Shown in pieces: positions 1 through 36,716 of a stretch of 36,716 bases of DNA (position 1 is the first letter of the stretch; each line of letters begins with the position of its first letter). This DNA comes from an uncultured bacterium (GTDB taxonomy: Bacteria > Patescibacteriota > Minisyncoccia > Moranbacterales > GWC2-37-73): assembly GCA_903861715.1 (NCBI GenBank), contig CAIOVI010000055.1, positions 1 through 36,716 of the forward strand. Reading direction: 5' to 3'. A program made the position numbers and the translations under genes. The notes beneath the pieces are model-generated. The model was not told the DNA's origin, made no database searches, and was given only the letters and a program-made list of their open reading frames with translations.

Positions 1-138
1 ATGAGCGTTAAGAAATTTTCAGCGAGCTTTTTCAGCAGAAAAAGTGCAGCGGGAATTTTAGCGAAGAGTGAAGTCTTTGCCCCAGCAACAAGCACGTGTC
101 GGGATTTCTTTTGTAACTTTTCTATTAAAAGAAAAGTT
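1..138. repeat. Dispersed repeat family R2, partial copy
   Basis: The first 60 bases match 10782-10842 almost exactly. The part from about 80 onward (the words TTTGCCCCAGCAAC and TTTTGTAACTT) matches 15479-15592. The copy ends in a perfect 9-bp hairpin (115-123 with 130-138). It enters the window from the left, so its full length is unknown. I see no convincing gene in it; short open frames on either strand lack start signals. Confidence 0.8.
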
Positions 139-149
139 AACCCTGGATC

Positions 150-493
150 TTGAGTATAAAAAATAGCGAAGGGTTTTTAAAAAATAAATTTTCCAAAAAA
201 CAACATTCTCACATTCTCAAGAATATGAGAATGTCTGTGCATAGCTGGTTCCTTTCGTCGGTTCAAAGTCTCTGACTTGCCTGTCCGCCTTTGGAGGGAA
301 CTGCTTTGTTCTTGTGTTAAATATCAATATGCTAAATCCCGCATATGCCAGAATTAGCATATTTGCAAAATTGCAAAACATCAAACGTAGACTCGCCTTT
401 TCCAAAAAAGTCCTTATGTGGTTGAATGGACATATTTCTCTTCACAAAGGGCGTGTCAATTTGGAATTTTGAGCATAAAAAATAGCGAAGGGG
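150..493. repeat. Direct repeat pair of about 24 bp at 150-173 and 469-493
   Basis: Both copies read TTGAG(T/C)ATAAAAAATAGC followed by GAAGGG and a T/A-rich tail, with one mismatch. On the minus strand each holds a TATACT or TATGCT word, so they could be minus-strand -10 elements, but no gene is clearly driven by them. The short open frames at 217-405 and 332-529 overlap each other and are probably not genes. Confidence 0.6.
211..234. repeat. Perfect 9-bp inverted repeat
   Basis: ACATTCTCA (211-219) and TGAGAATGT (226-234) flank a six-base loop. An additional half-site ACATTCTC lies at 203-210. It could be a hairpin or an operator-like site; the sequence gives no assignment. Confidence 0.5.
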
Positions 494-589
494 TTTAAAA
501 AAATCCTCCGCTATAATGGTATTTGCCAATTTTTTAAAAACAAAAACTTTTTCGGTTCAGGTCAGAGACGCTTAACCGACACAAGAATT

Positions 590-892
590 TTATGCCAAAA
601 AATAAACGTCTGGTCTTCTCATAGAAAAACTACGCCACTCCCCATAAAGAGCCATTCGGATGGAAAGCTTCTTAGCTCTCTCTAGGAGCTCTGCCTGATG
701 GCCATTCTCTAATTCCCGTGCAACTTCAATTGGAGACATTAGAAAACCCTGCTGACCCGATCCGTCAATATGTTCCTTAACATAATAACTATGAGAATCT
801 AAAAATTCATGCAACCTTTTAGTGGTTTTATGAAGTGGATACTCCGCCTTCACCCTTGCGATGAAGTCTGCTGGATATCTTTTGTTCGCCAT
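590..892 (-). CDS. Small orphan protein, about 100 aa
   Basis: I do not recognise this protein. From the ATG at 892 it encodes about 100 residues, beginning MANKRYPADFIARVKAEYP, predicted mostly helical and rich in charged residues, with no signal peptide or membrane span. The start at 892 is preferred over an upstream in-frame ATG at 958 because AAGGA lies about nine bases before it. A promoter (TTGACT, 17 bp, TATCAT) lies at 1012-1040 on the same strand, so the gene is probably monocistronic. It diverges from dnaB. A distinct promoter and SD set it apart from the core genes here, which mostly lack SD sites. Confidence 0.7.
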   Translation of the reverse strand: MANKRYPADFIARVKAEYPLHKTTKRLHEFLDSHSYYVKEHIDGSGQQGFLMSPIEVARELENGHQAELLERAKKLSIRMALYGEWRSFSMRRPDVYFLA

Positions 893-1322
893 TTGTCCCG
901 TCCTTGTTTTATTTGAATTAATCACACCCAGCCTCGAAACGACAAAATAAATTCTCATCTCAACGCTGGGCGCAATTTCTCAAAGATTCGGTTTTTAAGT
1001 TACGACGTTTAATGATAGCATATTTTCGACCAAAAGTCAATAGCTGAGTTGCCTTACGCCATTTTTCCCTTTCTTTCAGCCAAAAACTTATCCCCTTATT
1101 GTTCACAAAAATTGTCATTTTCCCCATTGCCCTGCCTGGTTGCAGTTGCTATAATAAAAAGACATTTGGAAATGAAACACATAACATAAAACATGGAGCA
1201 TGGGGACAGAAATTCCAAATTTCTGATTTCCAACTCGCCTCGATTCGAAATGATTTTCTCATCAATTCGAAGCGGGTGTCAAATAAAATCCAAAATTCGA
1301 AAATCTAAAAAAGTTAAAAATT
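893..1322. other. Intergenic region with no gene seen
   Basis: Between the orphan and the repeat at 1323 I see no supported gene. The open frames at 1099-1308 and 1193-1405 have no start signal and run into repeat sequence. The region carries the minus-strand promoter listed separately and AT-rich sequence. Confidence 0.6.
1012..1040 (-). promoter_or_regulatory. Sigma70-type promoter for the orphan at 590-892
   Basis: On the minus strand TTGACT (1040-1035) and TATCAT (1017-1012) are separated by exactly 17 bp. The predicted start leaves a leader of about 115 nt before the ATG at 892. Confidence 0.65.
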
Positions 1323-1421
1323 GTCATTGCGAGCATTTCTGTACTCGGAAATGCGTGGCAATCCAGAATCTAGCAAAGCCCTGGATTGCTTCGTCCGTCT
1401 GCTGACTGACTCGCAAAGACG
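1323..1421. repeat. Dispersed palindromic repeat R1, copy 1
   Basis: GTCATTGCGAG at the left end and CTCGCAAAGAC at the right end form outer arms, and ATCCAG/CTGGATTGC form inner arms. Two further copies lie at 13050-13141 and 14070-14165. Sequences of this kind (GTCATTGCGAG...CTGGATTGC) are a known class of intergenic palindromic repeat in many bacteria. Confidence 0.85.
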
Positions 1422-1433
1422 AAAAATAAAAAC

Positions 1434-1464
1434 TTGCATTTCCTAAGAAGTTAATGCCTATAAT
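1434..1464 (+). promoter_or_regulatory. Probable dnaB promoter
   Basis: A perfect TATAAT lies at 1459-1464. The best -35 is TTGCAT at 1434-1439, with a long 19-bp spacer, so the -35 is uncertain. The GTG at 1476 is only about 11 bases after the -10, implying a nearly leaderless mRNA if GTG is used, or a leader of about 40 nt to ATG 1512. Confidence 0.55.
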
Positions 1465-1475
1465 AAGTTTACCCC

Positions 1476-2912
1476 GTGGCGTCTGCCACTGAGGCTAAAA
1501 GCTACTCCCACATGGCTAGAGATTTCAAAGAATACAACAAACCAAAATTCACCCCAACCAACAACAACGTTGGCGAACTTCGCATTCCGCCGCAAAATTT
1601 GGAAGCTGAACAATCCGTGCTGGGTTCCATCATGCTAGACAAAGATGCCATCATCAAGATTGCGGATATTTTGAAAGTTGGTGATTTTTACAAAGACGAT
1701 CACAACGAAATTTATGAAGTCATTTTGGAGCTTTATGAACAGCGCGAACCAATTGACGTGCTCAGTCTTTCCAACAAATTGGATGAACGCAAACAATTGG
1801 AAAAAATTGGGGGCTCGAGTTATTTGGCTTCTTTGGTCAACGGTGTGCCATCCGCTTCGCACATTTTGCACTATGCCAAAGTCGTGCAGAAAAAAGCTTT
1901 GCTGCGGCGCCTCATCAACGCAGCTTCAGAAATTGTCGAGGCTGGCTATCGTGAAGCTGACGATGTGGAAAAATTGCTCGATGAAGCTGAACAAAAACTT
2001 TTTTCCGTTTCACAAAAATACATTAAGCAAGATTTCATTCCGATTCGTTCAATTTTGGAATCCGCTTTCAATCGCATTGACGAACTACATCGTGATGGCA
2101 ACAAATTTCGCGGCGTGCCAACTGGCTTTGTTGATTTGGACAACATTTTGGCAGGACTGCAAAAATCAGACCTGGTTATTCTCGCTGCCCGACCTTCAGT
2201 TGGAAAAACTTCTTTGGCGCTGGACATCGCCCGTCACGTGGCAGTGCGTGAAAATGTCGCCGTTGCTATGTTTTCATTGGAAATGGGTTCTGATCAACTT
2301 GTGGACCGCATGCTAGCCGCTGAAGCTAATGTTGATTTGTGGCGCCTGCGAACTGGGCGCCTAACCAGCGAAGGACCCAACAATGATTTCCAGCGTATCG
2401 GTGAGGCTATGGGTATTCTTTCAGAAGCCAAAATTTTTATTGATGACACAGCTAGTGCCAACATCATGAGCATGCGAACCATGGCCCGTCGCCTGCAAGC
2501 TGAACATAATCTTGGGCTGATTGTGATTGACTATTTGCAACTCATGGAAGGCCGTGGCGGTGACAATCGCGTGCAAGAAATTTCGGAAATTTCCAGGGGC
2601 CTGAAAAACCTAGCTCGAGAATTAAACATCCCAGTTTTGGCACTTTCTCAACTTTCCCGTGCCGTGGAAGCTCGCTCTCCGCAAATTCCAAAACTTTCCG
2701 ACTTGCGCGAATCTGGTTCGATTGAGCAAGACGCCGATGTGGTGCTTTTCCTTTATCGTGAAGATCGCGAAAAACCCGACACTCCCAACAAAGGCATCGT
2801 CAAAATCATCATCTCCAAGCATCGCAACGGTCCAGTCGGCGAAGTCAGTGCTTTCTTCCAAGAAAATTCCGCCAGTTTCAGGTCACTTGAAAAAATACAC
2901 ACGCAGAATTAA
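1476..2912 (+). CDS. dnaB: Replicative DNA helicase DnaB
   Basis: This is the hexameric 5'-3' helicase that unwinds DNA at the replication fork and works with primase. Its 478 residues fit the usual 440-480. The N-terminal DnaB domain begins near LRIPPQNLEAEQSVLGSIML. The RecA-like C-terminal domain has Walker A ARPSVGKTS (about 236-244) and Walker B LIVIDYLQLM (about 348-357), followed by the SQLSRAVEAR region. No intein is present. The GTG at 1476 opens the frame, but ATG 1512 is a strong alternative: the family match starts after it and the -10 box is very close to 1476. Neither start has a good SD. The four-helix-bundle gene and recR follow on the same strand and may be co-transcribed. 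Confidence 0.97.
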   Translation: MASATEAKSYSHMARDFKEYNKPKFTPTNNNVGELRIPPQNLEAEQSVLGSIMLDKDAIIKIADILKVGDFYKDDHNEIYEVILELYEQREPIDVLSLSNKLDERKQLEKIGGSSYLASLVNGVPSASHILHYAKVVQKKALLRRLINAASEIVEAGYREADDVEKLLDEAEQKLFSVSQKYIKQDFIPIRSILESAFNRIDELHRDGNKFRGVPTGFVDLDNILAGLQKSDLVILAARPSVGKTSLALDIARHVAVRENVAVAMFSLEMGSDQLVDRMLAAEANVDLWRLRTGRLTSEGPNNDFQRIGEAMGILSEAKIFIDDTASANIMSMRTMARRLQAEHNLGLIVIDYLQLMEGRGGDNRVQEISEISRGLKNLARELNIPVLALSQLSRAVEARSPQIPKLSDLRESGSIEQDADVVLFLYREDREKPDTPNKGIVKIIISKHRNGPVGEVSAFFQENSASFRSLEKIHTQN

Positions 2913-2960
2913 AAATTTTAAATTTTAAGTTTTAAGTTTTAAATCAATATCAAATTTTAA

Positions 2961-3341
2961 ATGAAAGAAAACAAAGGACAATATGATTTGGAAAACAGAA
3001 CTGCGAAATTTAGCGAGGACATTATTGATTTGGTAAGAAAAACAAAAAAGGACATCACCGCAACCCCAATTCTCAATCAGCTTGTTCGATCAGCCACAAG
3101 CGTTGGTGCTAACTATTGTGAAGCTAATGGTGCTAGTTCTAAAAAAGATTTCAAGAATAAAATATACATTTGCAAAAAAGAAGCAAAGGAAACAAAATAC
3201 TGGTTACAACTTCTTGCAAAAGCCAGCATAGATAATATTCAAGAATGCAGAAAGCACTGGCAAGAAGCTCATGAACTTACTATGATATTTTCCAAAATTA
3301 TTATCACAATTGAGGGTAAAAATAAAGAAATTAAAACTTAG
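2961..3341 (+). CDS. Four-helix-bundle protein (23S rRNA intervening-sequence family)
   Basis: The 126 residues match the small four-helix-bundle family first found encoded in intervening sequences of 23S rRNA genes. Diagnostic stretches are LVRSATSVGANYCEANGA and the KEAKETKYWLQLL helix near the middle. The molecular role of the family is not established; members form homopentamers and are often scattered between core genes in CPR genomes. It is flanked on both sides by low-complexity TTTTAAATTTT-like runs (2913-2960 and 3342-3393), so it looks like an insertion between dnaB and recR. No SD is visible. I infer no role in replication from its position. Confidence 0.9.
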   Translation: MKENKGQYDLENRTAKFSEDIIDLVRKTKKDITATPILNQLVRSATSVGANYCEANGASSKKDFKNKIYICKKEAKETKYWLQLLAKASIDNIQECRKHWQEAHELTMIFSKIIITIEGKNKEIKT

Positions 3342-3393
3342 ACATTTAAAATTCATTTCAAAATTAAAATTTTAAATTTAAAATTATTCAAGC

Positions 3394-4005
3394 ATGTTTC
3401 CAAAATCATTTCAAAAACTGATCAAGAATTTTTCTTCTCTGCCCTCAGTTGGTCCCAAAATGGCCGAGCGTTTGGTGCTGTTTTTGTTCAAACAAGATCC
3501 GGAAAAATTGGCCGAATTTGCGGAAAATATTTTGGAAATCAAAAATCTGAAAATTTGCAGCCGTTGTTTTAATATTGCCGAAGGCGAACTTTGTGAATTC
3601 TGCAAAGATCCCAAAAGAGACCAACACTCAATTTGCGTGGTTGAAGAACCGCTGGACATCATTTCGCTTGAGCGAACCAGGTCATATGCTGGTCTTTATC
3701 ACGTGCTGGGTGGCGTCATTCAAGTTGGCAACGCTGGTGAGGAACTGAAAATCAATGAACTGCTTACCCGTGTGGAAAATGAAAAAATCACCGAAGTTAT
3801 TTTGGCCACCAACCCAACCACCGAAGGTGATGCCACGGCGCTATATTTGAAAAGAAAACTTCAAACTTTAACTATCGATTCTAATAATCCTACAAAATTA
3901 AAAATCACCCGCCTCGGCCGCGGACTTTCCACTGGCGCCGACCTTGAATATGCCGACGAAATCACTTTGTCATCTGCTTTGACAAATCGCACGGAATTGC
4001 TATAA
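3394..4005 (+). CDS. recR: Recombination protein RecR
   Basis: RecR acts with RecO and RecF to load RecA on gapped DNA. Its 203 residues match the family length (about 200). The N-terminal helix-hairpin-helix has the FSSLPSVGPKMAERL motif. The zinc finger has Cys55, Cys58, Cys67 and Cys70. The TOPRIM domain contains CVVEEPLDI, and the C-terminal GRGLSTGADLEYADEITL matches the RecR Walker-B-like end. No recO or recF is seen in the window. Its last codons overlap a strong promoter (3979-4006) that serves the next gene. There is no SD before the ATG. Confidence 0.97.
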   Translation: MFPKSFQKLIKNFSSLPSVGPKMAERLVLFLFKQDPEKLAEFAENILEIKNLKICSRCFNIAEGELCEFCKDPKRDQHSICVVEEPLDIISLERTRSYAGLYHVLGGVIQVGNAGEELKINELLTRVENEKITEVILATNPTTEGDATALYLKRKLQTLTIDSNNPTKLKITRLGRGLSTGADLEYADEITLSSALTNRTELL

Positions 4006-4006
4006 T
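3979..4006 (+). promoter_or_regulatory. Promoter inside the recR 3' end
   Basis: TTGACA (3979-3984) and TATAAT (4001-4006) are both consensus and are separated by 16 bp. The -10 box overlaps the recR stop codon. It would transcribe the orphan at 4086 with a leader of about 70 nt. Confidence 0.75.
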
Positions 4007-4085
4007 CGAATATCGATATTTTTTCAAAAAACAATATTGAAATTGTTCTTTTCACCAACAATCAAAAAAATAAAGAGAGGTCAAA

Positions 4086-4613
4086 ATGCCACTGACAAAA
4101 AAGATGATCCAAAATTTGTGGAAAATGAGAAGAACATTCACAGTACACAAGGATGGGATTAAAAAATTTCTACCCAAAAATGACGAAGCGCTCACTGAGT
4201 CAGGCATAGAAAGTCTTGACATTTTTCAAACATGTGATGAAAAAACAATAACTTCAAAAGCACCTAGAGCCAAACAAAGTGAATTTGGTTTAAAGGGCTA
4301 TTTCAATAGCAGACTTGCATATCTCAACATTATAGAATATGCGAACCTACTTGCATCCATCTTTGTCCTCATTATGAATGAAGGAGTAAAAAAATTTCCA
4401 ACTCTCTTGGAAACCAGCTATGAATTTATTCATTCAATAATGGATGGCGGTGAAATTACAATTGAGGTTAAATTCTTGAAAGAGGAGCTGCAGGAAAGCA
4501 AGAAATGTATTTATCACTTTTCATACGAAACAACTAAGCTAATTAATCCAGATGACCAGTTAAAGATACTGCTTGCGAAAGGATTGATAAAGATTAGAGC
4601 AGATATAAAATGA
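4086..4613 (+). CDS. Orphan protein of 175 aa
   Basis: I do not recognise this protein. It begins MPLTKKMIQNLWKMRRTF and has no signal peptide. A hydrophobic stretch around residues 93-107 (NLLASIFVLIMNEG) is too short and polar to be a clear membrane span. A strong SD, GAGAGG, lies about seven bases before the ATG. It has its own promoter (3979-4006) and a terminator directly downstream (4644-4682), so it is a self-contained transcription unit. Composition is AT-rich, slightly more than recR. Its neighbours suggest no role. Confidence 0.8.
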   Translation: MPLTKKMIQNLWKMRRTFTVHKDGIKKFLPKNDEALTESGIESLDIFQTCDEKTITSKAPRAKQSEFGLKGYFNSRLAYLNIIEYANLLASIFVLIMNEGVKKFPTLLETSYEFIHSIMDGGEITIEVKFLKEELQESKKCIYHFSYETTKLINPDDQLKILLAKGLIKIRADIK

Positions 4614-4643
4614 ATGCTTCATGACTTCTCTCTAAAGCCAACA

Positions 4644-4682
4644 AAAAAAAGCCGCAGTTCCCTCAGGAACTCGGCTTTTTTC
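4644..4682. terminator. Bidirectional rho-independent terminator
   Basis: An A-run, then GCCG(C)AGTTCC, a CTCA loop, GGAACTCGGC and a T-run. Convergent genes lie on both sides (orphan ending 4613, rplU ending 4740), and the A-run and T-run allow it to act both ways. Confidence 0.9.
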
Positions 4683-4739
4683 ATATCTCAAAGTGAAATT
4701 TTATGCTCTATGTTGTATGTTCTATGTTCCATTTTACGA

Positions 4740-5048
4740 CTACGCAATCTTCTCAATCAGAACTTCGCTGTAGGTCTGCTTATGACCAAATTTAACCTTG
4801 TAGCGTTTCTTTGCTTTGTGCTTAATGCCCCAAACTTTGTCGTGACGTCCTTGCTCCACGATGGTGCCTTCAACTTTTGCTCCAGCAACCAAGGGAGTTC
4901 CAAGCTTCACTGCAGTTTCATCGCCCACAAAAAGCACTTCTTCGAAAGTTATTTTTGCGCCAGCCTCGCCTTCAAGTTTTTCAACCTTGACTTTGTCGCC
5001 TTCGGCCACTTTGTATTGCTTGCCACCTGTTTTAATGATTGCCAACAT
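4740..5048 (-). CDS. rplU: 50S ribosomal protein L21
   Basis: L21 is a 23S-rRNA-binding protein of the large ribosomal subunit. The 102 residues match the family length. The N-terminal MLAIIKTGGKQYKVAEGD and the C-terminal KRYKVKFGHKQTYSEVLIEKI are characteristic. In most bacteria rplU is followed by rpmA (L27); here the next element is the terminator at 4644-4682, so L21 is transcribed alone. A consensus promoter lies at 5080-5108, giving a leader of about 25 nt. No SD is visible before the ATG. Confidence 0.97.
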   Translation of the reverse strand: MLAIIKTGGKQYKVAEGDKVKVEKLEGEAGAKITFEEVLFVGDETAVKLGTPLVAGAKVEGTIVEQGRHDKVWGIKHKAKKRYKVKFGHKQTYSEVLIEKIA

Positions 5049-5079
5049 GATCGTATATATAGCTAATTGTTACTAAATA

Positions 5080-5108
5080 AGTATAGCCCAACGGGCTGGA
5101 CTTGTCAA
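5080..5108 (-). promoter_or_regulatory. rplU promoter
   Basis: On the minus strand TTGACA (5108-5103) and TATACT (5085-5080) are separated by 17 bp. The spacer contains the palindrome AGCCCGTTGGGCT. It is one of the best promoters in the window. Confidence 0.85.
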
Positions 5109-5244
5109 TAAAAGTCAGTTTGGTAGGATTTAGGAGTTAGCTTGTAGGAGTTTCCTATCAGCTAAAACCTTGGCCTACTACCTAATTTGTATTACTTAAC
5201 TTCTAGTTCATATTCCCTACAACCTACAACCCAATTCCTAACTC

Positions 5245-7176
5245 CTATTCCAGCACTGCCTTAATCCTCCTGACTCCAGCCGAAGAAGCCTCCTCCTTTT
5301 GAATCCTGAAGCGTCCCAAGGCCCCTGTGCGCTTTGCATGTGGCCCACCGCATATTTCTCGGCTAACCACCCGATCGCCGTCCAAAATCGAATATATGCT
5401 GACAATTTCGCCATATTTGGCCTCAAAAACGCCCATCGCCCCCAATTTTTTGGCTTCGTCCAGGCTCATTTCGGCTTTTGCAACCTCAAAATCAGCCTCA
5501 ATTTCGCCGTTAACCAGTTTTTCAACCTTGGCAATTTGCTCCGGAGTCATTTTTTCCCCATGGGAAAAATCCAAACGCAAACGCTCCGGGGTGATGTTGG
5601 AACCTTTCTGAAAAACGTGCTCGCCCAAAACTTTGCGCAGGGCCGCCAACAACAAATGAGTCGCCGTGTGAAGTTTGGCAGTTTCCTCTCCACTATCCTG
5701 CAGTCCACCCTTGAACATTCCAGCTGAAGCGGTACGGGAAAGTTCTTTATGTTTTTTTAATTCTTCCTCTGATTCCAATAATGATTTTTTTGTAATTAAA
5801 ACGTTTTTTCTCTTTGCTTCTTCAATTATCATTTCGGTGGGAAAACCATATGTTGTATACAACTTAAAAATAGTTGCTCCTTTTAATTTTCCCGCATAGT
5901 CAAAACTTGTGTTTATTTCATCATATTCAACATCGTTATCATCATATAGAAGAGATATATTTTTATCAAACTCCTTCAGTCCCTGTTCCAACGTCTTCCT
6001 AAACTTCTCCTCTTCTTTTCTCAACTCTGCAAAAATAACTTCTCTATTTTTTGCCAGCTCACCATAATGTTCGCTATAATTTTGAATCACAATTTCTGCC
6101 ACACTAACCGCAAAATCTTTTTCAATCCCAATCAGTTTTCCATAGCGCACAGCTCGACGAATCAAACGTCTCAAAAAATATCCTCGTTCGGTGTTGGAAG
6201 GAATCACTCCATCGGCAATCAAAAATGTGCTTGCTTTCAAATGATCAGCAATCACCCGAAAAGATCTTTTCACCTCTTCGCTCTCTTCATATTTTTTGCC
6301 AGCTATTTCCTCAATTTTTCCAATGATAGGCGTGAACAAATCAGTCAAGAAAATGTCAGGCGTGTTGTCCTTGGCAGCTGCCAACCTTTCGAGTCCGCCA
6401 CCAAAATCAATGTTGCCTTTTGGCAAAAGTTCATAGCCTTTTTCGGTTTTCACATATTGCATGAAAACATTGTTGCCAATTTCCATAAAACGTCCGCAAT
6501 CACAATTGACATGGCAAGGCAAATCTTTAAACTGCGATTTCTCATGCAAGCCAAGCTCGGCTCCAAAATCCCAAAACATTTCACTGTCTGGACCGCCTGG
6601 TTCGCCCACGGGCATATTTTCTGGCACGCCAGCTCGCGACCACCAATTCTTTTTTTCTTCATAATAAAAAATTCTGCCGCCACCCATCCCATCTCTTTCA
6701 GAAAAATCAACATCCTTCGCCTCAACTCCAATTTTTTCAAATTGTTCTTGCCAAAGTTTAACAGCCTCTGCATCACGCTCGATGCCCAATTTTTCATTGC
6801 CACGAAAAACTGTGATGTATAATTTTTTTGGATCAAGGCCAACTTCCTTGGTCAAGAATTCAAACATCCAAGCAATTTGCTCTTGCTTGAAATAATCTCC
6901 CAGCGACCAATTTCCCAGCATTTCAAAAACGGTCGTGTGACGATTGTCACCAACCTCTTCAATGTCCTGCGTGCGAAAACATTTTTGCGAATCAGCGATT
7001 TTGGTTCCGAGCGGATGCTTTTCTCCCAACAAATAAACCACCATCGGTTGCATGCCCGAACCAGTGAACAAAGTTGAAGGGTCATTTTCCGGCACCAAGG
7101 AAGCCGAAGGGATGATGGTGTGCCCCTTAGACTGAAAAAATTCCAGATATTTTGTGCGAAGCTCTTGAGCGTCCAT
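5245..7176 (-). CDS. alaS: Alanyl-tRNA synthetase lacking the C-terminal C-Ala domain
   Basis: AlaRS charges tRNA-Ala in two steps and hydrolyses mischarged Ser/Gly-tRNA-Ala through its editing domain. The catalytic domain starts at MDAQELRTKYLEFFQSKGH and has STLFTGSGMQPMV and FEMLGNWSLGDYFK. The editing domain keeps all four metal ligands: HTATH (about 503-507) and CGGPH (about 609-613). At 643 residues it is about 230 shorter than typical bacterial AlaRS (about 870). It stops soon after the CGGPHA motif, at GVRRIKAVLE, so the DHHA1/C-Ala domain that bridges catalytic and editing sites is missing. The end is a normal stop, not an obvious break: I see no C-Ala coding sequence downstream. No SD. 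Confidence 0.97.
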   Translation of the reverse strand: MDAQELRTKYLEFFQSKGHTIIPSASLVPENDPSTLFTGSGMQPMVVYLLGEKHPLGTKIADSQKCFRTQDIEEVGDNRHTTVFEMLGNWSLGDYFKQEQIAWMFEFLTKEVGLDPKKLYITVFRGNEKLGIERDAEAVKLWQEQFEKIGVEAKDVDFSERDGMGGGRIFYYEEKKNWWSRAGVPENMPVGEPGGPDSEMFWDFGAELGLHEKSQFKDLPCHVNCDCGRFMEIGNNVFMQYVKTEKGYELLPKGNIDFGGGLERLAAAKDNTPDIFLTDLFTPIIGKIEEIAGKKYEESEEVKRSFRVIADHLKASTFLIADGVIPSNTERGYFLRRLIRRAVRYGKLIGIEKDFAVSVAEIVIQNYSEHYGELAKNREVIFAELRKEEEKFRKTLEQGLKEFDKNISLLYDDNDVEYDEINTSFDYAGKLKGATIFKLYTTYGFPTEMIIEEAKRKNVLITKKSLLESEEELKKHKELSRTASAGMFKGGLQDSGEETAKLHTATHLLLAALRKVLGEHVFQKGSNITPERLRLDFSHGEKMTPEQIAKVEKLVNGEIEADFEVAKAEMSLDEAKKLGAMGVFEAKYGEIVSIYSILDGDRVVSREICGGPHAKRTGALGRFRIQKEEASSAGVRRIKAVLE

Positions 7177-7214
7177 GTTTTTTAGCTTATAGTTATTAGC
7201 TTATAGAAAAATTA

Positions 7215-7472
7215 TTACCTCAAAGCCCTTCTGATTTTTTCTTCCAAATCTCTGAAATCATTTCGATCGAAGTTTTCTTTTAAAGCTCTAATTTCCGAAC
7301 TTAATCTGTCCAAAATTTCAGTAGCAGTTTTTAACTCTCCACCTTGAGCGGCTTTTTCAATATGCCTTAATCTACTTTGATCAAAAGTGTTAAAAACTAT
7401 CTTCTCACCTCTGGATGTTTTCTTTTCAGCTGCGGCTGATTTGACAATGTCAACCAAATGAATAATGCTCAT
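7215..7472 (-). CDS. Small helical protein, 85 aa
   Basis: I do not recognise a named family. The 85 residues are predicted all-helical, charged and without Cys, starting MSIIHLVDIVKSAAAEKK. The layout (short N-terminal helix, then an RLRHIEKAA helix, then a C-terminal acidic/basic helix ending EEKIRRALR) resembles the next upstream gene at 7596-7826 (RVRLIEREA, ending KEQIEDIVD), so the two may be distant paralogues. It lies 38 bp upstream of alaS on the same strand and may share its transcript. No SD is visible. Confidence 0.7.
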   Translation of the reverse strand: MSIIHLVDIVKSAAAEKKTSRGEKIVFNTFDQSRLRHIEKAAQGGELKTATEILDRLSSEIRALKENFDRNDFRDLEEKIRRALR

Positions 7473-7526
7473 ATTTTTTATTTTAAAAAAATTATTTTAA
7501 AATTTTTTTCTTGCAAAATTATGGGG

Positions 7527-7541
7527 CGGAGCTAAGCTCCG
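7527..7541. repeat. Perfect short palindrome CGGAGCT-A-AGCTCCG
   Basis: Two 7-bp arms around a single base, in the gap between the two small helical genes. It could be a hairpin in their shared minus-strand transcript. No T-run follows, so it is not a clear terminator. Confidence 0.5.
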
Positions 7542-7595
7542 AAATAGCAAACTATAATTAAATAAGTTAATCTGGACTTAGTCCCTAGGAAGTCG

Positions 7596-7826
7596 CTAAT
7601 CCACAATATCTTCAATTTGCTCTTTGATGTTTTTCCATTCGGCCTCATTGAGGCTGCCTTTGAGCTCCTTTTCTTCTTTCAATTTGATCACAGCCCCTTC
7701 CGGCTTGATCTTGCGGCCCTTGGCCTCACGCTCAATCAGCCGAACTCGTCCCCAAGCGGCGCTGGAAAGTTTGATTTTTTTGTTTTTCACGAACGCTTCA
7801 ATAAGATTGACAAGGCTTCTGGCCAT
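7596..7826 (-). CDS. Small helical protein, 76 aa (possible paralogue of 7215-7472)
   Basis: Not recognised as a named family. From ATG 7826 it reads MARSLVNLIEAFVKNKKIKL and is predicted helical and lysine-rich. An in-frame TTG at 7841 would add five residues; the ATG is preferred. The central RVRLIEREAKG aligns with RLRHIEKAAQG of the downstream gene, and both end in a similar charged helix, so the two may descend from one gene. No SD is visible. It is followed on the same strand by the palindrome at 7527-7541. Confidence 0.65.
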   Translation of the reverse strand: MARSLVNLIEAFVKNKKIKLSSAAWGRVRLIEREAKGRKIKPEGAVIKLKEEKELKGSLNEAEWKNIKEQIEDIVD

Positions 7827-7862
7827 ATGATTGTGTTTCAAAAAATTATTCGACTTTTTGCT

Positions 7863-8126
7863 TTAAAATCTCCCAACTGAAATTATTTTATGCTTAAGTT
7901 TGATCAACTCATTTTGCATGGCCACAATTTCCTCATTAGTTCGTTTCAATTTGCCCTCCTTCAAAGTTAGCTCCATTTCCGCTTGTTGCTTCTTGCTCTT
8001 GAGCTCTCTGATTTCCGCTTCCAACACAAGTTTGTTTCTTTGGGCGCGTTTAACATCCGATTCTTCGAGAATCATTTCCATCTGCATCTTTTTTTTCTGA
8101 GCCAAAGCTTCTGGTTCCAGTTGCAT
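7863..8126 (-). CDS. Coiled-coil protein, about 87 aa
   Basis: From the ATG at 8126 the protein starts MQLEPEALAQKKKMQMEM and is one long heptad-like helix rich in Glu, Lys, Leu and Gln, typical of a coiled coil. There is no signal peptide or membrane segment. An upstream in-frame TTG at 8264 would add 46 residues, but that stretch has a different composition and includes repeated DNA (8204-8228), so it is probably not translated. It lies 36 bp upstream of the 7596-7826 gene on the same strand. Function unknown. Confidence 0.6.
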   Translation of the reverse strand: MQLEPEALAQKKKMQMEMILEESDVKRAQRNKLVLEAEIRELKSKKQQAEMELTLKEGKLKRTNEEIVAMQNELIKLKHKIISVGRF

Positions 8127-8203
8127 AAAATTGTTTGTCACTTGGCGAATCCGCCATTGAAAATTAGGATTAATTGCACTAATGCATATCAAGTTTTGGG
8201 GGG

Positions 8204-8228
8204 TTATGCGTTTGATCGAAAAATTACT
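8204..8228 (+). repeat. 25-bp exact repeat R4, copy 1
   Basis: The 25 bp beginning TTATGCGTTTGATCG are repeated exactly at 13316-13340. Both copies open ATG-CGT-TTG-ATC (MRLIEKLL) and have a G-run three to six bases before the ATG, so they may be relics of the same gene start. Confidence 0.7.
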
Positions 8229-8285
8229 CAAGAAATTAGAAATTAGGACCTTATACCAAATCAATTAAATTACTGTTGGTTGCAA

Positions 8286-8320
8286 GGAGGTTCGACCTCC
8301 CTAATGGAGGTCGAACCTCC
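8286..8320. repeat. Perfect 15-bp stem-loop
   Basis: GGAGGTTCGACCTCC (8286-8300), loop CTAAT, then its exact reverse complement (8306-8320). Each arm is itself nearly palindromic. It lies between mnmA and the coiled-coil gene. No T-run follows on either strand, so it is more like a REP-type palindrome or an mRNA-stabilising hairpin at the mnmA 3' end. Confidence 0.8.
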
Positions 8321-8364
8321 AACGTATAGCTGTAACTAATTAAGTTTATTCTGTATTAGACATT

Positions 8365-9465
8365 TCAAAGGATTATTCCGCCTCCCAACACTTCGTTGTC
8401 ATCGGCATAAAAAACAGCTGATTGCCCCGGCGTCACGGCCTTTTGCTTTTCAAAAAATTCCACTTCCAGCATCTGACTATTGAATTTTTTTGTATCTTGT
8501 TTTATTATTCCCCTCACCAATTGATGACGATAACGAATTTTCACATTCACTTCCAGTGGCAAAGTGGGCTCTCCGGCAATCCAATTTTTGATTTGGACCA
8601 ACATGGAAGTTCGGTATACCTGAGCATCATTTTCGTCGTTGGTTACAATAAGTTGATTTTTCTTGAAATCCCTCCCGACCACAAAATATGGCCCACTGCC
8701 TCCAATGTTGATGCCCTTGCGTTGCCCGATGGTGTAAAGCTCCAAACCTTCATGCGTGCCGATTTTTTTTCCTTCCGTAGTAACAATATCTCCAGGTGAG
8801 AGCGTCAAATTGCGTTTGATGAATTTGGTGGGAGTTTTTTCTGGCGTGAAACACAAACCTTGAGAATCTTCTTTGTCAAAAACTGGCAGTTTGAGTTTCT
8901 CAGCCTTTTTTCTGATTTCTGGTTTTTTGAATTTTCCAATCGGAAACAAAATGCGCGAAAGTTGGTTTTGTTTCAGGCAATAAAGGAAATAGGTTTGGTC
9001 TTTTTCTTCGTCGCAAGAAGTGTAAAGATGATGCTTGCCATCTCTGTCTCTGATTTCGGCATAGTGACCAGTGGCCACAAAATCAGCGTCCATTTCCAAC
9101 ATTTTGCGAAACAAAAAATTGAATTTTATTCTTTCGTTGCAAACCACGCAAGGATTGGGTGTGCGTCCGGCTTTGGTTTCTTCCAGAAAATAGTCCACAA
9201 CTTCTTTTTTGAATTCCTTGGCGACATTGACGGTGTAGAGAGGGATGTCCAAAATCTGCGCCACCTTTCTGGCATCTTCTTGGGATTCAAGCGAGCAACA
9301 TTTGTTTTCTCGCAAGGCATCCTGACCTGGCTCTTTCCAAAAATGCAAAAAGACTCCGACCACATCATAGCCCTGCTCTTTGAGAACGGCGGCTGCCACC
9401 GAAGAATCCACCCCGGCTGACATCCCCAAAATAACTCGTTTTTTGCTCGCGCTTGTTGTTTTCAT
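8365..9465 (-). CDS. mnmA: tRNA-specific 2-thiouridylase MnmA
   Basis: MnmA adds sulfur to U34 of tRNA-Lys, -Glu and -Gln, using ATP to adenylate the base. The PP-loop motif appears as SAGVDSS, with Ala in place of the common Gly. The two catalytic cysteines are present: TPNPCVVC (Cys106) and QGLCFTP (Cys205), counting from ATG 9465. The central TGHYAEI and the C-terminal RGIIKQ/PGQSAVFYADDNEVLGGG regions are normal, and length (366) is typical. GTG 9471 is in frame, but the promoter at 9475-9503 would start the mRNA at about 9468, so ATG 9465 on a leaderless message is more likely. The sulfur donor genes are not in the window. Confidence 0.97.
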   Translation of the reverse strand: MKTTSASKKRVILGMSAGVDSSVAAAVLKEQGYDVVGVFLHFWKEPGQDALRENKCCSLESQEDARKVAQILDIPLYTVNVAKEFKKEVVDYFLEETKAGRTPNPCVVCNERIKFNFLFRKMLEMDADFVATGHYAEIRDRDGKHHLYTSCDEEKDQTYFLYCLKQNQLSRILFPIGKFKKPEIRKKAEKLKLPVFDKEDSQGLCFTPEKTPTKFIKRNLTLSPGDIVTTEGKKIGTHEGLELYTIGQRKGINIGGSGPYFVVGRDFKKNQLIVTNDENDAQVYRTSMLVQIKNWIAGEPTLPLEVNVKIRYRHQLVRGIIKQDTKKFNSQMLEVEFFEKQKAVTPGQSAVFYADDNEVLGGGIIL

Positions 9466-9474
9466 GTGCACCTA

Positions 9475-9503
9475 ATCATAGCATCATTTTTCTTGATTGT
9501 CGA
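9475..9503 (-). promoter_or_regulatory. mnmA promoter (leaderless transcript expected)
   Basis: On the minus strand TCGACA (9503-9498) and TATGAT (9480-9475) are separated by 17 bp. Only nine bases lie between the -10 box and ATG 9465, so the transcript should begin at or within a few bases of the start codon. Confidence 0.7.
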
Positions 9504-9716
9504 GCACGCGCGAACACAGCCCAATACTGGTTTGCTGATCTTTCCATCCAGCGACATCCCGCCGCAGATGAAAACAAATGGACGATTTTTTTGTAGCATA
9601 AAAAATTCTTTAATTAACTTTATATTACCAAAAGGCTACAGATTTGTCATTTTTAAGGATATTTTCGAAATAATATTCAGCCTGAGTTTTTTATTTTATA
9701 AAATCTGCAAGAAACA

Positions 9717-9745
9717 TTGACTTTTTTGATAATTTCTCTTATTCT
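9717..9745 (+). promoter_or_regulatory. Promoter for the orphan at 9797
   Basis: TTGACT (9717-9722), 17 bp, TATTCT (9740-9745). The leader to ATG 9797 would be about 45 nt. The open frame at 9466-9720 upstream has no start signal and is probably not a gene. Confidence 0.6.
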
Positions 9746-9796
9746 CCTATTAAAGAATCCGGCTCTTTTCAAACATAAACCCAAGAGGACACCACT

Positions 9797-10165
9797 ATGG
9801 ACAACGGCTACCTAACTAGCGCTCTCTTTCCAAATCCTCCAAAAAGGAGGCAACGCAAGGAACTCACAAATGAAATAAAGAAAGTGAATGCAACCATAGG
9901 TCCCAGTACTTATGAGGAGATATGTGTAAAGGGTATAACTCGTGAAGCATCCGAAGTCAGCTTCATTTTTCCTGGAAACATCTGCGAGAAATTTCCCGCC
10001 ACCAGAGAACTTTATGAAAAACTCAAAGTCGATTCTGACAGAAATGTGCTACTTACGCTCCGTGAAACCCATACTAAAATTTACAGACGTGACAAATTCG
10101 GCAACGAAAATACCGTCGTCCATTATCATATTAGCTGCACACTCATCAAGATACTTGTTTTGTAA
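9797..10165 (+). CDS. Orphan protein of 122 aa
   Basis: Not recognised. It begins MDNGYLTSALFPNPPKRRQR, then has a mixed alpha/beta middle and a C-terminal part with alternating hydrophobic residues ending CTLIKILVL. There is no signal peptide. An SD, AAGAGGA, precedes the ATG by about eight bases. It has its own promoter (9717-9745) and a terminator (10184-10213), so it is a single-gene unit. It converges with the HAD-like gene. The same pattern of orphan plus full expression signals is seen at 590, 4086 and 17262. Confidence 0.75.
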   Translation: MDNGYLTSALFPNPPKRRQRKELTNEIKKVNATIGPSTYEEICVKGITREASEVSFIFPGNICEKFPATRELYEKLKVDSDRNVLLTLRETHTKIYRRDKFGNENTVVHYHISCTLIKILVL

Positions 10166-10183
10166 CCAATTGGTTAAAACGCC

Positions 10184-10213
10184 AAAAAGCCCAGCTTCAC
10201 CGCCGGGCTTTTT
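10184..10213. terminator. Bidirectional rho-independent terminator
   Basis: AAAAAGCCC, a 12-nt loop, then GGGCTTTTT. It separates the convergent orphan (ends 10165) from the HAD-like gene (ends 10224). Confidence 0.9.
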
Positions 10214-10223
10214 CATTTTTCTT

Positions 10224-10607
10224 TTAAAGATTGTTACTAATGAAATTCTTTAGGGCTACCAAGTCTTTCTTGTCTTTATCATAGTGATATGCATTGATTC
10301 CAACTGACTGAGCGCTTTTGACCGCATTCAAATCATTCTCAAAATACACGACCTCAGATTTATCCAGTCCGAAATGTTTCAACATTATTTCATAATATGT
10401 TGGATCAGTCTTTTCTGGATCATGCTTCAAAGTGAAAACTTCATACGGCATATTATTCAAACCGAACAATTCCATTTGCTCATCGTTCGCCCCTGTCAAA
10501 ATAATCTTTCTGTTTGGATACTGCTCCAACATTTTGTGCATCTCTTCAAAAATTCCCTCCTCTTTTATCACAAAAGCATTAATAGCATCAACTAGGATTG
10601 TTTTCAT
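10224..10607 (-). CDS. HAD-superfamily protein with an altered motif I
   Basis: The 127-residue protein follows the HAD (haloacid dehalogenase-like) layout. A motif II Thr is in ILTGAN (about residues 36-41), and a late block VVYFENDLNAVKSAQSVGINAYHY matches the acidic motif IV and following strand. Motif I should read DxDxT/V, but here it is VDAINAFV: the first Asp is present and the second is Ile, so phosphatase activity is doubtful. The cap region is minimal. It could be a non-catalytic or binding member. It follows no clear operon partner, and no SD is visible. Substrate unknown. Confidence 0.75.
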   Translation of the reverse strand: MKTILVDAINAFVIKEEGIFEEMHKMLEQYPNRKIILTGANDEQMELFGLNNMPYEVFTLKHDPEKTDPTYYEIMLKHFGLDKSEVVYFENDLNAVKSAQSVGINAYHYDKDKKDLVALKNFISNNL

Positions 10608-10746
10608 ATTATTTAAATTTTAAAAAAATTAATAATTCCCCCCCCCTCTATATTCACTCCTCTTCTGATGCATTCTTTCATTAAAGCCGCCTTGCTGGAT
10701 AAAATCAGCACTCAATTTTTCACCTCAATATCTTTGCATTTAATCT
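10608..10746. other. Intergenic, with a run of nine C
   Basis: AT-rich sequence interrupted by a C9 homopolymer at about 10638-10646. No gene or promoter is clear. Together with the repeat at 10747-10850 it fills the gap between the HAD-like gene and dnaK. Confidence 0.5.
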
Positions 10747-10850
10747 GCACCATATGAAGTACGTAGGCGAAAAACAAGTGATGAACGTTAAGAAATTTTC
10801 AGCGAGCTTTTTCAGCAGAAAAAGTGCAGCGGGAATTTTAGTGAGGAACG
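10747..10850. repeat. Dispersed repeat R2, uninterrupted copy
   Basis: It starts TGCACCATATGAAGTACGTA, runs through GAAAAACAAGTGATGA and on through a 50-bp block shared with 7-60. This is the unfilled version of the copy at 15259-15365, which carries a 60-bp insertion. A degenerate T-rich/A-rich hairpin at about 10899-10917 corresponds to the hairpin end of the other copies. Confidence 0.85.
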
Positions 10851-10966
10851 CAGTTTTTGCCACAGTATCTTCATCCGGTGCGAGTTTTTCTTTCCTCCAG
10901 GTTTCTTTTTGCGGAAAAAAGAAATGTGGAAAAAAGTTTTTCTTTTTTCTTGCCTCCATTTTAACA

Positions 10967-10994
10967 CAAAAGGCGAGATAAATCTCGCCTTTTG
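10967..10994 (-). terminator. dnaK terminator
   Basis: A perfect 13-bp stem (10967-10979 with 10982-10994) around a two-base loop: CAAAAGGCGAGAT/ATCTCGCCTTTTG. It is nine bases after the dnaK stop at 11003, and the stem ends in T-run sequence on the minus strand. Confidence 0.85.
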
Positions 10995-11002
10995 GAACTG
11001 TT

Positions 11003-12940
11003 TTATTTCTTCTCCTCTTCTTTCTTCTCACCTTCAACCTCCGCATCTTTCACCCCGTCTGCCGATGAGGCAGATTCGGCGCCGTCTGCTTGTGGTTGTT
11101 CACCTGCCGGTGAGGCAGACCCGTCTGCCGGTGAGGCAGAAGCTGCGGCATAAAGTTTTTCACCAATCTTTTGCGCAGCTTGCGAAAGGGTTTCTGACTT
11201 GGCTTTGATGGCGCTCAAGTCTTCTCCGTTCTTCACTTTGTTAAGTTCCTCAATCGCTTCTTGGACAGGTTTTTTCTCATCTTCCGTGAGTTTGTCACCA
11301 GCATCGCGCATCGCTTTTTCAGTTGAATACACAAGTGTGTCAGCCATGTTGCGAGCTTCGACCAATTCTTTCTTCTGCTTGTCTTCTTCAGCGTGCATTT
11401 CAGCATCTTTGGTCATCTTTTCAATTTCTTCTTTGGAAAGTCCAGATGAAGCTTCAATCTTGATTGATTGTGATTTGCCAGTGGCTTTGTCTTTGGCAGT
11501 CACATTCAAGATTCCGTTGGCATCGATGTCAAATTCAACTTCCACTTGCGGGATTCCTCTTGGTGCTGGTGGAATTCCATCGAGAATAAATCTTCCAAGG
11601 GTTTTGTTGCCAGAAGCCACTTCACGTTCGCCTTGGAGCACATGAATTTCAACGCTAGGTTGATTGTCAGCAGCAGTTGAAAAAACTTGCGCCTTGGAAG
11701 TTGGAATAGTTGTGTTGCGATTGATAAGTGGAGTTGAGATTCCTCCCATTGTTTCGATTCCAAGTGTCAGCGGTGTCACATCAAGCAGAAGCACGTCTTT
11801 GACTGAACCTTCCAACACTCCTCCTTGAATTGCTGCGCCGAGCGCCACAACTTCATCAGGATTGACAGTGATGTTTGGTTTTTTGCCAAAGAATTTTTCA
11901 ACTGTTTGCAAAACCAATGGCATGCGAGTCATGCCTCCCACCATCACAACTTCATTAATGTCTGAGGTTGAAAGTTTGGCATCTGCAAGTGCCTTTTTCA
12001 CTGGCTCCAAAGTCTTGGTCACCAAATCACCAACCAATTCTTCCAATTTTGCGCGCGTCAGTTTCATCACCAAATGTTTTGGTCCGCCAGCATCAGAAGT
12101 GATGAACGGCTGATTGATTTCACTTTCCATTGCAGTTGAAAGTTCAATTTTGGCTTTTTCAGCTGCCTCTTTGATGCGTTGCAGTGAAAGTGGATCATTG
12201 GAAAGGTCGATGCCTTCTTGCTTTTTGAATTCAGAGATAATCCAAGCAATGATCACTTGGTCAAAGTCATCGCCACCAAGATGCGTGTCACCATTGGTTG
12301 ATTTCACTTCGACAGTGTCGCCGCCAACTTCCAAAATGGAAATGTCGAAAGTTCCACCGCCCAAATCATAAACCGCAATTTTTTCATCTTGTTTTTTGTC
12401 AAAACCATAGGCCAAAGCGGCAGCGGTTGGCTCATTGATGATGCGACGCACATTAAGGCCAGCAATTTCTCCAGCTTCTTTGGTGGCTTTGCGTTGAGAA
12501 TCATCGAAATAGGCCGGCACCGTAATCACCGCATCCGTGATTTTTTCGCCCAGTTTTTCTTCTGCGTCACTTTTGATTTTTTGCAAAATCATCGCGGAAA
12601 TTTCTTGCGGAGTGTAGTCCTTGTCGCCCATCGTCACTTTGACAGTCTCGCCAGCGTGCACAATTTTGTACGGCATCGTTTTTTCATCCCTTTGAACTTC
12701 GGCATCATGATAAGAGCGCCCAATCAAACGTTTGATGGAAAACAAAGTGTTGCCTGGATTGGTCACCCCCTGGCGCTTGGCCAAAAGTCCAACGAGTCTT
12801 TCATTAGCTTTTGAAATAGCCACCATTGAAGGAGTTGTGCGATTTCCTTCTTTGTTTTCAATGATTTCCGGTTTGCCACCCATCACGACTGCAAAAGCCG
12901 AGTTTGTGGTTCCCAGATCGATTCCAATAATTTTACTCAT
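11003..12940 (-). CDS. dnaK: Molecular chaperone DnaK (Hsp70)
   Basis: DnaK binds exposed hydrophobic peptides in an ATP-driven cycle with DnaJ and GrpE. The 645 residues start [19 protein letters not shown] (phosphate-1 loop). The [10 protein letters not shown]-equivalent is [19 protein letters not shown], the interdomain linker region is [18 protein letters not shown], and the substrate domain has [12 protein letters not shown]. The tail after about residue 595 is Ala/Ser/Pro/Gly/Asp-rich and ends in KKEEEKK; part of it is encoded by palindromic repeat units (11053-11140). It is the last gene of the hrcA-grpE-dnaK order, 494 bp from grpE. No dnaJ is seen. There is no CIRCE directly upstream of it and no SD. 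Confidence 0.98.
11053..11140. repeat. CTGCCGGTGAGGCAG palindromes within the dnaK coding tail
   Basis: Units at about 11056-11074, 11103-11118 and 11123-11140 read CTGCCG(G/A)TGAGGCAG. Related palindromes are intergenic at 13391-13412 and 15519-15551. In dnaK they encode SPADG/SPAG/SSADG peptides of the disordered tail. Confidence 0.7.
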
Positions 12941-13049
12941 ATTTTTTTTAAACCCACAAATCTACAAATCAGCTACAAATCTACAAATTAAATTCGCAGA
13001 CTGTTTATAAAATTGTACGTTAAATTATTTATTACTTATTATTTTTTAT
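12941..13049. other. dnaK upstream region
   Basis: This AT-rich stretch has tandem CTACAAATC-like words (about 12955-12990). It holds no CIRCE. I cannot identify a confident dnaK promoter, so dnaK may rely on read-through from hrcA or on a weak promoter here. Confidence 0.5.
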
Positions 13050-13141
13050 GTCTTCGCGAGGATTTTGTACTCGAAATCCGTGGCGATCCAGAACCTTGCA
13101 ATGCGCTGGATTGCCACGCCCGAGTACAGGCTCGCAATGAC
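13050..13141. repeat. Dispersed palindromic repeat R1, copy 2
   Basis: Same family and orientation as 14070-14165: GCGAGGATTTTGTACTC, GGCGATCCAG and CTGGATTGC blocks, then a CTCGCAATGAC end. It sits in the grpE-dnaK gap and would fold into a long hairpin in an hrcA-grpE-dnaK transcript. Confidence 0.85.
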
Positions 13142-13179
13142 AATAAATCTGCTACACGTTACGTGTTACATGTTATGCG

Positions 13180-13284
13180 TTGTGTGTTATATATGCAGCG
13201 TGCTACAATGATTTTAGAGCTTGGCACAATGTTTGCTGGCTTTGCCCCTCGGGATTTTTGAACCATGCCCGTTGGGGCTTTTTT
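13180..13284 (+). ncRNA. Candidate small RNA: promoter plus terminator with no ORF
   Basis: A promoter-like pair, TTGTGT (13180-13185) and TACAAT (13204-13209) with an 18-bp spacer, is followed about 35 bases later by a strong hairpin. GCCCC-T-CGGG (13244-13253) pairs with CCCG-TT-GGGGC (13268-13278), and six T follow. The expected product is about 70 nt, runs opposite to the heat-shock genes and has no convincing ORF. No known RNA family was recognised. The terminator is much stronger evidence than the promoter. Confidence 0.4.
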
Positions 13285-13315
13285 CTTTCAAAAAACAATC
13301 TAGCAATATTAGGGC

Positions 13316-13340
13316 TTATGCGTTTGATCGAAAAATTACT
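13316..13340 (+). repeat. 25-bp exact repeat R4, copy 2
   Basis: Identical to 8204-8228. Here the frame continues MRLIEKLLTVSFLFLSLFVRR to a stop near 13419, which could be a very short hydrophobic peptide or a gene relic. Confidence 0.7.
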
Positions 13341-13390
13341 TACAGTCAGTTTTCTTTTCCTTTCTCTTTTTGTTCGTAGATTCGTTATTC

Positions 13391-13412
13391 ATTCGCCCGC
13401 CTGCCGTCGAGG
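13391..13412. repeat. CCTGCCGTCGAGGCAGG palindrome (REP-like)
   Basis: CGCCTGCCGTCGAGGCAGGT lies just beyond the grpE stop on the transcribed side. It is of the same kind as the units in the dnaK tail and at 15519-15551. Confidence 0.6.
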
Positions 13413-13434
13413 CAGGTAGTTTCGCATCGGTAAA

Positions 13435-14034
13435 TTACTCTACTGCTACTCTCGCCGCTCTGATAACCTTATCTCCAATCTTATATCCCTTCATCATCAC
13501 GATCTTAATCTTGTTTTTGAATTTTTCTTTTTCCTTTTCGCAATCGCAATGGTCACACTCGCAAGCTTTGTCCGCAATCGCTTCGTGGAAAACTGGATCA
13601 AAATTGTCACCAACTTTCGGCGCAATTTCCTCAACTCCATTTTCAGTCAGCACTGTTTCCAATTGCTTTTGAATATACATGATCCCCGTCACCCAACCGC
13701 CGTCTTTTTGATCCTCAGGAATGTGCGCAGTTGACATTTGAAAATTGTCCAGAACGGGAATGATTTGCAAAATGATGTTTTGAGTGGCATATTTGAGCAA
13801 ATCTTTTTGCGATTCGGCTTGCATTTTCTTGTAGTTTTCAAAATCTGCTTGCGTCCGTTTCCAGCCTGCCAAATTTTCCTGAGCTTGTTTTTCAAAATCT
13901 GACTCACCGCTTTCTGCCTCATCGGCAGATAAATCTTCAGCAACTTCATTTTCAACATCAACCGCCTCTTCGATCTTTTCTTTCTCGGCGATGTCTTTTT
14001 CCAATTCCTCTTTTTCCTTTGTTTGTTTTGTCAT
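13435..14034 (-). CDS. grpE: Nucleotide exchange factor GrpE with a cysteine cluster
   Basis: GrpE dimers release ADP from DnaK. The 199-residue protein has an acidic N-terminal tail (about 1-50), the long dimerisation helix (KRTQADFENYKKMQAESQKDL), and the C-terminal beta-wing domain with GVEEIAPKVGDNFDPVFHEAI and KGYKIGDKVIRAARVAV. Between those two blocks, residues 158-165 read CECDHCDC, followed by a Lys/Glu run. Most GrpE proteins have an acidic loop without Cys there, so this insert could bind a metal or respond to redox state (inference). It lies between hrcA and dnaK on the same strand, with R1 repeats in both gaps. No SD. Confidence 0.96.
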   Translation of the reverse strand: MTKQTKEKEELEKDIAEKEKIEEAVDVENEVAEDLSADEAESGESDFEKQAQENLAGWKRTQADFENYKKMQAESQKDLLKYATQNIILQIIPVLDNFQMSTAHIPEDQKDGGWVTGIMYIQKQLETVLTENGVEEIAPKVGDNFDPVFHEAIADKACECDHCDCEKEKEKFKNKIKIVMMKGYKIGDKVIRAARVAVE

Positions 14035-14069
14035 AATATTTTTATAATTACTACGAATTATTATTTATC

Positions 14070-14165
14070 GTCATCGCGAGGATTTTGTACTCAAAATCCG
14101 TGGCGATCCAGAGCCTTGCAACACCCTGGATTGCTTCGTCCGCCTACTGGCTGACTCGCAAAGAC
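14070..14165. repeat. Dispersed palindromic repeat R1, copy 3
   Basis: Nearly identical to 13050-13141 in its left half, while its right half (TGCTTCGTCCG...CTGACTCGCAAAGAC) is closer to 1323-1421. It occupies most of the hrcA-grpE gap. Confidence 0.85.
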
Positions 14166-14270
14166 AAATCCATTTTTAATATATTTTCCCTTAACCGATA
14201 ACCGTGAACTGTAACCAATCTTGCACCCTAACAATATAACAATTTAGCAATATAACAATTTTGCATTTTT

Positions 14271-15032
14271 CTAAAAAGCTAAAAAGCTAATGCCTGACAA
14301 GCCAACAATTACTATTACAATGGAAGCTCCCAAAAGTTTCTTCACATATTCAAGCATTGATTTGTTCTTGGCATATTCCATCCTTTTTGGGCCAATCAAC
14401 GCCAAGATGCCTTTTTCGCCAGAGCTTAATTTGTAGGGCGACACAATCATGGAGCAATTTGAGGCCGCTTCAATGGGATTTTCGCCGCCAATAAAGATTC
14501 TGGTTTCACCTTCTTTCATGTCCCTGGTGAGTTGATCAAATTTCTCGTCGACATAGTCCAGCATTTCAACCAAACGACACATTTCATCCAATTCCTTGAA
14601 TTCCGGTTCTTCCATCAATTCCCGCATGCCGAAATCAGAAAATTCATCGTTGTCAATGAGGCCACTGATGGCAAAGTTGCCACTGACATGCGAAAGGAGT
14701 TTGGCAGTCGTGCGAGTCAGACGGGTGTTTTGCGCTTTTAGTTTCAAAAATTCCCGCTGCATTTTTTGTTGCTCATCCCTTGAAAGAATTTTGTCCTTCA
14801 TCACTTCTTCCACAAAATAGCGATAACCTTGATCAGTTGGAATTCGACCAGCACTGATGTGAGGCTGATACAAATAGCCATCTTCTTCCAAGGCCGTCAT
14901 GTCATTGCGAATGGTGGCCGGGCTGACTTTGAATTTGTATTTTCCAACCAAAATCTGCGAGCCAACCGGCACCGCTGTTTGGGTGTATTCCTCAATCACC
15001 GCCGCTAAAATTTTTTGTTGACGTTCATTCAT
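14271..15032 (-). CDS. hrcA: Heat-inducible transcription repressor HrcA, short form with a hydrophobic tail
   Basis: HrcA represses chaperone genes by binding CIRCE. The N-terminal winged helix is clear: MNERQQKILAAVIEEYTQT, VSPATIRNDMTALEEDGYL and PHISAGRIPTDQGYRYFV. The C-terminal GAF-like part includes FIGGENP, SMIVSPYK and ILALIGPKRMEYAKNKSMLEYV. At 253 residues it is about 90 shorter than typical HrcA (about 340), the loss being in the central/dimerising region. After the point where HrcA usually ends there is an extra 18-residue hydrophobic tail, ASIVIVIVGLSGISFLAF, long enough for one membrane span. It is preceded by a promoter and CIRCE (15140-15181), so it should autoregulate. No SD. 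Confidence 0.93.
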   Translation of the reverse strand: MNERQQKILAAVIEEYTQTAVPVGSQILVGKYKFKVSPATIRNDMTALEEDGYLYQPHISAGRIPTDQGYRYFVEEVMKDKILSRDEQQKMQREFLKLKAQNTRLTRTTAKLLSHVSGNFAISGLIDNDEFSDFGMRELMEEPEFKELDEMCRLVEMLDYVDEKFDQLTRDMKEGETRIFIGGENPIEAASNCSMIVSPYKLSSGEKGILALIGPKRMEYAKNKSMLEYVKKLLGASIVIVIVGLSGISFLAF

Positions 15033-15139
15033 AAAAATATGCTAATTCTTGCGAATTTTTATCTAATTTTCGCGAATATTCCGTTGCATTTATTTGCGAC
15101 TATTCGCAATAGCATTAGCGATTATTCGTGATATATATC

Positions 15140-15168
15140 ATTATATATCATGCGTTAGCAGTCGTCAA
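15140..15168 (-). promoter_or_regulatory. Heat-shock operon promoter
   Basis: On the minus strand TTGACG (15168-15163) and TATAAT (15145-15140) are separated by 17 bp. The -35 box lies in the spacer and inner arm of the CIRCE element, so bound HrcA would block RNA polymerase. The leader to hrcA is about 100 nt. Confidence 0.85.
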
Positions 15169-15181
15169 GTCCGAGTGCTAA
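15155..15181. promoter_or_regulatory. CIRCE operator
   Basis: TTAGCAGTC (15155-15163), nine bases, GAGTGCTAA (15173-15181). This matches the CIRCE consensus TTAGCACTC-N9-GAGTGCTAA with one mismatch, directly upstream of hrcA. Confidence 0.95.
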
Positions 15182-15258
15182 CTGCCTAAATACTACGCTT
15201 TTGCAGAGCTTTTATTGCATTACCTGCTACTACTCTGCATTTACGTTTTGCATTCTTC

Positions 15259-15600
15259 CTGCACCATATGAAGTACGTAGGCCCGTCTCGTTCGAGGCTT
15301 GTCCACCTTGGCGAGTGCCAAACGAGACAGTCCGAGGCGGACGAAAAACAAGTGATGAGCGTTAAAAAAATCGACATAGAAATGTCGTCCTGAACTTGTT
15401 TCAGGATCTCGGTTGCACTGAACTTACTGAAACAAAGAAAGTAGATTCTGAAACAAGTTCGCAGTGACAAAATGAGTTTGCCCCAGCAACAATCCGCCCA
15501 GGGCGGAGAGATTTCCCTGCCTGCCGGCCTGTCTGCCGATAGGCAGGTAGGCAAGTTTTGTAACTTCTTCTTTGCGGAAAAGAAAAGTTAATCCCAACCC
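15259..15600. repeat. Composite copy of repeat R2 carrying nested insertions
   Basis: The left end (15259-15282) and the segment 15343-15365 match 10747-10787 but are split by a 60-bp insert. After 15366 the R2 homology is broken by other repeat-like units: a CGACAT/ATGTCG hairpin, then TCCTGAACTTGTTTCAGGATC and its partial inverse near 15448. R2 homology resumes at about 15479 (TTTGCCCCAGCAAC) and ends with a TTCTTT-GCGG-AAAAG hairpin. Palindromes CCGCCCAGGGCGG and CCTGCC...GGCAGG lie at 15500-15551. The several open frames crossing it are not genes. Confidence 0.75.
15283..15342. mobile_element. 60-bp palindromic element inserted in repeat R2
   Basis: Compared with the empty site at 10768-10769, these 60 bp are extra. 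The insert contains GTCTCGTT and AACGAGAC as inverted arms and CGAGGC twice. It has no coding capacity, so if mobile it would depend on a helper (MITE- or REP-like). A target-site duplication is not clear. Confidence 0.55.
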
Positions 15601-15695
15601 TGGTTTGCCACGCATGATTACATGCTCGCAAAGACAGTAAAAATTTTTCCATCAAAAAAAGCCTGGGCTTTATTTAGATAAAGTCAGACTTTGAA

Positions 15696-15738
15696 TTGTT
15701 GATTCAGGGCCACAACTTGGGCGACCCTAAATCAACAA
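15696..15738. terminator. 14-bp stem-loop after the 15759 gene
   Basis: TTGTTGATTCAGGG (15696-15709) pairs with CCCTAAATCAACAA (15725-15738) with one G-U pair. It lies 20 bp beyond the stop of the minus-strand orphan. No long T-run follows, so it may be a weak terminator or an mRNA-stabilising hairpin. Confidence 0.5.
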
Positions 15739-15758
15739 AAGAACATACGCGTTTCAAA

Positions 15759-16352
15759 TTACGCAGCCCTCCTCTTTGACGTAATAAAATGCTCCTCCAG
15801 CAGCTCTCTTTTTACTGCTTGACTGGCAATTTTAACTACATCATCAAAAATAGATTTGGAAGACGAATCATGGTTAAGATAGAGTTTTCTTCCATGTAGC
15901 CCTTCAAGGAGTTGCCTAAGAGCGGGAATCTTCACTATCTCAATTGATATCTGAAGATTATCTTCAATAAGCAGCTTCCTCAGAGAGGCATACTTTGTAA
16001 ATTGATTTAACTCCACTTCTTGACATAATTCTTCCCCATAAAAAGCTCGAACAATTTTTCTCATCTCGGAAGTAAAAAGAAAAGTGCCAAATTCCTGAAT
16101 TCTTTTTCCATAAACATTAATGTAGCTTTGTTTTTTCTTTTTTGCCACTCGGTAAAAAGACAAAAGCAATAAAGCTATTCTGAATGTTCCCTCTTCAACG
16201 AAATTAAAGTCTTTGCCTATTAAATAGGTAAGAACTGGAATTTTGGTTACCCCTTTAAATTTGTCATATTTGCACAGTGACAAACAATTGGCGTCGGGGT
16301 CTCCATTAAATGATTTTAAGACGCCATTAATTCCTCCCCTAGGCTTTCTCAT
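15759..16352 (-). CDS. Orphan protein of 197 aa
   Basis: Not recognised. The protein starts MRKPRGGINGVLKSFNGD, has a hydrophobic helix near residues 58-69 (TFRIALLLLSFY) that is probably buried rather than membrane-spanning, and is basic at the C-terminus (TSKRRAA). Two cysteines are near residues 23 and 27. An SD, AAAGGA, lies eight bases before the ATG at 16352. A stem-loop (15696-15738) follows the stop. No neighbour suggests a role; the nearest genes are hrcA, divergent behind the repeat mosaic, and small membrane ORFs. Confidence 0.7.
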   Translation of the reverse strand: MRKPRGGINGVLKSFNGDPDANCLSLCKYDKFKGVTKIPVLTYLIGKDFNFVEEGTFRIALLLLSFYRVAKKKKQSYINVYGKRIQEFGTFLFTSEMRKIVRAFYGEELCQEVELNQFTKYASLRKLLIEDNLQISIEIVKIPALRQLLEGLHGRKLYLNHDSSSKSIFDDVVKIASQAVKRELLEEHFITSKRRAA

Positions 16353-16664
16353 GGTTATCCTTTTCTGTTTAAAGTATTGACTAAATTGACAAATAGCGAA
16401 ATTTAACTTTGCCTATTTTTACCAAAAAACCCACCGAAAGTCAAGCCTGAAACCTTGACAAAGCCAGGGTTTTCTGCTAATTTTCAATTTAGCTTTTTTG
16501 AAAAATTAATACCCTTCCCCCAACCAAAATATCAGAAAAATGATCATTTATACTTGCCTCAAATATGCAATCAAAGAACTTGCAATTTTGATGCGCACCC
16601 TGAAAAGAAAGTTTGAAGAAAAAAAGAAAATTGCAGATTCAGAAACCCTTTAAACTCACAAAAA
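16353..16664. other. Intergenic, nothing assigned
   Basis: AT-rich sequence between the divergent orphan and the small plus-strand ORFs. A short frame from ATG 16591 stops after 16 codons. No clear promoter or RNA was seen. Confidence 0.5.
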
Positions 16665-16997
16665 ATGACGCAACGAATACGAGGACTACTATCGCGACAG
16701 CCAATGCTGTTGCTGCTGCCTCTGCTACTTTTTCTTCTAATCCCAATTCTATTGACACCGCCATCTCTGAAGGCCTTTCTTGCGCTCACGTCGATAAACC
16801 TTGGGTCAACCTTTTTGGTTGTTGGCCTAATGTATATTCCTGATTGTGACAAGCATGAAACCCCCCAACATTTAAAAGTTCCTTTTGTTGTTGGAGTTTT
16901 TGCGCTAGCTTTCATTTTTTTGTGTAAGGGAGTTTCCTTGGCAGCTCCTTTTTCTTTTTTAAAATTCTTTCCATTTTTAAAACCATGGAATTTCTAA
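16665..16997 (+). CDS. Possible small membrane protein, reading frame uncertain
   Basis: The 110-codon frame has two strong hydrophobic segments near residues 14-60 and one at about 74-90 (PFVVGVFALAFIFLCKG). The first half is suspicious: its CTG/CTT-rich codons are a shift of the Ala/Ser-rich frame at 16613-16843, which looks more like natural protein (NAVAAASATFSSNPNS). The real gene may therefore run in the 16613 frame first and move to this frame near 16815, by frameshift or decay. There is no SD before ATG 16665. Its 3' end overlaps the next ORF by 13 bases. Confidence 0.35.
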   Translation: MTQRIRGLLSRQPMLLLLPLLLFLLIPILLTPPSLKAFLALTSINLGSTFLVVGLMYIPDCDKHETPQHLKVPFVVGVFALAFIFLCKGVSLAAPFSFLKFFPFLKPWNF

Positions 16998-17176
16998 AGA
17001 ATATCTGCTGGCAAGGCTTCGCTTTTGGGTCACTAATTATTGCAACTGCAATCATCGCTGGCCCTCACAAAGAACCAAACAAGCCTCCCAAAAAAGGTTA
17101 TCAACTCTTGTGGATAGGCCTTATTGTCTTGGGATTAGTGAATATTATTTTGTCCCTAATTCCAAATATTTTCTAA
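16985..17176 (+). CDS. Small membrane protein, 63 aa
   Basis: It has two predicted membrane segments: residues about 8-26 (CWQGFAFGSLIIATAIIAG) and 42-60 (LLWIGLIVLGLVNIILSLI), joined by a basic, Pro-rich loop. It overlaps the end of the upstream frame, which suggests translational coupling. No SD is clear. Function unknown. Confidence 0.55.
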   Translation: MEFLKNICWQGFAFGSLIIATAIIAGPHKEPNKPPKKGYQLLWIGLIVLGLVNIILSLIPNIF

Positions 17177-17261
17177 CCCAAAAGTTTTTAAAAGACAACA
17201 AAAAAAATCGTATTTTTTCAACCCGCTTTCAAGGAAAGCTAACAAAAAAGGAGAATTTCAC

Positions 17262-17474
17262 GTGAAAAAGAAAACAGTCTTTAGGGACCTTATTATCACA
17301 GGCGGATGCTTCATTACACTTGAAGCTCTCCTGAGGATTATCAAAAAAATGAAGGTGGCAAAAGGGCTTGCTGATTTCTTTGGCACGCCACCACCCGTAA
17401 CAAAATTTAAACAAGGAACTCGCAAAGAAGGGGTTCCAGGTTTTCTGCACTGCGGGAGAGCAGAAAATAATTAA
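17262..17474 (+). CDS. Small orphan protein, 70 aa, GTG start
   Basis: Not recognised. It reads MKKKTVFRDLIITGGCFITL (GTG start) with one short hydrophobic helix at about residues 10-24, then a basic and Pro/Gly-rich tail ending in CGRAENN. The GTG is favoured because a near-perfect SD, AAAAAGGAG, lies eight bases upstream. A strong terminator follows at 17491-17529, so this is a complete expression unit despite its size. Confidence 0.65.
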   Translation: MKKKTVFRDLIITGGCFITLEALLRIIKKMKVAKGLADFFGTPPPVTKFKQGTRKEGVPGFLHCGRAENN

Positions 17475-17490
17475 CAAACTCCTTTCTTTC

Positions 17491-17529
17491 AAAAAGGCAG
17501 TGTCGTTCTCACGCGACATTGCCTTTTTT
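17491..17529 (+). terminator. Rho-independent terminator
   Basis: AAAAAGGCA-G-TGTCG, a TTCTCACG loop, CGACA-T-TGCCTTTTTT. It lies 17 bases after the stop of the 70-aa gene. Confidence 0.92.
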
Positions 17530-17551
17530 ATTATCTAGCAAAGTGAGCGTC

Positions 17552-17664
17552 CCGATATTTATCGGCACCGAGCGAGCGACGATAACAAAAGGTTAATACC
17601 TCACCGATTTTATCGGTGTGAGCCCGAAGGGTCCAGGGCTTGCCCTGGGTATTGATAACCTTTT
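17552..17664. ncRNA. Multi-hairpin element, possible structured RNA or repeat
   Basis: Three perfect hairpins lie within about 100 bases: CCGAT/ATCGG (17552-17565), CACCGAT/ATCGGTG (17602-17618) and CCAGGGC/GCCCTGG (17633-17648). An outer pair AAAAGGTTAATACC (17587-17600) and GGTATTGATAACCTTTT (17648-17664) encloses the last two, with one small bulge. The region is GC-rich in AT-rich surroundings and holds no ORF. It may be a non-coding RNA or a composite palindromic repeat; nothing in the sequence decides between them. Strand is unknown. Confidence 0.4.
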
Positions 17665-17793
17665 ATTTCCCCTTTTTGCTCTAGCAAGTTAACAATTCAG
17701 CAATGTAACAATTTTCTTTTCACGCCTTGCCTTTCCGCCTCTTTTTGCTAAATGGTTTTTCGGAGGACCGTCCTGGGTGAAGCTCTCTTGATC

Positions 17794-18030
17794 TTACAAC
17801 TTTCTACCTTTCTTATTCCAGGCAATATTCAAATTATCTGCAGCAAATTTATCATGCTGGATTCCAAAATATTCAGCCACGCCTTCCAAGAGTCGTGTCA
17901 TTGCTTCTTTTTCATCATCACCTCTTTCTTCAACCACTTCCTTTGTGGTTTTAAATTTACCATCTTCAATTTCCTCCTCGTGTGACAAAACATAACCGTT
18001 TTCGATTTTTTCTATTTTAAGTTCCCACAT
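17794..18030 (-). CDS. Small acidic protein, 78 aa
   Basis: Not recognised. It reads MWELKIEKIENGYVLSHEEE, with beta-like alternation at the start and an acidic middle, then a helix (EKEAMTRLLEGVAEYFGI) and a short tail. No signal peptide. It starts 17 bases after the end of the degraded RhuM-type gene on the same strand, so it was probably in the same transcript. The poly-A-like sequence before the ATG gives no SD. A phage- or island-type accessory gene is possible, but only from context. Confidence 0.65.
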   Translation of the reverse strand: MWELKIEKIENGYVLSHEEEIEDGKFKTTKEVVEERGDDEKEAMTRLLEGVAEYFGIQHDKFAADNLNIAWNKKGRKL

Positions 18031-18047
18031 ATATTTTTTAATCTTTT

Positions 18048-18842
18048 TTAATCTTTTTTCTTCATTCTTTTCTGTGCTTCTAAAACTTTTTTAATTTCAC
18101 GATCAAAGTCAGAAATATATTCTCTATCCTGCCGAATTCTAAATTTATCATATTCATATTCCGCCTTAATCTTAGCCTCAAGCGCTGTCACCTTTCCATA
18201 TCAATATTGGGTAGCTTGAAATTCTTAGTACCTGCGTTAGCAGTTCTGACCAATCATTCATGTTTGTGATAATTTGTCTTGTTGCAAGGTTTTCAGCTAA
18301 ATCAAGATATGCAGAAACCAATCTTTCCAGTTCTTTTAAATCTGTGATCTTTTGATAAAATCGTCTCTCACTAATCCTAATTTCTCTAATTCTTTCAAGC
18401 AAATTATCATAGTAATCTTTGCCGAAATGTTTTGATTGCTTCAATCTCTCATCGTCTAACACAAAACCTTTTACGATAAATTCCTCCAACACATTCTCGG
18501 ACCATATTCTGAATTTTATCGCTTTTTCTGAATTAATCCTAAAACCAACCGCAACAACAGCTTTGAGATTATAGAAGTTTGTTTTATAATTTTTTCCATC
18601 GTCTGCAGTTGTCAAGAATTCCTTGACAACTGACTTTTCACTCAATTCACAATCTTTGAAAATATTACTTAGATGCAAACTGACATTTTGCTTAGTGGTT
18701 CCAAAAAGTTCCGCCATCAATTTCTGATTAAGCCAAATAGTATCATCGAAAAAATAGACGTCAATATTCACCAACCCATCATCAGTTTTATAGACCACAA
18801 AATTATCGAATTTTTCCAAAGTTGAAACTATTTTTTTTTCAT
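18048..18842 (-). pseudogene. Degraded RhuM-family (Fic/DOC-associated virulence RhuM) gene
   Basis: The main open part (18178-18819) matches RhuM-type proteins: a DNA-binding-like N-terminus (IWLNQKLMAELFGTTKQNVSLHL), FYNLKAVVAVGFRINS, and RRFYQKITD. Family members are usually about 340 residues. Here about 80 residues after KITD are missing. Near 18240 the frame shifts, and a second shift in an A-run near 18195 hides the true C-terminus, which reads KVTALEAKIKAEYEYDKFRI and ends near 18048. At the 5' end the probable start ATG (18842), with an SD-like AGGTAGGG, is followed by A9 and a stop; one more A would restore the frame. Promoter at 18871-18899. RhuM function is not well defined. Confidence 0.8.
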
Positions 18843-18870
18843 ATTTTTTACCCTACCTACTTATAGTGGT

Positions 18871-18899
18871 ATCATAACATCTTATTATTTTCCATGCAA
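18871..18899 (-). promoter_or_regulatory. Promoter of the RhuM-type gene
   Basis: On the minus strand TTGCAT (18899-18894) and TATGAT (18876-18871) are 17 bp apart. The expected leader of about 22 nt ends at ATG 18842, which supports that ATG as the original start. Confidence 0.6.
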
Positions 18900-19012
18900 G
18901 ACTGACCCTTTTTTGATTTTTCTATTTCAAAAGCTAAAATTCAGAATCTTTTACCAGTTACTGATCACCGCTGCTAGTTACCAATTACTGGTCACTATCT
19001 GAAAACAATGCC

Positions 19013-19040
19013 TTGCCTTTCCCCTTCTTTTTGCTATAAT
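19013..19040 (+). promoter_or_regulatory. Promoter of the polysaccharide locus
   Basis: TTGCCT (19013-19018), 16 bp, TATAAT (19035-19040). The leader to ATG 19111 is about 65 nt and contains tandem AAATGATT/AAATGTT words. No other strong promoter is seen before the long gene run that follows. Confidence 0.7.
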
Positions 19041-19110
19041 CAAGAAGCTTCAGAAAAGGCATTTTGCTCCCTGTCCCCATGATTAAATGTTTAAATGATT
19101 AAATGTTCAA

Positions 19111-19797
19111 ATGAATACCTCTCCCCGCATCTTTATCGTCATCCCCGCCTACAACGAAGAAGAAAAAATAAGCTCAGTCATTTCAAGTCTCAGAGAAGCT
19201 GGATATGAAAATATTCTCGTGGTTAATGACGGGAGCAGGGATGGCACCGCCAAAACAGCCAGCGAGACTGGCGCTGAGGTTTTGAACCACATCATCAACC
19301 GCGGACAAGGTGCGGCTCTCAGAACTGGAATTGAATATCTTCGTGAAACATACTCCCCTGACATAATTGTGACTTTTGATGCCGATGGACAACATCGAGT
19401 TGAAGATATTGAAAAAATCATCAAACCAATTGTCGAAGAAAATGTTGACATCGTGATTGGATCAAGGTTTTTGGAAAAAAAATGCAACGCTCCACTCCTG
19501 CGAAGAATCATCCTGAAAGCTGGAATAGTCTTCACCAACACAATCTCAAACATCAAATTGACCGACACTCACAACGGCCTGCGAGCCCTTGGCAGAAAAG
19601 CCATTGATTCAATCGAAATCAGCCATCGAGGAATGGAACATGCTTCCGACATTATTGATGAAATCACAAAAAAAGGCCTTTCCTATAAAGAAGTTCCCGT
19701 TGAAATAATCTATTCAGACTATTCCCTAGCCAAAGGTCAAAAGAGTTCAAACTTCATGAAAATGGGGATTAAAATCATAATCAAAAAACTCCAATGA
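19111..19797 (+). CDS. GT2 glycosyltransferase, polyprenyl-phosphate sugar synthase type
   Basis: This enzyme probably moves a sugar from a nucleotide sugar to a polyprenyl phosphate (dolichol-phosphate mannosyltransferase-like). Its 228 residues show the GT-A motifs: FIVIPAYNEEEKI near the start, VVNDGSRDGT, the metal-binding FDADGQHR (about 90-96), GSRF, and DTHNGLRAL. There is no C-terminal membrane anchor in the protein itself. The next gene, overlapping by four bases, encodes a DUF2304 membrane protein that commonly pairs with such enzymes and probably anchors it. First gene of the locus; promoter at 19013-19040. The sugar is not predictable. Confidence 0.93.
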   Translation: MNTSPRIFIVIPAYNEEEKISSVISSLREAGYENILVVNDGSRDGTAKTASETGAEVLNHIINRGQGAALRTGIEYLRETYSPDIIVTFDADGQHRVEDIEKIIKPIVEENVDIVIGSRFLEKKCNAPLLRRIILKAGIVFTNTISNIKLTDTHNGLRALGRKAIDSIEISHRGMEHASDIIDEITKKGLSYKEVPVEIIYSDYSLAKGQKSSNFMKMGIKIIIKKLQ

Positions 19798-20129
19798 TTT
19801 TCAAAATATTCATTCTCATCTTTATCATCTTTGCAGCATCCAGAACATACCTTCGCTTCAAAGACAAATCTATCAACATAGCAAGCCTTTCTCTGTGGAT
19901 TTTAATCTGGCTCACGGTGCTTTTGTTGGTTTTTGATCCTAAGATATCAGACATTGCAGCATCACTTCTTGGGATTAATGGAGGAGTAAATGCAATGTTT
20001 TTCATTGCAATCATACTTCTTTTTTATCTCGTATTTCGTCTATATGTAAAAATGGATACCATCGACAAGCATCTCACTGACCTATCAATTGAAACATCCA
20101 AAGAATTACATAAAAAGAACAAGCTATGA
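19794..20129 (+). CDS. DUF2304 small membrane protein
   Basis: The 111 residues contain three predicted membrane segments (about 2-17, 29-47 and 62-84) and a charged C-terminal helix in the cytoplasm. Length, topology and position directly after a polyprenyl-phosphate GT2 match the DUF2304 family. The start codon overlaps the GT2 stop (ATGA), and the stop overlaps the next start in the same way, so the three genes are translationally coupled. It probably anchors or assists the GT2 (inference from repeated pairing of these families). Confidence 0.85.
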   Translation: MIFKIFILIFIIFAASRTYLRFKDKSINIASLSLWILIWLTVLLLVFDPKISDIAASLLGINGGVNAMFFIAIILLFYLVFRLYVKMDTIDKHLTDLSIETSKELHKKNKL

Positions 20130-21238
20130 GAATATGTTTTATTGTTGAACATTTTTTTCCCCATATCGGCGGAGTTGAAGTTGCATTTGAAGAATATGCA
20201 AAAAGACTTTCCCAAAAAGGACACCAAGTGAAAATAATCACCAGCAATTCTGGCGGAATTACGGGCAAGAAAGAAAAGGACGGCTACAAGATTTACTATT
20301 TAAGTTGTAAATCTTTTTTCGGACACCCAATATTGCAAAAAGATGAGCTCGATAAACATGTTGAATGGGCTGACGTTGTTCACACCACTACCTACACAGC
20401 CGCACTGCCAACTGCAGGTCTCTGCAGCAAATACAAGAAACCCTGTGTAATAATGGTTCACGAAGTTCTGGGAAAGAAATGGTTTCTTGTTGAAAAAAAT
20501 CCAATCATAGCCACGGGTCTTCTTTTTTTTGAATTGCATGTATTGACAAGAAAATATAGCATATGGCAAACAGTGTCGCAATCAACCCAGAATGATTTAA
20601 TGAAACACAGAATTCCAAAAGAAAAAATCAAACTTATCTATCATGGAATTGATCAAGCAATTTGGAATTCAAATGTGGCAGAGAAAAACCTCAATGAATT
20701 TCTTGGTTTTGAAAAGACTGAGAAGATTTTTCTCTACAATGGCAGACCAGGGAAAACAAAGGGTATTTTTCTCCTGCTTGAAGCCATCAATATCATCAAA
20801 GATAAAATTCCAAAAGATTTCAAATTTGGATTCATCTTGAGCAAAAAACCAACCAATGAAAGAAAGAAATTTGAAGATATTACAAGAAAATACAAACTTG
20901 AAGGTTTAGTGAAAATAAAAGATTCGCTTCCCTATCAAGAGTTGCCAGGTTATCGAAAAAATTCCTTTGCTTTCATTGCACCTTCACTCACGGAAGGATT
21001 TGGTTTTGCGGTGGCAGAAACCTCAGCACTGAAAGTTCCCATAATTGCCAGCAGCGCCGGTTCTCTTCCTGAGGTTGCAAGTGGAAAAGTGCTATTTTTT
21101 GAAAATGGAAATTCGACAGATTTGGCAGAAAAAATCCTCCTCGCAACCGAAAATAAATTCCAGCAAATACCAGAGAAAAAATTCGATTGGGATGAATCGA
21201 GCGAAAAAATAATGGAAATTTATCAAAATTTAATATGA
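20126..21238 (+). CDS. GT4 glycosyltransferase
   Basis: A retaining GT-B-fold glycosyltransferase of 370 residues. The N-terminal domain starts MRICFIVEHFFPHIGGVEVA, with the family GG(V/I)E motif. The C-terminal domain has FLYNGRPGKTKGIFLLLEAI and the donor-binding SLTEGFGFAVAETSALKVPIIAS (EX7E motif), followed by GSLPEVA. It is cytoplasmic or membrane-associated and should add a sugar to a lipid-linked glycan. It overlaps both neighbours by four bases. Donor and acceptor cannot be inferred. Confidence 0.93.
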   Translation: MRICFIVEHFFPHIGGVEVAFEEYAKRLSQKGHQVKIITSNSGGITGKKEKDGYKIYYLSCKSFFGHPILQKDELDKHVEWADVVHTTTYTAALPTAGLCSKYKKPCVIMVHEVLGKKWFLVEKNPIIATGLLFFELHVLTRKYSIWQTVSQSTQNDLMKHRIPKEKIKLIYHGIDQAIWNSNVAEKNLNEFLGFEKTEKIFLYNGRPGKTKGIFLLLEAINIIKDKIPKDFKFGFILSKKPTNERKKFEDITRKYKLEGLVKIKDSLPYQELPGYRKNSFAFIAPSLTEGFGFAVAETSALKVPIIASSAGSLPEVASGKVLFFENGNSTDLAEKILLATENKFQQIPEKKFDWDESSEKIMEIYQNLI

Positions 21239-22389
21239 AAGTTGCAATGATAATTGAAGCATGGCATCCAATTTGGGGTGGTGGACAGTCCCACGTCTTT
21301 GAGCTGTCAAAAAAACTTATCAGCAATCATGGATGCAAAATAGATGTCTTTGTGATGAATCTTCAAGATGAGAATGGAAATATTCAAAAAAATATTGAGG
21401 AATTTGAAGATGGAAACTTGAGAATAATCCGAACAGGCAAAGCAAGGAATTTCAATTCTTTCACCGATCGCCTATCGTGGATATTCGAAGTAGTCAGTGA
21501 AGTAAAATCAAACCATAAAAAAGAAAAATATTCATTAATTCACGCTCATGCCAATCTTCCAGGGATTCCAGGAAAAATTTTAAGAGACCAATTGAAAATA
21601 CCTGTCATTTATACTATTCACGGAAACGGTGCAAATTCAATGGTCGATATGTACGGCAAAAATTTAAAAAGCCTCATTCTGTCAATTATAGAAAATTTTC
21701 TCCATACCAAAATAAAATATGATGCAGAGATAAGTGTAGATAGGCTTACTTCAGAAAAGCCAAATAAGAACAAGAGAATTTCAGTAATCTCAAATGGTGT
21801 TGATATTGAAAAATTTGAAAATGTAAATATTGCGAAAGACAGCACTAAAATAAAATTTATTTTCGTCGGAAGACTTCATAAACAAAAAGGCTTAGACTAT
21901 TTGTTAACAGCAGTAAGCAAAATAAAAAATGAATTACCAATAAATGCTGAATTTCACATAATTGGCTCAGGAGAATTAGAAAAACATCTAATGCAAAAAT
22001 GCATAGACCTCGACATCAAAAATCTTTTCAAATTTAGAGGTAAAATCTATAATGCAGACTTAATAAGGGAATATAAATCTTCAAACATATTCATCCTGCC
22101 ATCATTGTATGAGGGACAGCCCTTAACACTTCTTGAAGCCTGGGCAGCAAGGTTGCCTGTTATTGCTACGGATGTTGGGGATAATAAATATTTTGTGAAA
22201 AATGAAATTAATGGTTATCTAGTGCCAGCAAAAAATATAACTGCCTTATCAAAAGCAATTTTAAAATCACTGAACAATGTATATATCCAAACTATGGGCG
22301 AAAATGGATTCGATTTTGTTAAGAATAATCACACTTGGGATATTGTCGCTAAACAAACATATGAAATTTATTCAAAAACTCTTCAATAA
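21235..22389 (+). CDS. GT4 glycosyltransferase
   Basis: 384 residues with GT-B fold signatures. The N-terminal MKVAMIIEAWHPIWGGGQSH carries the glycine-rich loop. The middle has YTIHGNG and VISNGVDIEKFE, and the C-terminal half has FVGRLHKQKGLDYLL and LPSLYEGQPLTLLEAWAARLPVIATDVGDN (EX7E). It probably transfers a hexose in glycan assembly. Four-base overlap with the upstream GT4; its last 29 bases overlap the start of the large membrane protein. Confidence 0.94.
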   Translation: MKVAMIIEAWHPIWGGGQSHVFELSKKLISNHGCKIDVFVMNLQDENGNIQKNIEEFEDGNLRIIRTGKARNFNSFTDRLSWIFEVVSEVKSNHKKEKYSLIHAHANLPGIPGKILRDQLKIPVIYTIHGNGANSMVDMYGKNLKSLILSIIENFLHTKIKYDAEISVDRLTSEKPNKNKRISVISNGVDIEKFENVNIAKDSTKIKFIFVGRLHKQKGLDYLLTAVSKIKNELPINAEFHIIGSGELEKHLMQKCIDLDIKNLFKFRGKIYNADLIREYKSSNIFILPSLYEGQPLTLLEAWAARLPVIATDVGDNKYFVKNEINGYLVPAKNITALSKAILKSLNNVYIQTMGENGFDFVKNNHTWDIVAKQTYEIYSKTLQ

Positions 22390-24628
22390 AAATAACTTGA
22401 TCTATTTCGTGATAGCTGCCTGTGGAATTGCTGATGCCTTTTTTTTCTATTCAAAAGGACTAACAAGAGAAGCCTCGACCAATTCAGCTTATTTGGAATT
22501 TATCAAAAGTTTCCCGGCAAGCATAGCAAGTGTCAGAGTTGAACCATTGTTTATAGTGCTTAGTTATTATCTTTCTAAGATTACAGCCAGTAATATCTTG
22601 ACAATAGTAATTCTCAAGAATTTGATCATACCCTTTCAATTATTTGTTTTCTATAAAACAGTCAAATTATTCATCAAAAACAATTTTCTAGCAGTTCTTT
22701 CTGTCATCTTTCTGAATTTTTCATTCGCATACATATCAATGGCGGACAATTTACTGCGAAATCACCTTGCAAATCTTTTTTTGTTAGTTTCTCTTTATTT
22801 CATATTTAAGTTATTCAAAGTTGGAAATCTCAAAAAATCAGAAATCATAATTGCTTCATTGAGTGGCGGAATTTTAATATACACACATATTCTTCCTGCA
22901 ATCTTATTAGATTTTACATTAATTTCCTCAATTTCTTTTTTGATATTATTTACCTTACTAAAAAAAAATAATTTCATTGCTTCCAAAATACAAATCAATC
23001 AACCGGATATGGTTTTGTTAAAAACCATAGCCTTGACTACTATACTTATATTTTCAATACAAGCGCCCTATATTAAAAGATTAGCAACCAATTCAGGTAT
23101 TGGAGACTACCAAACAATTAGTCCCGCCACCCCTCAAACAACAATTTCAAACGATAACAATGGGCCAGTTGACTCATTAACAGAAAATACTTCTTCAAAA
23201 ATTCTAACGGGCACAGCCAAGACTTTCCGAATAATTTTCGAATATCGCCTGCCAGGCTTCTCAATTTTCTTCATGTTCTTGTCCTTTCTTTCGATCTTAT
23301 TTCTCTTTACAAAAATTCTCAATCTTTCGGCCGAAACCCCCCTTTTGATATTGTGGGGACTTGCCTACTTTGGAGCAAAGGCTGATTTAATTTTTGGCAT
23401 CGGAACACTCCCCTATCGATTCTCGTTAATGCTTATTTTTCCAGCATTGCTTTCCTTGATCATTTTTTTGGAGTATTTAGTTAAAAAAATTCAAAACAAT
23501 GAAGGCCGCATATTTTTACTAATAATGCTGGTCATTGCATTCATCGGAATAAATTTGCCAGCGATAGCCGAGACAACCTTGTTAAAAGATTTTAACAACG
23601 ATGCTATAAAAAAAATTGATCTTGAGGAAATGTATGCCGAAATGAAAATCAAAAAGGATGGAAATGTTTTCTTGATTAACGGCGATTCACTAGAAGAATC
23701 AGGTTCAACATCAAAGTATCTCAGAAATAACACCCTCTTTTCCACAACAAATCAAGAACAAATACTTTCTTCGATGCAAGCAAATAATATTAACTACATT
23801 ATTTTTGACAACAATAGAATTGGCAAAGATGGCAATGATTTAAGCTCACCGATAAACACAAACATTGAAACTTTCAAAACTTCCCCTTATTTCAAAAATC
23901 TCGGAGAATACCTAGGTGAAACAGGGACTCACACTACCATCTTTGAATTTATTCCTGCTGGAAATACTACCAATGCAGTTAATGCAAATATATTTAATTG
24001 CGATGAAGATGACTCATGTGCTGAAAAATTTACAAATGAAATTGAAAAATCAAACTCTCCAATAAAAAAATGGTCCATAGAAATCTATCAAAATGACAAG
24101 AACATCCAAATCAATGAATATGCAAGATTTGAAAATGGACAATTTTTTAATATCAAATACAAAAATAATAATTTTAAAAATGATACTTTTTCAAAAGGAG
24201 CAACCATTGCACTCAAAGACATTCAGCAAAGAAAAAACACGACTCCAATAACAACCCTTCGGTCAGAATCCGGAATAATGCTATTACGCAGCAGTGGAAT
24301 CAAAATATCTTATCTCAATCTGGAAAAATTAAGCATAGATAATCTAACAATATCCGGAACACTAACGAACAATACAATTACCTATCTAGCCTTAACAAGA
24401 AAAGGCTATACTACATTGGTTCATATAATATTTTTCCTATTAATAATAACAACTTACATTATTTTTCTAGCTTATCAGAAAAAAAGGCAAAACATATTTC
24501 ATATTTTCGACTTTTCTTCAAAAATAAACTCCTGCATAATTTTAACCATGATAATGTTACTACTCATTGATTTAATTGCTGGAAATATGATATTTGTTGA
24601 AATATATAAAAAACTAATCGGAGCTTAA
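22361..24628 (+). CDS. Large polytopic membrane protein, GT-C-like
   Basis: About 755 residues from ATG 22361 (MKFIQKLFNKNNLIYFVIAA); an in-frame start at 22277 lies far inside the upstream gene and is unlikely. About ten membrane helices fill residues 1-430, a soluble domain of about 270 residues follows (probably outside the membrane), and two helices close the protein. Features such as ADNLLRNHLANLFLL in an early loop and TLPYRFSLMLIFPALL recall GT-C enzymes and YfhO/PTPS-related membrane proteins that use polyprenyl-linked sugars. No family assignment is firm. It could be the polymerase-like or sugar-transfer step outside the membrane that uses the lipid-linked sugar made by the first gene. 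Confidence 0.8.
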   Translation: MKFIQKLFNKNNLIYFVIAACGIADAFFFYSKGLTREASTNSAYLEFIKSFPASIASVRVEPLFIVLSYYLSKITASNILTIVILKNLIIPFQLFVFYKTVKLFIKNNFLAVLSVIFLNFSFAYISMADNLLRNHLANLFLLVSLYFIFKLFKVGNLKKSEIIIASLSGGILIYTHILPAILLDFTLISSISFLILFTLLKKNNFIASKIQINQPDMVLLKTIALTTILIFSIQAPYIKRLATNSGIGDYQTISPATPQTTISNDNNGPVDSLTENTSSKILTGTAKTFRIIFEYRLPGFSIFFMFLSFLSILFLFTKILNLSAETPLLILWGLAYFGAKADLIFGIGTLPYRFSLMLIFPALLSLIIFLEYLVKKIQNNEGRIFLLIMLVIAFIGINLPAIAETTLLKDFNNDAIKKIDLEEMYAEMKIKKDGNVFLINGDSLEESGSTSKYLRNNTLFSTTNQEQILSSMQANNINYIIFDNNRIGKDGNDLSSPINTNIETFKTSPYFKNLGEYLGETGTHTTIFEFIPAGNTTNAVNANIFNCDEDDSCAEKFTNEIEKSNSPIKKWSIEIYQNDKNIQINEYARFENGQFFNIKYKNNNFKNDTFSKGATIALKDIQQRKNTTPITTLRSESGIMLLRSSGIKISYLNLEKLSIDNLTISGTLTNNTITYLALTRKGYTTLVHIIFFLLIITTYIIFLAYQKKRQNIFHIFDFSSKINSCIILTMIMLLLIDLIAGNMIFVEIYKKLIGA

Positions 24629-24632
24629 AAAT

Positions 24633-25424
24633 ATGCCGAAAATATCAGTACTCATGTCTGCGTGGAATGAAAATCCAACTTTTCTAAAAAAATCTATCGA
24701 GAGTATTCTTTCTCAAAGCTTTACCGACTTTGAGTTTATCATAATTAATGATGGATCATCAAAAGAAACTTCTGACATTCTCAAGAAATATGTTCAAAAT
24801 GACAATAGGGTTATCTTACTGGAAAATGCATCCAATCTTGGACTCACAAGATCATTAAACATTGGCATAAGGAAATCGAAAGGTGAATTCATAGCCAGAA
24901 TGGACAGTGATGACATTTCAAGCCCAGAAAGGCTTGAGAAAGAATTAGGCTTCATCTCAAAAAATAATTTCGACCTAATTATGGCAAATTGTGACTTCAT
25001 CAATAACAAAGATGAAATTATCAAACAAAAGATACTCTCCCCAATTACTGACCTAAAAAAATCTTTAATGAAGGGCAACTTTTTCATCCACAGCACTTTT
25101 TTTGGCAAAAAGAAAGTTTTCAACGAACTCTATAATGAAAAATTTCAAAGAGCGCAAGATTATGAATTCCTGCTAAGAGTTCTCGGAAAAGGCTACGAAT
25201 TAGGACAAATGAGTGATTCTGTGTTAAAATACCGTATAAACACTGAGAGTATTTCCATCAAAAAAGCTAAACAACAAGAATTTTGTGCCCTAAAAGCTAG
25301 ACTTCTAGCCATCACAAAGTACGGCTATGGATATTCTTTCCTTCCCTATCTGCTAAGGTCATTGCTGATTTTGATGCTTCCCTATAAACTCAAGAATTTC
25401 ATTGTTTACAAAATACTAAAATGA
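24633..25424 (+). CDS. GT2 glycosyltransferase
   Basis: 263 residues with the GT-A fold. Motifs are ISVLMSAWNENPTFLKKSIES, FIIINDGSSKET, the metal-binding ARMDSDDISSPERLEKEL (about 88-105), and AQDYEFLLRVLGKG with the catalytic-base region. This subgroup commonly transfers hexoses or rhamnose in O-antigen-like glycans. GGAG lies nine bases upstream of the ATG, one of few SD-like sites in the locus. It overlaps the following GT4 by four bases. Acceptor unknown. Confidence 0.93.
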   Translation: MPKISVLMSAWNENPTFLKKSIESILSQSFTDFEFIIINDGSSKETSDILKKYVQNDNRVILLENASNLGLTRSLNIGIRKSKGEFIARMDSDDISSPERLEKELGFISKNNFDLIMANCDFINNKDEIIKQKILSPITDLKKSLMKGNFFIHSTFFGKKKVFNELYNEKFQRAQDYEFLLRVLGKGYELGQMSDSVLKYRINTESISIKKAKQQEFCALKARLLAITKYGYGYSFLPYLLRSLLILMLPYKLKNFIVYKILK

Positions 25425-26521
25425 AAATTTTAACCCTATTTTTCACCTATGGAGCGTCCATTGAAGATTGGACAAAAAATGGCAGCCTTGATCGAGAAAT
25501 CAACATCTACTCAAGATTTTTGCAACATTTTGACAGAATATATTTCATAACCTATGGCAAAAATGATTTGAAATATGCAAGTCTGATGCCTGAAAATGTG
25601 ATCATTCTTCCCCAAAAAACAGTCAAAAACAACCTGCTCTATTCCCTGCTAATTCCATTTATTTATAAAAAAGAGATTACTGAATCATCCTGGCTTAAAA
25701 CAAACCAGATGCTTGGAAGTTGGTCGGCTGTTCTGGCAAAATTATTTTTCCAGAAAAAACTTGCACTCAGAACAGGATACACTGAAAGCCTCACGTTTGC
25801 GGGTAAAAATTTCCTCAAAAGAAAACTCACCGACATAATTGAATTTATAGCCTATAAATCTGCTGATTTTTCAATAGTCACCAGCCAATCTCAAAAAGAA
25901 TACATTACTCAAAAATACAATGTCAAAAAAATTCATGTAATTCCAAATGGCATAGACATTGAAACATTTAAGCCAAATGAAAAAAAAGAAGCATCAGAAA
26001 AAATCAAGCTTCTTTTCGTTGGGAGATTGCACGAAGAAAAAAACCTACCAAACCTGCTCAAGGCAGTCAAGGACTCAAAAAACATCAAATTGAAAATTGT
26101 CGGGAAAGGAGAGCTGAAAGATGAAATTCTAAAACTTAAAGATAAATATTCTCTTGACCTGGAAATAATTGAAAGCGTTCCAAATTCCAAACTTCCAGAA
26201 ATATACAATTGGGCCGATATCTATATTCAGCCATCTCTATACGAAGGCAACCCAAAAACCATCCTAGAAGCGATGAGTTGTGGACTGCCAGTGATTGCTA
26301 GTAATGTAGAAGGGATAAATTCTGTCATTAAAAACCACGAAAATGGATGCCTTTGCGAAATCAACATTAAATCAATCAAAAACAGCATCTCGGAAATTAT
26401 CGAAAACAAAACCCTCAGGGAAACAATAGGAAATAAAGCTCGAAGCTTTATCGAAGAAAATTATGATTTAAAGAAAACAATCAAAAACGAGTTAACTCTC
26501 TATCATAATTCGAGTAAATAA
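25421..26521 (+). CDS. GT4 glycosyltransferase
   Basis: 366 residues of GT-B type. The N-terminal domain is divergent (MKILTLFFTYGASIEDWTKN). The C-terminal domain is typical: VIPNGIDIETFKP, LLFVGRLHEEKNLPNLLKAV, and PSLYEGNPKTILEAMSCGLPVIASNVEGI (EX7E), then ENGCL. The start overlaps the previous GT2 stop. It should add one sugar to the growing glycan. Confidence 0.93.
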   Translation: MKILTLFFTYGASIEDWTKNGSLDREINIYSRFLQHFDRIYFITYGKNDLKYASLMPENVIILPQKTVKNNLLYSLLIPFIYKKEITESSWLKTNQMLGSWSAVLAKLFFQKKLALRTGYTESLTFAGKNFLKRKLTDIIEFIAYKSADFSIVTSQSQKEYITQKYNVKKIHVIPNGIDIETFKPNEKKEASEKIKLLFVGRLHEEKNLPNLLKAVKDSKNIKLKIVGKGELKDEILKLKDKYSLDLEIIESVPNSKLPEIYNWADIYIQPSLYEGNPKTILEAMSCGLPVIASNVEGINSVIKNHENGCLCEINIKSIKNSISEIIENKTLRETIGNKARSFIEENYDLKKTIKNELTLYHNSSK

Positions 26522-26528
26522 AAAATTT

Positions 26529-27149
26529 ATGGAAAAAATAATTCTAAAAATCTTAACCAATCTTAACAATTTAACATACAGATCAATAAGTTCCCTGGCT
26601 ATAAGAGCAAACAATGGAATTCACCCAAAACATGAAATATTAAACTACCACGATTTTTTTCTTAAAAATATTTCCAACAACGATACCGTGCTCGACATCG
26701 GTTGCGGGAATGGATTTGTTGCATACGATGTTTCTCAAAAAGCTAAGAAGGTCATTGCAATAGACATAATTGAAAAAAATATAAAACAGGCAAAAGAAAA
26801 GTTTAGCCATGAAAACCTTACATACATCCTGGGAGATGCAACTAAGTTTAATTTCAAGGAAAAAATCAATGTCATAATACTTTCAAATGTCCTAGAACAC
26901 ATTGAGCGCCGAATTGAGTTTCTGAAAAAGATTAAAGCACTTGCTCCAAAAATTCTGATTCGTGTTCCCTTGATCACCAGGGATTGGCTAGCTGTTTATA
27001 AAAAGCAACAAGGTTTTGAATATAGACTAGATGAGACACACTTTATTGAATATACAGAAGAAGAATTTAAAGAAGAGATGGAAAAAGCTGGGCTTAGCAT
27101 AGACAAATATTATATTAAATTTGGAGAACTATATGCCATCATTAAATAA
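26529..27149 (+). CDS. Class I SAM-dependent methyltransferase
   Basis: The 206-residue protein has motif I DTVLDIGCGNGFVAYDV, the acidic end of strand 2 (VIAIDIIEKN), the GDATKF loop, and the motif-IV-like VIILSNVLEHIERR. No membrane segment. In a glycan locus the likely substrate is a sugar hydroxyl or the non-reducing end of the chain, where methylation can cap growth (inference). No SD is seen. The next gene probably begins inside its 3' end at 27133. Confidence 0.9.
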   Translation: MEKIILKILTNLNNLTYRSISSLAIRANNGIHPKHEILNYHDFFLKNISNNDTVLDIGCGNGFVAYDVSQKAKKVIAIDIIEKNIKQAKEKFSHENLTYILGDATKFNFKEKINVIILSNVLEHIERRIEFLKKIKALAPKILIRVPLITRDWLAVYKKQQGFEYRLDETHFIEYTEEEFKEEMEKAGLSIDKYYIKFGELYAIIK

Positions 27150-28185
27150 AAAAATACAGGTTTTCTTATTAGGAAAAGACCATATTGGATGGTCAGTTGA
27201 TAAGGATAGAGAAAACATCTATAAATTATTCAACAATAGCGCTGATTTTGAAATCACAAAAAATATATTTAAAGCGGATATTATATATTCTGTCTGGTAT
27301 GACATTTTAAGCAGGCTGCAATTTTTTTATCCCTTACTTATCCTTAAAAAAATAAAAAAAATAAAATTATTTGCAACCATAACAAACAATATCGAAAATA
27401 CACCTGAAAAAACAATTGCGCTAAAAAAGTTAATTGATATTTGGGTTGCTCCAAGTCTAAAGACATATAATTTTATCCAAGAAAAAAACCTAAAAACAAT
27501 CCATCTTCCATTTCTGATTGAAAAAGATATTTTTCTGCAAACAAACAAATTGAAAAATGAGCTGGCTGAAATACTTAATATTGACATTGATACACTCAAA
27601 AATAAAACTTTATTTGGGTCATTTCAAAGAGATTCCCTTGGCAGCGACCTATCAAAACCAAAATGGCAAAAAAACCCAGCGTTATTAATAGAAATACTCA
27701 AAAAAATTCCCCGCGAGAACATCCTCCTCTTGCTGGCTGGACCAAGAAGACACTACATTGTCAATGCGTGCAAAAAATTTAGCATTCCCTATCTCTTCAT
27801 TGGAAATGAATCCTTGATAAACAACAATCAAGACGATATTTCTGAAAATAATATTTCTTTGGAAAAAATCAATTTACTCTACAATTTAATTGATGCCTAT
27901 ATCGTCACATCAAAGAGTGAGGGTGGACCAAAAGCGATCTTGGAAGCTGCCATAACAAAAACATTAGTCTTCAGCACCGATGTTGGATTAGCCAGGGACA
28001 TATTAAGTGAAAATCTAATCTATGATGAAAAAGACCTGACTATTATCATAAAAGACCTAAACGACCTGATAAATAAAAAAAATAATTTTACAGAAGAAAT
28101 AAATTTCAATTATAATAAAGCCCTCCAATCATTGAATGAAAAAAATATTCTAACCACAATAAAGAATGGATTTTATGAAAATTAA
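27133..28185 (+). CDS. GT4-type glycosyltransferase, divergent
   Basis: About 350 residues from ATG 27133 (MPSLNKKIQVFLLGKDHIGW), chosen over an upstream TTG because GGAG lies six to nine bases before it. The N-terminal domain is poorly conserved. The C-terminal domain keeps LLLAGPRRHYIVNACK and the key SKSEGGPKAILEAAITKTLVFSTDVG segment, an EX7E donor-site motif with Pro-Lys-Ala. It overlaps the upstream methyltransferase by 17 bases and the downstream gene. It should be a retaining GT with unknown donor. Confidence 0.82.
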   Translation: MPSLNKKIQVFLLGKDHIGWSVDKDRENIYKLFNNSADFEITKNIFKADIIYSVWYDILSRLQFFYPLLILKKIKKIKLFATITNNIENTPEKTIALKKLIDIWVAPSLKTYNFIQEKNLKTIHLPFLIEKDIFLQTNKLKNELAEILNIDIDTLKNKTLFGSFQRDSLGSDLSKPKWQKNPALLIEILKKIPRENILLLLAGPRRHYIVNACKKFSIPYLFIGNESLINNNQDDISENNISLEKINLLYNLIDAYIVTSKSEGGPKAILEAAITKTLVFSTDVGLARDILSENLIYDEKDLTIIIKDLNDLINKKNNFTEEINFNYNKALQSLNEKNILTTIKNGFYEN

Positions 28186-29206
28186 CATTTTTTTTAATCT
28201 TAAGGGTGGTGCTTGGGGAGGAGCAAATCAATTTCTCAAAGCACTAAAGAAAAAGCTTGCAGAGAAAAAAGCATATGAAGATAATCCAAATGATTCGACT
28301 ACGGTCATAGCAAACAGCTATCATGAATTGAACGATCTTATCTCTTTTTTAATATTTAAACCTGACACCTTTATCATTCACAGACTAGGTCCAATCTTTT
28401 ATTATCACCGAGGAAGTGCCTGGCGATTATACGATAAGTTCATAATTAATTTCGCTAATAAGTTTGCGGATGGAATAATATTCCAATCCGCCTGGAGTTT
28501 TGAAGAAGCAAAGAAGCTTGGTTTCGAAAAAGAAATCGAGCATGCCATAATCCACAATGCGCCTGATTGTGAAATATTTAATGAGCACAATAAAAGCAAC
28601 CACAAGAAGGATATTAAAAAGTTCACTATCATCGCCACCAGCAATTCAGACAACCTAGCAAAGGGCTTTGACTATTTTGACTTTCTTGATAAAAACTTGG
28701 ATTTTTCAAAATATAGAATGATTTTTGTTGGAAGATCGCCCATTAAATTTGAAAATGTAATTCACATAGCTCCCCAGGATTCAAAAAATCTTGCAAAAAT
28801 TCTAAACAGCGGAGATTTATATTTGTCACCGGTAAAAAACGAAGCTTGCTCAAATGCCATACTGGAGGCTTTGACCTGTGGACTGCCAGTGCTCGGACTC
28901 AACAATAGTAGCAATCCTGAAATTATAGGATTTGGCGGAGAGCTATTTTCCAATAAAAAAGAGCTTATTGCAAAAATTGAAAAAATCAGGAATAATTACA
29001 AAAGCTATCAAGATGCTATCAAAAAACCTGGTTTAGAAAATATCACAAATCAATACATAGGATTTATAAATAAAATAGAGAAAACTAAGCAACCAAGAAA
29101 AAGAAACAACTTTGCTTTATTGTTTTGCAAAATAAATCTATTCTTCATCAAAAACTTAGTCTTAATTTTGGAAAAAACCGCTTATAATAAAAAAAATGCC
29201 CTATAA
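28166..29206 (+). CDS. GT4-type glycosyltransferase
   Basis: 346 residues; an internal ATG at 28175 (MKINIFFNLKGGAWGGANQF) is an equally good start and fits the MKI openings of nearby GTs. The glycine-rich KGGAWGGANQFLKAL loop, VGRSPIKFENVIH and the EACSNAILEALTCGLPVLGLNN donor motif place it in GT-B/GT4. The C-terminus has a basic patch and a hydrophobic stretch (FALLFCKINLFFIKNLVLIL) that may attach to the membrane. It overlaps the genes on both sides. Confidence 0.85.
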   Translation: MDFMKINIFFNLKGGAWGGANQFLKALKKKLAEKKAYEDNPNDSTTVIANSYHELNDLISFLIFKPDTFIIHRLGPIFYYHRGSAWRLYDKFIINFANKFADGIIFQSAWSFEEAKKLGFEKEIEHAIIHNAPDCEIFNEHNKSNHKKDIKKFTIIATSNSDNLAKGFDYFDFLDKNLDFSKYRMIFVGRSPIKFENVIHIAPQDSKNLAKILNSGDLYLSPVKNEACSNAILEALTCGLPVLGLNNSSNPEIIGFGGELFSNKKELIAKIEKIRNNYKSYQDAIKKPGLENITNQYIGFINKIEKTKQPRKRNNFALLFCKINLFFIKNLVLILEKTAYNKKNAL

Positions 29207-29825
29207 TAAAAAATTCATATCCCAAACTGCACACAGGAATGGCTTGGAAAATCTGCTGAGAAAACATCTCCCAACTCTGGATGGTGATATTTTAGATATT
29301 GGTTCAAAAAACAGAAGGTATGACCATTTACTCTCAAAGAAGCCAACTGCCATAGATATATCCCCGAACGAGACTAGTGATGTTTTGCCTGGGGATATGA
29401 ATTCATTGCCATTTGATGATTCAAGTTTTGATTCCATAATGGCAATAGAAGTCTTTGAATACACCTCGAGCCCTCAAAAAGCAATCTCTGAGATTATTCG
29501 TGTTTTGAAAAACAATGGGACATTTGTCATGTCTGTTCCCTTTCTTTATCCATACCATGATGATTATCTGAGATTTACTGAAAATTATTTGCGAAAAATT
29601 CTTTTGAAAAAATTTTTAAAAATTGAAATTATTCCCATTGGAAACTCACTAACAATTATTGCTGACATTGTTAGAAGTACCATCTTTCGTGAAAAGAACA
29701 TCATTCTCAAGTGCCTACTTGCGCCTATTTATTTGCTCTTTTTATCATTTATTACCCTGACTAAAAATAGAAAAAATGAAAAAAGAAAGTACGTTTCAGG
29801 ATATTTTATAATCGCAAAAAAATGA
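29196..29825 (+). CDS. SAM-dependent methyltransferase with a hydrophobic C-terminal segment
   Basis: 209 residues. Motif I is GDILDIGSKNRRYDHLL, with Ser-Lys in place of the usual Gly-Cys-Gly. DVLPGDMNSLPFDDSSFDSIMAIEVFEY is the standard Methyltransf_11-type block, and ALAP-like LKNNGTFVMSVPF follows. A hydrophobic segment at about 171-187 (LLAPIYLLFLSFITLT) may hold it at the membrane. It overlaps both neighbours. The likely target is a sugar of the locus product. Confidence 0.87.
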   Translation: MPYNKKFISQTAHRNGLENLLRKHLPTLDGDILDIGSKNRRYDHLLSKKPTAIDISPNETSDVLPGDMNSLPFDDSSFDSIMAIEVFEYTSSPQKAISEIIRVLKNNGTFVMSVPFLYPYHDDYLRFTENYLRKILLKKFLKIEIIPIGNSLTIIADIVRSTIFREKNIILKCLLAPIYLLFLSFITLTKNRKNEKRKYVSGYFIIAKK

Positions 29826-30580
29826 ACATCAAAAATTCAAAAAAAATATTAAGAATGGATGATATCGGAGCTTCCACGAAATATTGGGAGATTTATGGAA
29901 ATGGGAAAATTACTTTTAAAAAATATACCCTACACCTTCCAATAATTACAAATTTTTTCTTCTTGAAATACCTGCCGTGCTTTAAATCATGGGGGAAATA
30001 TGAAGAATTAACAAAAAAAGAATGGGAGGAGATATTGACTGTTCTAAAAAAATACAATCGGAAACTTTTAGTTGGCGTTACTGCAAACTGGATTGAAAAA
30101 GATGGAACCCCAATTCCATTTCCAATAAAATTTCCACAGCAAGCTGCCATATTGAAAGAAGCTCAAGAAGCTGGTTTTGTTGAAATTGCCAACCATGGAT
30201 TCAGTCATTGCGTCATAGGCAAACATTTACCAAGATTACTTTCTAGCAACAGACGATATCACAGGGAGTTTTGGCCATATTTGAGCCAAGAAACTCACAC
30301 GAAACATATCCTGGAATCACAAAAAATTCTTGAAGATTATTTTGAAAGACCCATAACCACATTGATTCCCCCAGGAAATATTTGGAGCATAAAAACCTAT
30401 GAGGCTGCAAAAAAAACAAATATTCAAAAAATCATTTGCAATCAATATATGCTTGACTCAGAAAAACAGCTAAATAAAATTGATTTTATCTCTGATGTCA
30501 ATGATTACTTCAATTTTCATGACAGAGAAATAAAACTATACGGGATAAAGTGGTTAGAAAATATAATAAAAAAATATTAA
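29822..30580 (+). CDS. NodB-like polysaccharide deacetylase family protein
   Basis: 252 residues without a signal peptide. NodB-type signatures are RMDDIG near residue 11 (Asp-Asp motif), EIANHGFSHCVIG near 125 (HxxxH metal site), and TTLIPPGNIWS near 178. Family members remove N- or O-acetyl groups or act on related linkages. The lack of an export signal suggests action on a cytoplasmic sugar or lipid-linked intermediate, or that it is a divergent relative. It overlaps the upstream methyltransferase by four bases and ends 13 bp before the next one. Confidence 0.8.
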   Translation: MNIKNSKKILRMDDIGASTKYWEIYGNGKITFKKYTLHLPIITNFFFLKYLPCFKSWGKYEELTKKEWEEILTVLKKYNRKLLVGVTANWIEKDGTPIPFPIKFPQQAAILKEAQEAGFVEIANHGFSHCVIGKHLPRLLSSNRRYHREFWPYLSQETHTKHILESQKILEDYFERPITTLIPPGNIWSIKTYEAAKKTNIQKIICNQYMLDSEKQLNKIDFISDVNDYFNFHDREIKLYGIKWLENIIKKY

Positions 30581-30593
30581 TTAAAAAATAACT

Positions 30594-31328
30594 ATGCTAG
30601 AAGAATCCATTTTAAATTATTATAAAAAATATTACAAAGATTCACTTGGTCTTCCAAATTGGAAAGAACTTTCAGAATTAAGAATAACCGAAGAGCTAGG
30701 AGAGGGGAAAAAATTATCTTTATTAGAGGAAAAGATAGGAAAAATAAGAAATAAGGTGTTGCTGAATGTTGGTTGTGGCACTGGCGGATTCAACATCTCC
30801 GCAAATAAATACGGGGCAATCACACACGGAATCGATACAGACGAAGATGCAATTAATATTTGCAAGAAAAAAGCTTCTCAAAATAATATCTCCGCAGATA
30901 ATTTCAAGTTAGGTATGGCTGAAAATATCCCATTTGAAGATAATACATTTGATATAGTTTATTGCTTCACAGTCTTAGAGCATGTAAATAATGTTAGAAA
31001 ATCTTTATTAGAAATGATCAGAGTAACAAAGCCGGGAGGTAAAATTTATGTGAATAGTCCGAATTATTGGCGTTTATATGAAGGTCATTACAAAATCTTC
31101 TGGTGTCCTCTCTTCCTTATTCGACCGATTGGGAAATTCTACCTGTATCTTCGAAAAAGACCAGTCAAATTTTTATCCACACTTAATTTTCTAAATAATT
31201 TTACAGTTGACAATCTTCTCAAAAATGAGGCTGTAAAAATTATTCATTTTAAGCAAAAAAATAAAATGGGATCCGGTGCATTAGAAATCATTTCATATAG
31301 ATTCAAATATCGAGATTGTTATAGTTAA
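30594..31328 (+). CDS. Class I SAM-dependent methyltransferase
   Basis: 244 residues. Motif I is KVLLNVGCGTGGFNIS, followed by HGIDTDEDAINICKKKA, AENIPFEDNTFDIVYCFTVLEHV and IRVTKPGGKIYVNSPN, a complete Methyltransf_11-like set. The C-terminal part is basic and aromatic (HYKIFWCPLFLIRPIGKFYLY) and may contact the membrane or glycan. No SD. Third of four methyltransferases in the locus, so the glycan is probably heavily O-methylated or capped. Confidence 0.9.
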   Translation: MLEESILNYYKKYYKDSLGLPNWKELSELRITEELGEGKKLSLLEEKIGKIRNKVLLNVGCGTGGFNISANKYGAITHGIDTDEDAINICKKKASQNNISADNFKLGMAENIPFEDNTFDIVYCFTVLEHVNNVRKSLLEMIRVTKPGGKIYVNSPNYWRLYEGHYKIFWCPLFLIRPIGKFYLYLRKRPVKFLSTLNFLNNFTVDNLLKNEAVKIIHFKQKNKMGSGALEIISYRFKYRDCYS

Positions 31329-31382
31329 AAATTTATAGCATAACGCAAACATAAATTAAGTAAGAATATTATTTCAAAACAA

Positions 31383-32195
31383 GTGAAAGAAAAAATTACC
31401 ATCATCATAGTAAATTACAACTCTGCCGATTTTATCGATATTGCCATATTTGCCTTAACAAAATTAACAAAAAATCCCTTCAGGATCCTAATTATTGATA
31501 ACAATTCAAAAACACCTGACTATCTAAAATTACAAAAGATAGTTTCAAATTATAAACATTATATAGATATAAAGCTTGAAAGGAAAGAATACCATCTGAC
31601 TGGAAGTCTAGCTCATGGAACAGCGCTTAATTATCTGGCTACAAAAATTGATACGCCATATTTCTCAATTCTAGATGCAGATGCTACATGGCTAAAGAAA
31701 GACTGGGACGAAATCCTGATTAGCAAAATGTCAGACAAAATCAAAGTTATTGGCACCCAAGCCGACCCACCAAAAATTCAAGATTTTCCGCTGATGTTCG
31801 CCATTCTTTTTGAGACGATGGCTTTTAGGGAATTAAAAATAGATTTTAGACCAAAAGATCTCACTAAAAAACAAGATACGGGCTGGGAAATGAGAGAAAA
31901 ATATCTAAATGCTGGCTATCAAGGCATTAATATAAAGCTTAAAAATACCAGGCTTTACAAAAAAGGTCCTTTCTGCAAAATACCGGCCGTTGGCGAATAC
32001 TATTTTGAAAACAATTATGATTACGTTTTTGCATCACACTTTGGAAGAGGTAGTAACCCATTTGCTAAAAAAACAATACCTTCAAAAAATAGACTGCTCA
32101 CCTTACTATTACTACCTATAAATTACTGCTTATGGCAAAGAGATAAACTAAGATGGCTTAAAAAATGCAAGAATATAATAAATAATCAACTTTAA
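31383..32195 (+). CDS. GT2 glycosyltransferase, GTG start
   Basis: 270 residues beginning MKEKITIIIVNYNSADFIDI at GTG 31383; no ATG or SD lies nearby, so the start is uncertain. The GT-A motifs are IIVNYNSADFI, ILIIDNNSKTP and the metal-binding SILDADATWLKKDWDEI (about 98-114). The second half is unusual for GT2 and contains FGRGSNPFAKK. It lies in a less compact part of the locus, with 54 bp before it. Confidence 0.82.
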   Translation: MKEKITIIIVNYNSADFIDIAIFALTKLTKNPFRILIIDNNSKTPDYLKLQKIVSNYKHYIDIKLERKEYHLTGSLAHGTALNYLATKIDTPYFSILDADATWLKKDWDEILISKMSDKIKVIGTQADPPKIQDFPLMFAILFETMAFRELKIDFRPKDLTKKQDTGWEMREKYLNAGYQGINIKLKNTRLYKKGPFCKIPAVGEYYFENNYDYVFASHFGRGSNPFAKKTIPSKNRLLTLLLLPINYCLWQRDKLRWLKKCKNIINNQL

Positions 32196-32199
32196 AAAT

Positions 32200-33201
32200 A
32201 TGACATTTGATTTCTCAAAAGTGGAATTCGAAGAAGTGAACTGTATAATATGCAAATCAAAAACTCAACAAAAAAAACTACTTTCTACTAAAGATTTATT
32301 GTGTGGCATGCCAGGAAGTTTCAGTATAGTTGAGTGTCAAAAATGCGGGTTAGTATTTCAGAATCCCAGACCAAAAGAGAAATACATAGGACACTACTAC
32401 CCGGATGATTTGGGTTATTTCAATATTCAAAAAAATGAAAACGAAGAAATTGATAGTCTGACAAAAAAAGTTTTAATTGATTACTATAAATACTCCAATC
32501 TTGGAAAAAAGAATCTGTTAAGGAAAATCATTCTCTATCCTGCATACTACTATCTATACAAACATCGCTCGATACCAAAATTCAGGCAAAATGGAACGAT
32601 CTTGGAAATTGGTTGTTCAAATGGTTTAGCATTAAAAAAACTAAAGAATTTGCAATGGAAAGTAAAGGGGATTGAAATTAATAAAAAAGCTGCTGACTAT
32701 GCCAAAAATGAAAGAGAATTGGATGTAGAAATTGGATCAATATTTGATTTTAATTTTGAACCATCATCATTCGACGTAATAATACTAGATATGGTTTTAG
32801 AACATATATATAATCCAGAACAAGCTATAAAAAAAATATCCAAGTGGCTGAAAAAGGATGGCCAGTTAATTTTCAGTCTCCCATATTTCTATGGTTTTGA
32901 GTTCAGTGTTTTCAAAGAATTCTCGCATAGCTTGCATTTGCCAGCACATATAACTTTTTTTAATAAAAATGCCATAGCACATCTATTGGGTCGTTTTAGT
33001 GATATAAATTATGTTTTTCATCATTTTGATAGAGATATTGTAGCTTCTGCCGAATATAAATATCAAAACAATCACAACTGGGTCTTAAAGCAAATCGCTA
33101 AAAATAAACTTTTAAGATGGACAATAATAAAGCCTCTGGTATTTGTCATGTCCTTATTCAAAAAAACCAGCAGAATCACCGTCTTTGCTACAAAAAATTA
33201 A
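32200..33201 (+). CDS. SAM methyltransferase with an N-terminal zinc ribbon
   Basis: 333 residues. The N-terminus has two Cys pairs, CIICKSK and CQKCGLVFQNPRP, a zinc ribbon typical of C-methyltransferases and related enzymes that act on sugars. The methyltransferase domain has TILEIGCSNGLALKKL, VKGIEINKKA and SFDVIILDMVLEHIYNPEQAI. The C-terminus has a hydrophobic stretch (WTIIKPLVFVMSLF). Last gene of the plus-strand locus, 20 bp from the convergent flippase. Confidence 0.88.
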   Translation: MTFDFSKVEFEEVNCIICKSKTQQKKLLSTKDLLCGMPGSFSIVECQKCGLVFQNPRPKEKYIGHYYPDDLGYFNIQKNENEEIDSLTKKVLIDYYKYSNLGKKNLLRKIILYPAYYYLYKHRSIPKFRQNGTILEIGCSNGLALKKLKNLQWKVKGIEINKKAADYAKNERELDVEIGSIFDFNFEPSSFDVIILDMVLEHIYNPEQAIKKISKWLKKDGQLIFSLPYFYGFEFSVFKEFSHSLHLPAHITFFNKNAIAHLLGRFSDINYVFHHFDRDIVASAEYKYQNNHNWVLKQIAKNKLLRWTIIKPLVFVMSLFKKTSRITVFATKN

Positions 33202-33221
33202 CTTTGGTTTTTGCATCTCTT

Positions 33222-34472
33222 TTATGCATGTTTGTAATATCTTTCTGTTACATACAACACGGTTGGTGACAATATACACTGAAAGCCAAATAAAAACGCT
33301 AGACCGCCTATCCCAAAGAATGGCAACAAGATAAACAAAAGAGCTACACGCACTAATGGCGTTGCTATTGATTCTATCTTAATATTCTTTTCCTTTTTGC
33401 TAAATATAAATGTATTGTAGTACAACATGGAAATAGCATACACCGGATAGAACAAAAAAGAAATTTTAGTCAAAAGAATGGATTCTTCATATCTTTTAGA
33501 AAACAACGATGTTATTAATAAAGGTGAAAAGAACCAAAAAACAATAAATATAACTGATGAAATGAAAAATATTTTCAAGTAATTTGATTTAGATATGCAC
33601 CCTTGCTTAATTTGCTTTGGTGCTACAATCCAAAGTGCACTTTTTGTCACATTTTGTATTTGTTTTGAAAATAAAATTCCTACTGAATAGATAGCTAGTT
33701 GAGCTTGGGACAGAAAAATTCCAACAACTATTTTGTCCAGATTACTTGACACTAGATTTAACATGCCAATCCTCGTTAAAAACCATCCGTATCTTATCGT
33801 TTCTTTATCACTCTTTTCATTTTTGACATACTTCAAACTTTTGAAATAATAATACCCATTAAAGAAAGTAAAAGAAATCAAATAGGCAGTGACAATTGCA
33901 ATCAAGTTATTTCTATAGAAAAATATGATTCCAATTGTAGCAACAGTGTTTATCAAAGATTGGATTGAACTGTATTTCGCAGAAATATCAAATCTACTCT
34001 TTCCTTGCAAAAAACTGTCCCAGGTGTTTGGAGCGTAAAAAAACGGGAAGAAAATTGAAGAAATCATCAAGGCAATTCCGAGTGAATGATTCTGATAAAT
34101 ATAATAATATCCACCTACAATCAATAGGATTGGAATCCCCAAAAGACTCCAGAGAAAACTGGTTTTGACAACTTTTTTGTAGTCTCCATCACAGCCTTTT
34201 GCTACTGACTGAATTATAGAGGTGTTTAACCCTGGCACGGAAAGAATTGAAGCGATTGATAAGATAGACAAGATAAATTGATATTGACCAAACACTTCCT
34301 GAGTTGCAAGCCTTGCGAATGCAACAGAAAGCAAAAGGCCACCCACTGAAGCTATTCCCTGCCGAAACAGCACCCAAAAACCATTTTTAACAAAATACGG
34401 CAAATCCAAACCAAATTTTTCCCCCATTGATTTAGATATTAAATAAATTTTGTTGTGAACTTTTTTAATCAT
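33222..34472 (-). CDS. Polysaccharide flippase, Wzx/MATE-like
   Basis: From ATG 34472 (MIKKVHNKIYLISKSMGEKF) the protein has about 416 residues and around 12 membrane helices, with GFWVLFRQGIASVGGLLLSVAFARL at the first pair, as in RfbX/Wzx polysaccharide exporters. An in-frame TTG at 34484 is less likely. It should move the lipid-linked glycan unit made by the plus-strand enzymes across the membrane. It is on the opposite strand, 20 bp from the end of the locus. A promoter-like copy (34747-34781) lies about 280 bases upstream, with the epimerase fragment between. Confidence 0.92.
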   Translation of the reverse strand: MIKKVHNKIYLISKSMGEKFGLDLPYFVKNGFWVLFRQGIASVGGLLLSVAFARLATQEVFGQYQFILSILSIASILSVPGLNTSIIQSVAKGCDGDYKKVVKTSFLWSLLGIPILLIVGGYYYIYQNHSLGIALMISSIFFPFFYAPNTWDSFLQGKSRFDISAKYSSIQSLINTVATIGIIFFYRNNLIAIVTAYLISFTFFNGYYYFKSLKYVKNEKSDKETIRYGWFLTRIGMLNLVSSNLDKIVVGIFLSQAQLAIYSVGILFSKQIQNVTKSALWIVAPKQIKQGCISKSNYLKIFFISSVIFIVFWFFSPLLITSLFSKRYEESILLTKISFLFYPVYAISMLYYNTFIFSKKEKNIKIESIATPLVRVALLFILLPFFGIGGLAFLFGFQCILSPTVLYVTERYYKHA

Positions 34473-34503
34473 TTCATTATGCAAATCATTGCGCTAATAA
34501 GCA

Positions 34504-34779
34504 TTACAAGTTTTCCCGATACCACTCCATGGTTTTTCCCAATCCTTCACCGATGCTAGTTGTCGGCTCATAGCCAAGCAAAGTTTTTGCCAAAGTGATG
34601 TCGGCATAGGAATCTTGGATGTCGCCTTTTCTCGGATCCCCAAAAACAATTTTTGATTTTGATTCAGTTGCCTTGATGATATTTTCAGCCAAGGTAGTGA
34701 TATCAATTCTGCCAGAATATCCAATATTAAATCCTGTTATTTTTTCAGTATACCCCACCCCCAGCCAAGAATCAAGCAA
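34504..34779 (-). pseudogene. C-terminal fragment of an NAD-dependent sugar-nucleotide epimerase
   Basis: The last 75 or so codons match the end of extended-SDR epimerases/dehydratases (UDP-glucose 4-epimerase type): GFNIGYSGRIDITTLAENII, then IVFGDPRKGDIQDSYADITLAKTLLGYEP and GLGKTMEWYRENL. The Rossmann domain and the YxxxK site are missing. Upstream of GFNIG the sequence becomes repeat element A1 rather than enzyme. The frame remains open, but there is no SD or ATG, so it is probably not expressed as an enzyme. It sits just upstream of the flippase on the same strand, where an intact epimerase would fit. Confidence 0.85.
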
Positions 34780-34781
34780 AC
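34747..34781 (-). promoter_or_regulatory. Repeat A1, promoter-like
   Basis: On the minus strand TTGATT (34775-34770), a 17-bp G-rich spacer CTTGGCTGGGGGTGGGG, TATACT (34752-34747). Copies A2 and A3 share the whole core. It faces the epimerase fragment and the flippase. Confidence 0.6.
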
Positions 34782-34901
34782 ATTCAACAATCCAACTCCT
34801 CTCTTTCCCATCTCTTCATGCATTTTTTCGATGTCTCCTCTTTCACATCTCCGCTTCTATTCTCACTCCTTCTCCAGCCCCTATATCACTCAACTCCAAC
34901 C

Positions 34902-35018
34902 TGGCACCAACTCCAGACGACCGCATATTTTTGGTGCCAAGGGTTTGCATTAACTGGTCAATACTCACCCCAATAAGATAACCACAAAAAGAAGGTCATT
35001 TTTTGTTTTGCCAAACAA
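34902..35018. repeat. Repeat B1, long copy with hairpin
   Basis: TGGCACCAA (34902-34910), a 20-nt loop containing GACGACCGCAT, TTGGTGCCA (34931-34939), then about 78 bp of flanking homology ending in GCCAAACAA. The whole 117 bp is about 90 per cent the same as B3 (36467-36578). No ORF. Confidence 0.85.
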
Positions 35019-35021
35019 ACA

Positions 35022-35056
35022 ACAATACCCCCACCCCCAGCCAAGAATCAAGCAAA
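35022..35056 (-). promoter_or_regulatory. Repeat A2, promoter-like
   Basis: Same core as A1 and A3: TTGATT (35051-35046), an 18-bp G-rich spacer, TATTGT (35027-35022). The -10 match is poorer and the spacer one base longer, so it may be inactive. It abuts B1. Confidence 0.45.
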
Positions 35057-35147
35057 CCCAGGCATCTGCATCCACTAAATTTTTCAACCCCACCTGCTTG
35101 TTTTTTACTTTTTAATCAAAATTATTACTGTGTTTGCCTGATCAATT

Positions 35148-35189
35148 TTACAAATTTTCTCAATACCACACCATCGTCTTTTGCAAGCC
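35148..35189 (-). pseudogene. Remnant of a second epimerase 3' end
   Basis: The minus-strand sequence reads GLQKTMVWY-stop-ENL-stop, aligning with GLGKTMEWYRENL-stop of the 34504 fragment at about 80 per cent of bases over 42 bp. It starts directly after the stop of the AlbA_2-type gene (35190). It shows that another epimerase copy once ended here. Confidence 0.7.
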
Positions 35190-36168
35190 TTACAACACTT
35201 TCCAATACCCCCCTTTGTCGGGGCCAACTCGCTCAATGAGTCCTTTTTCCTTTAATTTAGACAGATTATATTTAATCCCATCTTCCGTTATATTTTCCAA
35301 ATTTTCAGATATTTCTTTTCGAGAAATTTGAGGATTCTTTATCAGCAACTCCAATATTTTCTGGGTAGTTTTCTGGGTAGTTTTCTGGGTAGTTTTCTGA
35401 ACACCAATACTATTCCCTGGTAGTTTTTGGATGTCTCCTCGCTGTAAGGCTGGTCGCATAAAAATAATGGAAAACCAATTTTCATTGGTTTCAATTTTTG
35501 GATTTGAAAGACCATATTCCTTCATTGCTTTTTTCATGCGTAAAATTCCAGAACCTATCTTTTCAACAAGATCCATTCTTTGCATCAAGCCAAACAAAAG
35601 ATTATTTCTTGACAAGCTTCTTTTTCCCAATTCTTTTATTGTGATTCCATTCACCAAGCCACCTGGATTTGTAATCTCAACACGATCAGAAAAAATATAA
35701 ATTTGAATATTGGCACCTGTTACAAAATAGTTTCTGTGTGCAATTGCGTTCAAAACCGCTTCACGGAGTGCATCCTCTGGAAGTTCAAGTTTTTCTTCTC
35801 TTGGCCCACCCTTGATTATAAATTCCGTATTCAGCCTTGAACGCAAATAATTCATGGCGTTTTCATAATTGCTGAATAAATCAGCATCAAACTCCTTCCT
35901 GTCCAATATTCTATATTTCGTTTTTCCATAAAAAAGCACACATGTAATTGTTGACTGCAAAAGAAACTTTGTAACATCCTTAGAAAAAAGAAGCACGCCA
36001 GCATTTTTGATTTTATCGTCAGAAACTAAGTTAAGATTTGTTAAAATATCACGTGTTGGCAAAAGCACACATCTCTTTACCAATAGTTGAGCTATGCGAT
36101 TCCTTAAATTCAACATTATAGCCTTCTCCCTGACTGATATAAAATTCTAGTTCTTTTTTGTTTAGCAT
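35190..36168 (-). pseudogene. AlbA_2/ATP-binding-type transcription regulator, internally deleted and frameshifted
   Basis: The first 39 codons from ATG 36168 read MLNKKELEFYISQGEGYNVE followed by FKES and CAFANT, the start of an AlbA_2 (Slfn-like putative DNA-binding) domain, then stop at 36049. A different frame continues with RDILTNLNLVSDDKIKNAGV, FYGKTKYRILDRKEF, EDALREAVLNAIAHRNYF (GHKL-like ATP-binding part) and a C-terminal winged helix ending RVGPDKGGYWKVL. The rest of the AlbA_2 domain, roughly 100 or more residues, is missing at the junction (about 36049-36060). A 12-bp tandem repeat at about 35357-35396 encodes QKTTQKTTQKTTQK. Family members are usually 450-500 residues. A3 is its likely promoter. 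Confidence 0.85.
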
Positions 36169-36212
36169 TTTTTAATTTCCATTATGAAAGCATTCGTAAT
36201 ATGATCAGACAC

Positions 36213-36233
36213 TTATCTTTTTCATAAAGATAA
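36213..36233. repeat. 8-bp inverted repeat upstream of the AlbA_2-type gene
   Basis: TTATCTTT, TTCAT, AAAGATAA. It lies between the A3 promoter and the gene start in the leader, where it could be an operator or RNA hairpin. Confidence 0.45.
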
Positions 36234-36262
36234 AATCAAACATTAAATCCTACTATTTTTTC

Positions 36263-36299
36263 AGTATACCCCACCCCTACCCGAGAATCAAGCAAACAT
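36263..36299 (-). promoter_or_regulatory. Repeat A3, promoter-like
   Basis: On the minus strand TTGATT (36291-36286), a 17-bp G-rich spacer, TATACT (36268-36263). It shares with A1 also the downstream words GAAAAAATA and AGGATTTAAT. It would transcribe the AlbA_2-type gene with a leader of about 90 nt. Confidence 0.6.
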
Positions 36300-36353
36300 T
36301 TGACAATCCAAACAACAAACAAGCCAGACAATTCATGCAACACCCCAGCCACC

Positions 36354-36391
36354 TGGCACCAACTTCCGACGACCGCATTTTTTTGGTGCCA
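36354..36391. repeat. Repeat B2, hairpin-only copy
   Basis: TGGCACCAA (36354-36362), 20-nt loop, TTGGTGCCA (36383-36391). The stem is identical to B1 and B3; the loop keeps GACGACCGCAT but differs at its edges. The long right-hand flank is absent. Confidence 0.8.
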
Positions 36392-36466
36392 GACATTTTA
36401 ATTTCATAATCAGAACCTCTCTCACTATTTCTCAACCACAATCCTTTCAAAAAGCAACCCAGACAG

Positions 36467-36578
36467 TGGCACCAACTCCAGACGACCGCATATTTTTGGT
36501 GCCAAGGGTTTGCATTAACTGGTCAATACTAATTTCAATAAGATAACCACACAAAGAAGGTCAGTTTTTGCCAAACAA
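36467..36578. repeat. Repeat B3, long copy with hairpin
   Basis: TGGCACCAA (36467-36475), 20-nt loop identical to B1, TTGGTGCCA (36496-36504), then the same flank as B1 to GCCAAACAA (36570-36578). Homology to B1 ends there, 66 bp before the OrfA start. Confidence 0.85.
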
Positions 36579-36644
36579 TATAATGGTCCCATAAATCTGC
36601 ACACGAAATATGCTAAACTTAGAGGGAAATATTAACCCAAATTT

Positions 36645-36716
36645 ATGACCAAAATACACAAAACCTTTAGCCCCCAAGAAAAAGCCCAAGTAGCTCTCAC
36701 AGCTATCAAGGGTGAA
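36645..36716 (+). mobile_element. Start of an IS3-type transposase OrfA, cut by the window end
   Basis: The 24 codons from ATG 36645 read MTKIHKTFSPQEKAQVALTA then IKGE. This is the classic beginning of IS3-family OrfA (helix-turn-helix protein): F(S/T)xExKxxVALxAlKGE. In an IS3 element OrfA is joined to the DDE transposase OrfB by frameshifting; OrfB would lie beyond the window. The left end of the element probably lies between 36579 and 36600, where homology to B1 stops. The match is short, so the family call is fairly, not fully, secure. Confidence 0.7.

Follow-up and report, generated by a model that had tools for sequence, protein, structure and literature searches.

Clade-specific hairpins, winged-helix Cas2-fold proteins and hairpin-bounded single genes in an uncultured Moranbacterales lineage

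The attC sites of integrons are structured hairpins with variable arms that bound single-gene cassettes, lie mostly in one orientation, and enclose variable content at a fixed locus. The hairpins described here are alike in all of these respects, including variable single-gene content at one locus (murI, CDPS plus murI, or a Mur-ligase-like gene), but they lack the conserved RYYYAAC and GTTRRRY end boxes of attC, vary freely at their ends while conserving the apex, fall into several independent classes per genome, and have as their likely partner a Cas2-fold protein whose gene is enclosed by hairpins of its own; among the neighboring open reading frames scanned, none was recognized as an IntI-type tyrosine recombinase. 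Like the REP/RAYT and IS200-IS605 systems, they are short, dispersed, tied to a small neighboring gene, and found as solo copies that have spread, also into genes. The protein here, however, joins a winged helix to a Cas2 fold and has no HUH motif, because no histidine is invariant among the Cas2-like proteins in protein alignment A3. The only IS200-like Y1 transposase in the genome (PF01797; L031 1501-1863, contig 46) has its own, unrelated hairpin, ACCTCGGGGCAAGCCCGCGAGGT, and an IS200/RAYT assignment was rejected on that ground.

CRISPR Cas2 proteins share with the protein considered here a ferredoxin-like fold and an invariant aspartate, but the latter is fused to a winged helix and matches the curated Cas2 model weakly. 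No CRISPR-type array, with identical repeats and regular, unique, non-coding spacers, was found at the loci examined; what separates the hairpins is either a whole gene (0.6-2.8 kb) or a short gap of irregular length. PaaX regulators have the same succession of a winged helix and a PaaX_M Cas2-like domain, yet the PaaX structure has 305 amino acids compared with about 185 here, and the present family is multi-copy, with clade-specific palindromes. In Rickettsia, palindromic elements are inserted in frame in conserved genes, and an in-frame palindrome within folC is the counterpart here, although it is 38 bp long, is a single genic case, and belongs to hairpins tied to a protein-coding partner family.

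By membership tests, the system lies outside integrons, CRISPR arrays and PaaX, with an integron-like working and a Cas2/PaaX-like fold. No description of a hairpin/Cas2-like cassette system was found in the open-access literature; prior accounts may exist elsewhere. The hairpins are, with somewhat better than even confidence, the recombination ends of a gene-cassette system that has a small winged-helix, Cas2-fold partner, and the locus from which the analysis started is, at the same confidence, a decayed array of that system.

Hairpin H and the repeats around it

The window, meaning the whole stretch of 36,716 nucleotides that was analyzed, is an entire contig (C55) of a 1.28-Mb genome (G000) in 63 contigs, whose size and gene content suggest a bacterium of the Patescibacteria type. 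A sequence-only reading had described two repeated parts, A and B, each in three copies, and had taken them to form duplicated modules of hairpin, promoter and exchangeable gene body. Three copies exist of a 38-bp hairpin within A, here called H, with perfect 9-bp arms and no strand assigned: copy A1 at 36467-36504, copy A2 at 36354-36391, and copy A3 at 34902-34939, which reads TGGCACCAA, a loop with ACGACCGCAT, and TTGGTGCCA. The core ACGACCGCAT occurs three times in the window, compared with 0.02 expected from shuffles. The 104-bp A block itself is present only twice, at 34902-35005 and 36467-36570, with 94% identity, and its left part of 66 bp (34940-35005 and 36505-36570, minus strand) is duplicated locally only. 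The mobile-looking portion of A is the 38-bp hairpin H.

The B part comprises two full copies, B1 (36232-36311) and B3 (34716-34795), which are 88% identical over 80 bp, and a third copy truncated to 29 bp (35029-35057), all on the minus strand. Both full copies carry sigma70-like boxes (TTGATT-17-TATACT), while the third has lost its -10 box. Neither the 80-bp B nor the 66-bp left part of A recurs anywhere else in the genome or genus. B is therefore outside the system, and A and B do not make up a joint cassette frame. The words reported as shared by the segments that join A to B (CATGCA, TTGGATTGT) amount to a weak likeness, although the region immediately ahead of B does align.

On the minus strand, the corrected order is an IS3-like end (36716-36579), A1, A2, B1, an AlbA_2 gene (36168-35190), the truncated B, A3, B3, an epimerase 3′ fragment (34735-34504), and a flippase. 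Hairpins A2 and A3 enclose the AlbA_2/RecG-C-like gene, a pseudogene with an N-terminal piece at 36049-36168 that ends CAFANT-stop, a large internal deletion with a change of frame, and a C-terminal open reading frame at 35190-36116; against a 457-amino-acid relative (L093), it gives a single aligned block that covers only residues about 170-455 of the relative. The sugar-nucleotide epimerase 3′ remnant, also on the minus strand, has about 75 codons, starts at the end of B3, and is the only such fragment where two had been claimed. The repeats ahead of the two gene bodies are real, but both bodies are remnants, and for that reason no exchange is visible in the window.

The IS3-like element end (36579-36716, plus strand) is interrupted by the contig end. 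Its terminal 62 bp recur in at least six other contigs of the genome, and this multi-copy element interrupts the assembly at the ends of many contigs (C56, C42, C57, C46, C16, C8). A and B were considered as ends of an IS3-family element, a possibility the sequence-only reading had named as counting against itself, and were rejected as such, since the IS end is a separate sequence whose other copies lack A and B. A known structured RNA was likewise rejected: an Rfam scan returned nothing at gathering score and one chance-level match below it.

H occurs six times in the genome, three times in the window and once each on contigs C16, C40 and C50. The expectation that copies would be found elsewhere, each beside a different single gene, was borne out for H in the same genome and genus, and not for B; conversely, the objection that A and B might exist only here is true of B and of the left part of A, and untrue of H. 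The H pattern is absent from 107 relatives outside the genus, and among about 85,000 species genomes scanned it matched only two sister bins, both uncultured and environmental. With the arms loosened and the loop core ACGACCGCAT kept, hairpins with arms CCAAAAC...GTTTTGG appear in two further genomes (G003, G005). The window arrangement of hairpin, spacer and hairpin, in which A1 and A2 enclose 75 bp (36392-36466, minus strand), recurs with 86% identity on contig 51 of the sister genome G002, where four copies stand in tandem as H-s1-H-s2-H-s1-H and s2 is the counterpart of the window spacer, also at 86%. In four genomes (G003:C60, G005:C31, G001:C116, G002:C51), as in the window, arrays of the H subfamily are surrounded by duplicated pieces of polysaccharide genes (Wzt-like ABC, glycosyltransferase). 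A second dispersed palindrome family in the genus, GAACTCCACGGAGGACGGTCCTCCGGAAAC (L034, L032, L055, L062), often adjoins glycosyltransferase gene remnants.

The C40 copy, identical over 38 bp to A2, lies inside folC with the reading frame kept. About 18 residues are absent at the position of H from the folC products of G003 and G004 (protein identity 78-80%), and in G001, G002 and G005 another palindrome, GCTCGGAGCTTAGCTCCGA, stands where G000 has H. This linker (L001 about 1496-1538; L087-L089) appears to be a permissive spot for in-frame palindromes, whether H or GCTCGGAGCTTAGCTCCGA. No target-site duplication was seen by eye at H insertions.

A viral origin was rejected. The strict hairpin pattern had no match in viral contigs; these yielded a single, distant relative of the Cas2-like protein, and phage records yielded no relative at all. 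With the loose pattern there were 71 scattered viral matches, likely due to chance because this pattern has low specificity. Plasmids searched for Cas2-like relatives yielded PaaX-type regulators only.

A winged-helix Cas2-fold protein and its cognate hairpins

The likely partner of the hairpins is encoded outside the window and had no place in the sequence-only reading. In G001, G003 and G005, H-type hairpins flank a PaaX_M/Cas2-like gene in the fixed order H, gene, H, about 100 bp, H, and the product has 184-203 amino acids with a winged helix and a PaaX_M/Cas2 domain. Genes of this kind are present in 49 of 105 relatives, with up to 11 per genome. G000 has seven, none of them in the H-associated GCGGTCGT subfamily.

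Scores against the PaaX model are 25.8-29.5 bits, with a cut-off of 264.55, and the protein ends after the Cas2-like domain, so that the C-terminal part of PaaX is absent; full-length PaaX, with its winged helix, Cas2-like domain and C-terminal domain, was rejected on both counts. The curated Cas2 model TIGR01573 is matched weakly above its cut-off (27.7-28.8 bits), and the Pfam CRISPR_Cas2 model near or above its own. The Cas2 fold with its conserved invariant Asp (residue 111 of L121) is present, and residues invariant in the alignment include W101, D102, W105, R106, D111, P113, R120, R124, Q136 and S138. In an AlphaFold2 model built from 35 aligned proteins (mean pLDDT 82, pTM 0.65), the predicted C-terminal half superposes on PaaX over 80 residues of its Cas2-like domain (Z 9.9, rmsd 2.5), and on Cas2 proteins (Z 8-9), and the predicted N-terminal half gives a middling match to winged-helix regulators (Z about 8). 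Foldseek matches of the model include Cas2 and VapD structures, with PaaX the best fold match. Likeness of a modeled fold to Cas2 does not by itself establish activity.

The association of protein and hairpin was measured in about 80 fetched loci which, with three earlier loci, contain 85 Cas2-like genes. The 80 loci contain 69 core hairpins, defined by at least 9 paired bases with CGRCCG at the center, compared with 0 or 1 in dinucleotide shuffles. Their density is 2.25/kb up to 100 bp from the gene and drops to about 0.03/kb at distances above 500 bp. The first detector, which required a CGRCC core, found a hairpin at 43 of the 85 genes; dropping the requirement revealed other apex classes (GCATATGC, CTATAG, CGATCG, CGGCCG). 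Scored without any core requirement (flanking-hairpin score of at least 18), a matched flanking pair accompanies 80% of the 85 genes in the bacterial order, against 3% of 166 other open reading frames in the same loci and 3% of shuffled pairings of upstream and downstream hairpins; 16 of the 85 have no matched pair at the threshold used. The apex class follows the protein clade: it changes 13 times on the protein tree, whereas in 1000 label shuffles the changes averaged 30.8 and never fell below 24.

The two hairpins of one gene differ mainly in their arms, and often both arms have changed in such a way that they still pair (L249, L254, L318, L313), which points to the folded hairpin as the form recognized. 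The tally of arm changes gave 40 compensatory cells against 117 broken cells, the latter arising partly from ungapped alignment, and the compensatory changes are accordingly taken as supporting evidence only.

Single genes gained, lost and exchanged at hairpins

Same-class hairpins often continue beyond the Cas2-like gene and separate additional single genes. The clearest case lies between a gene for a 169-amino-acid protein and an MFS transporter gene, where G003 (C58) reads H-Cas2like-H-murI-H, G000 (C37) reads H-Cas2like-H-CDPS-H-murI-H, with CDPS a cyclodipeptide synthase, and G002 (C3) reads H-Cas2like-H-840-aa Mur-ligase-like gene-H. In the alignment of the CDPS junctions, the left flank is conserved up to the end of a hairpin and the right flank from the start of one, and the difference is thus exactly one gene plus one hairpin. 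The anticipated swapping of gene bodies between fixed parts is accordingly seen at one locus in three species, with different genes between cognate hairpins, the fixed part being the hairpin only.

Other loci show similar differences. Two hairpins with 2.8 kb that include a reverse transcriptase in G009 (C4) correspond to one hairpin in G018 (C16), and two hairpins with methyltransferase-like cargo in G003 (C66) correspond to one in G000 (C38) and G004 (C18). A comparison of G005 (C31) with G003 (C60), which involves a nucleotidyltransferase/HEPN-type pair, is similar and less exact. At another locus, the flanking genes are common to G003 and G005, but the Cas2-like genes between them differ, and so does the hairpin class that goes with each. 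The G009 insert (L266 799-3646) places a reverse transcriptase and a 188-amino-acid gene between two cognate hairpins in a cassette-like manner; the latter gene has a GGLYVR...WDWFYDW...SSRPALL tail and there is a similar template-like stretch, so that the pair looks like a diversity-generating retroelement. No excision product or circular form was seen.

These observations are consistent with a mechanism in which each protein subfamily would have a cognate hairpin whose arms vary but remain complementary and whose apex is conserved (CGGTCGT / ACGACCG in the present case), units of hairpin, gene and hairpin would be gained, lost and swapped at the hairpins, and hairpins alone could spread too. 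The Cas2-like protein may recognize the folded hairpin, as a single strand or a cruciform, through its winged helix, and the Cas2 fold, with its invariant Asp, may cut or join it; cassette movement would then be site-specific recombination, and the exchange the work of this protein. The broader proposal, that such proteins use their cognate hairpins to mobilize both their own genes and single cargo genes, as a hitherto undescribed mobile cassette class common in this order of bacteria with small genomes, is put forward tentatively, at a little under an even chance. Its cargo would include toxin-antitoxin, restriction, diversity-generating retroelement and biosynthesis genes, in an integron-like setting with a Cas2 fold. 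The cassette-like exchange suggested by the sequence-only reading is thus partly right, with hairpin, gene and hairpin as its unit, while the window itself would be a decayed array (H, spacer, H, B, AlbA_2 pseudogene, B remnant, H, B, epimerase remnant) without a matching Cas2-like gene, probably scrambled further by local duplication of B and left-A segments and by insertion of the IS3-like element.

Competing explanations and significance

An operator or a terminator role is possible for the hairpins, because PaaX relatives are transcription factors and the next gene lies on the same strand after 42 of 58 downstream hairpins. The palindromes could be double-stranded operators of local PaaX-like repressors, each regulator binding those near its own gene and adjacent genes, with cassette gain and loss due to ordinary RecA recombination, which between repeats of 38-48 bp could possibly yield identical junctions. 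PaaX as the best fold match, the N-terminal winged helix, upstream hairpins at a median distance of 57 nt from the start codon, and palindromic apices (CGGCCG, CATATG, CGATCG), as expected of dimer sites, all fit such operators. A duplex reading, however, needs no pairing between arms, whereas between the hairpins of one gene the arms vary with complementarity kept and the apex does not; 16 of the 58 downstream hairpins separate convergent genes, a position without a promoter, and gene-less tandem arrays (G002:C51) and the copy within folC are also hard to accommodate, as are proteins that lack the C-terminal part of PaaX and score far below its cut-off. Operators, the main rival reading, are on this evidence unlikely to be the whole account.

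A reading of the hairpins as bidirectional terminators or as sites of RNA processing, duplicated along with genes, is rather improbable; the Cas2-like protein would then be an RNase that acts on the RNA hairpin and plays no part in mobility. Terminators require neither a clade-specific apex nor a near-identical copy directly upstream of the same gene, and they do not account for entire genes gained exactly at hairpins, even though downstream hairpins do lie close to the stop codon (median 29 nt), A/T runs end many arms, and relatives of the Cas2 and VapD structures matched by Foldseek can be RNases. A local accident, in which the margin of a polysaccharide cluster, beside an IS3-like element, was tandemly duplicated and decayed and the REP-like hairpin has no particular function, is kept for B and the left part of A, which are confined to this site beside remnant gene bodies and an adjoining IS end, but as the whole account it is very improbable and was rejected for H, which is dispersed and belongs to the wider family linked to Cas2-like proteins.

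If the gene-cassette reading is correct, a Cas2-fold protein would be the mobilizing or recognizing factor of a cassette system outside CRISPR, which would bear on the origin of Cas2. A multi-copy protein family so far named only after PaaX would gain a function, one that is directly testable since each Cas2-like protein has a predicted cognate hairpin. For these reduced-genome bacteria, the system would offer a route of gene gain instead of integrons.
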